A stretch of 64,000 nt of DNA from Sphaerisporangium rubeum (lineage in GTDB: Bacteria > Actinomycetota > Actinomycetes > Streptosporangiales > Streptosporangiaceae), in NCBI RefSeq assembly GCF_014207705.1, contig NZ_JACHIU010000001.1, positions 3,402,501 through 3,466,500 on the forward strand. Reading direction: 5' to 3'. Both the position numbers and the translations under genes were made by a program. The notes beneath the pieces were generated by a model. The model searched no databases. It was not told where the DNA came from and was given only the letters and a program-made list of their open reading frames with translations. Below are positions 1 to 64,000 of the stretch, piece after piece. Numbering within the stretch: position 1 is the stretch's first letter; the number at the start of each line of letters is the position of its first letter.

Positions 1-760
1 CGGCGGTGGCGGCGCGCATGGCGGCGTACAGCGCCTCGACGTTCTCGGAGTACTCGCCGGTCTCGGTCCAGTCGACGTCCTGCACGTGCCAGCCGTACGC
101 CTCGTACCGCTTGGCGACGTCCTCCGACAGCGCGATGGCGGTGTCGTCCTCGATGGAGATGTGGTTGCCGTCGTAGATGACGTTGAGGTAGCCGAGCTTC
201 TGGTGACCGGCGAGCGCGCTGACCTCGTGGCTGATGCCCTCCTCGATGTCACCGTCGGAGGCGATGGCCCAGACGCGGTGGTCGAACGGGCTGGTGCCGG
301 GCTCGCTGTCGGGGTCGTACAGGCCCCGCTCGCGGCGCTGCGCCATGGCCATGCCGACCGCGTTGCCGAGCCCCTGGCCGAGGGGGCCGGTGGTGGTCTC
401 GACGCCGAGGGTGTGGCCGTGCTCGGGGTGACCCGGTGTGAGGCTCTGCCACTGGCGCAGGCCCTTGAGGTCGTCCAGGCTCAGGCCGTACCCCGACAGG
501 AAGAGCTGGATGTACAAGGTGAGGCTGGAGTGACCGGCCGAAAGGACGAAGCGGTCGCGGCCCACCCAGGAGGGGTCGGACGGATCGTGGCGGAGCACGC
601 GCTGGAAGAGAAGGTAGGCCGCGGGGGCCAGGCTCATCGCGGTGCCGGGGTGACCCGAGCCCGCCTTCTCGACGGCGTCCATCGCCAGGGCACGTACGAC
701 GTCGACCGCCCGGCGATCGAGGTCGCTCCACTCAAGGTCTCGCACGAGTTCGCTGCTCAA
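1..760 (-). CDS. tkt: Transketolase, N-terminal part (cut by window edge)
   Basis: Thiamine-diphosphate enzyme of the pentose phosphate pathway that moves two-carbon ketol groups between sugar phosphates in the cytoplasm. Only the first ~253 residues are present; the rest lies left of the window. The TPP motif GSGHPG is at residues 34-39 and the Mg/TPP motif DGDIEEG near 167-173. No ATG is available after the upstream in-frame stop. TTG at 760 has a GAGGAG Shine-Dalgarno (770-775) 9 nt before it and gives a start of the expected length, so I choose it. It is divergent from ctaB, as in Mycobacterium (Rv1449c/Rv1451), which supports orthology. The family call is secure; the start is likely. Confidence 0.95.
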   Translation of the reverse strand, partial: MSSELVRDLEWSDLDRRAVDVVRALAMDAVEKAGSGHPGTAMSLAPAAYLLFQRVLRHDPSDPSWVGRDRFVLSAGHSSLTLYIQLFLSGYGLSLDDLKGLRQWQSLTPGHPEHGHTLGVETTTGPLGQGLGNAVGMAMAQRRERGLYDPDSEPGTSPFDHRVWAIASDGDIEEGISHEVSALAGHQKLGYLNVIYDGNHISIEDDTAIALSEDVAKRYEAYGWHVQDVDWTETGEYSENVEALYAAMRAATA

Positions 761-1147
761 CTGCTCGATCTCCTCATTACTCGGTGGCGGCCGGGCACAC
801 CTGGCGTCCGGTCCGGGTCACCTCCCACACCGGACCTTAACGGGTCGCTCCCCTCACCGTAGATGCCTGGTGCGTCCTGTGGATGACCGGGAAATGTGCT
901 GCTTGTGTCCAGGAGACCTGCCCGCCTCGACACGTGAGCAACGCGGCCGACGCTCCCGGCTTCGCGCGGGCCGCTCACAGGCGCGCGGCGAACCCGTGAC
1001 GGCCTCCCCGCGCGCGGCTTTCGCCCCCGATGCCAGGACCGGCGTGCCACCGCACTACAGTGAGTTCCCGGTGCCGGCTCATGGCCGCACCCCACGGACC
1101 CGCTCTATCAGAGGTTACGCGTTGACCCCGCACCCGCTGGAAGCGCC
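761..1147. other. tkt/ctaB divergent intergenic region
   Basis: This 387-base region separates two divergent genes, so it must hold both promoters. I see no -10/-35 pair strong enough to call. The open frames across it (for example 757-1095 on the minus strand) have arginine/proline-rich composition with no family resemblance, and I treat them as chance frames. Confidence 0.5.
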
Positions 1148-2083
1148 TTGACGGTGCTCACGACCAAGCCGCCGACGGTTCTCGACGGCGCGCGCCGTTC
1201 GCCCCTCGCCACGGTACGGGCGTACGTCGCGCTGACCAAGCCGCGGATCATCGAGCTGCTGCTGATCACGACACTCCCGGTGATGTTCCTCGCGGCCCGG
1301 GGCTTCCCGCCGCTGTGGACGGCCGTCGCCACGCTGGTCTTCGGCACCCTGTCGGCGGGCAGCGCCAACGTGCTCAACTGCTACGTCGACCGCGACATCG
1401 ACGCCACCATGCGGCGCACCCGGCGCCGCCCCCTGGCGATGGCCACGGTGGAGCCGCGCAACGCGCTGGTGTTCGGCGTCGTGCTCGGCGTCCTTTCGAC
1501 CCTCGGTCTCGGCGTCTCCGTCAACTGGCTCGCCGCCGCGCTGTCGCTCGGCGCCATCCTGTTCTACGTCTTCGTGTACTCGATGGTGCTCAAGCGCCGC
1601 ACCTCGCAGAACGTCGTGTGGGGCGGCATCGCGGGCTGCATGCCGGTGCTGATCGGCTGGGCCGGCATCACCGGCCGGGTCGACTGGGCCCCGGTCGTGC
1701 TGTTCGGCGTGGTGTTCTTCTGGACGCCGCCGCACACCTGGACGCTCGCCATGCGGTACCGCGAGGACTACGCCGCCGCCGCGGTGCCGATGCTGCCGGT
1801 GGTCGCCACCGAGCGCCGCGTCGTGCTGGAGTCGGTCGCCTACACCTGGGCCACCGTGCTGTGCTCGCTGCTGCTGTGGCCGGTCGCCGGCACCACCCCG
1901 GTGTACGCCGTGGTGGCCGCTGTGCTCGGCGCCGTGTGCCTGTGGGAGGTCTACCGGCTGCTCGGCCGGGTCAACGCCGGCCGGACCGGTGTGGACCTGC
2001 GTCCCATGCGCTTCTTCCACTGGTCCAACGCCTACCTCGCGCTGCTGTTCCTGGCCGTCGCGATCGATTCGCTGCTGATGTGA
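1148..2083 (+). CDS. ctaB: Protoheme IX farnesyltransferase (haem O synthase)
   Basis: Polytopic UbiA-family prenyltransferase that attaches a farnesyl group to haem B to make haem O for the aa3 cytochrome oxidase. The first Asp-rich motif, [12 protein letters not shown] (residues 74-85), binds Mg-diphosphate, and a second conserved stretch [12 protein letters not shown] follows. There are about eight or nine hydrophobic helices in 311 residues, the usual length. The TTG at 1148 follows TGGAAG by about 5 nt; GTG at 1154 is the alternative start. A strong hairpin lies just downstream (2095-2126). The partner haem A synthase is at 6919-7968. Confidence 0.95.
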
Positions 2084-2094
2084 CCGTGACACCC

Positions 2095-2126
2095 CGGCGG
2101 CCCGGCTCCTCGGAGCCGGGCCGCCG
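2095..2126. terminator. Bidirectional hairpin terminator
   Basis: A 15-bp perfect inverted repeat (2095-2109 with 2112-2126) with a 2-nt centre lies 11 nt after the ctaB stop and 6 nt before the convergent oxidoreductase stop. It probably terminates both genes. Confidence 0.8.
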
Positions 2127-2132
2127 CTGTCG

Positions 2133-3566
2133 TCAGCGGCCGGAGATGAGGCCCGCCAGGCGCGCGTACGCCGAGGTGCGCGGCGGGCCGGACCTCTCGG
2201 CGCGGTCGGCGGCGCGGAACAGCGCGTAGATCGCCTGCACGCCGATCCAGCGCAGCGGCTCGGGTTCCCAGCGGCGCACCCGCCGCCCCACCCACGGCAG
2301 CGCCGTCAGCTCGGTGTCCCGGCGCAGCACCAGGTCGCGCAGCGTGCGGCCGGCCAGGTTGGTGGTGGTCACGCCGCTGCCGACGTACCCGCCGGCCCAG
2401 CCGAGGCCGGTGCGGTGGTCCAGGTCCACGGTGGAGCACCAGTCGCGTGGCACGCCGAGCACGCCGCACCACGAGTGGTGGACCTTCGCGCCGGCGGCGG
2501 CGGGGAACAGGGTGCGAAGGATCGTGTGCAGCGCGGCCACGGTCTGCGGCTGGGTGGCGCCGCGTGTGTCGGTGCGTGAGCCGTACCGGTACGGCACGCC
2601 GCGGCCGCCGATGGCGATCCGGCCGTCGGCGGTGCGCTGCGCGTAACAGTAGGCGTGGGCCTCGTCGCCGAGCAGTTCGCGGCCGTCCCAGCCGATCTCG
2701 CGCCATACCTCGTCGGGCAGGGGCTCTGTGACGATCATGGAGCTGTTCATCGGGAGCCACTGCCGCCGCTGGCCCTTGATGCTCGCGGTGAAGCCCTCGG
2801 TGGCGCGGATCACGAACTCGGCGGTGACCGTCCCCCGGGTGGTGACGGCCCGCGCGGCACGGCCGCCGTGACCGCGGGGGAGGATCTCGGTGACCGTGGT
2901 GTCCTCGAAGACGTCCACGCCGAGGCCCGCGACCACGCGCGCGAGACCGGTGGCCAGCTTGGCGGGCTGGACGCGCGCGCAGTGCGGGCTGTAGGTCGCC
3001 GACACCGCTCCGGCGACCCGGATGCGCTCCTCGCGCTCTTCCGGGCCGAGCAGCCACATGTCCTTGTCCGTGAAGCCCCATCCGCGCAGGTCGTCGAGCT
3101 CGGCGCGCAGCCGCCGGTCCTGTGCCGCGTTGGTCGCCACGTGCAGCAGGCCTCCCTTGTGCACGTCGGCGTCCACCCCCTCGGCGCGGGTGAAGCCGAT
3201 CACCTCGTCCACCGCGGCGAACATGGCGTGCTGGAGGTCGATCATCGCCTGCCGGCCGCGTGCCGCCGCGTGCCGCTCGCGTGAGCCGGCGAATTCGGCC
3301 GACAGCCATCCGCCGTTGCGGCCGGAGGCGCCGAACCCGGCGAACTCCCGCTCGAGGACGGCGACACGCAGGTCCGGCTGCGCGGTCTTCAGGTAGTAGG
3401 CGGTCCACAGGCCGGTGTAGCCGCCGCCGACGATCGCCACGTCGTAGTCGCGCGGCCCCGGCAGCGGTGCGCGGCGCGCCGGCAGGCCGATCTCGCGGTA
3501 CCAGTAGGAGACCTCGCCGTTGACGTACTCCGCGGTGGCCGGCACGCCGTTCGCCGTGCCGCTCAT
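2133..3566 (-). CDS. FAD-dependent amine/amino-acid oxidoreductase (DAO family)
   Basis: Flavoenzyme of the D-amino-acid-oxidase fold (Pfam DAO). It resembles the gamma-glutamylputrescine oxidase/OrdL subgroup, which oxidises C-N bonds. The dinucleotide motif GGGYTG is at residues 47-52, and the following GASGRNGGW stretch is typical of the PuuB/OrdL group. It has 477 residues, against about 430-470 for the family. It starts at ATG 3566 and has no co-directional neighbour, so the substrate cannot be read from context. Sarcosine or glycine oxidase-like activity is an alternative. Confidence 0.85.
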   Translation of the reverse strand: MSGTANGVPATAEYVNGEVSYWYREIGLPARRAPLPGPRDYDVAIVGGGYTGLWTAYYLKTAQPDLRVAVLEREFAGFGASGRNGGWLSAEFAGSRERHAAARGRQAMIDLQHAMFAAVDEVIGFTRAEGVDADVHKGGLLHVATNAAQDRRLRAELDDLRGWGFTDKDMWLLGPEEREERIRVAGAVSATYSPHCARVQPAKLATGLARVVAGLGVDVFEDTTVTEILPRGHGGRAARAVTTRGTVTAEFVIRATEGFTASIKGQRRQWLPMNSSMIVTEPLPDEVWREIGWDGRELLGDEAHAYCYAQRTADGRIAIGGRGVPYRYGSRTDTRGATQPQTVAALHTILRTLFPAAAGAKVHHSWCGVLGVPRDWCSTVDLDHRTGLGWAGGYVGSGVTTTNLAGRTLRDLVLRRDTELTALPWVGRRVRRWEPEPLRWIGVQAIYALFRAADRAERSGPPRTSAYARLAGLISGR

Positions 3567-3962
3567 CGGACGTCCGTCCCCACGCCGCCGGTTCCGGGTG
3601 GTCGCGCCATCGAACAGTCCGATCGTCTCAGGGTGGTGATCGCGGTGACCACCGCGGATCCGCCGCTGCGAGCGGCGACGTGGGACTGTACAGCCCGGTG
3701 GAGCCGCTCCTCAAGGGCATATGGCATAACAAAGCCGTCACTCGGCCTCATATCAGACTAAATGCCCCGGTTGCTGGGGGAGTAGTGGGGAAAAGTCATC
3801 AAGTCGGCAGGCTGGGTGGGTGTGGTGATGTTGGTCCGGGGGAAGACAAGATTGCCCGGGAGCTGTCGGTGCGGGGTGATGCGTTGATCACGGGGAGCGA
3901 GCCGCACGGGTGCGGCGGGGGCGGAGGGAACACCGGGTGCCAGGTCGAATACGCTCGCGGCC
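3567..3962. other. Divergent intergenic region, AT-rich centre
   Basis: The region lies between the divergent oxidoreductase and PrsW genes. The stretch 3717-3765 is clearly richer in A/T than its surroundings and probably carries the promoters. A short GC hairpin lies at 3660-3676 (7-bp arms). I see no convincing small gene; the 62-codon frame at 3563-3751 has no recognisable features. Confidence 0.45.
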
Positions 3963-5288
3963 ATGACGGGCCTTGATCCTCGAGGGGTGCTGCGCGAGCG
4001 CCCCTCTTTCGGGTTGATCGCCGGGCTCGTCATCGCCGGCATCTGCACGCTGGTGTCGTTCTCGTTCGACATCTTCAACGGCGAGCCGGTCCACTTCGTG
4101 ATCGCGCTCATCCTGGCCCTGGCACCGGTCCCTCTGCTGCTCGCCGGAGTGCTGGCGCTCGACCGCCTCGAACCCGAGCCGCGCAACAACCTGATCTTCG
4201 CGTTCATGTGGGGCGCCGGGATCGCCGTGCTGGCGGCCGGGCTGCTGAACAGCCTGAACCTGCGCTACGTCATCATGGCCACCCACCTGGACCCGGCCAG
4301 CGCGCGCAGCCTGGTGGCGACGTTCGGCGCGCCGGTGGTCGAGGAGACCATGAAGGGCCTGGTGCTGCTCGGGCTGCTGCGGTGGCGGCGCCAGGAGCTC
4401 GACGGGCCGACCGACGGCATCATCTACGCCGGCATGGTGGGGCTCGGGTTCGCGATGAGCGAGAACGTCAGTTACTACATCATGGCGCTCGACCAGAACG
4501 GCGTGCAGGGACTCGCCGTGACCGTGGTGCTGCGCGGGATACTCTCGCCGTTCGCGCACCCGTTGTTCACCTCCATGATCGGCATCGCGGTGGCGTACGC
4601 GGCGCAGGCCACCGGGCCCACCAGGCGCGGGGTGGTGGCGCTCGGGTGGCTCGGCGCGATGGTCCTGCACGGCATGTGGAACGGGTTCACCTTCTACGGC
4701 GGGTTCACCGGGCTCGCGGCGGCGTACCTGCTGCTGATGGCGCTGTTCTTCGTCGAGCTCGGCGTGATCGTCCGGGACCGCAAGCGCGTCATCGGCCTCA
4801 TCCAGCGCTACCTGCCTCCCTACGGCGGCCTCGGCCTGGTCACCGACGCCGACCTGTTCATGCTGTCGTCGCTGCAGGCACGCAGGCAGGCCCGCCAGTG
4901 GGCCCGCGCGCACGGTGGTTCCACGGGACGCGACGCCATGCGCGACTACCAGGTCGCCGCGACCGAGCTCGGTCTCCTGCACGAGCGCGCCGTACGCGGG
5001 GCCATCGGCCACGACGTTTTCGAACGCGACCGCGGCGCGCTGCTCACGTGCATGAGCGCCGCCAAGTCGATGTTCCCCGTGCCGCCGCCGCACCAGGCCT
5101 CCATGGCCCGCGGTGTCGCCCCACCCGGCTACGCGCCGGGCCACGACACCTGGCGTCCGGTCTCCCCGTACCCGCCTCCCGACGGCTTCCCGCGCGACCC
5201 CCTGCCGCCTCAGCCTTACCCCGGGCCCCAACAGGGCCCGCCGCCTCCGGCGTACCCGCCGCGCCGTCCCCCGGGTGAGCGGACGTAG
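3963..5288 (+). CDS. PrsW-family intramembrane metalloprotease
   Basis: Integral-membrane glutamate/zinc protease of the PrsW family, whose founding member cleaves an anti-sigma factor in Bacillus. The diagnostic sequences are present: FGAPVVEETMKG (around residues 121-132, paired Glu), GFAMSEN (162-168) and HGMWNGF (near 235). About eight hydrophobic segments fill residues 15-265. A cytoplasmic region follows, then a tail from about residue 375 that is very rich in Pro, Gly and Tyr. Start ATG 3963; the gene stands alone. No anti-sigma factor gene is adjacent, so its substrate is unknown. Confidence 0.85.
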   Translation: MTGLDPRGVLRERPSFGLIAGLVIAGICTLVSFSFDIFNGEPVHFVIALILALAPVPLLLAGVLALDRLEPEPRNNLIFAFMWGAGIAVLAAGLLNSLNLRYVIMATHLDPASARSLVATFGAPVVEETMKGLVLLGLLRWRRQELDGPTDGIIYAGMVGLGFAMSENVSYYIMALDQNGVQGLAVTVVLRGILSPFAHPLFTSMIGIAVAYAAQATGPTRRGVVALGWLGAMVLHGMWNGFTFYGGFTGLAAAYLLLMALFFVELGVIVRDRKRVIGLIQRYLPPYGGLGLVTDADLFMLSSLQARRQARQWARAHGGSTGRDAMRDYQVAATELGLLHERAVRGAIGHDVFERDRGALLTCMSAAKSMFPVPPPHQASMARGVAPPGYAPGHDTWRPVSPYPPPDGFPRDPLPPQPYPGPQQGPPPPAYPPRRPPGERT

Positions 5289-5586
5289 CAGCCGGGGTTT
5301 TCACACGACCTTGCCGCGAGTCGTGCGGCCGTGTTTCAATCGCGGTACGCGGATGTCAGTGGCCACTTTCGATGATCCTTCCCGGGTGGCCTCGCCCGGC
5401 GTGCGACGCGCGCCGGTGTTTCGCCGGGCCGTGGGCCCGGATACCCCTGGTCGGCCGGCGGCACGAGCACGCGCGGATGGCACCCGGTGAGAGCAGCCGG
5501 CCCGCGCACGCGGCACGAGCACACGGCACGAGCACGCCATGCGCCGCCGCACCCCCCCGCGGCGACCGCGTTGAAGAGGAAGCACT

Positions 5587-6600
5587 GTGACACCCAAGGC
5601 AAAGGTGGCGGCAGCGGTGGCCGCCGTCGTCGTGGTCGGCGGGCTCACCACGTTGGCCCTGCGGCGGCCCGCGGAGGCGAGCGGGGCACTGCAGGCTCCG
5701 GCCAGCAGGACCTACGCCTGCTACATGGACGGCAAGGCCGCCGGGGACGAGATCCGGCCGAAGAACGCGGCCTGCGCGGACGCCGTCAAGGCCGCGGGGA
5801 CCGGCCCGTTACGAGAGTGGTCCGGCGTGCTGCGCGCCGACGGCGCGGGCCGCACCCGCGGGTTCATCCCGGACGGCAAGCTGTGCAGCGGCGGCGTCGC
5901 CGCGTACGCCGCCTACGACGCGCCGCGCGCCGACTGGCCGGCCACGGTGCTGCAGGGCGGCACGACCTTCGACTTCGTGTACGGGGCCGGGCAGCCGCGG
6001 CCGACGAAGCTCAAGCTGTACGTCACCAAGGACGGCTTCAACCCGAGCGGGCCGCTGAAGTGGGACGACCTCGAGGAACAGCCGTTCGTCACCGCCGACC
6101 CCAGGCCCGGCCCCGGCGGGACCTACTCTTTCCCCGGCGAGCTGCCGGCCAAGTCGGGCCGGCACGTCATCTACTCGGTGTGGACCCGTCCCGGCGGCAC
6201 CGAGACCTTCTACGGCTGCTCCGACGTGATCTTCAGCGGCCCGGCCGCCGCACCGTCCCCGAGCGCCGTGCCGTCCCCGACCACGACGTTCCTGCCGATC
6301 TCGTGCACCGCCACGGTGAAGACCACCAAGACGTGGCGCGGCGGCTTCCAGGCCACCGTGACCATCAAGAACACCGGTGAAGGCGTGATGAACCAGTGGT
6401 ACGTCCAGTGGATGATGCAGATGGACGCCAAGATGAAGTCCGCCTGGGACGGCACCCTGATGCAGAGCGGCCCGGTCGGCATGATCCACGCCCCCGACTC
6501 CAAGCCCCGTCTCCAGCCCGGCGACACCGCCACGGCCGGTTTCCTGGCCACGACCACCGAGACCCGTCACCCGAAGTTCACCGACATCTCCTGCGGCTGA
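5587..6600 (+). CDS. Secreted AA10 (LPMO-like) + CBM2 protein lacking the histidine brace
   Basis: Secreted 337-residue protein with a signal peptide (residues 1 to about 31), an AA10 lytic polysaccharide monooxygenase-like domain (about 32-225), a Pro/Ser linker, and a C-terminal CBM2-like carbohydrate-binding domain (about 236-337) with Trp residues in WRGGF, QWYVQW and SAWDG. AA10 enzymes need two copper ligands: the mature N-terminal His, and a second His in a TAxH-type loop. Here the first position reads Ser (SGALQAPASR) and the loop reads GAGQPRPTK, so both are absent. The surrounding fold signature (PASRTY, YVTKDGFNP, SGRHVIYSVW) is kept. I infer a non-oxidative binding or accessory protein. 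GTG 5587 follows GAGGAAG. Confidence 0.8.
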   Translation: MTPKAKVAAAVAAVVVVGGLTTLALRRPAEASGALQAPASRTYACYMDGKAAGDEIRPKNAACADAVKAAGTGPLREWSGVLRADGAGRTRGFIPDGKLCSGGVAAYAAYDAPRADWPATVLQGGTTFDFVYGAGQPRPTKLKLYVTKDGFNPSGPLKWDDLEEQPFVTADPRPGPGGTYSFPGELPAKSGRHVIYSVWTRPGGTETFYGCSDVIFSGPAAAPSPSAVPSPTTTFLPISCTATVKTTKTWRGGFQATVTIKNTGEGVMNQWYVQWMMQMDAKMKSAWDGTLMQSGPVGMIHAPDSKPRLQPGDTATAGFLATTTETRHPKFTDISCG

Positions 6601-6622
6601 CCCGGCCCGGAGAAAGATGAAG

Positions 6623-6654
6623 CCGTGAGGTGGACAGGCACTTCCACCTCACGG
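6623..6654 (+). terminator. Hairpin terminator after the AA10-like gene
   Basis: An 11-bp perfect stem (6623-6633 with 6644-6654) with a 10-nt loop begins 22 nt after the AA10-like stop codon. It has no clear U-tract, as is common in actinomycetes. Confidence 0.7.
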
Positions 6655-6753
6655 CGTGCAGCGTCCTTGCCGGACGCGTGATACGCGAATGCCCATGGCA
6701 CGCTTCGAGAGGCGCCACCTCCTCCTGGGGCAACCCACGGACCGACGAACTTT

Positions 6754-6767
6754 TGGGAGCGCTCCCA
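6754..6767. promoter_or_regulatory. CebR/CelR-type operator TGGGAGCGCTCCCA
   Basis: A perfect 14-bp palindrome identical to the site bound by the LacI-family cello-oligosaccharide repressors CelR (Thermobifida) and CebR (Streptomyces). It is not followed by a recognisable cellulase or transporter gene on either strand. The nearest gene is ctaA, ending on the opposite strand at 6919. It lies 150 nt after the CBM2-bearing AA10-like gene. Confidence 0.8.
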
Positions 6768-6880
6768 TGCGCGCCTCGGACCTTACCGCCATCACCGGCG
6801 GTGAGCCGAGCACCTGGTGCGGCGTGTCGCGACGGCCGGGGGAAGTGGCAGCTCAGACCTCTGCCGGGCCGCTTTCGCGC

Positions 6881-6893
6881 GTGAAACTTTCGT
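6881..6893. promoter_or_regulatory. Xylanase-promoter-like palindrome GAAACTTTC
   Basis: The core GAAACTTTC (6883-6891) is a perfect palindrome about its central C. It is one base short of the CGAAA-N-TTTCG box described upstream of actinomycete xylanase genes. It sits 116 nt from the CebR-type operator in the same gene-free stretch. Confidence 0.4.
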
Positions 6894-6918
6894 CGCGGCG
6901 GCCGGGACGGGGGGATAG

Positions 6919-7968
6919 TCAGCTATAGGCGCGGGCCTGCTCGTCCAGCTCCTGGTCGACGGATGCCGCGGTCGCGAGCGGGCCGCGTGAGCGCATCAGG
7001 AACACCACGCGCAGGGTGGCGATCCACACCAGCGCGGAGCCGAGGACGTGCAGGCCGACCAGCATGGCCGGGACGGCCAGCCAGTACTGGACGTAGCCGA
7101 TCACCCCCTGCGCGAGCTCGACGGCCAGCAGCACCAGCGCGCCGCGCCGCGCGCGGCCGGGGGAGTCGGTGACGTGCAGGGCGAACAGCAGCGCGAAGGT
7201 GAGACCGAGCACGACCCACACGATGTCGGCGTGCACGCGCGCCATGGTCTCGATGTCGAAGGTGAACCGCGAGGCGGCCGCGTCGCCGGAGTGCGGCCCG
7301 GTGCCGGTCACCACCACGCCGGCCACCAGCAGCACGAAGACCGCGGCGGTCAGCACGAAGCCGAGGGTGCGGATGTCACGGTGCACCAGGCGCCGTGGCG
7401 GCGCGTCCCCCTCGCCGGACCGCGCGTACAGCGCGAACGCCGCCATGATCATGCCGGTGGACAGCAGGAAGTGCACGCTCACCGTGACCGGGTTGAGCAG
7501 GCTGCGCACCACCAGCCCACCCCACAGGGCCTGCACCAGGACCCCGGCCGGCTGCACGGCGGCCAGCCGGACCAGGGACGCGCGCCGCGGCGCCGATCGC
7601 CACACCGCCACCACGCAGGCCACCGCCACCGCCAGCACGAGGAACGCGAGCAGCCGGTTGCCGAACTCGATCGCCATGTTGACCGGCGAATGGTCGTCGT
7701 GCGGCGCCGGCACGAAGCTCCCCGGCGTGCACCGCGGCCAGGTGGGACACCCGAGCCCCGACCCGGTGAGCCGGACCGCGGCCCCTGTGACGGTGATCCC
7801 GACGTTCACCACCACGCTCGCCAGAGCCCACCGCCGCACGCTCCCGGTCGTCGGCGTCCACACCGAACCGAGAAGGTCACGGCCGTACCCCCGGACCCGG
7901 TCCCTGAACGCCGCCTGACGCCCCGTCGTGGGCCTTTGCTGCTGGTCTGCTGCGGTCACGCCACACAT
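6919..7968 (-). CDS. ctaA: Haem A synthase (COX15/CtaA)
   Basis: Membrane haem A synthase; oxidises the haem O methyl group for cytochrome aa3. It has eight hydrophobic helices. Conserved elements are EFGNRLLAF (actinobacterial form of the EFGHR motif) and histidine-bearing segments SVHFLLS, ARVHADIVW and GLHVLGSALVW, which supply haem ligands. ATG 7968 gives 349 residues, close to family size. The frame stays open further upstream but would overlap the divergent aldehyde dehydrogenase, so I reject the longer form. It ends at 6919, facing a gene-free stretch that holds sugar operators. Confidence 0.92.
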   Translation of the reverse strand: MCGVTAADQQQRPTTGRQAAFRDRVRGYGRDLLGSVWTPTTGSVRRWALASVVVNVGITVTGAAVRLTGSGLGCPTWPRCTPGSFVPAPHDDHSPVNMAIEFGNRLLAFLVLAVAVACVVAVWRSAPRRASLVRLAAVQPAGVLVQALWGGLVVRSLLNPVTVSVHFLLSTGMIMAAFALYARSGEGDAPPRRLVHRDIRTLGFVLTAAVFVLLVAGVVVTGTGPHSGDAAASRFTFDIETMARVHADIVWVVLGLTFALLFALHVTDSPGRARRGALVLLAVELAQGVIGYVQYWLAVPAMLVGLHVLGSALVWIATLRVVFLMRSRGPLATAASVDQELDEQARAYS

Positions 7969-8211
7969 GCTAGGTGCCGCCCCCACCGGTCGGTCCCCGA
8001 ACCCCGTCCCCGGTGGACAACCGAAAAGCACCCACTCGCCCTTTCTGTGCACCTCCGGTGTGCGAGCGGGCCGGAGTTCGCGGAATCTACGATGTAAAGC
8101 CCGGCGGTCGGGTCGCGACATCGAGCGGGTCTCGCGCCGACGTGGGTGATTTGTTGTCGTACGGTGTGCGATGAGATCGAATGCCGGATGCTGGAGAGGT
8201 TGAGACGGACG

Positions 8212-9567
8212 ATGAGCGTTGTCGAGAGCCGGTCGCCGCAAAATCCTGCGGAGGTCGTCGTACGGGCCGAGGCGGCGGGAGCGGCGGGGGTCGCCGCCGC
8301 GGTGGAGCGAGCGCGCGAGGCCCAGGCGGCATGGGCAGGGGCGAACGCGGCGGAGCGTGCGGCGGGCCTGTCCGCGGCGGCCGACGCGGTCGCCGGGGCG
8401 GCGGCGGAGCTGGCCGATCTGGTCGTACGCGAGGTCGGCAAGCCGATCGCCGAGGCCAAGGGGGAGGTCGCCCGGTCGGTCGCGATCCTGCGGTACTACG
8501 CGCAGCAGGTGTTCGACCCGGTGGGGGCGGTGCACGAGCCCTCAGGCTCCGGGCTCGCCTACACGCGCAAGCGGCCGCACGGTGTGGCGGGGCTGATCAC
8601 CCCGTGGAACTTCCCGCTGGCCATCCCGCTGTGGAAGGCCGCGCCGGCGCTCGCGTTCGGCAACGCCGTGGTGCTGAAGCCCGCCCCGCAGGCCACCGCC
8701 ACCGCGCTGCGTCTCGCCGAACTGCTCGGGCTGCCGGACGGCCTGTTCCACGTGGTCCCCGGTGACGCCGAGGAGGGCGGCGCGCTGGTGGACGCCGCCG
8801 ACGTGGTGTCGTTCACCGGCTCGGCCTCCGTCGGCCGCAAGGTCTCGGTGGCCGCCGCGGGACGCGGTGTGGCGGTCCAGGCAGAGATGGGTGGCCAGAA
8901 CGCCGCCATCGTGCTGGCCGACGCCAACCTGGAGGCGGCCGCCGCGCAGATCGCCGCGGCGGCGTTCGGCTACGCCGGCCAGAAGTGCACCGCCACCAAG
9001 CGGGTCATCACCGTCGGCAACGCCGCCGAGGTCCGTGAAGCCATCGTCGCCGCCGTCGCCAAGCTCGGGGTCGGCGACCCCGCCGACCCCGGCACCGCCG
9101 TCGGGCCCCTGATCGAGGAGTCCGCCCGCGACCGCGTCGTCTCGGCCGCCGCCGGAGCCCGCGTGCTCACCGGCGGCGAGGCGCTCGGCCGGGACGGCTG
9201 GTTCGCCGCCCCCACCCTGGTGGACAACGCTCCCGGCGACCACCTGCTGGCCTGCGAGGAGGTGTTCGGCCCCATCTGCCTCGTGCAGGACGCCTCCTCG
9301 GTGGACGAGGCCGTGGCCCTCGCCAACGGTGTGCGCTACGGCCTGGTCTCGGCCGTCTACACCTCTGACCTGGACCACGCGCTCGACGTCTCCGCGCGCC
9401 TCGACACCGGCCTCGTCAAGGTCAACAGCCCCACCAGTGGCGTCGACTTCTACCTGCCGTTCGGCGGTGTCAAGGAGTCGAGCCACGGCCCGCGCGAGCA
9501 GGGCAAGGCCGCGCAGGACTTCTACACCACCACCCACACCGTCAGCCTGGCCCCCTCCGGCCGCTGA
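8212..9567 (+). CDS. Aldehyde dehydrogenase family enzyme
   Basis: NAD(P)-dependent aldehyde dehydrogenase of 451 residues from ATG 8212 (frame open to 8146; ATG 8188 is an alternative). Catalytic Cys259 lies in GQKCTATKR and the general base Glu225 in AEMGGQN; the NAD-site sequence PWNFPLAIP is intact. The GQKCTAT context resembles alpha-ketoglutarate-semialdehyde dehydrogenases more than succinate-semialdehyde dehydrogenases, which suggests pentose or hexarate catabolism; this subfamily call is inference. It is divergent from ctaA and ends in a strong terminator. Confidence 0.88.
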   Translation: MSVVESRSPQNPAEVVVRAEAAGAAGVAAAVERAREAQAAWAGANAAERAAGLSAAADAVAGAAAELADLVVREVGKPIAEAKGEVARSVAILRYYAQQVFDPVGAVHEPSGSGLAYTRKRPHGVAGLITPWNFPLAIPLWKAAPALAFGNAVVLKPAPQATATALRLAELLGLPDGLFHVVPGDAEEGGALVDAADVVSFTGSASVGRKVSVAAAGRGVAVQAEMGGQNAAIVLADANLEAAAAQIAAAAFGYAGQKCTATKRVITVGNAAEVREAIVAAVAKLGVGDPADPGTAVGPLIEESARDRVVSAAAGARVLTGGEALGRDGWFAAPTLVDNAPGDHLLACEEVFGPICLVQDASSVDEAVALANGVRYGLVSAVYTSDLDHALDVSARLDTGLVKVNSPTSGVDFYLPFGGVKESSHGPREQGKAAQDFYTTTHTVSLAPSGR

Positions 9568-9584
9568 CCTCGCCTGCGAATACC

Positions 9585-9624
9585 GGCGGCCCCTACGGAA
9601 CCCATGCGTTCCGTAGGGGCCGCC
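9585..9624. terminator. Strong hairpin terminator
   Basis: A perfect 17-bp stem (9585-9601 with 9608-9624) with a 6-nt loop lies 17 nt after the aldehyde dehydrogenase stop. It also faces the end of the convergent ATPase gene (9692). Confidence 0.85.
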
Positions 9625-9691
9625 ACCGTCTCCCGGACACCGTGGACAGCGGTGGTCTCCGAGGACGTTCCCGCCCGGCGGGGCGGGACTC

Positions 9692-10459
9692 TCAGGTGCC
9701 GGCCGGCGTGCCGGGGCCGGCGGCGAGGTCGAACCAGACGGTCTTGCCGGTGGTGTGGCCGGTGACCCCCCAGCGGCGGGCCAGGAGATCCACCAGCTGC
9801 ATCCCGCGGCCGCTCTCGTCATAGGTCTCCGCGGCATGCATACGCGGACGGCCGGGGCCGGAGTCCCTGACCTCGCACCGCAGGACGGCGCCGTCCGCGA
9901 TCAACGTGACGACGGGAGCCCCGCCGGCGTGCCGCAGCGCGTTGGTCAGCAGTTCGGTGAGCAGCAGCTCGGCCACGTCGCCGTCCTCCTCACGACCCCA
10001 GTCCTTCAGCCGCTCACGTACGAGCCGCCGTGCCAGGGGTATCGAGGCCAGGTCCTCGTCGAGCACCCAGGACGCCGTGGTGCGCTGCGCGTCGCGGCGG
10101 GGTGAGCCGCTCGAACGCTCGCGGGCCGGGGTGATCTCGGCTGTGGTCGCCGGCGCCGGGTCCAGGCATTCCGGGGTCCGGGGGCAGGCCGCGCCGCCGG
10201 TGGACTCCGGCGCCGTCGCGCCGTTCAGGTGGGGGGCCGCCGGTTCCCGGGTGGCGGGGTCCCCGGGAACGGCGGCGGGGGAGGGCCGCGCGCCGGCGTG
10301 GCGCGCGTCGGTGGGGGACGTCGAGAAGGGGAACGTGTCACGGCGAACGGCGGCGCGCGAGACGGAGGACACGGGGAACGACGCGGCGACCCGCGTGGCC
10401 GGGGCCGGGAACGTCCGGTGGCCCGCGTGGTGGGGTGCCGCTACCGGGGTGGCGGTCAT
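9692..10459 (-). CDS. RsbW-like ATP-binding protein with long disordered N-terminus
   Basis: GHKL-fold ATPase of the HATPase_c_2/anti-sigma-kinase type common in filamentous actinomycetes, where such proteins regulate sigma factors or anti-anti-sigma factors. The N box (ELLTNALRH), G1 box (RDSGPGRP) and G2 box (GRGMQLV) occupy the last ~130 residues. The first ~120 residues are Ala/Pro/Thr-rich and low complexity. ATG 10459 has an AAGGGG Shine-Dalgarno at the right distance, so the long N-terminus is probably real. No sigma factor is adjacent; the partner is unknown. Confidence 0.85.
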   Translation of the reverse strand: MTATPVAAPHHAGHRTFPAPATRVAASFPVSSVSRAAVRRDTFPFSTSPTDARHAGARPSPAAVPGDPATREPAAPHLNGATAPESTGGAACPRTPECLDPAPATTAEITPARERSSGSPRRDAQRTTASWVLDEDLASIPLARRLVRERLKDWGREEDGDVAELLLTELLTNALRHAGGAPVVTLIADGAVLRCEVRDSGPGRPRMHAAETYDESGRGMQLVDLLARRWGVTGHTTGKTVWFDLAAGPGTPAGT

Positions 10460-10644
10460 CGCGATCCCCTTCTTCCGTCTCAGGCGCCGGGGCGGCTACC
10501 GGATGGTGCCGTCGGCCGGCGGGTGCGCCGTGCCCCTCTCAGTCGTGCCAGGGGCGTCCTTTCACGTTCCACGATCCCGCCTTTGCCGTCGCCGCGTCAT
10601 CGACGGCAGCACCCATCCGGTGGTGGTACCCGCGGGGGGCTGTT

Positions 10645-10662
10645 ATTGCAGCTACCTGCAAT
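10645..10662. promoter_or_regulatory. Inverted repeat ATTGCAG-N4-CTGCAAT (candidate operator)
   Basis: Perfect 7-bp arms with a 4-bp spacer, in the 242-nt region between the divergent ATPase and receiver-domain genes, 40 nt before the receiver start. The local sequence is less GC-rich than its surroundings. The binding protein is unknown. Confidence 0.45.
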
Positions 10663-10701
10663 GCGCGACGCCAGGCCACCTGGAAGCCTGGAGGTGTGTC
10701 C

Positions 10702-11076
10702 GTGCGCTGCATGATCGTCGATGACAACGATCACTTCCTGACCGTCGCCGGCCGGGTCCTGGACCGCGGCGAGGTCAGGGTGGTCGGCGTGTCACGCGGT
10801 CCCGACGCCATGGAACGGTTCCTTGAGCTGGACCCGGATGTCGCGCTGGTGGACGTCGAGCTCGGCGACGGCGACGGTTTCGAGCTGGCCGAACGCCTCT
10901 GCCGCGCCGTGCGGCACCGCGCTCCGTGCGTGATCCTCATCTCGGCGCGCGACGGCAGGGACGTGGCCGACCTGGTCGAGGAGAGCTCTGCGGTGGCGTT
11001 CGTCGCCAAGGCCGACCTCAGCGTCGAGACGATCCTCGCCGTCGTCCGCGCCACGGGCTGCCACTCGGCCGTGTAG
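10702..11076 (+). CDS. Stand-alone receiver-domain response regulator
   Basis: A 124-residue protein consisting only of a CheY-like receiver: acidic pocket DDN at 7-9, phospho-acceptor Asp51 in VALVDVEL, and the conserved Lys in AFVAKADL. There is no output domain. GTG 10702 is preceded by GGAGG (10690-10694) at 7 nt, better placed than GTG 10696. It converges with the adjacent NarL-type regulator (3 bp between stops) and may share the nearby kinase as a phosphate sink or shuttle; that is inference. Confidence 0.88.
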   Translation: MRCMIVDDNDHFLTVAGRVLDRGEVRVVGVSRGPDAMERFLELDPDVALVDVELGDGDGFELAERLCRAVRHRAPCVILISARDGRDVADLVEESSAVAFVAKADLSVETILAVVRATGCHSAV

Positions 11077-11079
11077 GGG

Positions 11080-11760
11080 TCAGCGCGACTCGAGGAACGT
11101 CAGCACGGCGAGCACCCGCCGGTGGTCCTCCCCGGTCTCGGGGAGCCGCATCCGCGTCATGATGCTGCGCACGTGTTTCTCCACGGTGCCCTCGGTGATC
11201 CACAGACGCCTGGCGATTCCGGCGTTGGACCGGCCCTCCGCCATCAGCGCCAGCACCTCACGCTCGCGCGCCGTGAGCTGGTCCAGGGGGTCGTCGCGCC
11301 GCCGGGCCGCCAGCAGCTCGTGCACCAGACTCGGGTCCACCACGGAGCCGCCCTGCGCGACCCGCCGCAGGTTCTCCATGAACTCGGCCACGTCCACGAT
11401 CCTGCTCTTCAACAGGTATCCGATCCGCGTGCCCGAACCGAGCAGTTCCATGGCCTCCTCGACCTCGACGTGCGCCGACAGCAGCATGATGCCGATGTGG
11501 GGGGAGCACGCGTGGATGGCGCGGGCCGCCACCACCCCCTCCGTCGCCTGTCCGGGGGGCATCCTGATGTCGATCACCGCGAGGTCGGGACGTTGCTCAC
11601 GGGTCAGCTCCAGCAGGCCCGGCCCGTCCCCCGCCTGTCCGGCGACCTCGAACCCGGACCGTTCGAGCAGCCCCGCGAGGCCCTCGCGCAGCAGCACGTC
11701 GTCGTCGGCGAGCACGACGCGCAGCCGGCGCTCCGTGCTCTCGTCCACCGTGGTCCTCAT
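11080..11760 (-). CDS. NarL/FixJ-family response regulator
   Basis: DNA-binding response regulator of 226 residues: receiver domain (13-130) with phospho-acceptor Asp64 in AVIDIRMP, then a LuxR-type helix-turn-helix (about 160-226) containing LTAREREVLALMAEG and the recognition segment EGTVEKHV. It is divergent from the histidine kinase at 11984, a normal arrangement for a cognate pair. A GGGGTT/AACCCC inverted repeat lies between them near 11805-11830. Confidence 0.93.
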   Translation of the reverse strand: MRTTVDESTERRLRVVLADDDVLLREGLAGLLERSGFEVAGQAGDGPGLLELTREQRPDLAVIDIRMPPGQATEGVVAARAIHACSPHIGIMLLSAHVEVEEAMELLGSGTRIGYLLKSRIVDVAEFMENLRRVAQGGSVVDPSLVHELLAARRRDDPLDQLTAREREVLALMAEGRSNAGIARRLWITEGTVEKHVRSIMTRMRLPETGEDHRRVLAVLTFLESR

Positions 11761-11983
11761 CGCTCGCCCGCCTCGCTCCCTGAACCGCCCGGCACGTCGT
11801 CATACGGGGGTTGACCAGGGAAAACCCCGGCAGGGGAAGAGGGGACGGGTGCGAGTATATTCACTGTTTGTGCGCCTTGGAGCCACCGCTCGGACGGAAG
11901 GCGCGGCCACCGATCGCGGCGGCCGCCGCCGTCGCGACCACGCCGGCACACCTGCCGTCCCGCGGCGAAGCAGGAGGCCGGTG

Positions 11984-13276
11984 ATGTCGCCGCTCCTCTT
12001 CGCGGCCGCGATGGCCACCGGCGCGCTCACCGCGAGATACCGCGCCATGGCCGCCGAGGCGCAGCGGCGGCGGCGCACGGCGGAGGAGGGCCGGCGCGTG
12101 GCCGAGGATTCTCTCGCCGGCAGCCGTGAGGACCTGCGGCGCGTCGTGGCCGAGCAGGCCGCGCTGCGGCGGGTGGCGATGCTGGTGGCGTGCGGTGTGA
12201 CCTCCGAGGACCTGTTCGGCGCGGTGGCGGCCGAGATGGGTCGCATCGTCGGCGTCGAGCACAGCGCGATCATCCGGTACGACCAGGACGGCATGTGCGT
12301 CGTGATGGGGTCGTGGAGCGTCCACGGCCCCGAGCGGACGATCCCGGTGGGGTGGCGCTTCTCCCCGGACTCGCCGAATGTCTCCGGCATGGTGTGGCGT
12401 ACCGGACGTCGGGCTCGCATGACCGATTTCGACCTCGCGACGGGTGAGGTCGCCGCCTGGGCCCGGCGGCGGGGGGTCCGGTGCGCGGTCGGCATCCCGA
12501 TCAACGCGGACGGCCGGCTGTGGGGTGCCGCGGTCGCGCTGTGCGGCGACGCCGAGCCGGTGCCCGGCCTGGAGCGGCACATGGAGGAGTTCACCGGGCT
12601 GGTCTCCACCGCGGTCTGCAACGCGCAGGCCACGGCCCAGCTCGCCGCCTCACGTGCCCGCGCGGTCACCGCGGCCGACGACACGCGCCGCCGCATCGAA
12701 CGCGACCTGCACGACGGGGTGCAGCAGCGCCTGGTGACGCTCGGGCTGGAGCTGAACGACGCACGGGCCGCGGCGGCGCGGACGCCTGAGCTCCGCACCC
12801 GGCTCGACCAGATGGCGGGTGACCTGTCCGGCCTGGTGGCGGAGGTGCAGGAGCTGTCACGCGGCCTGCATCCGGCGGTCCTGTCACGCGGCGGGCTGGT
12901 GCCGGCGGTGAAGACGCTCGCGCGGCGCTCGGCGGTGCCGGTGGAGCTGGAACTGCTGGTGCACGGACGGCTGGACGAACAGGTGGAGGTGGCCGCCTAC
13001 TACGTCGTGTCGGAGGCGCTCACCAACATCGCCAAGCACGCGCACGCGTCGGTGGCCGAGATCTCGCTCACCGTGCGGGACGGCACGCTGCGGCTGGAGG
13101 TCCGCGACGACGGCGTCGGCGGCGCCGACCTGCGGAGCGGCTCGGGTCTGGTGGGCCTCGGCGACCGCGTGGAGGTGGCGGGAGGCACCTTCAGGGTCCG
13201 CAGCATCCAGGGCCGGGGCACGTGCCTGGAGGCCGTCATCCCGCTCGACCCCAGGGTCAGGTGCCGTCCGGTCTGA
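11984..13276 (+). CDS. GAF-domain sensor histidine kinase (HisKA_3 type)
   Basis: Histidine kinase of 430 residues. A short hydrophobic segment (about 3-18) is followed by a coiled Arg/Glu-rich stretch, a GAF sensor domain (about 60-215), the HisKA_3 dimerisation helix with phospho-acceptor His243 in ERDLHDGVQQR, and a HATPase domain (N box SEALTNIAKHAHA, G box RDDGVGG). ATG 11984 has GGAGG 6 nt upstream; the frame is open far upstream, across the divergent regulator, but that part is its antisense. The likely partner is the NarL-type regulator at 11080-11760. The 3' end overlaps the convergent EamA gene by 20 bp. Confidence 0.92.
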   Translation: MSPLLFAAAMATGALTARYRAMAAEAQRRRRTAEEGRRVAEDSLAGSREDLRRVVAEQAALRRVAMLVACGVTSEDLFGAVAAEMGRIVGVEHSAIIRYDQDGMCVVMGSWSVHGPERTIPVGWRFSPDSPNVSGMVWRTGRRARMTDFDLATGEVAAWARRRGVRCAVGIPINADGRLWGAAVALCGDAEPVPGLERHMEEFTGLVSTAVCNAQATAQLAASRARAVTAADDTRRRIERDLHDGVQQRLVTLGLELNDARAAAARTPELRTRLDQMAGDLSGLVAEVQELSRGLHPAVLSRGGLVPAVKTLARRSAVPVELELLVHGRLDEQVEVAAYYVVSEALTNIAKHAHASVAEISLTVRDGTLRLEVRDDGVGGADLRSGSGLVGLGDRVEVAGGTFRVRSIQGRGTCLEAVIPLDPRVRCRPV

Positions 13277-14234
13277 CCACGTCCTGCGGCGGCGGATCCT
13301 GCGTGCGGGTCGCGCCGACCGAGGCGACGACGACGCAGGCGATGGCGCTCCACTGCCAGACGGTCAGGAACTCGTGCAGCACGATCAGGCCGACGAGTGC
13401 GGCGGCCGCGGGTTCGAGGCTCATCAGGATGCCGAACACCCGCTTCGGCATGCGGCGCAACGCCTCCAGTTCCAGCGTGTACGGGATCACCGACGACAGC
13501 AGCCCCACCCCGACGCCGATCAGCAGCACATGTGGCGAGAGCAGGCCCTCGGCGCCGCTCGCGACGCCGAACGGCGCGATGACCACGGTCGCCACGAGCA
13601 TGGCGGCCGTCAGCCCGCCGGTGCCGGGGATGCGGCTTCCCGCGGTGGCCGACAAGATGATGTACCCGGCCCAGCAGACTCCCGCGAGCGCCGCGAACAG
13701 CAGCCCGAGCAGGTCCACCGAGCCGCCGCTCCACGGCGCGAGCAGCGCGATGCCGGCCCCGGCGAGCGTCACCCACAGCAGGTCGAGCCGCCGGCGCGAG
13801 GTGGCGACCGCGACACCGAGCGGCCCGAGGAACTCCACGGTCACCGCGATGCCGATGGGGAGCCGCGCCAGCGCCTCGTAGAACGTCAGGTTCATCAGCC
13901 CGAGCGTCACGCCGAACGTCAGCACCACACCGAGGTCGCGGCGGGACAGACCGCGCAGCCGTGGCCTGGCCAGTACGGCGAGGATCAGCGCGCCGGTGGC
14001 GATGCGCAGGAACACCACGGCGCTCGGCGTGAACTGCGCGAACAGCTGTTTGGCGAGCCCCGCGCCGACCTGCACCGACACGATGCCGAGCAGCACGAGC
14101 CCCGGCGCGGGCACGGCGGTGAGGGCCGTACGCGCCGCCGCGCCGGGCCGGGCCCACGCACGGGGACGCGGCGCCGCGGACGGCTGGGACGACCGGGACC
14201 GCTGGGACGACGGCGGCGGTGAGGAGGCGGTCAT
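13257..14234 (-). CDS. EamA-family (DMT) exporter
   Basis: Membrane protein of 325 residues with ten predicted helices in two EamA repeats, of the RhtA type that exports threonine, homoserine or other metabolites. Recognisable elements are FLRIATGALIL, VEFLGPLGVAV in the first half and SLEPAAAALVGLIVLHE in the second. The first ~30 residues are Ser/Pro/Arg-rich. It starts 10 nt after the ABC permease stop on the same strand, so the three genes from 16056 to 13257 may be co-transcribed. Substrate unknown. Confidence 0.88.
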   Translation of the reverse strand: MTASSPPPSSQRSRSSQPSAAPRPRAWARPGAAARTALTAVPAPGLVLLGIVSVQVGAGLAKQLFAQFTPSAVVFLRIATGALILAVLARPRLRGLSRRDLGVVLTFGVTLGLMNLTFYEALARLPIGIAVTVEFLGPLGVAVATSRRRLDLLWVTLAGAGIALLAPWSGGSVDLLGLLFAALAGVCWAGYIILSATAGSRIPGTGGLTAAMLVATVVIAPFGVASGAEGLLSPHVLLIGVGVGLLSSVIPYTLELEALRRMPKRVFGILMSLEPAAAALVGLIVLHEFLTVWQWSAIACVVVASVGATRTQDPPPQDVVRPDGT

Positions 14235-14244
14235 GTGGTCCGGG

Positions 14245-15015
14245 TCACTCCCAGCGGAACGTGCGGGCGGCCACCGCCAGCGTGACCGCGGCCCAGGCGA
14301 GCAGGACCAGCAGGGACCAGGCGGGGAAGGCGGCGGAGCCGGTGAGCACCGAGCGCAGGCCGCCGGTGAGCGCGGTGATCGGCAGGAGCTCGACGACGGC
14401 GCGCAGCGCGTGGGGGAACGCGGTGACCGGGACGACGACCCCGCCGAGCCCGAGCAGCACCAGGTAGACGAGGTTGGCGGCGGCCAGGGTGGCCTCGGCG
14501 CGCAGCGTGCCGGCCATCAGCAGGCCGAGCCCGCTGAACGCCGCCGTGCCGGCGAGGATCAGCGACGCGGCCCACAGCAGGCTCCCCCCGGGCCGCCAGC
14601 CGAGCGCGAGCGCCACCCCGGTCAGCACCACGACCTGCAGCGCCTCGACGGCCAGGACGGCGAGGGTCTTGGCGAGCAGCAGCCCCGACCGGGGCAGGGG
14701 AGTGGCGCCGAGGCGCTTCAGCACCCCGTATCTGCGCTCGAACCCCGTGGCGATGGCCTGACCGGTGAACGCCGTCGACATGATCGCCAGAGCGAGCACC
14801 CCCGGCGCGACGAAGTCGACCCTCCGGCCCGGCAGCTCCAGAAGCGGCACGGCCGAGAACCCGGCGAGCACCAGCACCGGGATGATCAGTGTGAGCAGCA
14901 GCTGCTCGCCGTTGCGCACCATGGCCCGCACCTCGGCGCCGGCCTGCGCCAGAACCATCCGCGGCAACGGCGCGGCCCCGGGCCGCGGCGTGAAGTCGAG
15001 CGCGGCCGTCACCAC
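14245..15015 (-). CDS. ABC-2 type exporter permease
   Basis: Membrane subunit of an ABC exporter, 256 residues with six hydrophobic helices and the ABC2_membrane-type signature FERRYGVLKRLGATPL. It follows its ATPase at 15142-16056. Homologous exporter genes (Rv1456c-Rv1458c region) sit beside suf genes in Mycobacterium. Substrate unknown. Confidence 0.9.
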   Translation of the reverse strand: MVTAALDFTPRPGAAPLPRMVLAQAGAEVRAMVRNGEQLLLTLIIPVLVLAGFSAVPLLELPGRRVDFVAPGVLALAIMSTAFTGQAIATGFERRYGVLKRLGATPLPRSGLLLAKTLAVLAVEALQVVVLTGVALALGWRPGGSLLWAASLILAGTAAFSGLGLLMAGTLRAEATLAAANLVYLVLLGLGGVVVPVTAFPHALRAVVELLPITALTGGLRSVLTGSAAFPAWSLLVLLAWAAVTLAVAARTFRWE

Positions 15016-15141
15016 GGCCTCCTTGCTGTCGTCGGTGGTGTCATCGGGGCTGTCGCCGGTGCGGAGGACGCCACACCGGTGGGAACCGGCCGTCCGGTGG
15101 AGGGACGTTCAGGAGAGCCGGGTCCGGCGGAGGGCCGGGGG

Positions 15142-16056
15142 CTAGCGGAGTTCACGGCCGGTCAGCTCCAGGAAGACGTCCTCCAGGGTGCGGCGTTCGA
15201 CGCTGAGGTCGTCGGCGGCGACGCCTTCGGTGGCGCACCAGGCCGTCACGGTGCCGAGGAGCTCGGGCCCGACATGGCCCTCGATGACGTAGTGGCCGCT
15301 CGGGGACTCCTTGGCGGCGCTGCCCACCGGGAGCGCGGCGAGCAGCTCGTCCAGGTCGAGGCCGGGACGCGCGCGGAACCGGAGCTGGCGTTCCGCGCCG
15401 GTCAGCGTGCGGGGGCTTCCCTCGGCGACCACCGTGCCGCGGTCGATGATGACCACGTGGTCGGCCAGGCGCTCGGCCTCGTCCATGTGGTGGGTGGTCA
15501 GCACGGTCGAGACGCCGCGGGCCCGCAGTTCGCCGATCAGGTCCCAGCAGGCGTGCCTCGCCTGGGGGTCGAGCCCGGCGGTCGGCTCGTCGAGGAACAC
15601 GAGCTCTGGCCGGCCGATCACGGCGGCGGCCAGGGACAGGCGCTGCTGCTGGCCCCCCGACAGGCGGCGGTACGGCGTGCGCGCGTGCTCGGTGAGGCCG
15701 AGCAGGGACAGCAGGGCCGCGGGGTCGAGGGGGTGCGCGTGGAACCGCGCGACCGTGCGCAGCCACTCCCCGGCGCGCGCGGCCGGCGGGACGCCGCCGG
15801 ACTGGAGCATGATGCCGACCCGGGGACGCAGGCGTGCCGCGTCGCGGACGGGGTCGAGCCCGAGGACGCGCACCGTGCCGCCGTCCGCCTTCCTGAACCC
15901 CTCGCAGATCTCGACCGTGGACGTCTTGCCCGCGCCGTTCGGCCCGAGGATCGCGGTGACCTCACCGCGTGCGGCGCTCAGGGTCAGCCCGTCGACGGCG
16001 ACGACCCGGCCGTACCGCTTGACCAGACCGGTGAGCGCGACGGCTGGGGACTCCAT
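15142..16056 (-). CDS. ABC exporter ATP-binding protein
   Basis: ATPase of 304 residues for the permease at 14245. Walker A is GPNGAGKTS, the signature is LSGGQQQR, Walker B is LVFLDEP and the switch His is in TTHHMDEAE. A ~75-residue C-terminal domain follows. I choose ATG 16056; the longer frame to 16308 is not supported. No Shine-Dalgarno precedes it, but TAGACT (16063-16068, minus strand) sits close upstream like a -10 box, so a near-leaderless mRNA is possible. Confidence 0.92.
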   Translation of the reverse strand: MESPAVALTGLVKRYGRVVAVDGLTLSAARGEVTAILGPNGAGKTSTVEICEGFRKADGGTVRVLGLDPVRDAARLRPRVGIMLQSGGVPPAARAGEWLRTVARFHAHPLDPAALLSLLGLTEHARTPYRRLSGGQQQRLSLAAAVIGRPELVFLDEPTAGLDPQARHACWDLIGELRARGVSTVLTTHHMDEAERLADHVVIIDRGTVVAEGSPRTLTGAERQLRFRARPGLDLDELLAALPVGSAAKESPSGHYVIEGHVGPELLGTVTAWCATEGVAADDLSVERRTLEDVFLELTGRELR

Positions 16057-16306
16057 GATGACGAGTCTAGGGACCGCCGGATGTGGTCCCGCCTCCAGCC
16101 CGTCACGGCGCCGCGTCATCTCCCGGCCACACCGCGTGGTCCGCCTCCCCCCAGATCCGCGGGACCGTCCTCGCCGTGCCGTCCCGTCACATCCGCCGGT
16201 AAAGGTTCGGCTCGGCCGGGGCCAAGCGGGTGGGGCGGTCGCGGCGGCGGGTGGCGGCCGGTGCCAGTCTGGCCGTGCTTCGCGGCACCCGCATCGGAGG
16301 TCCGGC

Positions 16307-17080
16307 ATGCCTACGCGAACCGGTTACCGGCCAGGTCTGCCTTGCTACGCCGACCTGGCCAGCCCCGACGTGGCGGCGTCGGCCGCGTTCTACGCCGCGC
16401 TGTTCGGCTGGAGCGCCGAGCGCGACCGCGGCCAGGACGGCGGCGGCTACGTCCGTTTCACGCTGCGCGGCGTGCCGGTGGCCGGTGCGGGCCCGACGTT
16501 CTCGGTGGGCCGGCCGGCCGCCTGGAACAGCTACTTCGCCGCCGAGGACGCCGAGAGCGCGGCCCTGCGGGTCAAGGAGGCGGGGGGTCACGTGGTGACC
16601 GGCCCCGCCGAGATCGGCGACGAGGGTGCCATGGCGGTGTTCCACGACCCCGAGGGTGCCGCGTTCATGGTGTGGCAGGCGGGACGCGGCCATGGCGCGG
16701 GGCTGGCCGGTGAGCCCGGTGCGCTGTGCCGGTTCGAGCTGTGGACCCGCGACCCCGTGGGGGCCATGGCGTTCTATCCCGAGGTGTTCGGCTGGGAGAC
16801 CCGCGGCGGCCAGGACGGTGAGCCGGGTGCGGTGTGGCTGACCGACGGCCGCTTCGCGGCGGGCCTGCGGCCGATGGAGGACGGGGTGCCGCAGGAGGTC
16901 CCGGCGCACTGGCTGGTCCATTTCGGGGTGGCCGACTGCGACGAGGCCGCGGACCTCGGCGTACGCTGGGGCGGCCGCGTGCTGCGCGAGCCGCGCGACC
17001 TGCCTTCGGGGCGGCGCGCGGTGCTGGCCGACCCGCACGGCGCGCGTTTCGCCGTGCTCGCCGCCGCGCCGGCCCGCTGA
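16307..17080 (+). CDS. Tandem VOC-domain (glyoxalase-fold) protein
   Basis: A 257-residue protein with two vicinal-oxygen-chelate modules (about 10-120 and 133-255); each opens with a FYAALFGW- or FYPEVFGW-type helix. Proteins of this two-domain type are usually annotated as glyoxalase/bleomycin-resistance-like; the substrate cannot be read from sequence. ATG 16307 follows GGAGG at 6 nt. Single-gene unit upstream of the suf control region. Confidence 0.88.
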   Translation: MPTRTGYRPGLPCYADLASPDVAASAAFYAALFGWSAERDRGQDGGGYVRFTLRGVPVAGAGPTFSVGRPAAWNSYFAAEDAESAALRVKEAGGHVVTGPAEIGDEGAMAVFHDPEGAAFMVWQAGRGHGAGLAGEPGALCRFELWTRDPVGAMAFYPEVFGWETRGGQDGEPGAVWLTDGRFAAGLRPMEDGVPQEVPAHWLVHFGVADCDEAADLGVRWGGRVLREPRDLPSGRRAVLADPHGARFAVLAAAPAR

Positions 17081-17110
17081 GTCTCCGCCGGCCCCCCTTC
17101 TGCCTGCGAG

Positions 17111-17129
17111 TTAGGTAAGGCTTGCCTGC
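17111..17129. promoter_or_regulatory. Candidate iron box (IdeR/DmdR1-type)
   Basis: A 19-bp sequence beginning TTAGGTAAGGCT matches the actinobacterial iron-box consensus (TTAGGTTAGGCTAACCTAA) at 14 of 19 positions by my count, with the 5' half nearly perfect. It lies 72-90 bp upstream of the sufR start, so iron-dependent control of suf through IdeR/DmdR is plausible. Confidence 0.5.
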
Positions 17130-17189
17130 GTGATGGACCTCATGCCGAGAGTGACGGCTGCCGGTTGTCGCTCGGGAAGGAATTAAGGC

Positions 17190-17204
17190 ACACTGATGTT
17201 GTGA
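17190..17204. promoter_or_regulatory. SufR operator ACACT-N5-TGTGA over the sufR start
   Basis: An exact match to the ACACT-N5-TGTGA inverted repeat reported for mycobacterial SufR. Its right half contains the GTG start codon of sufR (17201), so bound SufR would block its own initiation region and the whole operon. The absence of a well-spaced Shine-Dalgarno fits a leaderless transcript. Confidence 0.8.
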
Positions 17205-18007
17205 AAAACGTGGCTGGCATGGCGAACGCCGATGGCACCGAGCGCGGCACCCGCGCCCGGGTCGCTCGGCTGATCCTGGAACACGGCCCGATCAACGCCG
17301 CCGCGCTGGGCGAGCGGCTCGGGCTCACGCCGGCCGCCGTGCGCCGCCACCTGGACACATTGCTCGCCGAAGGCATGATAGAGCCCCGTGTCGCGCGGCC
17401 GCGCGGCCAGCGGGGCCGCGGCCGGCCGGCGAAGCTGTTCGTGATCACTGATCGGGGCCGTGGCGCCTTCGTGCACGCCTACGACGGGCTCGCGGGCGGC
17501 GCGCTGCGTTTCCTCGCCGAGCGCGCCGGAGACGACGCCGTCGCCGACTTCGCGCGCGCGCAGATGAGCGGCCTGGTGGACCGGCTGGCTCCCGCGCTCC
17601 GCGACGTACCCGTGGAAGAGCGGGTGCGCGTGCTGGCCGAGGCGCTGACCGCCGACGGTTACGCCGCGTCGTCCTCGCAGGCCAAGTCCGGCGGCGAGCA
17701 GCTGTGCCAGCACCACTGCCCCGTGGCCCACGTGGCCGCGGAGTTCCCGCAGCTGTGCGAGGCGGAGACCGAGGCGTTCGGCCGCCTTCTCGGCACCCCG
17801 GTGCAACGGCTCGCGACCATCGCGCACGGCGACGGGGTCTGCACGACCCACGTCAGCCCGCCGGCGCTGGCCGCGCAGCACAACGCTCAGCGGCCGGCGC
17901 GCCGCGACCCCGACGTGGCCACGCCGGCCGACCACGGCGTGACCGTACTCACTTCGCAATCCACTTCGCGCAACGCGATCGAGACGAGCAAGGAGACCGG
18001 AAGGTGA
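17201..18007 (+). CDS. sufR: Fe-S-sensing suf operon repressor SufR
   Basis: DeoR/ArsR-like winged-helix repressor of 268 residues that senses [4Fe-4S] sufficiency. The N-terminal HTH contains [18 protein letters not shown] (about 30-48), and the C-terminal Cys cluster in [11 protein letters not shown] plus FPQLCEAE supplies cluster ligands. I choose GTG 17201 (starts VKNVAG, as in homologues) over the longer TTG start at 17165. It opens an eight-gene suf operon; its TGA overlaps the sufB GTG (GTGA). Confidence 0.95.
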
Positions 18008-19416
18008 CTGTCACCGACCGTCCGGAGCTTGAGGGCCTCGGAAAGTACAGGTTCGGCTGGGCCGACGCCGACGCGGCCGGCGCCTCGGCGCGCCGCGGCC
18101 TGTCCGAAGACGTGGTCCGCAACATCTCCGGGCTGAAGAACGAGCCGGAGTGGATGCTCGACCTGCGGCTGAAGGGCCTGCGGCTGTTCGGCAAGAAGCC
18201 CATGCCGTCGTGGGGCTCCGACCTCAGCGGCATCGACTTCGACAACATCAAGTACTTCGTCCGCTCCACCGAGAAGCAGGCCGCTTCCTGGGACGAGCTG
18301 CCGGAGGACATCAAGAACACCTACGACAAGCTCGGCATCCCCGAGGCGGAGAAGCAGCGCCTCATCGCGGGTGTCGCCGCGCAGTACGAGTCCGAGGTCG
18401 TCTACCACAAGATCCGTGAGGACCTTGAGGAGAAGGGTGTCATCTTCCTCGACACCGACACCGGCCTCAAGGAGCACCCCGAGATCTTCAAGGAGTACTT
18501 CGGCTCGGTGATCCCGGTCGGCGACAACAAGTTCGCGTCGCTGAACACCGCGGTGTGGTCGGGTGGCTCGTTCATCTACGTGCCGCCGAACGTGCACGTC
18601 GAGATCCCGCTCCAGGCCTACTTCCGGATCAACACCGAGAACATGGGCCAGTTCGAGCGCACGCTGATCATCGTCGACGAGGGTTCCTACGTCCACTACG
18701 TCGAGGGCTGCACGGCGCCGATCTACTCCTCCGACTCGCTGCACAGCGCCGTCGTCGAGATCATCGTGAAGAAGAACGCGCGCTGCCGGTACACGACCAT
18801 CCAGAACTGGTCGAACAACGTCTACAACCTGGTCACCAAGCGCGCCGTGGCGTACGAAGGCGCGACCATGGAGTGGATCGACGGCAACATCGGCTCCAAG
18901 GTCACGATGAAGTACCCGGCCGTCTACCTCATGGGTGAGCACGCCAAGGGTGAGACGCTGAGCGTCGCCTTCGCCGGCGAGGGCCAGCACCAGGACGCCG
19001 GCGCCAAGATGGTGCACCTCGCGCCGAAGACCTCCTCGACGATCGTCTCCAAGTCGGTCGCCAGAGGCGGCGGCCGCACGTCCTACCGCGGCCTCGTGCA
19101 GATCGAGGAAGGCGCGGCCGGCTCGGCGTCCACGGTCAAGTGCGACGCGCTGCTCATCGACCAGATCAGCCGCTCCGACACCTACCCCTACGTCGACGTC
19201 CGCGAGGACGACGTCTCCATGGGCCACGAGGCCACGGTCTCCAAGGTGTCGGACGACCAGTTGTTCTACCTGATGAGCCGGGGCCTGGACGAGGACGAGG
19301 CCATGGCCATGATCGTGCGCGGGTTCGTCGAGCCGATCGCGCGCGAGCTCCCCATGGAGTACGCGCTCGAACTCAACCGGCTGATCGAGCTGCAGATGGA
19401 AGGAGCGGTGGGCTGA
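18004..19416 (+). CDS. sufB: Fe-S cluster scaffold SufB
   Basis: Core subunit of the SufBCD complex that assembles Fe-S clusters; 470 residues, full length. It has the conserved stretches [32 protein letters not shown] (conserved Cys) and the C-terminal RGFVEPI helix. There is no intein, unlike Mycobacterium SufB (Rv1461). GTG 18004 has AGGAG 8 nt upstream and overlaps the sufR stop by GTGA. Confidence 0.97.
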
Positions 19417-19418
19417 CC

Positions 19419-20534
19419 ATGGCTCTCGACACCAAGCCGCGGCCCGTCGCGCCGGAGGGCTCCTCCGTGGAGGACTTCCCGGTGCCGACCGGACGCGAGG
19501 AGAACTGGCGATTCACGCCGCTGTCGCGGCTGCGCGGCCTGCACGACGGCACGGCGCCTGCCACCGGCGACGTCTCCGTCGAGGTCTCCGCGGCGCCTGA
19601 GGTCACGGTCGAGACCGTCGGCCGCGACGACCCGCGAATCGGCGAGGCGTACGTCGCCGCCGACCGCGTCGCCGCGCAGGCGTACGCCTCGTTCGAGAAG
19701 GCCACCGTGATCACGGTGCCGCGGGAGGCCGTGGCCTCGACGCCGACCGTGGTCACGCTGCGCGGCGACCGCCAGGTGACCGCGTACGGCCACATCGTGA
19801 TCGCGGTGGAGCCGATGGCCGAGGCCGTCGTCGTGCTCGACCACCAGGGCAGCGCCGTGTACGCCGACAACGTCGAGTTCGTCGTCGGCGACGGCGCGAC
19901 GCTGAAGGTCGTCAGCCTGCAGGACTGGGCCGACGACGCGGTGCACGTCTCCCACCACCACGCGCGCCTCGGCAGGGACGCCACGTTCAAGAGCTTCGTG
20001 GTCACCCTCGGCGGCGACCTGGTGCGGCTGGCGCCGTCGGTGACGTACACCGGCCGGGGCGGCGACGCCGACCTCAGCGGCCTGTACTTCGTGGACGCCG
20101 GCCAGCACATCGAGCACCGGCTGCTGGTCGACCACAGCGTCCCTGACTGCCGCAGCAACGTCGACTACCGCGGCGCGCTGCAGGGCGACGAGGCGCACGC
20201 CGTGTGGATCGGCGACGTCATCATCCGTGTCGAGGCCACCGGCACCGACACCTACGAACTCAACCGCAACCTCATCCTCACCGACGGCGCGCGCGCCGAC
20301 TCGGTGCCCAACCTGGAGATCCTCACCGGAGAGGTCGCCGGGGCCGGCCACGCCTCGGCCTCGGGCCGTCTCGACGACGAGCACACGTTCTACCTGCAGG
20401 CGCGGGGCATCCCCTACGACGAGGCGCGCCGCCTGGTCATCCGGGGCTTCTTCGCGCAGCTCATCGCGAAGATCGAGGTCGACGAGGTCCGCGACCGGGT
20501 GCTCGCCGCGGTGGAGGCGGAGCTCGCACCATGA
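19419..20534 (+). CDS. sufD: Fe-S assembly protein SufD
   Basis: Beta-helix partner of SufB in the SufBCD scaffold, 371 residues. Typical features are the N-terminal EENWRFTPLSRL segment and the C-terminal RGFFAQLI helix that contacts SufC. ATG 19419 lies 2 nt after the sufB stop, and its TGA overlaps the Rieske gene start (ATGA). Confidence 0.95.
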   Translation: MALDTKPRPVAPEGSSVEDFPVPTGREENWRFTPLSRLRGLHDGTAPATGDVSVEVSAAPEVTVETVGRDDPRIGEAYVAADRVAAQAYASFEKATVITVPREAVASTPTVVTLRGDRQVTAYGHIVIAVEPMAEAVVVLDHQGSAVYADNVEFVVGDGATLKVVSLQDWADDAVHVSHHHARLGRDATFKSFVVTLGGDLVRLAPSVTYTGRGGDADLSGLYFVDAGQHIEHRLLVDHSVPDCRSNVDYRGALQGDEAHAVWIGDVIIRVEATGTDTYELNRNLILTDGARADSVPNLEILTGEVAGAGHASASGRLDDEHTFYLQARGIPYDEARRLVIRGFFAQLIAKIEVDEVRDRVLAAVEAELAP

Positions 20535-20866
20535 CCTTTCAGAAAGTCTGTTCTCTCTCCGACATCCCGGACGGCGGTGTGACCGGCGTCGAGGTCGAGG
20601 GGAAACCGGTCGCGCTGGTGCGTAAGAGCGACGAGGTGTTCGCTCTGCACGACGTCTGCTCGCACGCCGAGGTCCGCCTCAGCGAGGGCGACGTGTACGA
20701 CGACACGCTGGAGTGCTGGCTGCACGGCTCGTGCTTCGACGTGCGCACCGGCAAGCCCACCGGCCCCCCCGCGACGCGGCCGGTTCCCGTCTACCGAGTG
20801 AAGCTCGACGGCGACGACGTGCTCGTCTCGCTCGACAGCACCGACAACGCCAATGGAGAGTCCTAA
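20531..20866 (+). CDS. Rieske [2Fe-2S] ferredoxin of the suf operon
   Basis: Small soluble Rieske-type ferredoxin of 111 residues with the two cluster motifs CSHAEV and CWLHGS (Cys-X-His and Cys-X2-His). Such a gene commonly sits between sufD and sufC in actinomycetes; it may deliver electrons during cluster assembly. It is coupled to sufD by ATGA and has no gap before sufC. Confidence 0.93.
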   Translation: MTFQKVCSLSDIPDGGVTGVEVEGKPVALVRKSDEVFALHDVCSHAEVRLSEGDVYDDTLECWLHGSCFDVRTGKPTGPPATRPVPVYRVKLDGDDVLVSLDSTDNANGES

Positions 20867-21613
20867 GTGTCCAGCCTGGAAATCCGCGATCTGCACGTCT
20901 CCGTCGACGACAAGGAGATCCTGCGGGGCGTCAACCTGACCGTGCGGTCGGGTGAGACCCACGCCATCATGGGGCCGAACGGCTCGGGCAAGTCCACGCT
21001 CGCCTACGCCGTCGCCGGCCACCCGAAGTACACCATCACCTCCGGCTCGGTCCTGCTCGACGGCGAGGACGTGCTGGCGATGTCGGTGGACGAGCGGGCC
21101 AGGGCCGGCCTGTTCCTCGCCATGCAGTACCCCGTCGAGGTGCCGGGTGTCTCGGTGTCGAACTTCCTGCGCAGCGCCGTGACGGCCGTGCGCGGCGAGG
21201 CGCCGAAGCTGCGGGTGTTCACCAAGGAGCTGAAGGAAGGCATGGACGCGCTGTCCATCGACGCCTCCTTCGCGCAGCGTAACCTCAACGAGGGCTTCTC
21301 CGGCGGCGAGAAGAAGCGCCACGAGATCCTCCAGCTGGAGCTGCTCAAGCCCAAGATCGCGATTCTGGACGAGACCGACTCCGGCCTCGACGTCGACGCG
21401 CTGCGCGTGGTGTCCGAGGGGGTCAACCGCTTCAGCGCCGGCGGCGACACCGGCGTGCTGCTGATCACCCACTACACCCGCATCCTGCGGTACGTGAAGC
21501 CGCAGTTCGTGCACGTGTTCGCCGGTGGCCGCATCGTCGAGGAGGGTGGCCCCGAGCTCGCCGACAAGCTTGAGGCCGAGGGGTACGAGCGTTACACCAA
21601 GGCCGCGATATGA
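20867..21613 (+). CDS. sufC: SufC ATPase
   Basis: ABC-type ATPase subunit of SufBCD, 248 residues. Walker A GPNGSGKST (about 34-42), the SufC-specific signature FSGGEKKR, Walker B IAILDETDSGLD and switch His in LLITHYTR are intact. GTG 20867 directly follows the Rieske stop, with GGAGAG upstream; its stop overlaps sufS (ATGA). Confidence 0.97.
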   Translation: MSSLEIRDLHVSVDDKEILRGVNLTVRSGETHAIMGPNGSGKSTLAYAVAGHPKYTITSGSVLLDGEDVLAMSVDERARAGLFLAMQYPVEVPGVSVSNFLRSAVTAVRGEAPKLRVFTKELKEGMDALSIDASFAQRNLNEGFSGGEKKRHEILQLELLKPKIAILDETDSGLDVDALRVVSEGVNRFSAGGDTGVLLITHYTRILRYVKPQFVHVFAGGRIVEEGGPELADKLEAEGYERYTKAAI

Positions 21614-22881
21614 CCACCCTGGCGACGAGCGTGCTCGACGTGGAGAGGATCAGGACCGACTTCCCGATCCTCTCCCGCGAGCTGCCCGGCGGCCGGCCGC
21701 TGATCTACCTGGACTCCGGCAACTCCTCGCAGAAGCCGCTCCAGGTGATCGACGCCATGCGCGACCACCTCGCGCACCACTACGGCAACGTCGGCCGCGC
21801 GCTGCACGTCCTCGGCAGCGAGTCCACCGAGGCGTACGAAGGGGCCAGGGACAAGGTCGCGGCCTTCATCGGCGCGCCGTCCCGCGACGAGGTGGTCTTC
21901 ACCAAGAACGCCTCCGAGGCGCTCAACCTCGTCGCGTACGCCTTCGGCAACCCGGCGGGTGAGGACGACCGGTTCCGCATGGGACCCGGTGACGAGATCG
22001 TCATCTCCGAGATGGAGCACCACTCCAACATCGTGCCGTGGCAGCTGCTCGCGCGGCGCACCGGCGCGACGCTGCGGTGGTTCCCCGTGACCGACGAGGG
22101 CCGCCTGGACCTGTCCGGCATCGACGACCTGATCACCGAGCGCACCAAGATCGTGTCGATCGCGCACCAGTCGAACGTGCTCGGCACCGTCAACCCGGTC
22201 GCCGAGGTGCTGGCCCGCGCACGGCAGGCCGGCGCGCTCATGATGCTCGACGCCTCGCAGTCGGTGCCGCACCGCGTGACCGACGTGGCGGCGCTCGGCG
22301 TGGACTTCGTGGCGTTCACCGGTCACAAGATGGTCGGCCCCTCCGGCATCGGCGTGCTGTGGGGACGGCGGGAACTGCTGGAGGCCATGCCGCCGTTCCT
22401 CGGCGGCGGCGAGATGATCGAGGCGGTCTGGATGGACCACTCGACCTACGCGCCGGTGCCGCACAAGTTCGAGGCGGGGACCCCGCCGATCGTCGAGGCC
22501 GTGGGTCTCGGCGCCGCCGTCGACTACCTCACCTCCGTCGGCATGGACGAGATCCAGCGGCACGAGCACGACCTGACGGTGTACGGCCTGGAGGCGCTCC
22601 AGGAGTTCCCCGGGCTGCGCATGATCGGCCCGAGCACCGCCGACGACCGCGGCGGCACCCTGTCGTTCACCATCCCCGGTGTGCATCCGCACGACGTGGG
22701 GCAGATCCTGGACGACCGGTTCGGCATCGCCGTGCGCGTCGGGCATCACTGCGCGCGGCCGCTGCACCTGCGGTTCGGAATACCCGCGACCACGCGGGCG
22801 TCTATCTACCTGTACAACACCACGGAGGAGATCGACGCGCTGGTCCGCGGTCTCCACCACGTCCAGAAGGTGTTCGGATAA
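21610..22881 (+). CDS. sufS: Cysteine desulfurase SufS
   Basis: PLP enzyme of 423 residues that removes sulfur from cysteine and passes it to SufU. Lys240 in TGHKMVG binds PLP and Cys381 in RVGHHCARP carries the persulfide, as in group II desulfurases. It is translationally coupled to sufC, and sufU begins 4 nt downstream. Confidence 0.97.
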   Translation: MTTLATSVLDVERIRTDFPILSRELPGGRPLIYLDSGNSSQKPLQVIDAMRDHLAHHYGNVGRALHVLGSESTEAYEGARDKVAAFIGAPSRDEVVFTKNASEALNLVAYAFGNPAGEDDRFRMGPGDEIVISEMEHHSNIVPWQLLARRTGATLRWFPVTDEGRLDLSGIDDLITERTKIVSIAHQSNVLGTVNPVAEVLARARQAGALMMLDASQSVPHRVTDVAALGVDFVAFTGHKMVGPSGIGVLWGRRELLEAMPPFLGGGEMIEAVWMDHSTYAPVPHKFEAGTPPIVEAVGLGAAVDYLTSVGMDEIQRHEHDLTVYGLEALQEFPGLRMIGPSTADDRGGTLSFTIPGVHPHDVGQILDDRFGIAVRVGHHCARPLHLRFGIPATTRASIYLYNTTEEIDALVRGLHHVQKVFG

Positions 22882-22885
22882 CGAC

Positions 22886-23323
22886 ATGATCGCCGAGTCG
22901 CTGTACCAGGAGCTGATCCTGGAGCATTACAAGCACCCGCTGGGCCGCGGCCTGCGGGAGCCGTACGACGCCGAGGTGCACCACGTCAACCCGACCTGCG
23001 GGGACGAGGTGACCATGCGGGTGAAGCTCGGTGACGGCGGCAAGGTCGAGGACGTGTCCTACGACGGCCAGGGCTGTTCCATCAGCCAGGCGGCCGCGTC
23101 GGTGCTGCACGAGCTGGCCACCGGCGCCGACGTCGCCGACACCCTCGCGATCGTCGACGAGTTCACCCGCCTCATGCAGGGCCGCGGCCAGGTCGAGCCC
23201 GACGAGGCCGTGCTCGGTGACGCGGTGGCGTTCGCCGGGGTCGCCAAGTACCCCGCGCGGGTCAAGTGCGCACTGCTGGCCTGGATGGCCTACAAGGACG
23301 CTCTGGTGCGGAGCTCCGCGTGA
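22886..23323 (+). CDS. sufU: Sulfur-transfer protein SufU
   Basis: Zinc-dependent sulfurtransferase of 145 residues that accepts sulfur from SufS. The three cysteines occur in NPTCGDE, GQGCSIS and RVKCALL. It starts at ATG 22886; the open frame extends upstream into sufS but has no better start. Confidence 0.95.
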   Translation: MIAESLYQELILEHYKHPLGRGLREPYDAEVHHVNPTCGDEVTMRVKLGDGGKVEDVSYDGQGCSISQAAASVLHELATGADVADTLAIVDEFTRLMQGRGQVEPDEAVLGDAVAFAGVAKYPARVKCALLAWMAYKDALVRSSA

Positions 23324-23381
23324 TTGTTCACCCCGATACCCTGATGAGCGATGCGATGACGATGGTCAAGGAGGTGGCGCC

Positions 23382-23744
23382 ATGAGCAAGCCCGTGGAGA
23401 CCCCCACCGGTTTCGACGGAGAGACGTCCGTCGACGAGGTGATGGAGGCGCTCAAGGACGTCGTCGACCCCGAACTCGGTGTCAACGTCGTCGATCTCGG
23501 CCTGATCTACGGCGTCAACCTCGACCCCGCCGACCCCGGCACCCCTCCGGTCGCCACCCTCGACATGACCCTCACCAGCGCCGCCTGCCCGCTGACCGAC
23601 GTCATCGAGGAGCAGGCCCACTCCGCGCTGGAAGGCATGGTCTCCGACGTCAAGATCAACTGGGTCTGGCTCCCCCCGTGGGGCCCCGACAAGATCACCG
23701 ACGACGGCCGCGACCAGCTCCGCATGCTCGGTTTCAACGTCTGA
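23382..23744 (+). CDS. sufT: SufT/MIP18-family Fe-S assembly factor
   Basis: Small DUF59/PaaD-type protein of 120 residues with the family motif DPELGVNVVDLGL (about 28-40) and a conserved Cys in TSAACPLTD. It takes part in Fe-S cluster maturation or delivery. It is the orthologue by position of Rv1466. An AAGGAGG Shine-Dalgarno precedes ATG 23382. Last gene of the suf operon. Confidence 0.93.
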   Translation: MSKPVETPTGFDGETSVDEVMEALKDVVDPELGVNVVDLGLIYGVNLDPADPGTPPVATLDMTLTSAACPLTDVIEEQAHSALEGMVSDVKINWVWLPPWGPDKITDDGRDQLRMLGFNV

Positions 23745-23804
23745 CCCCTTCTCCACCCGAGCACTCCCTCCACGAGGAGAGTCCCGGCCAGGGGTTCTTT
23801 CCTC

Positions 23805-23834
23805 CCGGGGATCTCCCCACCAGGAGATCCCCGG
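23805..23834 (+). terminator. suf operon terminator
   Basis: A perfect 12-bp stem (23805-23816 with 23823-23834) with a 6-nt loop lies 60 nt after the sufT stop, followed by a second GC-rich dyad (about 23831-23850). Confidence 0.8.
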
Positions 23835-24312
23835 CCGGCCGCGCCGGCCTGCCTGATCTCACCCGTCCGGCCGGCAGGCCGTCATGGCGAAGGGCCATCG
23901 ACTTCTCACGAGGGTGACGTCCGGCCTCTGAACCGTGCTGTGTGTCTGATTGATGGGGGTGAGAAACCCCACGACGCGTGCCGTGGTCCCTGACCACCCA
24001 TCTGAGCCGGCCCACTGTGACTCGGCCACCCGCCCGCGACGCACCACGATCTCGTGCCGGCACAAAGGTCGCGGCCGGCGTTCACCCGAAGCGCGACACC
24101 GGCGACACCAGCAGACACACCGAGTCGCTCCACGCCGGCACACCCGATCGGCCCCGAGTTGACCGGTGCAGGTGCCGGCACACCCGACCGCGACCGGCGA
24201 ACCCTCACCGTCCCAGACCCACAACCCGCCGACAAGAGAGAACACATCCCCGCCCCAGTAGCACACCCGATCCGCACCCGGCCCGGTTGATCGCACGCAT
24301 CCGGGAGTCCGG
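23835..24312. other. Gene-free stretch between suf and the DEAD-box gene
   Basis: About 480 bases with no credible gene. Open frames here are Cys/Arg-rich and do not resemble proteins. The motif GGCACACCCGA occurs twice (near 24136 and 24177), with a related GCACACCCGA near 24263. Cytosine-rich composition on the plus strand stands out, but I can assign no role. Confidence 0.5.
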
Positions 24313-24318
24313 TAGACT
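24313..24318 (+). promoter_or_regulatory. -10 box TAGACT of the DEAD-box gene
   Basis: TAGACT is preceded by CGG and a TTGATC sequence about 20 bp upstream. It would start transcription near 24325, giving a ~160-nt leader before the helicase start. Confidence 0.5.
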
Positions 24319-24332
24319 CTAAGTTGCTCATA

Positions 24333-24477
24333 GCGGGCGGCGTCCGGGTGCACCCCGGCGGATCAGAGCCCGCCCGGCGCCAACCTGGCGCCTTCCCCCA
24401 GCGCGGTGAACCCCGCGCGCACCTGGCTCGTCCTTTTCGATGAAGTGACGTGCCATGATCTTCTATCGAAAGGCACG
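24333..24477 (+). promoter_or_regulatory. Structured 5' leader of the DEAD-box gene
   Basis: The leader can fold into four consecutive hairpins: GCGGGC/GCCCGC (24333-24338, 24368-24373) enclosing CCGGG/CCCGG; 7-bp GGCGCCA/TGGCGCC (24376-24392); GCGCGG/CCGCGC (24401-24418); and CGTGCC/GGCACG (24449-24477). The last encloses an in-frame ATG (24455) and part of the GAAAGG ribosome site for GTG 24485. Helicase leaders are often autoregulatory or cold-responsive; that role here is inferred. Confidence 0.45.
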
Positions 24478-24484
24478 ACACAAC

Positions 24485-25972
24485 GTGACGAGCTTCACTG
24501 CCGCCATGCCCGCCGACGCGTCCACCGGCGCGAAGCGTGACGAGGCGGTGCCGGCCGCGCCTGAAGGGCCGCCGGAGTTCGCCCTGCTGGGGCTGCCGAA
24601 GCCTCTGGTGTCCGCGCTCGCGCGGCAGGGCATCACCAGCCCGTTCCCCATCCAGCGGGCCACCATTCCCGACATCTTGTCCGGCAGGGACGTCCTCGGA
24701 CGTGGTCAGACGGGGTCGGGCAAGACACTTGCGTTCGGGCTTCCGGCCATGACGCGGATCGCGGGGGTCAAGGCGGCGCCGCACCGGCCGCTCGCGGTGA
24801 TCCTGGTGCCGACGCGCGAGCTCGCCATGCAGGTGACCGACGCGCTGGAGCCGCTCGGCCGCGGGCTGAGCCTGCGGGTCAAGACCGTCGTCGGCGGCAT
24901 GTCCATGGGGCGTCAGATCGACGCGCTGCGGCGCGGCGTCGAGATCGTCGTGGCCACCCCGGGGCGGCTGACCGACCTGATCCAGCAGGGTGAGTGCTCG
25001 CTCGCCGACGTGCGGGTCACGGTGCTCGACGAGGCCGACCACATGTGCGACCTCGGGTTCTTCCCCGTGGTCAGCGCGCTGCTCGACCGGACCCCGGCGG
25101 ACGGCCAGCGGCTGCTGTTCTCCGCCACCCTCGACGGCGACGTCGACAAGCTCGTGCGGCGGTTCATGCACGACCCGGTGACCCACTCCCTGGCTCCCGC
25201 CACGTCCCCCGTGGACACCATGGAGCACCACATGCTCCAGGTCACCCGCGACGACAAGTTCGCGGTCACCGCGGAGATCGCGGGACGTGAGGGCCGCACC
25301 ATCATGTTCGTCCGCACCCAGCACGGTGTGGACCGCCTGGTGAAGCAGCTCGCACGGGTCGGGGTACGGGCCGGGGGGCTGCACGGCGGCAAGCGGCAGA
25401 ACCAGCGGTCCCGCATCCTCGCCGAGTTCCGTGAGGGCACCATCGGGGTGCTGGTCTGCACGGACGTCGCCGCGCGCGGCATCCACGTGGACGACGTGAG
25501 CCTGGTGCTGCACGTGGACCCCCCGATGGACCACAAGAGCTACCTGCACCGCGGTGGCCGTACGGCCCGCGCCGGCGAGCGTGGCACCGTGATGACGCTG
25601 GTGCTGCCGAGCGAGCGCCGCTCCGCGGAGTCCATGACCCGCCGCGCCGGTGTCCGTCCCGGCCGCATCAAGGCCACCCCGGGGCACCCGAGCCTCGTGG
25701 AACTGGCCGGTGCGCAGGCGCCGAGCGGCATCGCGGTCCCGGTGTGGGAGCCCCCGGCGGCGCAGGCCGCCGAGCGTCCCCGCCGCGGTCCCGGCCACAA
25801 CGGCCGCCGGCCGCGCCGCTACTCCGACCGTCCCCGCGAGAACGCGTCCGGCGAGCGTCCGGCGCGTGAGGGACACCCGTCGCGCGACGGTCACACTCCT
25901 CGCGAGAGCCGGCCGGCCCGCACGTCCCGTCCCTACCGTGACCGCACCGGCGGCTCCCGTCCGTCACACTGA
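24485..25972 (+). CDS. DEAD-box RNA helicase with basic C-terminal tail
   Basis: ATP-dependent RNA helicase of about 495 residues. The Q motif (PFPIQ), motif I (GQTGSGKT), Ia (PTRELAMQV), II (VLDEADH), III (FSATLD), V (TDVAARGIHV) and VI (HRGGRTARAG) are all present. The last ~90 residues are an Arg/Pro-rich tail likely to bind RNA. The start is uncertain: GTG 24485 (GAAAGG upstream) or ATG 24455, which sits in a leader hairpin. It stands alone, with a structured leader and a strong terminator. Confidence 0.9.
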   Translation: MTSFTAAMPADASTGAKRDEAVPAAPEGPPEFALLGLPKPLVSALARQGITSPFPIQRATIPDILSGRDVLGRGQTGSGKTLAFGLPAMTRIAGVKAAPHRPLAVILVPTRELAMQVTDALEPLGRGLSLRVKTVVGGMSMGRQIDALRRGVEIVVATPGRLTDLIQQGECSLADVRVTVLDEADHMCDLGFFPVVSALLDRTPADGQRLLFSATLDGDVDKLVRRFMHDPVTHSLAPATSPVDTMEHHMLQVTRDDKFAVTAEIAGREGRTIMFVRTQHGVDRLVKQLARVGVRAGGLHGGKRQNQRSRILAEFREGTIGVLVCTDVAARGIHVDDVSLVLHVDPPMDHKSYLHRGGRTARAGERGTVMTLVLPSERRSAESMTRRAGVRPGRIKATPGHPSLVELAGAQAPSGIAVPVWEPPAAQAAERPRRGPGHNGRRPRRYSDRPRENASGERPAREGHPSRDGHTPRESRPARTSRPYRDRTGGSRPSH

Positions 25973-25982
25973 CCCATCCACG

Positions 25983-26019
25983 CGAAGGCCCGGCCGGACG
26001 ATGTCCGGCCGGGCCTTCG
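25983..26019. terminator. Strong terminator after the DEAD-box gene
   Basis: A perfect 17-bp stem (25983-25999 with 26003-26019) with a 3-nt loop, 10 nt after the stop codon. The convergent LacI gene ends at 26176. Confidence 0.85.
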
Positions 26020-26175
26020 GCGTGCGGGCCCCCAGACGGCGGGGGTGGGGGGTGCTGACGCGCAGGTCCCAGGCGGTGAGGGACGGGGCTGAGCCCGGGT
26101 CCGCAGGCGGCCGGGGTGGGACGGGGGCGGCGTGTGGGTCCTCCGGTGGCGAGGGTGGAGTCGGTGTGTGGGCCC

Positions 26176-27195
26176 TCAGGTGGCGGGAGGCGGCGCGGTG
26201 CTGGCGCGTGGGGTGAGGCGGGCCGGCCGGTCCTCGTACGGGGTGACCTCCTCGCCGCCGATGAGCGCGAGCAGGCGGCGCGCGGCCTGCGCGCCGTAGG
26301 CCGGGACGTCGCGGCTGAGCGCGGTCAGCGGGGGCCGGACGACCTGGGAGAGGGGGGAGTCGTCCCAGGCGACCACCGACAGGTCGGCGGGGACGTCGAG
26401 ACGCATCTCCTGGGCCACGGACAGGCCGGCGACGGCCATGATGTCGTTGTCGTAGATCAGGGCCGTGGGCCGGGGGGACATGCTCAGCAGGCGGCGGGTG
26501 GCGCGTGCGCCTTCCTCGCCGCTGTAGTCGGTGTGGACGGTGACGGGGTCGCCGAGGTCGAGCTCGGCGCACACGGCGCCGAAGGCGCGGTCGCGGATCA
26601 GGGTGTGCGCGAGCCGGGGCAGGCCCGCGACGCGGGCCACGCGGCGGTGGCCGAGCGCGGTCAGGTAGGTGACGGCGTCGCGGACGGCGAGCCCGTCGTC
26701 GGACCACACCGGCAGCAGCGAGCCGGTCTCGGAGGGGTGGCCGAGCGCCACGACAGGCATGCCGAGCGACTCCAGCACCGGGACGCGCGGGTCGGCGAAG
26801 TGGAGGTCGAGCAGGATGGCGCCGTCGACGCGGCCCTCGCCCCACCACCGTTGGTACACGGCCATCTCCTCGTCGTGGTCCGGCACGACCTGGAGCATCA
26901 AGGCGTAGGACCGGGCCGACAGCTCGCTCTGGATGCCGCTGATCAGCTCCATGAAGAACGGCTCCACGCCGAGGAACCGCGCCGGCCGGGACAGCGCGAG
27001 GCCCACGGTGTCGGCCCGCGCGCCGTTGAGGGCCCGCGCGGCGCTGCTCGGACGCCAGCCGATCTCGTCGGCGATGGCGACGATGCGGGCCCGGGTCGAG
27101 GCGGACACCCCCGGCTGGCCGTTCAGCGCGTAGGAGACGGCGCCTTTGGAGACCCCGGCCTGCCGTGCGATGTCGGCGATCGTCGGTCGTCTCAC
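26176..27195 (-). CDS. LacI-family repressor
   Basis: Sugar-responsive repressor of 339 residues. The N-terminal HTH (TIADIARQAGVSKGAVSYAL, 5-24) and hinge helix (SSAARALNG) precede a periplasmic-binding-protein-like effector domain. It is divergent from the beta-mannosidase, which it probably controls, with a manno-oligosaccharide as likely inducer (inference). A GAACA-N4-TGTTC dyad (27212-27225) lies right before its start and may serve autoregulation. Confidence 0.92.
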   Translation of the reverse strand: MRRPTIADIARQAGVSKGAVSYALNGQPGVSASTRARIVAIADEIGWRPSSAARALNGARADTVGLALSRPARFLGVEPFFMELISGIQSELSARSYALMLQVVPDHDEEMAVYQRWWGEGRVDGAILLDLHFADPRVPVLESLGMPVVALGHPSETGSLLPVWSDDGLAVRDAVTYLTALGHRRVARVAGLPRLAHTLIRDRAFGAVCAELDLGDPVTVHTDYSGEEGARATRRLLSMSPRPTALIYDNDIMAVAGLSVAQEMRLDVPADLSVVAWDDSPLSQVVRPPLTALSRDVPAYGAQAARRLLALIGGEEVTPYEDRPARLTPRASTAPPPAT

Positions 27196-27211
27196 CGGGT
27201 CCCCCTCAAGT

Positions 27212-27225
27212 GAACACCTCTGTTC
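27212..27225. promoter_or_regulatory. Dyad GAACA-N4-TGTTC before lacI-type gene
   Basis: Perfect 5-bp arms 17 nt upstream of the repressor start codon. Position suits autoregulation or a second regulator. Confidence 0.4.
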
Positions 27226-27305
27226 CAGCCCCCCGACGGCCTGTACTTTACTATGCCCGCCGGCTCGCGAATCGCGCGCGTCCGGTACGGGACGCGCTGG
27301 TCAGC

Positions 27306-27317
27306 TGAACCGGGGCA
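27306..27317. promoter_or_regulatory. LacI operator candidate O1
   Basis: TGAACCGGGGCA matches the 12-bp palindrome TGAACCGGTTCA at 10 of 12 positions. The central CCGG fits LacI-family operators. It pairs with O2 90 bp away on the other side of the mannosidase promoter. Confidence 0.5.
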
Positions 27318-27356
27318 GCGAATGTCCCGGCGCGAGGAGGCGACGTCACACGGTCG

Positions 27357-27386
27357 TTGACATTCCTGACATTTCCCCCGTACTTT
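27357..27386 (+). promoter_or_regulatory. Beta-mannosidase promoter
   Basis: Consensus -35 TTGACA (27357-27362) and -10 TACTTT (27381-27386) with an 18-bp spacer predict a start near 27393. This is the best sigma-70-type promoter in the window. Confidence 0.6.
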
Positions 27387-27395
27387 CGCGATACT

Positions 27396-27407
27396 TATCC
27401 GGTTCAG
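27396..27407. promoter_or_regulatory. LacI operator candidate O2
   Basis: TTATCCGGTTCA matches TGAACCGGTTCA at 10 of 12 positions and lies at about +4 to +15 of the predicted transcript, the classical repression position. With O1 it could support a repression loop. Confidence 0.5.
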
Positions 27408-27497
27408 TCGTGATGTGGAAGCCCGCTCATCCGGAAATACCCGTGACCATGCGATCCGGGCCGTCCGGCCGGAAGGCCGACCTCGAAGGAGATCCAC

Positions 27498-29945
27498 TTG
27501 AGCATGTACCGTCCGCTGCACGACGGCTGGACCCTCACCGCCGTCGCGGATGAGGTGGGGGTCGCCGGCGTTCCCGCGGCCGTCCCCGGCTGTGTGCACA
27601 CCGATCTGCTCGCGGCCGGTCTCATCGACGACCCCTACCTGGACGGCAACGAGGACCGCCTCACCTGGATCGGCCGCACCACCTGGGCCTACGAGACGAC
27701 CTTCACCTGGACCGGCGACGGCTCCGCGCGGGCCGACCTGGTCTGCGACGGCCTCGACACGGTGGCGGCCGTCCTGCTCAACGGCGCCGAGGTCGCCGTG
27801 ACGGAGAACATGCACCGCTCCTACCGCTTCCCGGTGCGCGAACTGCTCCGCGAAGGCGCCAACACCTTGCGGGTGGTGTTCGGCTCGCCGTACGACCACG
27901 CCGAGCGCCGCAGGGCCGAGCTCGGGGACCGGCCCGGCGCCTACGACGAGCCGTACCCGTTCATCCGCAAGATGGCCTGCAACTTCGGCTGGGACTGGGG
28001 CCCGACGCTCGTCACCTCCGGCATCTGGCGTCCCATCGGCCTGCACTCCTGGAGCGGAGCGCGCCTCGCGTCCGTACGGCCCCTGGTGACCCTGGACGGC
28101 CGTGACGGCCGCGTCGAGGTCCGCGCCACGGTGGAACGCGCCACCGGGGGGCCGCTGGCCGTGACGGCCGAGGTCGGCGGCGTGCGCGCCGAGACCCGCC
28201 TCGCGCCTGGCGAGCACGAGGCCGTCCTGGTGCTCACCGTCCCGGCCCCCGAGCTGTGGTGGCCACGCGGGTACGGCGACCAGCCCCTGTACCCCCTCAC
28301 CGTCGGCGTGGCCCCGGTGGAGGAGGCGGTGGAGGAGGCGTCCGGCGACCAGGCGTCCGGCGACCAGGCGTCCGGCGACGAGTGGACCGGGACCATCGGG
28401 TTCCGGTCGGTGCGGCTGGACCTGGCAGGCGGCGCGTTCACGATCGTCGTCAACGACGTGCCGGTGTTCGTGCGCGGCGCCAACTGGATCCCCGACGACT
28501 GCTTCCCCTCCCGCGTCACCCGCGAGCGCCTCGCCGAGCGTCTCGGCCAGGCGTGCGGCGCCAACATGAACCTGCTGCGGGTGTGGGGCGGCGGGCTGTA
28601 CGAGAGCGGCGACTTCTACGACCTGTGCGACCGGCTCGGCCTGCTGGTCTGGCAGGACTTCCCGTTCGCCTGCGCCGCCTACCCCGAGGAGGAGCCGTTC
28701 ACCGCCGAGGTCGAGGCCGAGGCGCGCGACAACGTCGTACGGCTCATGCGCCACCCGAGCCTGGTGCTCTGGAACGGCAACAACGAGAACATCGAGGGCT
28801 ACCACGACTGGGGCTGGCGCGAGAAGCTCGACGGCCGCACCTGGGGGGCCGGCTTCTACTTCGATCTGCTGCCGCGCGTGGTCGCCGAGCTGGACCCCAC
28901 CCGTCCCTACTGGCCCGGCAGCCCCTACTCCGGCGCCCCCGATCTGCCGCCGAACGACCCCTCCCGCGGCACCGTGCACATCTGGGACGTCTGGAACCGC
29001 GAGGACTGGCTGCGGTACGGCGCCTACCGGCCGAGGTTCGCCGCCGAGTTCGGCTTCCAGGGCCCTCCCGCCTACGCCACGCTGCGCCGCGCGGTGCGCG
29101 GCGAACCGCCGGCCCTCGGCTCCCCGGCCCTGGCCCGCCACCAGAAGGCCCACGACGGCATGAAGAAGCTGCTGCGCGGCCTCGGCGACCACCTGCCGCG
29201 GCCCTCCGGCCTGGACGACTGGCACTACCTGACCCAGCTCAACCAGGCCAGGGCCCTGACCTTCGCCTTGGAGCGCTTCCGCGCGCAGGCGCCGCACTGC
29301 ATGGGGACCGTCGTGTGGCAGCTCAACGACTGCTGGCCGGTGATCTCCTGGTCCGCCGTGGACGGCGACGCGCGCCGCAAACCCCTGTGGTACGCGATCC
29401 GCCGCGCCTACGCCGACCGGCTGGTCACCTTCCAGGACGACACGGTGGTGCTGGTCAACGACAGCGCCGGCGAGTGGACGGGGGAGCTGGCGGTGACGCG
29501 GCTCGCGCTGAGCGGCGAACCGCTGGCGCGGCGGGCCTTCCCCTTCGCCGTCCCCGCGCGCGGCACGCTCCCCGTGCCGTTGCCGGCGGCGCTCGTCACG
29601 GCGGCCGACCCCGCAAAGGAACTGACGACGGCCACCGCAGGGGACCTGTCCGCGGTGCGCTTCTTCGCCGAGGACACCGAGGTCGCCTTCCCCGAGGCTG
29701 ATCTCACCGCCACCGCCGAGCCGGTGCCGGGAGGCACCCGCGTCACGGTCACGGCCCGCACCCTGGTCCGCGACCTCGCGTTGTTCCCCGACCGGCTCGA
29801 CCCCCGCGCCGAGGTCGACGACATGCTGGTCACCCTCGTCCCCGGCGCCACCGCGACCTTCCACGTCGCCTCACCGGTGCCGCTCGACCCGGCGGCCCTC
29901 ACCACCTACCCGGTGCTGAGGTGCGTCAACGAGGCCAAGGGCTGA
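27498..29945 (+). CDS. GH2 beta-mannosidase
   Basis: Glycoside hydrolase family 2 exo-beta-mannosidase of 815 residues, with no signal peptide, so it probably acts on imported manno-oligosaccharides. The acid/base Glu430 is in WNGNNEN and the nucleophile Glu517 in AAEFGFQG. N-terminal jelly-roll and Ig-like domains precede the barrel. TTG 27498 has AAGGAG 6 nt upstream; ATG 27504 would be 12 nt away. A 15-bp triplicate (28338-28382) inserts ASGDQ repeats around residue 285. Controlled by the divergent LacI protein in all likelihood. Confidence 0.93.
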   Translation: MSMYRPLHDGWTLTAVADEVGVAGVPAAVPGCVHTDLLAAGLIDDPYLDGNEDRLTWIGRTTWAYETTFTWTGDGSARADLVCDGLDTVAAVLLNGAEVAVTENMHRSYRFPVRELLREGANTLRVVFGSPYDHAERRRAELGDRPGAYDEPYPFIRKMACNFGWDWGPTLVTSGIWRPIGLHSWSGARLASVRPLVTLDGRDGRVEVRATVERATGGPLAVTAEVGGVRAETRLAPGEHEAVLVLTVPAPELWWPRGYGDQPLYPLTVGVAPVEEAVEEASGDQASGDQASGDEWTGTIGFRSVRLDLAGGAFTIVVNDVPVFVRGANWIPDDCFPSRVTRERLAERLGQACGANMNLLRVWGGGLYESGDFYDLCDRLGLLVWQDFPFACAAYPEEEPFTAEVEAEARDNVVRLMRHPSLVLWNGNNENIEGYHDWGWREKLDGRTWGAGFYFDLLPRVVAELDPTRPYWPGSPYSGAPDLPPNDPSRGTVHIWDVWNREDWLRYGAYRPRFAAEFGFQGPPAYATLRRAVRGEPPALGSPALARHQKAHDGMKKLLRGLGDHLPRPSGLDDWHYLTQLNQARALTFALERFRAQAPHCMGTVVWQLNDCWPVISWSAVDGDARRKPLWYAIRRAYADRLVTFQDDTVVLVNDSAGEWTGELAVTRLALSGEPLARRAFPFAVPARGTLPVPLPAALVTAADPAKELTTATAGDLSAVRFFAEDTEVAFPEADLTATAEPVPGGTRVTVTARTLVRDLALFPDRLDPRAEVDDMLVTLVPGATATFHVASPVPLDPAALTTYPVLRCVNEAKG
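28338..28382 (+). repeat. 15-bp in-frame tandem repeat, ~3 copies
   Basis: GCGTCCGGCGACCAG repeated almost exactly three times inside the beta-mannosidase, encoding ASGDQ repeats between the Ig-like region and the barrel. Confidence 0.85.
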
Positions 29946-30024
29946 GACGCCGGGGTGGTGAGCGCGTGTTCCCGCCGGGGCCGACTACTCTTGGCCGTGC
30001 AGGGGAACCGACGTGAGAGAGACC

Positions 30025-30288
30025 ATGAAGACCTTCGATGAGCTGTTCGCCGAGCTGTCGGACAAGGCGCGCACCCGGCCCGCGGGGTCGGGCACCGTGG
30101 CGGCCCTGGACGCCGGGGTCCACGCCATCGGCAAGAAGGTCGTGGAGGAGGCCGCCGAGAGCTGGATGGCGGCCGAGCACGAGTCCACCGACCGGGCCGC
30201 CGAGGAGATCTCGCAGCTTCTCTACCACGTGCAGGTCCTGATGATCGCCCGCGGCATCGGGCTCGACGAGGTCTACAAGCATCTGTAG
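30025..30288 (+). CDS. hisE: Phosphoribosyl-ATP pyrophosphatase HisE
   Basis: Second enzyme of histidine biosynthesis; removes pyrophosphate from PR-ATP. 87 residues from ATG 30025 (MKTFDELF, as in homologues; GTG 30013 would add four). The core [16 protein letters not shown] and the following [13 protein letters not shown] helix hold the acidic Mg-binding residues. It precedes hisG by 71 nt in the usual actinobacterial hisE-hisG pair. Confidence 0.95.
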
Positions 30289-30359
30289 TGCCGGTCCGGC
30301 TCCCGGCCCGGCACGCCTCGCCACGCTGACGCCGTCCATCCGATCAAAGGTGCTTCACC

Positions 30360-31205
30360 ATGCTGCGACTCGCCGTACCCAACAAAGGCGCGCTCAACGA
30401 CGCCGCTCAGACGATGCTCAAGGAAGCCGGCTACCGTCCGCGCAAGGACTCCAAGGAGCTTGTGGTCGTCGACCCCGACACCTCCAGCGAGCTGCTCTTC
30501 CTGCGTCCCCGCGACATCGCCGTGTACGTCGGCGAGGGCACCCTGGACGCCGGCATCACGGGCCTCGACATGCTGTACGACTCCGGCGCGCCGGCCGACG
30601 AGATCATGCGCCTCGGTTTCGGCGTCTCCACGTTCCGGTTCGCCGCGCGGCCCGGCACGTACGCCTCGGTCACCGACCTCCAGGGCATGCGCATCGCCAC
30701 GTCGTACGCGGGCCTGCTCGGCAAGCACCTGGCCGAGATGGGGGTCGAGGCCCGGGTGATCAAGCTGGACGGCGCGGTCGAGACCGCGATCCACCTCGGC
30801 GTCGCCGACGCCGTGGCCGACGTCGTCGAGACCGGCACCACCTTGCGCAACGTCGGCCTGGAGGTCTTCGGCGAGCCCATCGCGCACTCGGAGGCCGTGC
30901 TGATCCGGCGTGCCGGCGCCGAGGACACCCCCGGCCTGCGGCAGCTCGTCCGGCGGCTCCAGGGTGTCCAGGTGGCCCGCGACTACGTGATGATCGACTA
31001 CGACATCCGCGCCGAGCGCATCGACGAGGCCATCTCGATCACCCCCGGCATGGAGGGCCCCACCGTCTCACCCCTGCACCGCGAGGGCTGGGTCGCGGTC
31101 CGCGCCATGGTCCCCCGCAAGGGTCACCAGCAGGTCATGGACCGTCTCTGGGAGATCGGCGCCAAGGCCGTGCTCGCCACCGCCATCTTCGCCTGCCGCC
31201 TGTGA
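30360..31205 (+). CDS. hisG: ATP phosphoribosyltransferase HisG (long form)
   Basis: First and feedback-inhibited enzyme of histidine biosynthesis. 281 residues, the long form with a C-terminal ACT-like regulatory domain, so no HisZ is needed. The PRPP-binding loop DAVADVVETGTTLR is at about 157-170. Start ATG 30360. Confidence 0.96.
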   Translation: MLRLAVPNKGALNDAAQTMLKEAGYRPRKDSKELVVVDPDTSSELLFLRPRDIAVYVGEGTLDAGITGLDMLYDSGAPADEIMRLGFGVSTFRFAARPGTYASVTDLQGMRIATSYAGLLGKHLAEMGVEARVIKLDGAVETAIHLGVADAVADVVETGTTLRNVGLEVFGEPIAHSEAVLIRRAGAEDTPGLRQLVRRLQGVQVARDYVMIDYDIRAERIDEAISITPGMEGPTVSPLHREGWVAVRAMVPRKGHQQVMDRLWEIGAKAVLATAIFACRL

Positions 31206-31244
31206 GCCGTCCCGTCTGACAGACGCGCTCGCCGGAGCCGGCGG

Positions 31245-32738
31245 TCAGCGGGACCCGCTCGCCGCGGCGTGCCGGATCAGGTCGCCGACGTGGACGATCC
31301 CCATGCAGCGGCCCACCTCGTCCACCACGACCAGATCGTCGTACACCCGCGCGGCGTCCTTGCCGGCGAACTGCATGGCGGCGATGGCCGGTGTGGTCTT
31401 CGGCACCACACGCGGCGGGTCGGCCAGCCGCTGCGCGGGCTTCTTGGCGTGCAGCGCGTGGCCGTAGGGGCCGGCGATGGACAGCAGGAACCGGCCGCGG
31501 TCCACGCTGCCCCGGGGCCGCTGGTACTCGTCCACGAGGATGACGCTGGTGATGGACGGCTCGGTGCCGAGCGCCTCGGCGACGTTCTCCGCCGTGGCGC
31601 CGACGTCGAGCGTCACGGCCGGAAGCAGGAACTCCTGCACACGCGGTCCGAGGTCGGCGAAGCCCGGCGCCTGTTCCTCCACCGGCACCGGGAGGGGGAC
31701 CCGCACCCTGCCGTGCGAGGGCCGCCAGTCGAGCGGGGCGAGCAGCGGCCCCTGGGCCAGCCGGACACCCCAGCGGCGCAACGTGGCGAGCTGGGCCTCC
31801 TCGCGCACCCCTGGCGCGAGGACGTGGATCCCCATGCCGGTGCCCATGCGCGCGATCGCCTCGCCGATCGCGCTGCGGCGCGGGTCGCCGGGGACGCGGT
31901 CCACCAGACCGGGGGACAGCACCGCGGCGTACGGCGCGGCGTCGGCGACCAGGTCGAGCGGCATGTGCGACGTGCCGACACCGCCGAGCGCCACCAGGTA
32001 GCCGACGGTGCGCAAGCCCTCGATGCCGACGAGCAGCGCGCGCCGGTCCTGCGGGGCGAGGTCGCCGGCGACGACCAGGATCACCTCGCGCGGCCGGCGC
32101 CTGGTGACCCGCATCGCCTCGTGCAGCGGCGCCATGGCCGCCGATCCCTCGACCACCGCACCCGCCGGCACCGACAGCACCAAGGGGAGCAGCGCCTCCT
32201 CACGCGCCGCCGCGTGCGCCGCGGCGACGGTGGCGGACAGGTCCCGGTCCCCACCGGGGTGCACGGGGGAGTGCGGCGCCTTGTCGCCGTACCCGTGGTG
32301 TCCGTACGGGGAACCCTGGCCGACGTAGCCGCGCGCCGGGTCGGCGTATCCGGGGCCACCGGCGTACCTCGGGCCGTCGGCGTATCCGGCGCCACCGGCG
32401 TATCCGGAGCCGTCGGTGTGCTCCGGGCCACCGGTGTGCTCCTGGACGTAGGCGTGTCCGGGGGCCCGGACGCCGGAGCCGGACGGGGGAGTGGTGGACG
32501 CCTCGACCGCGATGACGCCGCCGGTGTCCAGGTCCACGATCGGCAGGAAGGTCACCCGGGTGACCTGTTCCGGGCCGGACGATCGCGCTGCGTGAGGTTC
32601 CGGCTGCGCGCCGGACGCGGCGGCGGTTCCCGGGAGGGTGGATCCCGGGAGGGAAGGGGGGACCGTCACCCCTGGATTGTCCTGCGGGTTCCTGGCCGAT
32701 TGATACCACTCTGACCGGAGTTCACCCACATTTATCAC
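31245..32738 (-). CDS. Degenerate EAL-like protein with Gly/Tyr repeat and CBS-like C-terminus
   Basis: A 497-residue protein. The opening FLPIVDLDTGGVIAVEA resembles the QPIVDL..EALLR start of EAL phosphodiesterases, but the EAL and metal-binding motifs are not conserved, so it probably does not hydrolyse c-di-GMP. Residues ~98-131 form a Gly/Tyr-rich repeat insert. A barrel-like region (about 165-350) follows, then a CBS-like or SCP-type C-terminal domain with MGIVHVGDLIRH near the end. Role unknown; a ligand or c-di-GMP receptor is possible. Confidence 0.7.
   Translation of the reverse strand: MINVGELRSEWYQSARNPQDNPGVTVPPSLPGSTLPGTAAASGAQPEPHAARSSGPEQVTRVTFLPIVDLDTGGVIAVEASTTPPSGSGVRAPGHAYVQEHTGGPEHTDGSGYAGGAGYADGPRYAGGPGYADPARGYVGQGSPYGHHGYGDKAPHSPVHPGGDRDLSATVAAAHAAAREEALLPLVLSVPAGAVVEGSAAMAPLHEAMRVTRRRPREVILVVAGDLAPQDRRALLVGIEGLRTVGYLVALGGVGTSHMPLDLVADAAPYAAVLSPGLVDRVPGDPRRSAIGEAIARMGTGMGIHVLAPGVREEAQLATLRRWGVRLAQGPLLAPLDWRPSHGRVRVPLPVPVEEQAPGFADLGPRVQEFLLPAVTLDVGATAENVAEALGTEPSITSVILVDEYQRPRGSVDRGRFLLSIAGPYGHALHAKKPAQRLADPPRVVPKTTPAIAAMQFAGKDAARVYDDLVVVDEVGRCMGIVHVGDLIRHAAASGSR
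32346..32442 (-). repeat. 18-bp tandem repeat, ~5 copies, in the EAL-like gene
   Basis: Imperfect 18-bp units of the form GTATCCGGNGCCACCGGC on the plus strand encode alternating Gly/Tyr/Ala/Asp hexapeptides in the minus-strand protein. A length-variable minisatellite is likely. Confidence 0.8.
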
Positions 32739-32846
32739 GGTGTTGGAGTGGCATCCTTGTTTTACGAATCACCGCAATGTTTGTCACGTCTTGTAATCAA
32801 GAGTCGGTCTCGGCTCCGGACCGCCGTGCCGGTATCGTTCGGCGGC

Positions 32847-33578
32847 ATGACGTCACGACCCGCCGCCGGAGGCGGACGCTGGGTGTCCGTGGCGCCGGAA
32901 CGCCTGCAGACCTGGCTCACCGGATTCACCGAACGCCACGGCCCCGCCGGCGCCGGCCTGGACGGCACGGTGATCCGCATCGAGGCCGAGGACGGCGCGC
33001 TCGCCGAGTGCCACGTCCCCTTCCCACCTCTCGGCACCGGCGTCCCCTCTCCCGGCACCGAGGTCCCGCCTCTCGGAGCGAGGGTCCGGGAATCCGACGA
33101 CCTGCTGAAGGCCCTGGTGGATCACGCGCTGACCCCCCGCAAGGTCGGCGTCCTGCTCGTCCGTCTCGGCGGCCACGCGGCCGGTGTCTTCGACGGCACC
33201 CGCCTGGTCGTCTCCAAGGTCGGCTCCCGTCAGGTCCACGGCCGCAGCGCAGCCGGCGGCTGGTCCCAGCAACGCTTCGCACGCCGCCGCGAGAAGCAGG
33301 CCGCCGAGGCGTCCCAGGCCGCCGCCGACACCGCGGCCCGCGTTCTCACCCCCCACCTTCCCACCTTGGACGCCGTCGTCCTCGGCGGCGACCGCCGCAC
33401 CATGACCTCCCTGCGCGCCGACCGCCGCCTGTCCCCCCTCTTCGCCTTGGAGACCCCGCCTTTCCTCGACGTCCCCGACCCGAGACTCGCCGTACTCCAG
33501 CGAACCCCCGACGACTTCCGCTCCGTCCGCATCCGCGTCCTCGACCCGGCCGGGGGCGTGGACGACCAGGAGAGGTAG
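32847..33578 (+). CDS. acVLRF1-family peptidyl-tRNA hydrolase (Vms1/eRF1-like)
   Basis: A 243-residue member of the actinobacterial VLRF1 family, related to the eRF1-like domain of yeast Vms1/ANKZF1, which releases nascent chains from stalled 60S subunits. The catalytic loop, with the conserved Gln, is in RSAAGGWSQQRFARRR (about 132-147), followed by a Lys/Ala-rich helix. ATG 32847 starts MTSRPA; the frame is open further upstream without a better start. Bacterial function is inferred to be rescue of stalled ribosomes; no other rescue gene is adjacent. Confidence 0.85.
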   Translation: MTSRPAAGGGRWVSVAPERLQTWLTGFTERHGPAGAGLDGTVIRIEAEDGALAECHVPFPPLGTGVPSPGTEVPPLGARVRESDDLLKALVDHALTPRKVGVLLVRLGGHAAGVFDGTRLVVSKVGSRQVHGRSAAGGWSQQRFARRREKQAAEASQAAADTAARVLTPHLPTLDAVVLGGDRRTMTSLRADRRLSPLFALETPPFLDVPDPRLAVLQRTPDDFRSVRIRVLDPAGGVDDQER

Positions 33579-33592
33579 GGGGAGCAGGGCCG

Positions 33593-33622
33593 TACACTAG
33601 GTTCATGCGCACTCCCGATTGA
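33593..33622 (+). promoter_or_regulatory. ABC-F promoter and leaderless 5-codon uORF
   Basis: A -10 box TACACT (33593-33598) would start RNA at about 33605, exactly on an ATG that opens the short reading frame MRTPD-stop (33605-33622). The ABC-F start codon lies 113 nt beyond the uORF stop. Short leader peptides commonly control antibiotic-responsive ABC-F genes. Confidence 0.4.
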
Positions 33623-33735
33623 TCGGCGCGGTAGGGACGCGGGCGAGCCTGCCGGTGGGCCGCTCGTGGTCGGTCGTCCTTTCGTCGGCACTTCGAAGAT
33701 CCCCGTACCTGCTTTCCGGGAGTGTTCCCTCAATC

Positions 33736-35313
<1,578 letters not shown>

Positions 35314-35334
<21 letters not shown>

Positions 35335-35402
35335 TCTTAATTTGAGCGGGTACGGATCTTTTCCCATGGAGTAGGTAGCCGATCCGGCCGAAATGACTGA
35401 TC
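35314..35402. promoter_or_regulatory. Cluster of GATC sites upstream of the Gbn-like gene
   Basis: Five GATC tetranucleotides (starting at 35314, 35333, 35355, 35381 and 35399) fall in 89 bp before a gene whose Streptomyces counterpart binds GATC. Two more lie just upstream (about 35170 and 35265). Autoregulation by Gbn is the simplest reading. Confidence 0.45.
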
Positions 35403-35448
35403 ATGGCGTGAGTAACGCTGCGGAAGTCTGGCACTACAGGAGGTACTC

Positions 35449-35664
35449 GTGGCCGAGACTCTGAAGAAGGGCACCCGGGTCACCGGGGCCGATCGCGAAA
35501 AACTGGCCTCCGACCTGAAGAAGCGCTACGCCGCGGGTGAGAGCATCCGCGCGCTCGCCGCTTCCACAGGCAGGTCGTACGGGTTCATCCACCGCATCCT
35601 CAGCGAGTCCGGCGTGACTCTGCGCGGACGCGGCGGGGCCACCCGGGGCAAGTCCAAGCGCTGA
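35449..35664 (+). CDS. gbn: Gbn-like small GATC-binding nucleoid protein
   Basis: A basic 71-residue helix-turn-helix protein that closely resembles Streptomyces coelicolor SCO1839 (Gbn), a nucleoid-associated protein binding GATC. The HTH spans about residues 28-55 (SIRALAASTGRSYGFIHRIL) and the tail is GRGGATRGKSKR. GTG 35449 follows a strong AGGAGGT. I recall similar neighbours (ABC-F, enoyl-CoA hydratase) in Streptomyces, which supports orthology. Confidence 0.88.
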   Translation: MAETLKKGTRVTGADREKLASDLKKRYAAGESIRALAASTGRSYGFIHRILSESGVTLRGRGGATRGKSKR

Positions 35665-35733
35665 CGGCCGCCTCGGACACGCGCGACCGTAGCCGCTCCT
35701 CGCCGGTGGGGAGACCGGTTCCGCGCACGTCGG

Positions 35734-35747
35734 TAGAATCTGATTCT
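35734..35747. promoter_or_regulatory. -10 TAGAAT overlapped by dyad AGAATC-T-GATTCT
   Basis: A 13-bp perfect palindrome (35735-35747) overlaps a good -10 box (35734-35739), 46 nt before the enoyl-CoA hydratase ATG. A repressor at this site could control the gene. Confidence 0.5.
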
Positions 35748-35792
35748 GGAACGGCCAGCGGGTTCGCGACGTGACGGGACGGCGACTCATAG

Positions 35793-36689
35793 ATGGAGCG
35801 GACGATGCCGGAGGCGACGCCAGGAGACAGTGCCGCGGCGGCACCGGCGGCAGGCTCGCGCGGTGAGGCGGGGACCGTTCCCGGGAGCGAGGAGCTCGCG
35901 GAGATCGGTTTGCGCTTCGAGGTGGGCGGCGAGATCGCGACGATCACCATGGACCGGCCGGAGAAACGGAACGCTCAGACGTTCGCGACCTGGTCGGCAC
36001 TGGCACGGATCGGCAGGAACCTGCCGGGCCACGTGCGCGTCGTCGTGATCAGAGGCGAGGGGCCGTCCTTCTCAGCGGGCATCGACCTGCGCATGTTCAC
36101 GACGGCGCCGGGACAGGGCTCGTTCGCGTCCGTGGCCGCGCTCGACACCGATGCGTTGCTGGAGCGTGTCACCGAGGCTCAGCAGGGCTTTCTGTGGCTG
36201 CGCCGTCCGGACATCGTGTCGATCGCGGTGGTACAGGGACACGCGATCGGGGCCGGATTCCAACTGGCCCTGTCCTGTGACCTGAGAATTCTGGCCGACG
36301 ACGCCAAGTTCTGCATGAAGGAGCCGGCGCTCGGGCTCGTTCCCGACCTGACCGGCACCAAGCCGCTGGTCGAGCTCGTCGGCGTGGCGAAGGCCGTGGA
36401 GATCTGCCTCACCGCCAGGACCGTGGAGGCCGAGGAGGCCCTGCGGCTCGGCCTGGCCGAGCGGGTGGTGCCGCGGGAGAGGCTGGACGAGGCGGTGGGT
36501 GAGCTGGCGGCCGCGCTGCTCACCACCGACAGGGACGCCGCGGCGGCGACCAAGCGTCTGCTGCTCGGGGCCGCGGCACGCACACTGGAGGAGCAGAGCG
36601 CCGCCGAGCGCGCCGAGCAGGCGGTGCGGCTGCGCACGCTGTTCGGCGGCGAGAGGGCCGCGCGGGGAGACGGTTCCGCCGAGAGCTGA
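35793..36689 (+). CDS. Enoyl-CoA hydratase/isomerase family protein
   Basis: Crotonase-fold enzyme of 298 residues. The oxyanion-hole segment FSAGIDLRMF (about 92-101) and GHAIGAGFQLALSCDLRI (about 149-166) are present. One catalytic Glu position is taken by KEPALGL. The exact acyl-CoA reaction (hydration, isomerisation or other) cannot be assigned. The first ~35 residues are Ala/Gly-rich. ATG 35805 has GGAG at 6 nt and is an alternative start. Confidence 0.85.
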   Translation: MERTMPEATPGDSAAAAPAAGSRGEAGTVPGSEELAEIGLRFEVGGEIATITMDRPEKRNAQTFATWSALARIGRNLPGHVRVVVIRGEGPSFSAGIDLRMFTTAPGQGSFASVAALDTDALLERVTEAQQGFLWLRRPDIVSIAVVQGHAIGAGFQLALSCDLRILADDAKFCMKEPALGLVPDLTGTKPLVELVGVAKAVEICLTARTVEAEEALRLGLAERVVPRERLDEAVGELAAALLTTDRDAAAATKRLLLGAAARTLEEQSAAERAEQAVRLRTLFGGERAARGDGSAES

Positions 36690-36782
36690 TCGGGGAATCA
36701 CGCGACCGGTCCGCGCGCTTCGCCGAAGTGGAACACAAAGGCGCCGTGTGCCTGTACGCGGCGGCCAAGGAGACAGGCGGCG

Positions 36783-38657
36783 ATGTCCATGCTCGGCGGG
36801 GGATACGGACCCCAGGTGATGCGGTCCCTGCGGCGGGACAGCTCGGTGACCAAGGAACGCTTGACGCCTGGCACGGTGCCGCGCATCGCGCGGTACGCAC
36901 GGCCGTACCGCAGGCAGATCGTGGCCTTCCTGCTCCTCGTCATCGTGGACGCGATGATCGTCATCGCCAACCCGCTGCTGCTCAAGTCGATCATCGACGA
37001 GGGCATCATGCCGCGGCAGGCCGGCGTGGTGGTCATGCTGTCCCTGGTGATCGCCGGGCTGGCCCTGGTGGACGCCGGGCTCAGCCTGGTGCAGCGCTGG
37101 TTCTCCTCACGCATCGGCGAGGGCCTGATCTACGACCTGCGCACCGAGGTGTTCGACCACGTGCAGCGCATGCCGGTGGCGTTCTTCATGCGCGCGCAGA
37201 CCGGCGCGCTGGTGTCCCGGCTCAACAGCGACGTCATCGGCGCGCAGCGCGCCATCACCAGCACCCTGTCCACCATCGTCTCCAACGTCGTGAGCCTGAT
37301 CATGGTGCTCGGCGCGATGCTCGTGCTGTCCTGGCAGGTCACGCTGATCGCGCTGGTGCTGCTGCCGGTCTTCGTGTTCCCCGCGCGCTGGGTGGGCCGC
37401 CGCATGTCGAAGCTGACGCGCGAGCAGATGCAGCTCGACGCGGAGATGAGCTCGGTGATGACCGAGCGCTTCAACGTCGCCGGCGCCATGGTCGCCAAGC
37501 TGTACGGCCGTCCCGCCGACGAGGCGGCCCACTTCGGTGAGCGGGCCGGCCGGGTGCGCGACCTCGGCATCGTGGTCGGCATGTACGGCACGGTGTTCCG
37601 TGTCGCGCTCGGCCTGGTCGCCGCGCTCGCCACCGCGCTGGTGTACGGCGTCGGCGGCGTGTTCGTGATCGACGGCGCGTTCGAGGTCGGCACGCTGGTG
37701 GCGCTCGCCGCGATGCTGATGCGGCTGTACGGGCCGCTGACCAGCCTGTCCAACGTCCACGTGGACGTCATGACGGCCCTGGTGAGCTTCGACCGGGTCT
37801 TCGAGGTGCTGGACCTCAAGCCGATGGTCGCCGAGCGGCCCGGAGCGCGGCCGGTCCCCGAGGGCCCGGTCACGATCGAGTTCGACGACGTGCGCTTCCG
37901 CTACCCGGCCGCCGAGGAGGTGTCGCTGGCCTCCCTGGAGTCGGTGGCGCGGCCCGACACCGGCCCGAGCCAGGAGGTGCTGAGCGGTGTCTCCTTCACC
38001 GCGCGGCCCGGTGAGCTGGTCGCGCTGGTCGGCCACTCGGGGGCCGGCAAGACGACGATCACCTCGCTGGTGTCGCGGCTGTACGACGTGACCGGCGGCG
38101 CGGTGCTGGTCAACGGCCTGGACGTGCGTGAGCTCACCCTGGCGTCCCTGCACGAGACGGTCGGGGTGGTCATGCAGGACGCGCACCTGTACCACGACAC
38201 GATCGGCGCCAACCTGCGGTACGCGCGGCCCGGCGCCGGCGACGAGGAGATCTGGGAGGCGCTGCGCGCGGCGCAGATCGCCGACCTGGTCGAGGCCCTG
38301 CCGGACGGTCTGGACACCGTGGTCGGGGACCGCGGCTACCGGCTGTCCGGCGGCGAGAAGCAGCGCATCGCGCTGGCACGGCTGCTGCTGAAGGCCCCGC
38401 GCGTGGTGGTGCTCGACGAGGCGACCGCGCACCTGGACTCGGAGTCGGAGGCCGCGGTGCAGCGCGCGCTGAAGACGGCGCTGGCCGGCCGCACGTCCCT
38501 GGTGATCGCGCACCGGCTGTCCACCATCCGCGAGGCCGACACCATCTTGGTGATCCACGACGGCCGTGTGGTGGAGCGCGGCCGCCACGACGACCTGCTC
38601 GCCGCCGGCGGCGCGTACGCCGAGCTGTACCGCACGCAGTTCGAGCACCAGAGGTAG
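36783..38657 (+). CDS. ABC exporter, fused permease-ATPase (ABCB type)
   Basis: Half-transporter of 624 residues that would work as a dimer: six-helix ABC_membrane domain (about 35-325), then a nucleotide-binding domain with Walker A GHSGAGKTT, signature LSGGEKQR, Walker B VVVLDEAT and switch His in IAHRLSTI. Multidrug or lipid export is typical; the substrate is unknown. It ends 5 nt before the convergent sulfotransferase stop. Confidence 0.93.
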   Translation: MSMLGGGYGPQVMRSLRRDSSVTKERLTPGTVPRIARYARPYRRQIVAFLLLVIVDAMIVIANPLLLKSIIDEGIMPRQAGVVVMLSLVIAGLALVDAGLSLVQRWFSSRIGEGLIYDLRTEVFDHVQRMPVAFFMRAQTGALVSRLNSDVIGAQRAITSTLSTIVSNVVSLIMVLGAMLVLSWQVTLIALVLLPVFVFPARWVGRRMSKLTREQMQLDAEMSSVMTERFNVAGAMVAKLYGRPADEAAHFGERAGRVRDLGIVVGMYGTVFRVALGLVAALATALVYGVGGVFVIDGAFEVGTLVALAAMLMRLYGPLTSLSNVHVDVMTALVSFDRVFEVLDLKPMVAERPGARPVPEGPVTIEFDDVRFRYPAAEEVSLASLESVARPDTGPSQEVLSGVSFTARPGELVALVGHSGAGKTTITSLVSRLYDVTGGAVLVNGLDVRELTLASLHETVGVVMQDAHLYHDTIGANLRYARPGAGDEEIWEALRAAQIADLVEALPDGLDTVVGDRGYRLSGGEKQRIALARLLLKAPRVVVLDEATAHLDSESEAAVQRALKTALAGRTSLVIAHRLSTIREADTILVIHDGRVVERGRHDDLLAAGGAYAELYRTQFEHQR

Positions 38658-38662
38658 CCGGC

Positions 38663-39574
38663 TCAGCGGCGCAGGCTGCCTTTGGGGGTGGCGATGTAGC
38701 CGAGGCGGGTGAGCTCCTCGCGCGCGACCTTCTCGACCAGCGCGACCTCGTCGGCGGTGAGGCGGCCACGCCACCCGCCGGTCGCCGGCGGCGTGGCGCC
38801 GTACAGCGCGACCGCCGAGACCCGCGTCTCGAGGAACGCCGACACCGAGGTCACGGTGTGCTCGGGTGCGGAGACGAGGTCCTCGTACCGCACGGTGAGC
38901 AGCTGATCGCGCGGCATCTCCTTGCGCAGCGCCGCGCTCAGCCGCACCGCGCTGCGCCACCGCAGCGCGCACTTGCCTGCGGGGTCCATGCGGGCCCACT
39001 TCGGCAGGTGCGCGCCTGAGTTCACCCCGAGGAACGGGTTGGGGAACTCGGTCTCGTCGCTGATCATGCCGGGTCTGGCCCAGTCCATGGACGCGCGGTC
39101 GGCGATCATGTCGGCCGCGACGTCCCTGCCGTCCCTGATGAGCTGGATCAGCCGCGCGTCGGGGAACGCCTGGATCAGCACCGGAGCGCTGTAGAGCAGG
39201 TCGGGCTCGGCGTCGCCGAACCGCGTCACCACCCCGGGGGACGCGCACGGCCCGCTCCCGGTCACCGCACCGGCCTCGCGGCAGTCGGCCGCGCACTCAC
39301 GGCACGCACCGGCCACGAGCTGCCACGCGTCGGCCATCGCGTCCCGCAGCACCCGCACGGAACCCCCGCCTTTGCTCCGCATGATCGACGGACGCCGCGC
39401 GAAGGTCCGCACCACGCTCGCCATACCGGGTCGGCCCATCGTCATGTGGAAGCCGGGGGACCGTTTGAGCGCGCGGGCCAGCAGATTCACGCCGGAGTGC
39501 GGAGCGCCGAGCACGAAGACGGGACGGCGGACCTTGGTGCCGTTGACGACGAGAATGTGGGGTGGGGGTCGCAT
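38663..39574 (-). CDS. Sulfotransferase family protein
   Basis: PAPS-dependent sulfotransferase-like protein of 303 residues. The 5'-phosphosulfate loop is GAPHSGVNLLARAL (about 23-36) and the 3'-phosphate site LIQLIRDGRDVAADM (about 142-156). A Cys-rich insert (CRECAADC) sits between. The acceptor could be a cell-surface glycan or lipid. It is divergent from the LD-carboxypeptidase, so a cell-envelope role is plausible but inferred. Confidence 0.82.
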   Translation of the reverse strand: MRPPPHILVVNGTKVRRPVFVLGAPHSGVNLLARALKRSPGFHMTMGRPGMASVVRTFARRPSIMRSKGGGSVRVLRDAMADAWQLVAGACRECAADCREAGAVTGSGPCASPGVVTRFGDAEPDLLYSAPVLIQAFPDARLIQLIRDGRDVAADMIADRASMDWARPGMISDETEFPNPFLGVNSGAHLPKWARMDPAGKCALRWRSAVRLSAALRKEMPRDQLLTVRYEDLVSAPEHTVTSVSAFLETRVSAVALYGATPPATGGWRGRLTADEVALVEKVAREELTRLGYIATPKGSLRR

Positions 39575-39747
39575 AAGTGAGGACAGTCTGACACCCTTTG
39601 CGAGGTGAGCGAACCGGCCAGGCCAGCCCGGACGGGCTGTACGGCGTCACCTGGGTAAGAGTACTCATTGTGGCACCTATTTCGGCAGATTCCCGGCTCT
39701 CTCCGGACCGAAAATCCATCCCGTAAAGGATCTTCAGGAGGCGCGGC

Positions 39748-40674
39748 ATGACCAGCCGCCGGCTCTGGGTGCCGTCCCGTCTGTCCCACGGCGACCGCGT
39801 GGCGATCGTCGCACCCTCAGGACCGGTCGACCCGGTGTGGCTGGCGCGCGGCAGGCACGTGCTGACCGAGATGGGCCTTGACGTGGTCGTCATGCCCCGT
39901 GTGCTCAACCGGCGCGGCTACCTCGCGGGGTCCGACGCCGGCAGGGCCGCCGACCTGCAGGACGCCTGGTGCGACCCCGGCATCCGCGCGGTGATCTGCG
40001 CGCGCGGCGGCTACGGCGCCACCCGGCTGCTCGGCCTGCTCGACTGGCCGGCCATGGAGGCCGCCAGGCCAAAGATCTTCCTCGGGTCCAGCGACGCCAC
40101 CGCGCTGCACCAGGCGTTCGCCGCGCGCCTCGGCGTCGCGAGCTGCTTCGGCCCGATGCCGGCCTGCCAGACCCTCGGTGATCTCGCCGGCCCCGACCCG
40201 GCGAGCCTCGCGCACCTGTGCGCGTCGCTGTTCGAGAACGGCGAGCCCGAGCCGGTCACCGGCGAGCACGTGATCGTGCCGGGCCACGCCGAGGGACCGC
40301 TCACCGGCGGCAACCTGAGCCTGCTCGCGTCGCTGTGCGGCACGCCGTACGCCATGCGCGGCGAGGGCCACATCGTGCTGCTGGAGGACGTGAACGAGCA
40401 GCCGTACCGGCTGGACCGCATGATCACGCAACTGGTGCAGTCGGGATCGCTCGACGGCGCCATCGGGATCGTGCTCGGCTCCTTCACCGGCTGCGGCGAC
40501 CCGCTCCCCACGCTGGTGGAGCGGCTCGCGGAGCTGGAGGTCCCCATGATCGCCGGGCTGCCCATCGGGCACGGGACCCCCCAGTTCACCGCATGGCTGG
40601 GGGCCGATGCGGTCATCGATACCAATTCGTGTTCTTTGACTTGTCTGTTCCGCGACCCGGCTACGGCACTGTAG
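39748..40674 (+). CDS. S66 LD-carboxypeptidase
   Basis: Serine peptidase of 308 residues that trims the terminal D-Ala from murein tetrapeptides (LdcA family). Nucleophile Ser115 is in GSSDATALH, with the Glu in LLEDVNEQPY and His in LPIGHG. No signal peptide, consistent with cytoplasmic peptidoglycan recycling (or microcin-immunity-like roles). Start ATG 39748. Confidence 0.92.
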   Translation: MTSRRLWVPSRLSHGDRVAIVAPSGPVDPVWLARGRHVLTEMGLDVVVMPRVLNRRGYLAGSDAGRAADLQDAWCDPGIRAVICARGGYGATRLLGLLDWPAMEAARPKIFLGSSDATALHQAFAARLGVASCFGPMPACQTLGDLAGPDPASLAHLCASLFENGEPEPVTGEHVIVPGHAEGPLTGGNLSLLASLCGTPYAMRGEGHIVLLEDVNEQPYRLDRMITQLVQSGSLDGAIGIVLGSFTGCGDPLPTLVERLAELEVPMIAGLPIGHGTPQFTAWLGADAVIDTNSCSLTCLFRDPATAL

Positions 40675-40714
40675 GGCCGGTCCGGGGGAAGACGCGGTAG
40701 TTGGGAGCCTTGTT

Positions 40715-41647
40715 GTGGGCTGGTTCGCACGGCAGGAGGATCGCTGGGGAGCGGTCCGGCGGCGCCTGATCGAGGCGCTCACCCGGCGTCCCGCCACCCG
40801 CGCCGCCGGGGACGTCGACCTCGACTCCCTGCTCGGCCTGGTCGCCGAGAGCCTCGGGTACGGCTACGCGTTCGGCGGCGACGTGATCGAGTTGTCCGCG
40901 CCGCGCCGCACCATCACCGTGCGGCTGGCGGGGCTGCGGCGCGAGGCGGCCCGCCGGCCCCGTGAGGACTGGCCGGTCCTGGTCGCCGAGCACCTCGCCG
41001 CCGCCGGCCGCGACCCCGGCCTGCCGGACGTGTGCGACCTCGCCGCGGTGCGGCCGCTGCTGCGCACCCGCGTGGTGCGCGCCGACACCCTCGACGACGC
41101 CTCCCGGGTGGTGGGCCGTCACATCGCGGCCGACCTGGTGGAGATCCTCACCGTCTCCGGCCGCGCGGTGCGTCCCGCCGAGGCGTTCTGCTGGCCGGTG
41201 ACGCCGGGGGAGGCGCTCGACCTCGCCGCGCGCAACGTGCTGGACGACGAGAAGCTCACCACCGAGCGCGTCGACCTCGAAGGCGTGCCCGCGTGGCGGC
41301 TCGCCGGGTCGGCGGCCGGCGCCGTGGTGCACCTGCGCCGCATCCAGGACTACCTGCTGGTCTCGCCGGACGGCGTCATGGTCGTGCTGCCGCACCCCGG
41401 CGAGATGGTCGTCCACCCGGTGGACGGGCTGTCGGTGATGCGCGCCATCGAGCGCATGTGGCTCCTGGCCCGCCGCGAGTACCTCTCCGGCGACAGCGGC
41501 CTCAGCCCGCACGTCTACTGGTGGAACCACGGCAGGCTCACCCGCATCCAGGCCGACCTGGTGGTGCAGGACGGCCAGCGCCGCCTGGTGGTGGCCCCGC
41601 CGCCGGAGTTCGCGCGCCTGCTGGCCGACCTGGCGCAGGACCGCTGA
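40715..41647 (+). CDS. Conserved hypothetical protein
   Basis: A 310-residue soluble protein I cannot place by sequence. It is rich in Arg, Leu and Asp and has no signal peptide or membrane helix; WPVTPGEALDLAARNV and LLVSPDGVMVVLPHPGEM suggest a DUF1444-like alpha/beta fold. GTG 40715 has GGGAG upstream. It follows the LD-carboxypeptidase by 40 nt and may share its transcript. It converges with the GH15 gene (7 nt apart). Confidence 0.75.
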   Translation: MGWFARQEDRWGAVRRRLIEALTRRPATRAAGDVDLDSLLGLVAESLGYGYAFGGDVIELSAPRRTITVRLAGLRREAARRPREDWPVLVAEHLAAAGRDPGLPDVCDLAAVRPLLRTRVVRADTLDDASRVVGRHIAADLVEILTVSGRAVRPAEAFCWPVTPGEALDLAARNVLDDEKLTTERVDLEGVPAWRLAGSAAGAVVHLRRIQDYLLVSPDGVMVVLPHPGEMVVHPVDGLSVMRAIERMWLLARREYLSGDSGLSPHVYWWNHGRLTRIQADLVVQDGQRRLVVAPPPEFARLLADLAQDR

Positions 41648-41654
41648 CCCCGCG

Positions 41655-43469
41655 CTAGTAGGACTCGTCGAACAGGTGCGCCTGCCGCGGCCTCGGGTCG
41701 TCGCGGGACAGGCTGTGCGCGGTGTGGATCAGCGGGACGTGGCTGAACGCCTGCGGGAAGTTCCCCACCTGGCGGCCGTACCGGGGGTCCCACTCCTCGG
41801 CGAGCAGCCCGACGTCGTTGCGCAGCGACAGCAGCCGCTCGAACAGCTCGACCGCCTCACGCCGCCGTCCCACCATGGCGCGCGCCTCCGCCAGCCAGAA
41901 GCTGCACGCGAGGAACGCTCCCTCGCCGCCGGTCAGGCCGTCCACGCTGTTCTCCTGCGCGATGGGGTAGCGCATCAGGAAGCCGTCGTACATCAGCTCG
42001 CGCTCCACGGCCTCGATGGTGCCGGCCACGCGGGGGTCGTCCACCGGCAGGAACCCGGTGTGCGGGATCAGCAGCAGCGAGGCGTCCAGCTCGCGTGAGC
42101 CGTACGACTGGGTGAAGGAGTTGCGGGCCGGGTCGTAGCCCTTCTCCAGCACCTCGGCGTGGATGCGGTCGCGCAGCGCGCGCCACCGGTCGACCGGCCC
42201 GCTCTGGCCGAAACGCTCCACCTGGCGGATCGACCGGTCCGCGGCCACCCACGCCATGACCTTGGAGTGCACGAAGTGCCGCCGCGGCCCGCGAACCTCC
42301 CACAGCCCTTCGTCCGGCTCGTCCCAGTGCGATTCGAGGTAGTCCATCAGCGACCGCTGGATGGCCCAGGTGCGCGACATCGCCTCCAGGCCCGACACCC
42401 GCGACAGGAACAGGCAGTTCATGACCTCGCCGTAGACGTCCATCTGGAACTGGTCCACCGCGGCGTTGCCGATGCGCACGGGCCGGGAGTCCTCGTAGCC
42501 GTCCAGCCACGGCAGCTCCATCTCCGGCAGGCGGCGCTCACCGGCCACGCCGTACATGATCTGCAGGTCCTGCGGACGGCCCGCGATGGCCCGCAGCAGC
42601 CACTCGCGCCACTCGCGAGCCTCGTCGACGTACCCGGCGCCGAGCAGCGCGTCCAGGGTCATGGTGGCGTCGCGCAGCCAGCAGTACCGGTAGTCCCAGT
42701 TGCGGACCCCGCCGAGGTCCTCGGGCAGCGACGTGGTGGCCGCGGCGACGATGCCGCCGGTCGGCGCGTAGGTGAGGCCCTTGAGCGTGATCAGCGAACG
42801 CACCACCGCGTCGCGCCACTCGGTCTTGACGTGCGCGTCGCAGCGGGACACCCACTCGCGCCACATGGCCTCGGTCTCGGTCAGCTCCTCGTCGGGGTCG
42901 ATGGCCTCGGGCCTCGGGGAGTGGGACGGGTGCCAGGTGAACACCATCGGCACCCGGTCGCCGGCCGACAGCCGGAACGTGGCCTTGTGCGCGTAGTCGC
43001 CGCCGCGCAGCGGCACGGGGGACTGGAGCCAGACCGAGTCCGGCCCGCCGACGGCCTGGAGCAGTCCGCCGTTGCGCCGCACCCACGGCACGATGCGGCC
43101 GTAGTCGAACCTGATGCGGATCTGGGTGGCCGCCTCCACGGTGCCGGACACGCACTCCACGATGCGCACGATGTCGGGGGCCGACTGCCGCGGCGGCATG
43201 AAGTCGGTGACCCGCAGCGTGCCGCTCTCGGTGTCCCACTCGGTCTCCAGCACGAGGGTGTCCTCGCGGTAGCGCCGCCGTGTGCTGAGCTGACGGCCCG
43301 GCCCGGCGGGGCCGATCCACCAGTGGCCGTTGCGCTCGTCGCCGAGCAGCGCGGCGAAGCACGCCGGTGAGTCGAAACGGGGCAGGCACAGCCAGTCGAC
43401 CGAGCCGTCGCGGCCGACGAGGGCCGCGGACTGCATGTCACCGATGATCGCGTAGTCCTCGATCCGCAT
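41655..43469 (-). CDS. GH15 glucoamylase/trehalase-like enzyme
   Basis: Glycoside hydrolase family 15 protein of 604 residues, cytoplasmic (no signal). The N-terminal beta-sandwich opens with IGDMQSAALVGRDGSVDWLCLP; the (alpha/alpha)6 barrel contains NWDYRYCWLRDA, the acid region PDEGLWEVRG and the base region LAEEWDP. Mycobacterial homologues of this architecture are trehalases, so trehalose or alpha-glucan turnover is likely. Start ATG 43469, 9 nt after the YczE stop; the two may be one unit. Confidence 0.9.
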   Translation of the reverse strand: MRIEDYAIIGDMQSAALVGRDGSVDWLCLPRFDSPACFAALLGDERNGHWWIGPAGPGRQLSTRRRYREDTLVLETEWDTESGTLRVTDFMPPRQSAPDIVRIVECVSGTVEAATQIRIRFDYGRIVPWVRRNGGLLQAVGGPDSVWLQSPVPLRGGDYAHKATFRLSAGDRVPMVFTWHPSHSPRPEAIDPDEELTETEAMWREWVSRCDAHVKTEWRDAVVRSLITLKGLTYAPTGGIVAAATTSLPEDLGGVRNWDYRYCWLRDATMTLDALLGAGYVDEAREWREWLLRAIAGRPQDLQIMYGVAGERRLPEMELPWLDGYEDSRPVRIGNAAVDQFQMDVYGEVMNCLFLSRVSGLEAMSRTWAIQRSLMDYLESHWDEPDEGLWEVRGPRRHFVHSKVMAWVAADRSIRQVERFGQSGPVDRWRALRDRIHAEVLEKGYDPARNSFTQSYGSRELDASLLLIPHTGFLPVDDPRVAGTIEAVERELMYDGFLMRYPIAQENSVDGLTGGEGAFLACSFWLAEARAMVGRRREAVELFERLLSLRNDVGLLAEEWDPRYGRQVGNFPQAFSHVPLIHTAHSLSRDDPRPRQAHLFDESY

Positions 43470-43478
43470 GGGGTCACG

Positions 43479-44111
43479 CTAACGGGTCGGCGCGGCCCGT
43501 GGGGCCTGCGGTCGCGGCAGGGTCCACCGCATGAGGAACTGGGTGACCGGCCCGATCGCGAAGGCGAACACGACGGTGCCGGCGCCGACCGTGCCGCCGA
43601 GCAGCCACCCGGCGGCCAGCACGGTGACCTCGATCATGGTGCGGGCCACGCGGACGGACAGGCCGAGACGGTGCAGGCCGGTCATCAGGCCGTCGCGGGG
43701 CCCCGGCCCGAACGCGGCGCCGATGTACAGCCCGGTGGCGCCGCCGACCAGCACCACCGCGGCCAGCAGGTACGCCACGCGCACCGCCAGGGGGCCGGGC
43801 TCGGGGGCCAGCCAGATGGCGAGGTCGGCGAACAGGCCGAGCAGCACGATGTTGCTCACCGTGCCGAGGCCCGGCCGCTGCCGCAGCGGGATCCAGAACA
43901 CCATGACGAGCGCGCCGACCAGGATGATCCAGGTGCCGACCGACAGGCCGGTCCGCACCGCGAGGCCCTGGTGGAAGACGTCCCAGGGGTCGTTGCCGAG
44001 GCCGGATCTGATCTGCAGGCCGACACCGGCGCCGTACAGGGCCAGACCGGCGTACAGCCTGATCAGCCTGGACGAAAGGGATATCGGTATTGGGAGGACT
44101 GTTTCGCTCAT
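43479..44111 (-). CDS. YczE/YyaS/YitT-family membrane protein
   Basis: Integral membrane protein of 210 residues with about five helices and the YczE-type motifs RSGLGNDPWDVFHQG and FGPGPRDGLMTGL. Its transport role is unproved. Bacterial yczE genes often lie divergent from a MocR regulator, as here, and are likely its target. ATG 44111 is preferred; TTG 44156 would overlap the operator region. Confidence 0.88.
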   Translation of the reverse strand: MSETVLPIPISLSSRLIRLYAGLALYGAGVGLQIRSGLGNDPWDVFHQGLAVRTGLSVGTWIILVGALVMVFWIPLRQRPGLGTVSNIVLLGLFADLAIWLAPEPGPLAVRVAYLLAAVVLVGGATGLYIGAAFGPGPRDGLMTGLHRLGLSVRVARTMIEVTVLAAGWLLGGTVGAGTVVFAFAIGPVTQFLMRWTLPRPQAPRAAPTR

Positions 44112-44143
44112 GACGCCGCAATCCTGGCGGCCGGTGGCTTGCC

Positions 44144-44173
44144 GAGAAAGGGCCAATCAGAGAAAGTGGCCTG
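44144..44173. promoter_or_regulatory. Direct repeat GAGAAAG-N9 (MocR-type operator candidate)
   Basis: GAGAAAG at 44144-44150 and 44160-44166, each followed by a GGCC-containing segment, recurs at 16-bp spacing in the 62-bp gap between yczE and the MocR gene. MocR-family regulators are known to bind direct repeats, which fits. Confidence 0.5.
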
Positions 44174-45610
44174 ATGGACCGTCACGTCAGCGGGCCACAG
44201 CTGGCCCGGTTGCTCGATCTGCCGGCCGGAGCGCGGCCGTACTACCGTGCGCTGGCCGAGGCGGTGCGCACGCTGATCCTGGACGGCCGGCTGCCGGTGC
44301 GGGTGCGCGTCCCCGCCGAGCGCCACCTCGCCGCGGCGCTCGGCGTGAGCCGCACCACCGTCACCACGGCCTACGACCTGCTGCGCGAACGCGGCTACCT
44401 CGACAGCCGCCAAGGCGCGGGAAGCTGGACCGCGCTCCCCGACCCCGGGGCCCTCGGCCTGGACAACCCGTGGATCGCCTCCGACGACGACGGGCTGCTG
44501 CCGCTGCACGTCGCCGCGCCGTCGGCTACCGCGCTGCTGCCCGACGCGCTGGCCGCGGCCGTCGAGGCCTACCCCCGGTACGGCCTCGGCATGGGGTACG
44601 ACCCTCTCGGCGTGCCGGCGCTGCGTGCGGCCGTCGCGGCGCGCTACGGCGCGCGCGGCGTGCCGACCAGGCCCGAGCAGATCCTCGTCACCGGCGGCGC
44701 GCAGCAGGGCATCCACCTGCTGATGACGCTGCTCGCCGGGCCCGGTGACCCGGTGGTCGTGGAGTCGCCGACCTACCCGCACGCGCTGGACGCGGCGCGG
44801 CTGCGCGGCGCGCGGCTGGTCCCCGTGGGCCTGCAGGACGACGGGTGGCACCTCGACCTGCTGGACGGCGCGCTGCGTCAGTCGGCGGCGCGGCTGGCGT
44901 ACCTGATCCCCGACTTCCACAATCCCGTGGGGCACCTCATGGACGACGCCGGCCGTGCCGCGCTGGCGGCGGCCGCGCGGCGGTACGACGCCACGGTGGT
45001 GGTGGACGAGAGCTGGGCCGAGCTGGCGATCGACGACGTGCCACCGGTGGCGCCGCTCGCCGCGTACGACACCGACGGACGGGTGATCAGCGTCGGCTCG
45101 GCGTCCAAGCTGTGGTGGGGCGGGCTGCGCATCGGGTGGATCCGCGCGACGGCGGCCCTGGTGCGCCGGCTCGCGGTACTGCGCTCGGCGATGGACATCG
45201 CCGCGCCGCTGTTCGAGCAACTCGTGGTGGTACGCCTCATGGAACGCGTCGAGGAGACCAGGGCCGAGCGGCGCACCGGCTTCGGCGCGTCACGGGACGC
45301 GCTCGCCGCCGCGCTGCGCGAGGCGCTGCCGGCGTGGGAGTTCACGGTCCCCGCCGGCGGCGGTGCGCTGTGGGTGCGGCTGGACGCGCCGGTCGCCACG
45401 CCGCTGGCCGACGCCGCCGCCGCGCGCGGGGTGCGCCTGGCGCCGGGCCCGTGGTTCGGCGTGGACGGCACGCTGGAGCGCCACCTGCGCCTGCCGTTCA
45501 CCCTGCCGCCTGACGCGCTGCGTGAAGGCGTGCGCGCACTGGCCGAGGCGCACGTCGCGGGTCCTCAGCGCGGCGGCCCCGCCAGGGAGCCGATCATGCC
45601 GGCCCTGTGA
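44174..45610 (+). CDS. MocR-type regulator (GntR HTH + aminotransferase domain)
   Basis: A 478-residue regulator: GntR winged helix (about 20-90; VPAERHLAAALGVSRTTVTT) fused to a fold-type I aminotransferase-like domain that binds PLP through Lys312 in GSASKLWWGG. It probably senses PLP or an amino compound and controls the divergent yczE. It converges on the POT transporter with a 17-bp overlap at the 3' ends. Confidence 0.92.
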   Translation: MDRHVSGPQLARLLDLPAGARPYYRALAEAVRTLILDGRLPVRVRVPAERHLAAALGVSRTTVTTAYDLLRERGYLDSRQGAGSWTALPDPGALGLDNPWIASDDDGLLPLHVAAPSATALLPDALAAAVEAYPRYGLGMGYDPLGVPALRAAVAARYGARGVPTRPEQILVTGGAQQGIHLLMTLLAGPGDPVVVESPTYPHALDAARLRGARLVPVGLQDDGWHLDLLDGALRQSAARLAYLIPDFHNPVGHLMDDAGRAALAAAARRYDATVVVDESWAELAIDDVPPVAPLAAYDTDGRVISVGSASKLWWGGLRIGWIRATAALVRRLAVLRSAMDIAAPLFEQLVVVRLMERVEETRAERRTGFGASRDALAAALREALPAWEFTVPAGGGALWVRLDAPVATPLADAAAARGVRLAPGPWFGVDGTLERHLRLPFTLPPDALREGVRALAEAHVAGPQRGGPAREPIMPAL

Positions 45611-47099
45611 CGGCCTCCTCGCGCCGTTCCCCCATGAGCACCCGCAGGCGGTGCGCGAAGCCGAGCAGCACGGCCGCGGCGACCAGGGCGACGGCGGCCA
45701 GCGAGGTGAAGTACATCGGCTGGGACATGTGGCCGAGCAGCCGCGCGGTCTGGCCGCCGATGGCGTCACCCACCGCGAACGACAGGTACCACACCCCGAG
45801 CATCTGGCTGCGGAACGCGCGCGGGGCGAGCTCGACGGTCACCGACAGCCCGACCGGGCTCAGCGACAGCTCGCCGAACACCTGGATGAGGTACACCCAG
45901 AACAGCCACCAGACCGAGATGCGGCCCGACTGCGCGAGGTCGGCGGCCAGCGCCATCACCACGAAACTCACGCCGATCATGAACAGGCCGAACGCGAACT
46001 TCTGCGCGGCCCCCACCCGGTCGCCGAGCCGCACCCACAGCGCCGCGAACACCGGTACCAGGATCATGATCATCAGTGGGTTGAACGACTGGGTGGTGGC
46101 CGCGGTGATGGAGAAGCCGAACATCCGAAGGTCGGTCCGGGTGGCGGCGAAGTCGTTCAGCACGGTCGGCGCCAGGTCGTAGATCATCCAGAAGATCGCC
46201 GCGGCGGCGAACAGCCAGACGTACGCCTTCATGCGGGAACGTTCCATGGCGGTGAGGCCGTGGTCGCCGAGCAGGATGTAGGCGAAGTAGGCGACCGGCA
46301 CGCAGACGGTCAGCAGGGTGAGCGCCACCGTGAAGCGGTCCACGGTCAGCGTGCCGCTCACGGCCCACAGGGTCATCGCCGCCGCGCCGGCCGCCAGCGC
46401 CGTCAGCGCGCCGCGGGTGAACCGCGCGCGCTCACGCGGCGTGAGGCGGTGCCCCGGCGCGTCCCCGGTGCCGCGCAGGTGCCGTGCGCCGCGGACGTAC
46501 TGGACGAGGCCGAGCGCCATGCCGACGGCCGCCGCGCCGAAGCCGAGGTGCCAGCGGCCGTCGGCGGCGAGGTTGCTCACCACGTACGGCGCGGCGAACG
46601 CGCCGAGGTTGATGCCGAGGTAGAAGATCGAGAACCCGGCGTCCCGGCGCGCGTTGTCGTCGTCGGGGTACAGCCGGCCCACCATCGTGGAGATGTTCGG
46701 CTTGAGCAGGCCGGTGCCGGCCACGATGAGCGCGAGCCCGGCCCAGATCGCCGCCGCGCCGCCGACGGGGACGGCCATGCAGACGTGGCCGAGCATGATG
46801 ACGCACCCGCCGGTCAGCACGGCCTTGCGCGCGCCGAGCACCCGGTCGGCGATCCAGCCCCCTGGCAGCGCCAGCAGGTACACCAGTGCGCCGTACACCC
46901 CGACCACGGCCGTCGCGGTCGGTTTCGGCAGGCCGAGGCCGCCGTCCGCCGCGGTGGCGATCAGGAAGAAGTACAGGATGGCGCGCAGGCCGTAGAAGCT
47001 GAACCTCTCCCACATCTCGGTGAAGAAGAGGGTGACGATGCCACGCGGATGTCCGGCGATCGTCTCAGGTTCCTCGCGCACGCCGAGGTCTCGGGCCAT
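45594..47099 (-). CDS. POT-family proton-dependent peptide transporter
   Basis: Major-facilitator oligopeptide/H+ symporter of 501 residues with twelve to fourteen helices. The POT signature ERFSFYGLRAIL, the conserved TGLLKPNISTMVG and the later GELSLSPVGLS segments are present. ATG 47099 (MARDLG) is preferred over the upstream open extension. It would import di- and tripeptides. Confidence 0.93.
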   Translation of the reverse strand: MARDLGVREEPETIAGHPRGIVTLFFTEMWERFSFYGLRAILYFFLIATAADGGLGLPKPTATAVVGVYGALVYLLALPGGWIADRVLGARKAVLTGGCVIMLGHVCMAVPVGGAAAIWAGLALIVAGTGLLKPNISTMVGRLYPDDDNARRDAGFSIFYLGINLGAFAAPYVVSNLAADGRWHLGFGAAAVGMALGLVQYVRGARHLRGTGDAPGHRLTPRERARFTRGALTALAAGAAAMTLWAVSGTLTVDRFTVALTLLTVCVPVAYFAYILLGDHGLTAMERSRMKAYVWLFAAAAIFWMIYDLAPTVLNDFAATRTDLRMFGFSITAATTQSFNPLMIMILVPVFAALWVRLGDRVGAAQKFAFGLFMIGVSFVVMALAADLAQSGRISVWWLFWVYLIQVFGELSLSPVGLSVTVELAPRAFRSQMLGVWYLSFAVGDAIGGQTARLLGHMSQPMYFTSLAAVALVAAAVLLGFAHRLRVLMGERREEAVTGPA

Positions 47100-47362
47100 G
47101 AATGGTCCGCCTTCCCCGTTCGGTGCCGCGCGGTGCCTCCCCCAGGCCGCGCGGATTGTCTCGAATGTAGTAGATATTGCCAAATGCCGGAAATGCCGGG
47201 TCAAGAATCGTGTCAGAACGTAGCCTTTCGGTAACCATACGTGGCCGCACGGGTGCCGGGGGTCACCGTGCCGTTCCTCTCACCGCTGGGGTCTTGCCCC
47301 CGGTGATCGCCTGTGGTGCGATGCATGCCACCGCGTGCAAGTGAGCACTTTCTGGAGGCGAA

Positions 47363-49201
47363 ATGGCCGACCCCCGGGTCATCTCGGACCGAGAAGAGAT
47401 CGAGCGACAGATAGCCGGCCTCACCGTCTGCGAACAGTTGAGGAGAGCGGCCGAGGAGCACCCCGACGCTCCGGCCTACTCCGACCGTGCGGGGGACGGC
47501 TGGGTCACCCTCACCTACTCCGAGGCCAGGCGCCGGGTGCTCGCCATCGCGGCCGCGCTGCACGAGCTCGGCCTGCGGCCCGGTGAGGCGGTCGCGCTGA
47601 TGATGGTGAACCGCAGCGAGCACGTCCTCGCCGACCTCGGCGCCGTGCACGCCGGTGGCCTCGCGTGCTCCATCTACTCGACGTTCACCCCCGACCAGAT
47701 CGCCTTCGTCGCGGCCGACGTCCAGGCCAGGTACGCGGTGGTCGGCGCGGCCGACCTGGAACGCTGGCGGCCGATACTCGGCGAGCTCCCCGGCCTGCGC
47801 AAGGTGATCGTGCTGGACGCGGCCCCCGAGGGGGAGCTGTTCATGAGCTGGGACGAGCTGCTCCAGCTCGGCGAGCGGCTGCTGGAGGCGGACCCCGCCG
47901 CGGTCGAGGCCCGCGCCGCCGCCGTCACCCCCGAGGACACGCTCACCGTGCTGTACACCTCAGGCACCACCGGCAACCCCAAGGGGGTGCCGCTGACCCA
48001 CCACAACGTCTGCTTCGAGGTCCTGGTCACCGACCGCATGTCCGGCGTGCCGTCGGGAGGGTCGCAGATCTCCTACCTCACCTACGCGCACATCGCCGAG
48101 CGGGTGCTCAGCCTGTACCTGCCGCTGATCAAGACGTCCCACATCCACTTCTGCCCCGACATGACCCAGCTCGGCACGGTGCTCGCGCAGGTCAAGCCGG
48201 TCGCGTTCTTCGGTGTGCCACGCGTGTGGGAGAAGATGATGGCCCGCCTGCAGGCGCTGCTCGCCACCCAGCCGCCTGAGCAGCAGGAGCAGGTGCGCGC
48301 CGCCATGGCCGCCGGGCTCGCCTACATCGAGGCCGGTCAGCACGGCCGCACCCCGTCCCCGGAGGTCGTCGCGGCGTACGAGCAGGCCGACGCCGCGCTG
48401 CTCTCCATCATCCGCGGCATGATCGGCTTCGGGAACGCGCTGTGGCTCGGCACCGCGGCGGCCCCCATGCCGCTGGAGGTGCAGCGTTTCTTCGCCGGGC
48501 TCGGCCTGAAGGTGCTCGACGTGTACGGCATGACCGAGACCACCGGCGCGTTCACCGCCAACAGCACCTCGGCGTACAAACTCGGCACGGTGGGCCGTCC
48601 CGGGGAGGGGGTGGAGGTGCGGATCGCCGAGGACGGCGAGATCCTCACCCGCAGCCCCGCCAACACCGCCGGCTACCTCAACCGGCCCGAGGCCACGGCC
48701 GAGCTGCTCGACGAGGAGGGCTGGCTGCACACCGGGGACGTCGGCTCCATCGACGAGGACGGCTTCGTCAGCATCGTGGACCGCAAGAAGGAGCTCATCA
48801 TCACCGCGGGCGGCGAGAACATGTCGCCGGCCAACATCGAGGGCCTGCTCAAGGAGCACGTGCTCATCGGTCAGGCCCTGGTGTACGGCGACCGGCGACC
48901 GTACGTCGTGGCCGTCCTCACGCTGGACGGCGAGGTGGCCCCGGTGTGGGCTCAGGGCCGCGGCATCACGTTCGGCTCGCTGGCCGAGCTGGCCGGGCAT
49001 CCGGACGTGCTGAAGGAGGCCGAGGCGGCGGTGGCGGCGGCCAACGAGAGGCTGGCCCGGGTCCAGCAGGTCAAGAAGTGGACGCTGCTGCCGGACGAGT
49101 GGACCGCGGAGACCGAGGAGCTGACGCCGAGCCTGAAACTCAAGCGCCGCGTCATCCACGCCAAGTACGCCGGCGCCATCGACGCGATGTACCAGCACTG
49201 A
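47363..49201 (+). CDS. Long-chain acyl-CoA synthetase (AMP-forming)
   Basis: Adenylate-forming ligase of 612 residues, FadD15-like. The P-loop YTSGTTGNPKGVPLTH, A5 motif VYGMTETTG, A7 HTGDVG and A8 DRKKELIITAGGEN are intact. It activates fatty acids for beta-oxidation or lipid synthesis. ATG 47363 has CTGGAGG at 6 nt. Single gene; terminator not evident before the next promoter region. Confidence 0.94.
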   Translation: MADPRVISDREEIERQIAGLTVCEQLRRAAEEHPDAPAYSDRAGDGWVTLTYSEARRRVLAIAAALHELGLRPGEAVALMMVNRSEHVLADLGAVHAGGLACSIYSTFTPDQIAFVAADVQARYAVVGAADLERWRPILGELPGLRKVIVLDAAPEGELFMSWDELLQLGERLLEADPAAVEARAAAVTPEDTLTVLYTSGTTGNPKGVPLTHHNVCFEVLVTDRMSGVPSGGSQISYLTYAHIAERVLSLYLPLIKTSHIHFCPDMTQLGTVLAQVKPVAFFGVPRVWEKMMARLQALLATQPPEQQEQVRAAMAAGLAYIEAGQHGRTPSPEVVAAYEQADAALLSIIRGMIGFGNALWLGTAAAPMPLEVQRFFAGLGLKVLDVYGMTETTGAFTANSTSAYKLGTVGRPGEGVEVRIAEDGEILTRSPANTAGYLNRPEATAELLDEEGWLHTGDVGSIDEDGFVSIVDRKKELIITAGGENMSPANIEGLLKEHVLIGQALVYGDRRPYVVAVLTLDGEVAPVWAQGRGITFGSLAELAGHPDVLKEAEAAVAAANERLARVQQVKKWTLLPDEWTAETEELTPSLKLKRRVIHAKYAGAIDAMYQH

Positions 49202-49385
49202 TCGGACATTTCACCAAAAAGGCTGACAAAAGACGCTAAAAGTCTGACGATCTTGCAAGAGTGTCCTATTCGTAATGATTTATGACGGATAAATCCGCAA
49301 CTTTCTTTCCGTTTGTGGCGTCAATGGACGTAGGGCACACCCCACCCTGGGATGCCTTTCTCCACGGGGAGAGGAAAGTTCCGTC

Positions 49386-50210
49386 ATGATGAAACGCATC
49401 GCCACCCTCCTGGTGGCGGCCACCATGGGTGCCTCGGCGCTCGCGGTGGCGGCTCCGGCGTTCGCCGACCCGGCGCCGGAGACGACCAAGGTCTCCATCG
49501 AGTCCGTATCGGTGACCCCCGACCCGGTGGTCATCCACGGTCGCGAGAAGGTCGAGGTCACGGCCAAGGTCACGACCGTCGGCGCCGAAGACGTCAAGAT
49601 CGGCTTCGGTCCCGCCGGCGGATCCGGCTGCAACCCCTGCCCGGGTTCGGCCGCGGCCTCCGCGAGCACGGAGGTCACGAAGTGGGACCGGACGATCGTC
49701 CTCGACCGGCACGACCCGAGCGGTAAGTGGTTCGTGTACGTCGAGGCGATCGGCGCCGACGGGAAGGTCGCCGAGGCCAAGGCGTCCTTCTACGTCAAGC
49801 ACGTCCGTCCCTACGAGGGCCCGCGCGCCACACGGATCGCCGGGTTCGACGCCTCGCCCGAGCCGGTGAAGAAGGGCCGCAAGCTCTCTCTCACCGGGAA
49901 GCTGCAGGTGGCCCGCTGCTACGGCGACTGGTGGTGGGACGGCGACGCCTACGTCGTCGGCGGCTCGCGGTGTGACGACGGCTACCGCTGGCACAACTGG
50001 CGCTACATCGGCTGGAAGGACATCAAGGTGTTCTTCAAGCGTGCGCACGGCGGCAAGTGGGAGTACGTCGACACGATCAGCACCAACCCGGACGGGACCT
50101 TCTACACGAAGATCCCGGCCTACTGGTCGGGCACCTGGAAGGTCGTCTTCCCGGGCTCGCGCGGCCTGTACGGTTCCTCGGCGACCGACTACGTGAAGGT
50201 CGTCCGCTAG
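49386..50210 (+). CDS. Secreted protein with Ig-like repeats, function unknown
   Basis: A 274-residue exported protein: signal peptide (1 to about 27, cleavage after PAFA), then two or three beta-sandwich-like modules of about 80-100 residues. A paired CNPCPG loop and a Cys/Trp-rich segment (ARCYGDWWWDG, GGSRCDDGYRWHNW) suggest disulfides and a sugar- or wall-binding surface. No enzyme motif. The 184-nt region upstream is unusually AT-rich and likely strongly regulated. Confidence 0.8.
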   Translation: MMKRIATLLVAATMGASALAVAAPAFADPAPETTKVSIESVSVTPDPVVIHGREKVEVTAKVTTVGAEDVKIGFGPAGGSGCNPCPGSAAASASTEVTKWDRTIVLDRHDPSGKWFVYVEAIGADGKVAEAKASFYVKHVRPYEGPRATRIAGFDASPEPVKKGRKLSLTGKLQVARCYGDWWWDGDAYVVGGSRCDDGYRWHNWRYIGWKDIKVFFKRAHGGKWEYVDTISTNPDGTFYTKIPAYWSGTWKVVFPGSRGLYGSSATDYVKVVR

Positions 50211-50224
50211 GCGCCTGCGAGAAA

Positions 50225-50260
50225 CGGACGCCTGGTTCCCACGCGGGGGCCAGGCGTTCG
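50225..50260. terminator. Hairpin terminator after secreted protein
   Basis: An 11-bp stem with one G-U pair (50225-50235 with 50250-50260) lies 15 nt after the stop of the secreted protein gene and before the convergent gene end at 50272. Confidence 0.65.
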
Positions 50261-50271
50261 TCGTCGTCCGG

Positions 50272-50589
50272 TCACTCCCCCCGGCGGTCCGCGTCCGGGC
50301 CGGTGCCGCGGGCCAGTTCCAGGGCCGTGAGGTCGACGGCGCTCAGCGTGAAGATGTTGGCGATCCGCTCCAGGGGCATGCCGCGGTCGCCGAGCTGGGT
50401 GATGGTGACCGCGGCGCGCAGCAGGACCCGGCCGAGCACCACCTCGTCCACGTCCGGCATGTCCTTGCGCAGGAAGTCCGCCAGTTGCTGGCCCACCTCA
50501 CGGTCGGCGTGGACGCGGGGGTCGTTGAGCTCCGGGCTGGACAGGATCGCCGTCAGGTCCCCGCGCTCGTCTTCGGTCAGCTTGCCCAA
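50272..50589 (-). CDS. Small hypothetical protein
   Basis: A 105-residue acidic, helical, soluble protein (starts MGKLTEDERGDL) without a family I recognise. Spacing and codon use look like a real gene. An AGGGAGG sequence on the coding strand before ATG 50589 supports the start. Confidence 0.6.
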   Translation of the reverse strand: MGKLTEDERGDLTAILSSPELNDPRVHADREVGQQLADFLRKDMPDVDEVVLGRVLLRAAVTITQLGDRGMPLERIANIFTLSAVDLTALELARGTGPDADRRGE

Positions 50590-50667
50590 AGGTCGCCTCC
50601 CTGAGCGATGTCGGTACCGCGAGACTATGCGCTCCCGACCTCCGGGGGAACGGCACCCCTGACGAAG

Positions 50668-50710
50668 ATCGGCCGGCCCTCGCGTCCAGGGGACGCGAGG
50701 GCCGGCCGAT
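50668..50710. terminator. Very strong terminator of the IHF gene
   Basis: A perfect 20-bp stem (50668-50687 with 50691-50710) with a 3-nt loop, 36 nt past the IHF stop on the minus strand. Confidence 0.85.
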
Positions 50711-50745
50711 GCGCGGGCCTCGGACGGACCCGTACGACGCGTGGG

Positions 50746-51051
50746 TCAGGAAAGGGCCTCGACCAGCTTGCGGCGCTGCTGCACGCCGAGGCCGCCGATG
50801 CGGCGCCTGTCGTCGACGCCGGCGCGCTCCATCAGCGCCGCGGCCTTCGTGGGGCCGATGCCGGACAGCGCGCGCAGGGCCTGGGAGACCTTGATCCGCT
50901 TGACCGTCTCGTCGTCCCGCTTCAGGAGCTCGGCCAGGGTGACGTCGCCGGTCTTGAGCTGAGCGAGGAGCGCGGCGCGCGCCTGCCGCACCTCGGTGGC
51001 CTTGACAAGGGCCGCCTGGCGCTGCTCGGGGGTGAGAGGGGGGAGGGCCAT
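50746..51051 (-). CDS. Actinobacterial-type integration host factor (IHF) paralogue
   Basis: Nucleoid-associated DNA-bending protein of 101 residues with the family start MALPPLTPEQRQAAL and a helix-two-turn-helix/HhH segment LSGIGPTKAAALMERAG. ATG 51051 has AAGGAG 6 nt upstream. The canonical mihF/sIHF gene lies beside gmk; this one lies between unrelated genes, and its C-terminal half differs from what I recall of Streptomyces sIHF, so it may be a second copy. Confidence 0.88.
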   Translation of the reverse strand: MALPPLTPEQRQAALVKATEVRQARAALLAQLKTGDVTLAELLKRDDETVKRIKVSQALRALSGIGPTKAAALMERAGVDDRRRIGGLGVQQRRKLVEALS

Positions 51052-51263
51052 GGGTACTCCTTGACAGATGAAGATCGTTCTTGGCCGGGGAGCGGCCATC
51101 TACGTGTTCGCACCTCTGTTACCCAGGTCACGGGCATTAATCATGGTTTGGCGAAGGATGTCGCCTGGAGGCGGCCGCTGATCCCCGGCTAACTCTGCGA
51201 ATCCCACGATGTCAGGAAAATTGGGCCTTTTCAGGCATGTCTTCCCCCCGGAATCTCGTGAGG

Positions 51264-51293
51264 GACACGTGACAAAACCCAAGAGCACGTGTC
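51264..51293 (+). promoter_or_regulatory. Inverted repeat abutting the ribosome site of the M14 gene
   Basis: GACACGTG (51264-51271) and CACGTGTC (51286-51293) form perfect 8-bp arms 14 nt apart. The right arm touches the AAGGAGG Shine-Dalgarno (51294-51300). It could be a two-site operator (each arm holds CACGTG) or an RNA hairpin that affects translation. Confidence 0.45.
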
Positions 51294-51305
51294 AAGGAGG
51301 AACAG

Positions 51306-52583
51306 GTGAGACATCGTCTGCTCGTCAGCCTGATGATCTTCGTGGTGACCCTCGCCACAGGGATCAGCGGCGTGGGGGCCTCGGCCGAGCCGCCCCCGAA
51401 CCACCAGTACCGTGTCGACGGGCCGGCCACGGCCCCCGAGCGCACGTCCGTCGCGGCCACCGGCGCCTCGATCGACGAGGTCGCCGGCACGTCGGTGGTG
51501 GTCACGGCCTCCGAGAGCGAGGTCGCGGCCATCAAGGCGCTCGGCTACGCCGTGACCCGGCTGCCCCGACCCCTCGCGCCGGTCATGCCGAAGCCCCAGG
51601 ACTTCCCCTCCGCCGACTCCGGCTACCACAACTACGCCGAGATGACCGCCGTCGTGAACCAGGTCGTGGCCGCGTACCCGTCCATCGCGAGCAAGTTCAC
51701 CTACGGCACGTCCTACGGTGGCCGCGCGCTCATCGGCGTCAAGATCAGCGACAACGTCGCGACGGACGAGAACGAACCCGAGGTGCTGTTCACCCACCAC
51801 CAGCACGCGCGCGAGCACCTCACCGTCGAGATGGCGATCCACCTGCTCAACTGGCTGACCGGCAGCTACGCGTCCGACACCAGGATCAGGAACCTCGTGA
51901 ACTCCCGCGAGATCTGGATCCTCCCCGACCTCAACCCCGACGGCGGCGAGTACGACATCGCCACCGGCTCCTACCGCTCCTGGCGCAAGAACCGCCAGCC
52001 CAACTCCGGCTCCTCCGCCGTCGGCACCGACCTCAACCGCAACTGGAACTACCGCTTCGGCTGCTGCGGCGGCTCCTCCAGCAGCCCGTCGAGCGAGACC
52101 TACCGCGGCACCGCCGGCGAGTCCGCCCCCGAGGTCCGCGCCACCGCCAACTGGATCCGCACCCGCGTCGTCGGCGGCGTCCAGCAGATCAAGACCCACA
52201 TCGACTGGCACACCTACAGCGAACTCGTCCTGTGGCCCTACGGCTGGACCTACAACGACACCGCCACCGGCCTCACCCAGGACGACCACGACGCGCTGGA
52301 GGCCCTCGGCCGCAACATGGCCTCCACCAACGGCTACACCCCGCAGCAGTCCAGCGACCTGTACATCACCGACGGGACCATCAACGACTGGCTCTGGGGC
52401 AACTGGAAGACCTTCTCCTACACCTTCGAGATGTACCCCCGCGGCAGCAGCCCCGGCTTCTACCCCCCCGACGAGCGCATCCAGACCGAGGTCACCCGCA
52501 ACAACGAGGCCGTCCTGAGACTCCTCGAATACTCCGACTGCCCCTACCGCATCACCGGCAAGCAGGCGCAGTACTGTCCCTGA
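51306..52583 (+). CDS. Secreted M14 zinc carboxypeptidase
   Basis: Exported metallocarboxypeptidase of 425 residues, related to carboxypeptidase T/SG. Signal peptide at 1-26; propeptide to about 100; zinc ligands in HHQHARE and in DWHTYSE; catalytic Glu in YTFEMYP near the end. The [11 protein letters not shown] substrate-binding motif is present. GTG 51306 follows AAGGAGG. It would digest extracellular peptides. Confidence 0.93.
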
Positions 52584-52593
52584 CGCTCCACCC

Positions 52594-52623
52594 CGGTACG
52601 GCCGCCACGCCGCGGCCGTACCG
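52594..52623. terminator. Bidirectional terminator
   Basis: A perfect 11-bp stem (52594-52604 with 52613-52623) with an 8-nt loop between the convergent M14 and TspO genes. Confidence 0.8.
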
Positions 52624-52629
52624 GCCCTC

Positions 52630-53103
52630 TCAGTGCCGGTCCGGGGGATTGCGGCGCACGATGGCCGCGTTGAGCGCCGTGGCGAACGCCGTCCACGCCG
52701 CGTAGGGGAGCAGGAGCGCTCCGGCCGTGCGGTCCGCCGCCGCGGCGCGGCGGGTCAGGGCCAGGTTGGAGACGTTGAGGACGGCCAGCTCGGCGAGAGC
52801 GGTCCTCGGGGAACGCAGCCGGAAGAACAGCGGAGGCCAGGCGGCGTTCAGCGCGAGGTTCAGCGCCAGCGAGCGGCCGATGGCGCCGCGGTCGCCGGGA
52901 TCGGCGCGGTTGATCGCGCGGGCCGAGGCGTAGGCGATGGCCACGTACAGAGGGGTCCACACGGCCGGGTAGGCGGCCGGCGGCGGCTGCCACGAGGGTT
53001 TGCGCAGGCCGCGGTACCACGCCGACCGCGGCGTGGTGGCCACACTGCCGGCCACGGCCGCCGCCGCGACGGCGAGCCCCGTCTTCACAAGTGTCGATTT
53101 CAT
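52630..53103 (-). CDS. TspO/MBR-family tryptophan-rich sensory protein
   Basis: Membrane protein of 157 residues with five helices. The family sequence WYRGLRKPSWQPPP (about 29-42), then LNLALNAAWPPLFF is present. TspO proteins bind tetrapyrroles or sterols and are stress-linked. ATG 53103 is chosen; the long open antisense frame upstream, through the next gene, is not part of it. Confidence 0.92.
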   Translation of the reverse strand: MKSTLVKTGLAVAAAAVAGSVATTPRSAWYRGLRKPSWQPPPAAYPAVWTPLYVAIAYASARAINRADPGDRGAIGRSLALNLALNAAWPPLFFRLRSPRTALAELAVLNVSNLALTRRAAAADRTAGALLLPYAAWTAFATALNAAIVRRNPPDRH

Positions 53104-53373
53104 GCCAGGCGCGTTACCCGCCTGCGCGCCTGCCACACGTCCACAGCCCCGCCTCGGCGGATCGTCCGCGACGGTGGTCAAGTAAACTTTCCAGTTCAGG
53201 AGGCATGGCAGGGCTGCTCGGTACGGTGTGGGCGCGGTCCTCGTACGCTGAAGGCAAGATCCCGGGCCCGGTGAGCGCCGGTGACGGCCCCCGGCGGACG
53301 TCGAGCATGCCGTAGTGGAGCATGGGGTGTGCACCCACCTCGTCCCGTGTCCGTGCGCAAGAGGAGCCCGATC

Positions 53374-55050
53374 ATGACCCCCGACGCCATCGACGACGTC
53401 ACGAGCTTCGACGATCTCGGGCTGCGGCCCGAGCTGCTGCGCGCGCTCGGCGCGCTCGGGTACGAGGAGCCGACACCGATCCAGCGCGAGGCGATCCCGC
53501 TGCTGCTCGGCGGCCGTGACCTGCTCGGCCAGGCCGCGACCGGCACGGGGAAGACGGCGGCCTTCGCGCTGCCGATCCTCCAGCGCATGCCGGAGGGAGG
53601 CCGGGGCGAGGAACCCCTGGCGCTGGTGCTCGTGCCGACTCGCGAACTCGCGGTGCAGGTGTCGCAGGCGATCCACCGGTACGGACGCGAGCTCGGCACG
53701 CGGGTCCTGCCGATCTACGGCGGCCAGCCGATCGGCCGGCAACTGCGTGAACTGCAACGAGGCGTGGACGTCGTCGTGGCCACACCGGGACGCGCGCTCG
53801 ACCACATCGGCCGCAAGACGCTGCGGCTGGACTCCCTGGAGATGGTCGTCCTCGACGAGGCCGACGAGATGCTCGACATGGGGTTCGCCGAGGACATCGA
53901 GGCCATCCTGCAGGACACCCCCACGCAGCGGCAGACCGTGCTGTTCTCCGCCACCATGCCGCCGCGCATCGACGCCATCGCGCGCAGCCACCTGCGCGAC
54001 CCCGAGCGGGTGCAGATCGAGCGGGAGCCGGCCGCGCCGGGGGAGGAGCCGCTGATCCGGCAGAGCGCCTACGTCGTCCCGCGCGCGCACAAGCCCGCGG
54101 CGCTCGGCCGGGTGCTGGACGTCGAGGCGCCGGACGCCACCATCGTGTTCTGCCGCACCCGTGAAGAGGTCGACAGCCTCACCGAGACCATGAACGGCCG
54201 CGGCTACCGCGCCGAGGCGCTGCACGGCGGCATGGGCCAGGAACAGCGCGACCGCGTCATGTCGCGGCTGCGCAACGGCACCGCCGACCTGCTGGTGGCG
54301 ACCGACGTCGCCGCGCGCGGCCTCGACATCGAGCACCTGACCCACGTCGTCAACTACAACGTCCCGTCGGCGCCGGAGTCGTACGTCCACCGCGTGGGCC
54401 GCGTCGGCCGCGCCGGCCGCGAAGGCGTGGCCATCACGCTGGCCGAGCCGCGCGAGCACCGCATGCTGAAGACCATCGAGCGCGTCACCAAGAACCGCAT
54501 CACCGTCGAGAAGGTCCCCACGGTGGCCGACCTGCGGGCCCGGCGCCTGGAGCTGACCCGCGCGGCCCTTGAGGAAAGCATCCTCGAAGACGACCTGGAG
54601 CACTTCCGCGTGGTCGTCGACACCCTCGCCGACGAGTTCGACGTCATGGAGATCGCCATGGCCGCCGTCAAACTGGCCCACGAGGCCGCCGGCGGCGCCG
54701 CCGACGACCAGGAGATCCCCGACGTCCCCCTCCGCGCCGAACGCGAAGGCCGCCCCCGCCGCGACCAGCCCCGCGACGACCGCCGTCCCCGCACCCCCAC
54801 CCGAGGCATGACCCGCATCTTCATCGGCGCCGGCCGCAGCTCCGGCATCCGCCCCCAGGACCTCGTAGGCGCCATAGCCAACGAGTCCCAACTGAGCGGC
54901 CGCGACATCGGCGCCATCGAAATAGCCGACCGCTTCTCCCTGGTAGAGGTCCCCGACCACGCCACCAACGAGGTGATCTCCGCCCTCCGCCAAAGCACCA
55001 TAAAAGGCAAAAAACCCACAATCCGCCGCGAACGCTTCGAACCCCGCTAA
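53374..55050 (+). CDS. DeaD/CsdA-type DEAD-box helicase with C-terminal RNA-binding domain
   Basis: RNA helicase of 558 residues. Motifs I (AATGTGKT), Ia (PTRELAVQV), II (VLDEADE), III (FSATMP), V (TDVAARGLDI) and VI (HRVGRVGRAGR) are present, and a DbpA-like RNA-binding domain (about 470-550; RIFIGAGRSSGIRPQDLVGAI) follows a charged linker. This domain makes it the DeaD/CsdA type, used in ribosome assembly and cold adaptation. ATG 53374 with GAGGAG upstream. Its stop codon lies in the first unit of a 23-bp tandem array. Confidence 0.93.
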   Translation: MTPDAIDDVTSFDDLGLRPELLRALGALGYEEPTPIQREAIPLLLGGRDLLGQAATGTGKTAAFALPILQRMPEGGRGEEPLALVLVPTRELAVQVSQAIHRYGRELGTRVLPIYGGQPIGRQLRELQRGVDVVVATPGRALDHIGRKTLRLDSLEMVVLDEADEMLDMGFAEDIEAILQDTPTQRQTVLFSATMPPRIDAIARSHLRDPERVQIEREPAAPGEEPLIRQSAYVVPRAHKPAALGRVLDVEAPDATIVFCRTREEVDSLTETMNGRGYRAEALHGGMGQEQRDRVMSRLRNGTADLLVATDVAARGLDIEHLTHVVNYNVPSAPESYVHRVGRVGRAGREGVAITLAEPREHRMLKTIERVTKNRITVEKVPTVADLRARRLELTRAALEESILEDDLEHFRVVVDTLADEFDVMEIAMAAVKLAHEAAGGAADDQEIPDVPLRAEREGRPRRDQPRDDRRPRTPTRGMTRIFIGAGRSSGIRPQDLVGAIANESQLSGRDIGAIEIADRFSLVEVPDHATNEVISALRQSTIKGKKPTIRRERFEPR

Positions 55051-55130
55051 CCCCCCGTCGCACAAGGCGCTAGCCCCCCGTCGCACTCGGCGTTAGCCCC
55101 CCGTCGCACACGGCGCTAACCCCCTGCACA
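55045..55130 (+). repeat. 23-bp tandem repeat starting at the helicase stop codon
   Basis: Three full units (55045-55067, 55068-55090, 55091-55113) and a partial fourth. Each starts CGCTAA, CGCTAG or CGTTAG followed by CCCCCCGTCGCAC. The first unit contains the helicase's own final Arg codon and TAA, so each copy repeats the stop codon in a new position. Confidence 0.9.
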
Positions 55131-55139
55131 CACGACCCG

Positions 55140-55582
55140 GGTCGTCTTCGCGCCGCAAGGGGCCCAGTTTCCGGCGCCGGTACGGCGGGACGTTGTACGG
55201 CGAATTCGGCGCCGTCGTGCGGCGGGACAGGTGGAACCGTTGCGCCGTCGTAATGGTTCCGTGTCCGGTGGTGGGCCGGTGTCTGTGTCTTGGTCCGGCC
55301 CGGCTGTCCTCGTGTGGCAGGAGGTCCAGTTTCGGCGCCGGTGCGGCGGGTCGTGGTGCGGCGGGTTCGGCGCCGTCGTGCGGTGGGACAGGTGGAATCG
55401 TTCCGTCGTCGTAATGGTTCCGTGTCCGGTGGTGGGCCGGTGTCTGTGTCTTGGTCCGGCCCGGCTGTCCTCGTGTCGCAGGGGGTCCAGTTTTCGGCGC
55501 CGGTATGGCGGGTCGTGGTGCGGCGGGTTCGGCGCCGTCGTACGGCGGGACAGGTGGGACCGTCCCGGCGCCGACATGGTCC
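55140..55582. repeat. 161/162-bp tandem direct repeat, ~2.7 copies
   Basis: Units begin CCAGTTT at 55164, 55326 and 55487, with a fragment of an earlier unit from about 55140. About 65 bp, including a GGGCCGG-N15-CCGGCCC dyad, are identical between units 1 and 2. Unit 3 stops after ~95 bp. No spacers, no insertion-sequence ends. It may be a recent duplication of non-coding DNA or an array of small RNAs. Confidence 0.85.
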
Positions 55583-55623
55583 TTGCGAAGGGGCGCTTCG
55601 CGCACGTTCGCAAGGGCTGTTCT

Positions 55624-55643
55624 GTGTGGGGGCACCCCCACAC
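55624..55643. terminator. Hairpin between convergent genes
   Basis: GTGTGGGGG and CCCCCACAC around a 2-nt centre form a perfect 9-bp stem. It lies about 76 nt after the end of the FAD-enzyme gene (minus strand) and beyond the 161-bp array. Confidence 0.55.
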
Positions 55644-55718
55644 CCCCGGTCTGCCGGGCTCATGGCTGTACGCGGCCAGGCGGTTATGCGCTCCACGCGA
55701 CAGCATGAGAGTCGGTGG

Positions 55719-57173
55719 TCAGGCGAGGGTGTTCACGGCGGCGGTGAAGACGTGGGGGAAGGTGCGGGCCGCGGGGACGATCAGGCGGGTGGGGGTGGGG
55801 TGGCGGCGGGTGGTGAGGAGGGCTGTGGTGAGGAGGCGGTGGGGGCGGGAGATCCGGAGCCAGGCGCGGTCGTAGGACTCGGGTCGGCCGGAGCGCAGGG
55901 AGGCGATCAGGGCCTCGGCGGACAGCAGGGCCAGGGAGACGCCTTCGCCGGTGAGCGCGTCCACGTAGCCGGCGGCGTCGCCTGCCAGAAGGACGCGGCC
56001 GTGGACCCGGGATCGGACGCGGCGGCGCATGGGGCCGGCGCCGCGCACGGAGGTGACCGGGGGGCCGGTCAGGCGGTCCAGCAGAGCGGGGAACGCGGTG
56101 AGGTGCTCGTCGTACGTGCGTCTCTCCGAACTGAGCACGGCCACGCCGACCATGTCCTCGGCCACGGGTGTCACGTACGCCTCGCTCCGTTCGGCCCAGT
56201 ACACCTCGACGAAGTCGGTCCATGGAGCGACCCGGAAGTGCCGCCGCAGGCCGTACCGCCGTGGCGCCGTGCCGGCGGGAAGCGCGAGACCGAGTGCTTC
56301 CCGCAGCGGTGAACGGAGGCCGTCGGCGGCGACGAGCCATCGTGCCCGCAGGGTGCCGTCGCCTGCCAGATCGGCTGCGGCGAGTTCCACGGCGGCGGTG
56401 CCGTCCGACGGCATCGTGAAACGAACGGTGTCGGTACACACGGGGGAACGGCGGGGGTCGGCATGCGCCGCGCGATGGTGGGGACCGGCGTGTGGCGGGA
56501 GATGGTGGGGGTCGGCGTGCGCGGCGAGATTTTCGGGATCGGCATGCGCCGGGAGATGGTGACGGTCGGCATGCGCGGCGAGACGTTCGGGGTCGGCATG
56601 TGGCGGGAGATGGTGGGGGTCGGCGTGCGCGGCGAGATTTTCGGGATCGGCATGCGCCGGGAGATGGTGGGGGTCGGCGTGCGTGGCGAGACGTTTGGGG
56701 TCGGCATGCGCGGCGTGACGTTTGGGGTCGGTGCGTACCGGCGTTCCGGACATCGGTGAGACGGGAGGAGACATGTGGACGGATACCTCCACCCCCTCAC
56801 TGTCCTGCCGGACGCCGGTGACCTTTCCCTGGACGACCGGGATTCCGAGGGAGGCGACGCGAGCCATGAGGGCCGCGTGGAGGCAGGTACGCCGGACGCC
56901 GAGTCCGGTCGTGGCGCGGAAGGGGGCATCGGCATGCCGGTGGGGGTCGAGGTAGCGGATGCCGCGCAGGGGGTGGCCCGGGGGATGGACGCCTAGTGCG
57001 TGGAGCGCGGCGACGCCGCTCGGCATCAGTCCTTCGCCGCAGGCTTTGTCGACAGGAGCGAGGCGGGGTTCCACGACCACCACGGTCATGCCGGCCAGTG
57101 CCGCGTTGAGCGCTGTGGCCAGCCCGGCGGGCCCACCCCCGGCCACCAGGACGTCGATCACGTCGCCGGTCAT
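55719..57173 (-). CDS. FAD-dependent reductase/hydroxylase with nonapeptide-repeat insert
   Basis: Flavoprotein of 484 residues of the geranylgeranyl-reductase/aromatic-hydroxylase type. GGGPAGLATALNAA (FAD, about 13-26), CGEGLMPSG, and the second FAD motif VLLAGDAAGYVDALTGEGV are intact. Residues ~147-240 are about ten tandem nonapeptides of the HADPxxLxx type, absent from normal ~390-residue relatives, inserted between strands of the FAD domain. ATG 57173 overlaps the spacer ORF stop (ATGA) and lacks its own ribosome site, so it is read by coupling. In the srs alkylresorcinol operon a flavoprotein hydroxylase (SrsC) fills this place. Confidence 0.82.
   Translation of the reverse strand: MTGDVIDVLVAGGGPAGLATALNAALAGMTVVVVEPRLAPVDKACGEGLMPSGVAALHALGVHPPGHPLRGIRYLDPHRHADAPFRATTGLGVRRTCLHAALMARVASLGIPVVQGKVTGVRQDSEGVEVSVHMSPPVSPMSGTPVRTDPKRHAAHADPKRLATHADPHHLPAHADPENLAAHADPHHLPPHADPERLAAHADRHHLPAHADPENLAAHADPHHLPPHAGPHHRAAHADPRRSPVCTDTVRFTMPSDGTAAVELAAADLAGDGTLRARWLVAADGLRSPLREALGLALPAGTAPRRYGLRRHFRVAPWTDFVEVYWAERSEAYVTPVAEDMVGVAVLSSERRTYDEHLTAFPALLDRLTGPPVTSVRGAGPMRRRVRSRVHGRVLLAGDAAGYVDALTGEGVSLALLSAEALIASLRSGRPESYDRAWLRISRPHRLLTTALLTTRRHPTPTRLIVPAARTFPHVFTAAVNTLA
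56457..56737 (-). repeat. 27-bp in-frame tandem repeat, ~10 copies, in the FAD gene
   Basis: Units such as GGCATGCGCCGGGAGATGGT plus seven bases (plus strand) recur about ten times and encode His-Ala-Asp-Pro-rich nonapeptides. Alternation of two unit subtypes shows that duplication occurred in blocks of two. Confidence 0.92.
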
Positions 57174-57409
57174 CGGAAGGCCGGTCGCGCGGCCGGCAAA
57201 CGGGAGGCCGGTCGGGTGGCCGGCAAACGGGAGGCCGGTCGCGCGGTCGGCAAACGGGAGGCCGGTCGGGTGGCCGGCAATCGGAAGGCCGGTCGCACGT
57301 TCGGCGATCGGGAGGCCACGGGTGTGTCCGGCCACCGGGACGTCGATTGTGTCATCGGGACGTCGGTCACGCCGTCCGTCTCCAGGAGGCCGCTCGGGTG
57401 GCCGGTCAT
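57170..57409 (-). CDS. 79-residue repeat-built spacer ORF coupled to both neighbours
   Basis: ATG 57409 overlaps the stop of the methyltransferase gene (ATGA) and its own TGA overlaps the ATG of the FAD gene (ATGA again). The last ~55 residues are nonapeptides of the form RPASRLPAT, encoded by six 27-bp units. Each unit resembles the joined end of the methyltransferase and start of the FAD gene. No known domain; probably made by duplication of the gene junction. Whether a protein accumulates is unknown, but the frame is kept open and would carry ribosomes to the next gene. Confidence 0.5.
   Translation of the reverse strand: MTGHPSGLLETDGVTDVPMTQSTSRWPDTPVASRSPNVRPAFRLPATRPASRLPTARPASRLPATRPASRLPAARPAFR
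57178..57339 (-). repeat. 27-bp tandem repeat, 6 units, at the methyltransferase/FAD-gene junction
   Basis: Units at 57178, 57205, 57232, 57259, 57286 and 57313 (the last degenerate), for example AGGCCGGTCGGGTGGCCGGC plus seven bases. A related unit at 57386-57412 holds the methyltransferase stop and the spacer ATG; the FAD gene's own start (GCCGGTCATCGGA) matches the end of a unit. Confidence 0.9.
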
Positions 57410-57948
57410 GGGGACGCCGGCCGGGTGGGTTGTTCGAGGGTGGTCAGTGCGTGGTTCTCGGAGCGGATGCGGACGACCATCAAGATGGCGTTCAGGACGG
57501 TGAACACCGCGGCGGTGAGCCACGCGTCGTGGACCAGAGGGAGCGCGGCTCCCTCCACGGCGACGGCCACGTAGTTGGGGTGCCTCAGCCACCGCAGGCG
57601 GTACGGGCCGCGCCGCACCAGCGTCAGCCCCGGGACCACGATCACCTTGGTGTTCCACTGCGGCCCGAGCGCGGTGATGCACCACCACCGCAGTGCTTGC
57701 GCGGCGACGACCAGGACCAGCATCGGCCAGCCGAGCGCGGGGACGAAGGGCCGGTCGAGCAGGCCGGCTTCGAGGAGGCACCCGGCGAGCAGGCCGGTGT
57801 GCAGTGCGACCATCCACGGGTAGTGCGCCTGGCCGAACGTCCGGCCGCCCCTGGCGAGGCTCCACCGTTCGTTGCGGCGCGCGACGACGAGCTCGGCGAG
57901 CCGTTCCAGGCCGACGAGCAGGACCAGCACTACGTACCAGGAGGACAT
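57406..57948 (-). CDS. Isoprenylcysteine-carboxylmethyltransferase-like membrane methyltransferase
   Basis: ICMT-family membrane enzyme of 180 residues with about four or five helices and the SAM-binding segment VRRGPYRLRWLRHPNYVA (about 112-129), then RIRSENHAL. In actinomycetes such genes sit next to type III PKS genes and O-methylate alkylresorcinols (SrsB type). It is 95 nt downstream of the PKS gene. Its stop overlaps the spacer ORF start. Confidence 0.88.
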   Translation of the reverse strand: MSSWYVVLVLLVGLERLAELVVARRNERWSLARGGRTFGQAHYPWMVALHTGLLAGCLLEAGLLDRPFVPALGWPMLVLVVAAQALRWWCITALGPQWNTKVIVVPGLTLVRRGPYRLRWLRHPNYVAVAVEGAALPLVHDAWLTAAVFTVLNAILMVVRIRSENHALTTLEQPTRPASP

Positions 57949-58043
57949 GTCTCCGAACCATACGGGTCAGGCGGTCGGCGGGCCCGGAGGCACCGTCGTG
58001 AACGCGGTGGAAGGCGGCGTCGGCGGTACGGCGGGACGGGTGG

Positions 58044-59096
58044 TCACCAGCGCAGCAGGACGAGTTCGGAGCAGAAGCCGGGGCCGAGCGCCATCATCAG
58101 GCCCGGAGTGCCGGGTGGGGGGTGCCGGGTGAGGGTGTCACGCAGGACGTGCAGCACCGATGAGGACGACAGGTTGCCGACGGCGGCCAGTGACCGCCAG
58201 GTGACGTCCAGGGCCCCCGGAGGCAGGTCGAGGGTCTCGGTGACGGCGTCGAGGACTTTCGGGCCGCCGGGGTGGCACACCCAGGCCGACACGTCGGCGG
58301 GGGTGAGTCCGTGGTCGGCGAGGAAGCCGTGGACGTCGTCGGCGAGGTGGGTGCGGACGACGTCGGGCACGCTCGAGTCCAGGACCACGCGGAACCCGCT
58401 GCCGGTGACGTCCCATCCCATGACGGTCTCGGTGCCGGGGTACAGGTGGCCGCGGGACCCCGCCACGGTGACGCCGGGTCCGTCACCGCGACCGGATCCG
58501 CAGGCGACGACCGCGGCGGCGCCGTCCCCGAACAGCGCGCTCGCCACGAAGTTGACGGGGGTCGCGTCGGCGCGCTGCAACGTCAGCGAGCACAGCTCCA
58601 CCGACAGCAGCACGGCGACGTGGTCGGGCCATCCGCGCAGGTAGTCGTGCAGCCGCGCGATCCCGGCGGCGCCGGCCACGCAACCGAGCCCGAAGACGGG
58701 CAGGCGCTTGACGTCCGGCCGCATGCCGAGGCGTCCGGCGATCCGCGCCTCGATGGACGGCGCGGCGACTCCCGTCACCGACGTGAACATGATCATGTCC
58801 ACGTCGCGCGGCGTCAGCCCGGCCGCCTCCAGCGCGCCGCTCACCGCCTCGGCGCCGAGCTCGACCGCCTGCTCGACGAACACGTCGTTGGCCTGTCCGA
58901 ACCCGTCGAGCTTGCCGTACTCCTCCAGGGGCAGGACCAGATGCCGATACTCGACCCGTGCCGCACGGTGCAGGCGGCGCAGCAGCCGCCGGTCGGCGTC
59001 CGGCGGGAGGCAGATGTCGGCGAACGCCTCGGTGATCTCCGACTGGGGGTAGCGATTGGGGGGCAGCGCACCGTGCACAGCGGTGATTCGGGTCAT
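58044..59096 (-). CDS. Type III polyketide synthase
   Basis: Chalcone-synthase-fold PKS of 350 residues. The catalytic triad is complete: Cys139 in [10 protein letters not shown], His275 in VCHPGG and Asn308 in AVGNLSSSS. The C-terminal loop [14 protein letters not shown] is intact. With an ICMT-like methyltransferase and a flavoprotein downstream it matches the srsABC plan for phenolic lipids (alkylresorcinols or alkylpyrones). The ribosome site before ATG 59096 is weak. Confidence 0.93.
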
Positions 59097-59252
59097 CTGG
59101 TTCCGCTTCGCCGAGGGTGGGTCACCTGATGTTTGCCCACGCGAGCAGATGCCATGCGTCGCGGCACCCGAGGTGATCGCGCCGAGCAGCGGCGGCGATG
59201 CGGCCGGCGCGGCCGGCGCGGCCGGTCGTCCTGAGCGGGGGAGCGGCGTTGT

Positions 59253-60422
59253 TCAGGAGTTGTGCCGTGCGTGGGCCAGCAGGTACGCCTCGCGGAGGCC
59301 GTCGGCGAGCATGCGCGAGTCGTGACGGACGGCCGTGCGGGAGGCCAGGGTGCCCCAGTGGGTGCGGGTGGCGGCGTCCTCCAGGTCCCGCAGGAGTGCG
59401 ACGTACCCGGGGACGGTCGCGGCGTGCCGGTAGGCGTCCTTGAGCCACTCCTGGTAGCAGGGCAGGTCGGTGAGGACGAGCGGCAGGCCCGCGGTGGCGG
59501 CCTCCAGGGTGGCGAGGCCGAAGGTCTCGTGCCGGGACGGCAGGAAGAACACGTCGGCGGCGGCGCAGTACGCGAACACCTCGTCACGCGGCACGAGGCC
59601 GGTGAAGGTGACGTTGGCAGGGGCGTCGGCCCGCAGCCGGGTCAGTGACTCGCGCGCGTCCGACAGCAGGCCGAACTGCATGCCTCCCAGCCAGACGAAC
59701 CGCAGGTGCGGCAGGCTCCTGGCGCACGCCACGAACTCCTCCACCCCCTTGCGCGGCTGGATCTGCCCCACGCCGAGCACCACCGGCCGGTCGTCCCAGC
59801 CGAAACCGGCACGCAACTCGGCGCGGCGCTCCAGCAGGGGACGGATGCGCCGCTCGTCGATCGCGTTGCTCATCGGGAGGACGGGGCCCCGCACGCCGAG
59901 TTCCTCGAGCTCCGCCGTGGTGGCCTTGCTCACCGACAGCACCAGGTCGGCCATGTCGAAGACGGCACGCATGTAGCGGCGGACCAGGCCGTGCACCAGG
60001 TGGCTGCCCCGGATGCTTCCCGCGAGCGTCTCGGGGGTCACGTGCGCGCTGATCAGTTTCGGGCCGCGGTGGACCATCATCCTTATAACAGCCAACGGGC
60101 CCATGGTGTGAACGTGAAGAATCACGCCGCGCCGGAAGGCGCGCCGTCCCGAAACACGGGTGAAATCCGCCATGGCGTCGACGGCGCGCACGCTTTCCTC
60201 ATAAACACTGTGGACCCCGTGGCCGCGCACCGTGTATGCCGACTCCGACATCACGCTCACCGGCAGCGGAGGCCGTTCCGCCTTTGCGTCCGTACCGGCC
60301 GGAGGGGTGTCGTCACCGAGGTGGGGGTGGAGGTGGGGGTGCCGCCGGGTCACCGGGACGGCGCGGGGAAACGGCTTACGTCGTTCACGAATTCGGCGGA
60401 TACGCTCGTTGATCGCGGCCAC
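59253..60422 (-). CDS. GT4-family glycosyltransferase
   Basis: Retaining GT-B glycosyltransferase of 389 residues. The donor-binding half has GVGQIQPRKGVEEF, FTGLVPRDEVF and PSRHETFGLATLEA (E-X7-E). The acceptor half starts near residue 55 (PVSVMSESAYTVRGHGVH). GTG 60422 sits 6 nt after a TAATAT -10 box, so a leaderless mRNA would start there; GTG 60260 would remove the basic 54-residue N-terminus. It lies upstream of the type III PKS on the same strand and may glycosylate its product (inference). Confidence 0.85.
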   Translation of the reverse strand: MAAINERIRRIRERRKPFPRAVPVTRRHPHLHPHLGDDTPPAGTDAKAERPPLPVSVMSESAYTVRGHGVHSVYEESVRAVDAMADFTRVSGRRAFRRGVILHVHTMGPLAVIRMMVHRGPKLISAHVTPETLAGSIRGSHLVHGLVRRYMRAVFDMADLVLSVSKATTAELEELGVRGPVLPMSNAIDERRIRPLLERRAELRAGFGWDDRPVVLGVGQIQPRKGVEEFVACARSLPHLRFVWLGGMQFGLLSDARESLTRLRADAPANVTFTGLVPRDEVFAYCAAADVFFLPSRHETFGLATLEAATAGLPLVLTDLPCYQEWLKDAYRHAATVPGYVALLRDLEDAATRTHWGTLASRTAVRHDSRMLADGLREAYLLAHARHNS

Positions 60423-60428
60423 GGCCTT

Positions 60429-60434
60429 ATATTA
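60429..60434 (-). promoter_or_regulatory. -10 box TAATAT, leaderless start of the glycosyltransferase
   Basis: TAATAT on the minus strand ends 6 nt before GTG 60422, the spacing of leaderless actinobacterial promoters. No matching -35 was found. Confidence 0.5.
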
Positions 60435-60790
60435 GGGCAAAACTCTTGACCCCGCTATATGTCGTTTTCTGCGGCAGAAATAGTGAAATGGCCATATTGC
60501 CGTAAAGTAAATCGGGTGCGGTGTTAACCCGCGCCGGTTAGCGCTCCGGCGGCCGGCCGGGAAAGGCCGGCGCGAGCCGCTTCCCTGGCCGATGTCAGGG
60601 GTCTGCCGCCGGGAGGCCGCGGCGGATCCGACGGGGCACGGTCGCGGTCGTACTCGACGGGATCTTGATCCCGCGGGCCGGTGGGGCCGTCCGGTGCGAG
60701 CGGAAGGGCCGCCGGGGCCCGGCGAGATCGTAGGGTGGGACGTGGTGATGTCGGTCCGGCTGGGCCGTGTGGGGGGAACAGGAGGCTTTG
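60435..60790. other. Divergent region between glycosyltransferase and moaA
   Basis: The first 100 bases (to about 60535) are strikingly AT-rich for this genome and probably carry the control sites of the PKS/glycosyltransferase side. The remainder is GC-rich without a recognisable gene. No molybdenum-cofactor riboswitch was recognised before moaA. Confidence 0.45.
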
Positions 60791-61780
60791 GTGCTTGTCG
60801 ACTCCTTCGGGAGGGTGGCGACGGATCTTCGGGTGTCGCTGACCGACCGGTGCAACCTGCGCTGCGCCTATTGCATGCCGCCGGAAGGGCTGGACTGGCT
60901 TCCCAAGCCCGAACTGCTCACCGCGGACGAGATCTGCCGCCTCGTCGCGATCGGCGTGGAGCGGCTCGGCGTCACCGAGGTGCGCTACACCGGAGGGGAG
61001 CCGCTGCTGCGGCGTGAACTCACCGAGATCGTGACGCGGACCACCGCGCTGCGGCCACGGCCGCACGTGTCGATCACCTCCAACGGCATCGGCCTGGCCC
61101 GGCTCGCGGCGCCGCTCGCCGCCGCCGGGCTCGACCGCGTCAACGTCTCCCTCGACACCCTCGACCGCGAGACCTTCGTGCGGCTCGCGCACCGCGACCG
61201 GCTTCCGGACGTGCTGGCGGGGCTCTCGGCGGCCGTGGCGGCCGGCCTGCGGCCGGTCAAGGTGAACATCGTGCTGATGCGCGGCGTCAACGAGCACGAG
61301 GCGGCGGCGCTGCTGCGGTACTGCCTGGAGCGGGGGTACGAGGCGCGGTTCATCGAGCAGATGCCGCTGGACGCGCAGCACGGGTGGCGGCGCGAGAACA
61401 TGGTCACCGCGGACGAGATCCTGGAGGCGCTCGGCCGGGAGTTCACCCTCACGCCGGACGATCCGGCGGAGCGGGGGAGCGCGCCTGCCGAGACCTTCCT
61501 CGTGGACGGCGGCCCCGCGCGGGTCGGCGTGATCGGCTCGGTCACCCGTCCGTTCTGCGGCGCCTGCGACCGCGTACGCCTCACCGCCGACGGCCAGATA
61601 CGCAACTGCCTGTTCGCCACCGAGGAGTCCGACCTGCGCGCGGCCCTGCGCTCCGGCGCCACCGACGACGAGCTCGCCACCCGCTGGCTCGCCGCCGTCC
61701 GCACCAAACGCGCGGGCCACGGCATCGACGACCCGACGTTCCTCCAGCCGTCCCGCCCCATGTCCGCCATCGGCGGCTGA
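60791..61780 (+). CDS. moaA: GTP 3',8-cyclase MoaA
   Basis: Radical-SAM enzyme that starts molybdenum cofactor synthesis from GTP; 329 residues. The SAM cluster CNLRCAYC uses Cys21, Cys25 and Cys28; the second cluster lies in CGACDR plus RNC; the C-terminal Gly-Gly required for activity is present (SAIGG). GTG 60791 has AGGAGG 5 nt upstream, better than the GTG at 60767. Confidence 0.96.
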   Translation: MLVDSFGRVATDLRVSLTDRCNLRCAYCMPPEGLDWLPKPELLTADEICRLVAIGVERLGVTEVRYTGGEPLLRRELTEIVTRTTALRPRPHVSITSNGIGLARLAAPLAAAGLDRVNVSLDTLDRETFVRLAHRDRLPDVLAGLSAAVAAGLRPVKVNIVLMRGVNEHEAAALLRYCLERGYEARFIEQMPLDAQHGWRRENMVTADEILEALGREFTLTPDDPAERGSAPAETFLVDGGPARVGVIGSVTRPFCGACDRVRLTADGQIRNCLFATEESDLRAALRSGATDDELATRWLAAVRTKRAGHGIDDPTFLQPSRPMSAIGG

Positions 61781-61785
61781 CCCCC

Positions 61786-61929
61786 ATGCGCCGCACCCCG
61801 GCCGGCGGCAAGGCCGGCCCTCTGCGCGGCACGTCGGCCGACGACGAGGCCGAGCCGATGCGCCGCACTGCGGCTGACGTCGAGGCCGGCCCCGTGCGCG
61901 GCACATCGGCCGGTCGGGGTCCGCAGCCC
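61786..61929 (+). repeat. 36-bp tandem repeat, 4 units, forming the mobA start
   Basis: Units at 61786, 61822, 61858 and 61894 start ATGCGCCGCAC, CTGCGCGGCAC, ATGCGCCGCAC and GTGCGCGGCAC. The array begins exactly on the first possible start codon of mobA and keeps frame. Confidence 0.88.
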
Positions 61930-62532
61930 CGGAAACGGCACGACGCCGTGATCCTCGCCGGCGGCGCCGCGAGCAGACTCGGCGGAGCCGACAAGCCGGC
62001 CGCACGGGTAGGCGACCGCACCTTGATCGGCCACGTGGCCTCCGCCGTCCCCCACGCGGCCCACCTGGTGGTGGTCGGCCCTCCGCGACCCGCCTCCGGG
62101 CTCGGTCCCGGCAGGGCTGTGTTCGTCCAGGAGAGCCCGCCAGGGGGTGGCCCGGTACCCGCCTTGCGTGCCGGGCTCGCGGCCGTCACGGCGCCTTGGG
62201 TGGCTTTGCTCGCCGCCGATCTGCCCTTCCTGCGGCCAGAGCACGTCGCCGGTCTGCTGTCGGCGGCCGGGGAGGCCGCCGGAGCCGTCCTCGTGGACGA
62301 CGAGGGCCGGGAGCAGTGGCTGACCGGGGTCTGGCGCACCGGCACGCTCAGGGAGTCCCTGCGCGCGTACGAGGGCCGTTCCCTGCGCGGACTGCTGTCT
62401 CCTCTCCACCCGGTGTGTCTCACCCTGCCGGTCGGCGACTCGGCCCTTCCGCCGTGGTTCGATTGCGACACCCCCTCCGACCTGGCCGCCGCACGACGAC
62501 ACCATGGAGGACCCGATGAACGTGCTGGCTGA
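61786..62532 (+). CDS. mobA: Molybdenum cofactor guanylyltransferase MobA with repeat N-terminus
   Basis: Nucleotidyltransferase that joins GMP to molybdopterin; 248 residues. The core opens AVILAGGAASRLGGADKPA (about 54-72) with the expected G-loop and Lys, and the Mg-binding AADLPFL follows. Residues 1-48 are four 12-residue repeats (R-R/G-T-x-A...), each opening on a possible start codon, so the true start may be any of ATG 61786, ATG 61858 or GTG 61894. It lies 5 nt after moaA and overlaps the DUF6457 gene. Confidence 0.9.
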   Translation: MRRTPAGGKAGPLRGTSADDEAEPMRRTAADVEAGPVRGTSAGRGPQPRKRHDAVILAGGAASRLGGADKPAARVGDRTLIGHVASAVPHAAHLVVVGPPRPASGLGPGRAVFVQESPPGGGPVPALRAGLAAVTAPWVALLAADLPFLRPEHVAGLLSAAGEAAGAVLVDDEGREQWLTGVWRTGTLRESLRAYEGRSLRGLLSPLHPVCLTLPVGDSALPPWFDCDTPSDLAAARRHHGGPDERAG

Positions 62533-62773
62533 GTGGACCGCCCTCGTCTGCAAGGAACTAGGCATCGACCAGGACAAAGTAGACCGCGACGCCGTCCTCG
62601 ACCTCACCCGCGACGTGGCCCACGGCGTCACCCGCCCCGCCGCCCCCCTGACCGCCTACCTGCTCGGCCTGGCCCAAGGCTCAGGCACCGCCCCACCCGA
62701 CGCCACCGACCGCCTCACCACCTTGGCCCGCAACTGGGCCGAGGCCACCGCGGAAACCCTCGGCGACCATTGA
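62516..62773 (+). CDS. DUF6457-domain small protein
   Basis: An 85-residue helical protein of the DUF6457 type, with the core LDLTRDVAHGVTRPAAPLTA. Such genes accompany mobA in actinomycetes, which suggests a molybdoenzyme-related role, unproved. GGAGG (62506-62510) precedes ATG 62516 by 5 nt, better than ATG 62504. It overlaps the end of mobA. Confidence 0.85.
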   Translation: MNVLAEWTALVCKELGIDQDKVDRDAVLDLTRDVAHGVTRPAAPLTAYLLGLAQGSGTAPPDATDRLTTLARNWAEATAETLGDH

Positions 62774-62865
62774 CGCGCCTGAGCGTGTCCAGATGTGGAC
62801 ACGGCGGCGGGGGGACAGCGCGGGGGGTGGAGGAGGCGGAGAAGGTGGACTGAGTCCGGGAATGG

Positions 62866-62906
62866 GCGACGCCGGGTGGTTACGGGGGCAAACCACCCGG
62901 CGTCGC
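62866..62906. terminator. Main terminator of the moa/mob operon
   Basis: A perfect 16-bp stem (62866-62881 with 62891-62906) with a 9-nt loop, about 93 nt after the DUF6457 stop. Confidence 0.8.
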
Positions 62907-62911
62907 TTCAT

Positions 62912-62972
62912 CGGCGTTCCGACGGGGGCCCGGAACGCCGGCAGGAGCGCTCCGACGGGGGACCAGAGCGCT
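62912..62972. repeat. Two further hairpins with the same loop sequence
   Basis: Stems CGGCGTTCCG/CGGAACGCCG (62912-62921, 62931-62940) and AGCGCTC/GAGCGCT (62946-62952, 62966-62972) follow the terminator. Both loops carry GACGGGGG, so the pair looks duplicated with diverged stems but matching base pairs. Confidence 0.6.
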
Positions 62973-62991
62973 TGATTAAAGCGTACACCTA

Positions 62992-63005
62992 CAACCCATG
63001 GGTTG
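62992..63005. promoter_or_regulatory. 14-bp palindrome CAACCCATGGGTTG in a convergent gap
   Basis: A perfect palindrome in an AT-rich patch between two convergent genes, so it is not upstream of any start codon. It may be a protein-binding or recombination site; no function can be assigned. Confidence 0.4.
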
Positions 63006-63018
63006 CGTCAAGAGTTAG

Positions 63019-63342
63019 TCACGACCCGATCTCGCGTCGGTGGCGTGGTATCTCGTTTTGGTTAGGTTTTTCGGCGTCGTCGAAGACCGAGTTCACGGCG
63101 CGGTTCGGCTGGTTGGCGCCGAGCACCGCGAAGTAGGGGAGGAAGATCGCCCCGGCCACGAACAGCAGGCGGATGGGCCACGGGACGGTCAGCACGACGG
63201 CCAGCACGAGGCATACCGTTCGGATACCCATCTGGATGAAATAGATCTTTTCGCGCCGGCCGATGTCGGCCGTCAGCGACGGCTGTGCGTCGGTGACCTG
63301 ATGTACGACCCTGCGGTCGCGCCTGACCTTCACACCACCCAC
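63019..63342 (-). CDS. DUF3099-family small membrane protein
   Basis: A 107-residue protein with two membrane helices (about 40-75: VCLVLAVVLTVPWPIRLLFV and the next segment) after the conserved SLTADIGRREKIYF start region. Member of the actinobacterial DUF3099 family, role unknown. GTG 63342 or GTG 63333 may be the start. Confidence 0.82.
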   Translation of the reverse strand: MGGVKVRRDRRVVHQVTDAQPSLTADIGRREKIYFIQMGIRTVCLVLAVVLTVPWPIRLLFVAGAIFLPYFAVLGANQPNRAVNSVFDDAEKPNQNEIPRHRREIGS

Positions 63343-63433
63343 GGTAGCCCGGCGGCGGACCGGGGTGGCAGGCGGTCCCGCGGGCAGGGGGTCATACGAT
63401 CAAGTGAGGGCCAGCCGTGTGAGGAGACACAGG

Positions 63434-63646
63434 ATGACGGATCGTACGTACCGAGTGACCGAGATCGTCGGCACGTCCGCCGAAAGCGTGGACCAGGCGA
63501 TCAGGAACGGCGTCCGCCGCGCCGCCGAGACCCTGCGCCACCTCGACTGGTTCGAGGTCACCGAGGTGCGCGGCCACATCCAGGACGGCGAGATCGGCCA
63601 CTTCCAGGTCGGCATGAAGGTCGGCTTCCGCCTGGAGGACTCCTGA
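63434..63646 (+). CDS. Dodecin family flavin-binding protein
   Basis: A 70-residue dodecin that forms a hollow dodecamer binding flavins (or CoA). The core YRVTEIVGTSAESVDQAI and WFEVTEVRGHI with the flavin-stacking Trp are present. ATG 63434 follows GAGGAG. Confidence 0.93.
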   Translation: MTDRTYRVTEIVGTSAESVDQAIRNGVRRAAETLRHLDWFEVTEVRGHIQDGEIGHFQVGMKVGFRLEDS

Positions 63647-63664
63647 AGCGGACGTGACCGGCGC

Positions 63665-63690
63665 GACCGGGCCGTGCGGACGGCCCGGTC
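63665..63690. terminator. Terminator after dodecin
   Basis: A perfect 11-bp stem (63665-63675 with 63680-63690) with a 4-nt loop, 18 nt after the dodecin stop. Confidence 0.75.
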
Positions 63691-63780
63691 CTCGGGTGCT
63701 CATGCCTGTGGTCCCGGAAGGACGCGCGGCGCCGGACCAACGCACCGGGTCCGCGTGGACGGCCGGCCCGGCGGCGCGCG

Positions 63781-64000
63781 TCAGTTGGCTTGGCTGACGG
63801 TTGACATGTTGAAGTCGGGGATCCGGATGGCGGGCATGATGGCGCGGGTGAAGTAGTCGTTCCACTCGCGGGGGAGGGTCTGCTGTTCGGCGCCGATCTC
63901 GGTCATGCGGCCGAGCAGGTCCACGGGGCTTTCGTTGAAGCGGAAGTTGTTGACCTCGCCGACGATCTCGCCGTGCTCGACGAGGTACACGCCGTCGCGG
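63781..64000 (-). CDS. TldD/PmbA-family metallopeptidase, C-terminal end (cut by window edge)
   Basis: The last ~72 residues of a TldD/PmbA (U62) protein: the family strand GVYLVEHGEIVGEVNNFRFNE followed by SPVDLLGRMTEIGAE. These proteases mature peptide products or toxins; a TldD/TldE pair is usual, so a partner gene is expected to the right. The N-terminus and the catalytic HExxxH region lie outside the window. Confidence 0.85.
   Translation of the reverse strand, partial: RDGVYLVEHGEIVGEVNNFRFNESPVDLLGRMTEIGAEQQTLPREWNDYFTRAIMPAIRIPDFNMSTVSQAN

Follow-up and report, generated by a model that had tools for sequence, protein, structure and literature searches.

A tandem repeat array at a conserved stop/start overlap in Sphaerisporangium may serve as a translational relay between coupled genes

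Introduction

Translational coupling at −4 overlaps, where a stop and a start codon share bases, is standard, and the crossing of longer gaps by ribosomes after termination has been debated mostly from engineered constructs. Among described systems, the closest literature precedent for repetitive DNA taking part in such coupling is the MIRU element. In the available part of its description, MIRU repeats are mobile and occur in many mycobacteria, and where they have inserted, an ORF within them is coupled at −4 spacing to the gene that follows (PMC12548453). As far as the accessible sections of the sources describe them, related arrangements are the termination-reinitiation gene pairs with a −4 (NTGA) overlap (PMC10666635) and the short upstream ORFs that supply a following, coupled start with ribosomes (PMC12548453).

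Here we analyse a junction between an ICMT-family methyltransferase gene and a FAD-dependent oxidoreductase gene (hereafter ICMT and FAD), at which repeat DNA holds a spacer ORF. As in MIRUs, the ORF lies in junction repeat DNA and is predicted to couple by −4 spacing, here at the ATGA of position 57173; unlike MIRUs, compared by description only, the array occupies one place in the genome and resembles the start of the downstream gene. The overlap of −4 gene pairs recurs where the spacer ORF begins and where it closes, and most relatives have it too, but here a third, non-homologous and repeat-made ORF lies between the two genes. The spacer ORF resembles short upstream ORFs in that it would solely bring ribosomes to the next start; it differs in lying inside an operon, between coupled genes, and in being itself entered from a −4 overlap. 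Moreover, at three loci of relatives (L005, L302 and L315) two or three relay-type ORFs are chained, unlike short upstream ORFs. Among the titles listed by searches of the open-licence literature on coupling, repeats, relay ORFs and Streptomyces tandem repeats, none appeared to concern tandem duplications that span an overlap and give rise to relay ORFs. As far as these titles show, two features are new: the array probably derives locally from the gene it precedes, and a single conserved junction has been bridged repeatedly. The statement in a preliminary description of this locus that no such case had been described was too strong, since −4 spacing also underlies the coupling of the MIRU ORF (PMC12548453, in its available part).

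Results

The window, meaning the whole 64,000-nucleotide stretch that was analysed, covers positions 3,402,501-3,466,500 of the single-contig 7.5-Mb genome of a Sphaerisporangium, a soil actinobacterium. On its minus strand, the ORF list and Pfam matches define a three-gene operon in the order type III polyketide synthase (PKS; 58044..59096, Pfam Chal_sti_synt_N/C above cut-off), ICMT (57406..57948, Pfam ICMT, E 2.4e-27) and FAD (55719..57173 when read from ATG 57173, Pfam FAD_binding_3, E 2.1e-18). The srsABC operon is presumably of the same type III PKS, methyltransferase and oxidoreductase kind. Gene order, gene families and location on one strand match the pkqABC-type operon, from which the window differs in that its last junction is occupied by a repeat array; the available text of that source describes the order PKS, methyltransferase, oxidoreductase for alkylresorcinol and polyketide-quinone clusters (PMC9927152).

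The preliminary description had reported a 79-codon ORF with an ATGA overlap at each end, and this was confirmed (57170..57409, minus strand). It opens at ATG 57409, over the ICMT stop (TGA 57408-57406), and closes with TGA 57172-57170, which overlaps the FAD-frame ATG 57173 (57171..57173), the likely site of predicted FAD re-initiation. An NTGA shared by stop and start thus occurs at either end of the spacer ORF, whereas ICMT and FAD themselves share none. The spacer peptide had no Pfam match, and differences among the array units showed no silent excess in any frame, so the peptide seems unconstrained; it probably has no function of its own, with the ORF acting as a ribosome relay.

ATG 57173 had been taken for the original start of FAD, at the motif ATGACCGGC. 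The start conserved in relatives is instead GTG 57161 (57159..57161, minus strand; GTGATCGACGTC), which reads VIDVLVAGGGPAG and lies 12 bases downstream of ATG 57173; in the register of the repeat alignment, ATG 57173 stands at the position of FAD codon 6 (GTG). From GTG 57161 the FAD protein has 480 aa, and among relatives with a complete ORF 94 of 95 proteins have 338-400 and one has 223.

Within the spacer, frames, a Shine-Dalgarno match and alignment with junctions of the genus point to a putative relic of an ancestral GTGA overlap (57367..57370, minus strand). It consists of GGAG, nine bases and then GTGACCGACGTCCCG; its TGA is still in the ICMT frame and its GTG, at 57370, is in the frame of the spacer ORF. 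The Shine-Dalgarno match here (−6.4 kcal/mol) is the only strong one among five candidate starts (57409, −2.8; 57335, 0.0; 57173 and 57161, −1.7 each) and is comparable to those of eight direct junctions in the genus (−5.6 to −7.2 kcal/mol), by a measure that is crude, as 64% of 108 direct junctions score −4 or better.

Over 57174-57317, Tandem Repeats Finder scored a 27-bp array at 197 (5.3 copies) and a higher-order array of 54 bp at 239 (2.7 copies, 91% match), with the head-to-tail units of a minisatellite. Together with an alignment of the units, this bears out the six 27-bp units described earlier (57165..57326, minus strand), to which two more diverged units that had been missed (57327..57353 and 57374..57400) must be added. 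The second of these precedes the relic overlap and agrees with the array consensus at 19/27 positions. A further array-like unit covers the end of ICMT and its ATGA (57401..57427; 21/27 to the consensus, a match equalled in 0 of 2000 dinucleotide shuffles), which suggests that units extended into the ICMT tail as well.

The clearest copy of the FAD start within the spacer is the unit at 57327..57353, identical at 22/27 positions to 57164-57138, a 27-bp stretch whose first three bases precede the FAD start. Its 24-mer match to the FAD start (19) exceeded the best match in all 300 of 300 shuffled regions. The remaining single units have modest similarity to the FAD start (13-17/27); the fraction of shuffles that did as well was 0.0135 for the weakest and at most 0.0015 for the rest, but as best-of-region matches these units are unremarkable, and the 16/24 of the relic was equalled in 7 of 300 shuffled regions. 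From the relic to the next copy the step is 20 bp, 7 short of a 27-bp unit, and because of this shortened unit the spacer ORF and FAD fall in different frames. The most fitting interpretation of the 27-bp units is as diverged tandem copies of the 5' end of FAD, which is the likely source because, in the genus relatives examined, the FAD start is present without such an array. This 5' end is a better candidate for the seed than the ICMT tail fused to ATGACCGGC that had been proposed earlier. Lengthening of the junction through local tandem duplication is supported by these alignments.

The array was absent from the 10 other Sphaerisporangium genomes searched, which gave short weak matches only. 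Within its own genome, an 84-nt array query found four overlapping or adjacent places, all at the ICMT-FAD junction, and elsewhere hits of about 37 nt or less (E 0.024 or worse). The dispersed genomic copies that characterise MIRUs were therefore not found for this array, and a dispersed repeat family was rejected as its source, the array being confined to one place. The genome also has no unusual minisatellite load when compared with a genus relative (G009): tandem arrays numbered 33 in 400 kb of the former and 28 in 400 kb of the latter, with 8 in the 64-kb window.

We then compared 279 distinct ICMT-FAD junctions (223 in a first set and 56 in a further set), with near-identical species counted separately. 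Exact duplicates (57 + 4) and two loci with no recognisable ICMT (L119 and L120) were excluded. From one list of matches, the best-scoring 60 among those listed without a locus were fetched and weaker matches were left; a second list of 136 matches comprised 30 present as loci, 100 that were fetched and 6 that were left. A direct 4-base stop/start overlap with an in-frame FAD start was found at 232 of the 279 junctions. The expectation that relatives would have a direct overlap was thus upheld, though not in the anticipated form: it is usually GTGATCGAC, that is GTGA or ATGA followed by TCGAC, rather than ATGACCGGC. The base before the ICMT stop is C in 10 of 214 cases, against 44% C at nearby third positions. 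Eleven junctions (9 + 2) had no FAD motif near the stop and were counted neither as direct nor as bridged; by eye, two of these (L080 and L098) appear to have direct ATGA overlaps that the motif missed.

The other 36 junctions (30 + 6) are non-direct, and the conserved FAD start was recognisable in 21 of them (20 + 1). The bridging test omits the 15 (10 + 5) without a conserved [AGT]TGAT[CT]GA start; in each of these an in-frame candidate start overlaps the stop or sits at most 13 nt past it, and L087, L110 and L362 have additional candidates at +16, +20 and +22. Sixteen of the 21 with a conserved start are bridged by NTGA-linked ORFs. The five unbridged junctions (L278, L300, L301, L305 and L325) have gaps of 5-15 nt, and four of them end in TAG. 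All seven gaps longer than 15 nt with a conserved start (25-247 nt) are bridged by chains of NTGA-linked ORFs. The bridges have 79 codons in the window, 15+6+6 in L005, 9 in L006, 14 in L028 (with 9-bp repeats), 34 in L157, 15+14 in L302, 11+3+3 in L315 and 3 in L340; eight Nonomuraea loci have a 3-codon bridge each, which is probably one event. A prediction written beforehand met no contradiction in the 56 further junctions, but these held no long gap with a conserved start.

Comparable arrangements were seen in other genera. In L157 (Nonomuraea), a copy of the FAD start (22/30 bases) is followed by 3.4 copies of a 21-bp unit, with GTGA at both ends, and by its sequence this appears to be an independent minisatellite relay. 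In L174 (Acrocarpospora), a 15-bp array lies in frame with FAD behind an ATGA at the ICMT stop and would extend the FAD N-terminus in frame. The preliminary description had counted a long spacer without repeats in relatives against its account; one occurs in L005 (77 nt, no array reported), yet it is also bridged. In L005, L006, L028 and L157 the FAD start retains a Shine-Dalgarno-like match (−5.0 to −7.0), so the relays at these loci need not be essential.

To gauge how much of this pattern is chance, spacers were shuffled. Same-length dinucleotide shuffles of the window spacer kept the bridge in 63% of cases, and for five other events the bridge was kept in 72-100%. By itself the open frame is therefore unremarkable and weak evidence, being close to automatic given the length and the start codon; the parts that are not automatic are the length class and the base preceding the ICMT stop. 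For the seven long gaps the chance product is 1.1e-4 when both the length and the base before the stop are taken as random, and 0.008 when the start at the ICMT stop is retained; both products treat the events as independent and were computed after the pattern had been noticed. A scan of an 864-kb genome sample for NTGA-bracketed spacer ORFs gave 91 direct pairs and 24 single-hop candidates, with 0 on a tandem array, but it is insensitive and carries no weight, because the case in the window was itself lost to the GC filter.

Discussion

The conserved overlap, the copy of the FAD start, the spacer ORF with its overlaps and the recurrence at other loci are present in the sequences compared. The best explanation, and one that we consider moderately probable, is that a direct overlap was interrupted by duplication of the FAD start and that the resulting relay ORF feeds FAD re-initiation. 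The ancestral junction would have been a 4-base stop/start overlap (RTGATCGAC) linking ICMT to FAD, as in most relatives. A 27-bp tandem duplication at the FAD start would then have separated the genes; the units would have diverged and extended into the end of ICMT, which thereby gained its present ATGA stop, and a unit shortened by 7 bp would have put the spacer and FAD frames out of step. Ribosomes may now enter the spacer ORF after the ICMT stop at 57408, or by way of the Shine-Dalgarno sequence and GTG 57370, read through the array, stop on the ATGA at 57173 and re-initiate FAD there. We infer the order of these events, the translation of the spacer and the re-initiation from this arrangement.

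The same reasoning suggests a rule for growth at such junctions. After a duplication of length u across an NTGA overlap, the first start would continue in the FAD frame. If u is 0 mod 3, this frame would join FAD as an N-terminal extension; if u is 2 mod 3, the second TGA would be met in frame, so that ribosomes would stop on the next NTGA and a relay ORF would result; if u is 1 mod 3, coupling by this route would be lost. In other species this junction shows solutions of 8, 9, 15 or 21 bp, or none at all; the rule is therefore one of length modulo 3 and not of 27 bp. In E. coli gene pairs, according to the available part of the source, re-initiation falls by 40-80% at +14 nt and is lost nearly completely at +38 nt (PMC10666635), and this distance dependence would explain why short gaps can stay unbridged. 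More tentatively, and with confidence a little short of even, we suggest that the 4-base overlap is self-propagating under tandem duplication and that selection for coupling has repeatedly kept only 0 or 2 mod 3 growth here, which would yield relays made of minisatellites as well as series of as many as three micro-ORFs, and would mark a re-initiation limit of about 15-20 nt.

The main rival is that translation starts at GTG 57335 and makes the array an N-terminal extension of FAD, the spacer ORF being incidental. Such an extension is possible because no stop codon interrupts the FAD frame across the array as far back as this codon, which would place 54 extra residues ahead of ATG 57173; third-position GC across the array is also highest in this frame (0.83 vs 0.76 and 0.66), and the in-frame array of L174 lies at the same junction. 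Raised third-position GC is, however, expected if the units derive from FAD codons, and the FAD frame shows no silent excess (11 silent and 50 altering codon pairs). Given that GTG 57335 also has no Shine-Dalgarno match and sits 73 nt past the ICMT stop, we consider the extension unlikely. The history put forward in the preliminary description, in which an original ATGACCGGC overlap of ICMT tail and FAD start was amplified in frame by 27-bp steps, draws on the ATGACCGGC carried by units at both ends and on the resemblance of the ICMT-end unit to the consensus. It conflicts with the GTGATCGAC start of FAD in relatives, with the FAD-start copy and relic overlap inside the spacer and with the step of 20 rather than 27 bp, and is very improbable.

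Coupling might also be irrelevant, the array being a neutral minisatellite in a GC-rich genome whose ORF is open by composition, with FAD initiated independently or poorly expressed. The shuffles that keep the bridge (63%) and the abundance of arrays both here and in the genus relative fit this reading, as do the four other relay loci with a Shine-Dalgarno-like match at the FAD start. So do three Streptomycetaceae junctions (L361, L363 and L364) that have CTGA and a gap holding GGAGG with an ATG at +13, an arrangement suggestive of independent initiation. In the window, by contrast, a Shine-Dalgarno match is lacking at both 57173 and 57161, and across the census the direct overlap is kept at 232 junctions and seven long gaps are bridged; we regard neutrality as distinctly unlikely.

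A single conserved coupled junction, repeatedly lengthened in nature, provides natural cases on which to test the distance rule, and it suggests that coupled operons can grow by a simple rule of length, 0 or 2 mod 3. It also calls for caution in annotation, as a short ORF between coupled genes may be a relay rather than a gene. At two further loci of the census, L019 and L092, arrays lie within the ICMT tail and the overlap is kept.

Junction architecture in relatives

Two relatives carry in-frame minisatellites in the C-terminal tail of the ICMT methyltransferase, of 39 bp in L019 and 45 bp in L092, and the GTGA overlap is still intact in both. At a third locus (L182), a 14-bp repeat of 3.4 copies, CCGGCCCCGCGTGA, lies at the ICMT stop, and no FAD motif was detected adjoining ICMT. 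In four Streptomycetaceae loci (L356, L361, L363 and L364) the overlap is replaced by CTGA followed by an ATG at +13 past the ICMT stop. Because GGAGG occurs within the gap in three of the four, the sequence suggests that the FAD gene is initiated independently where this motif is present.

A scan of L197-L236 together with the window, which was insensitive, returned 24 candidates for a single spacer ORF of 5 to 413 codons with an NTGA overlap at both ends, compared with 91 direct pairs; some of these candidates are probably ordinary small genes.

Repeats within and beyond the FAD gene

Counted from the GTG at 57161, the FAD protein of the window is 480 aa long, whereas it spans 338-400 aa in 94 of the 95 relatives with a complete ORF. 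The gene contains, in frame, a second 27-bp array of 10.3 copies (56453-56731, minus strand) encoding HADPHHLPA-like protein repeats, and among 12 aligned relatives L011 alone has an insertion at this site. Directly past the 3' end of the gene lie two further tandem arrays, of 161 bp × 2.5 (55164-55567) and 23 bp × 3.5 (55045-55124).
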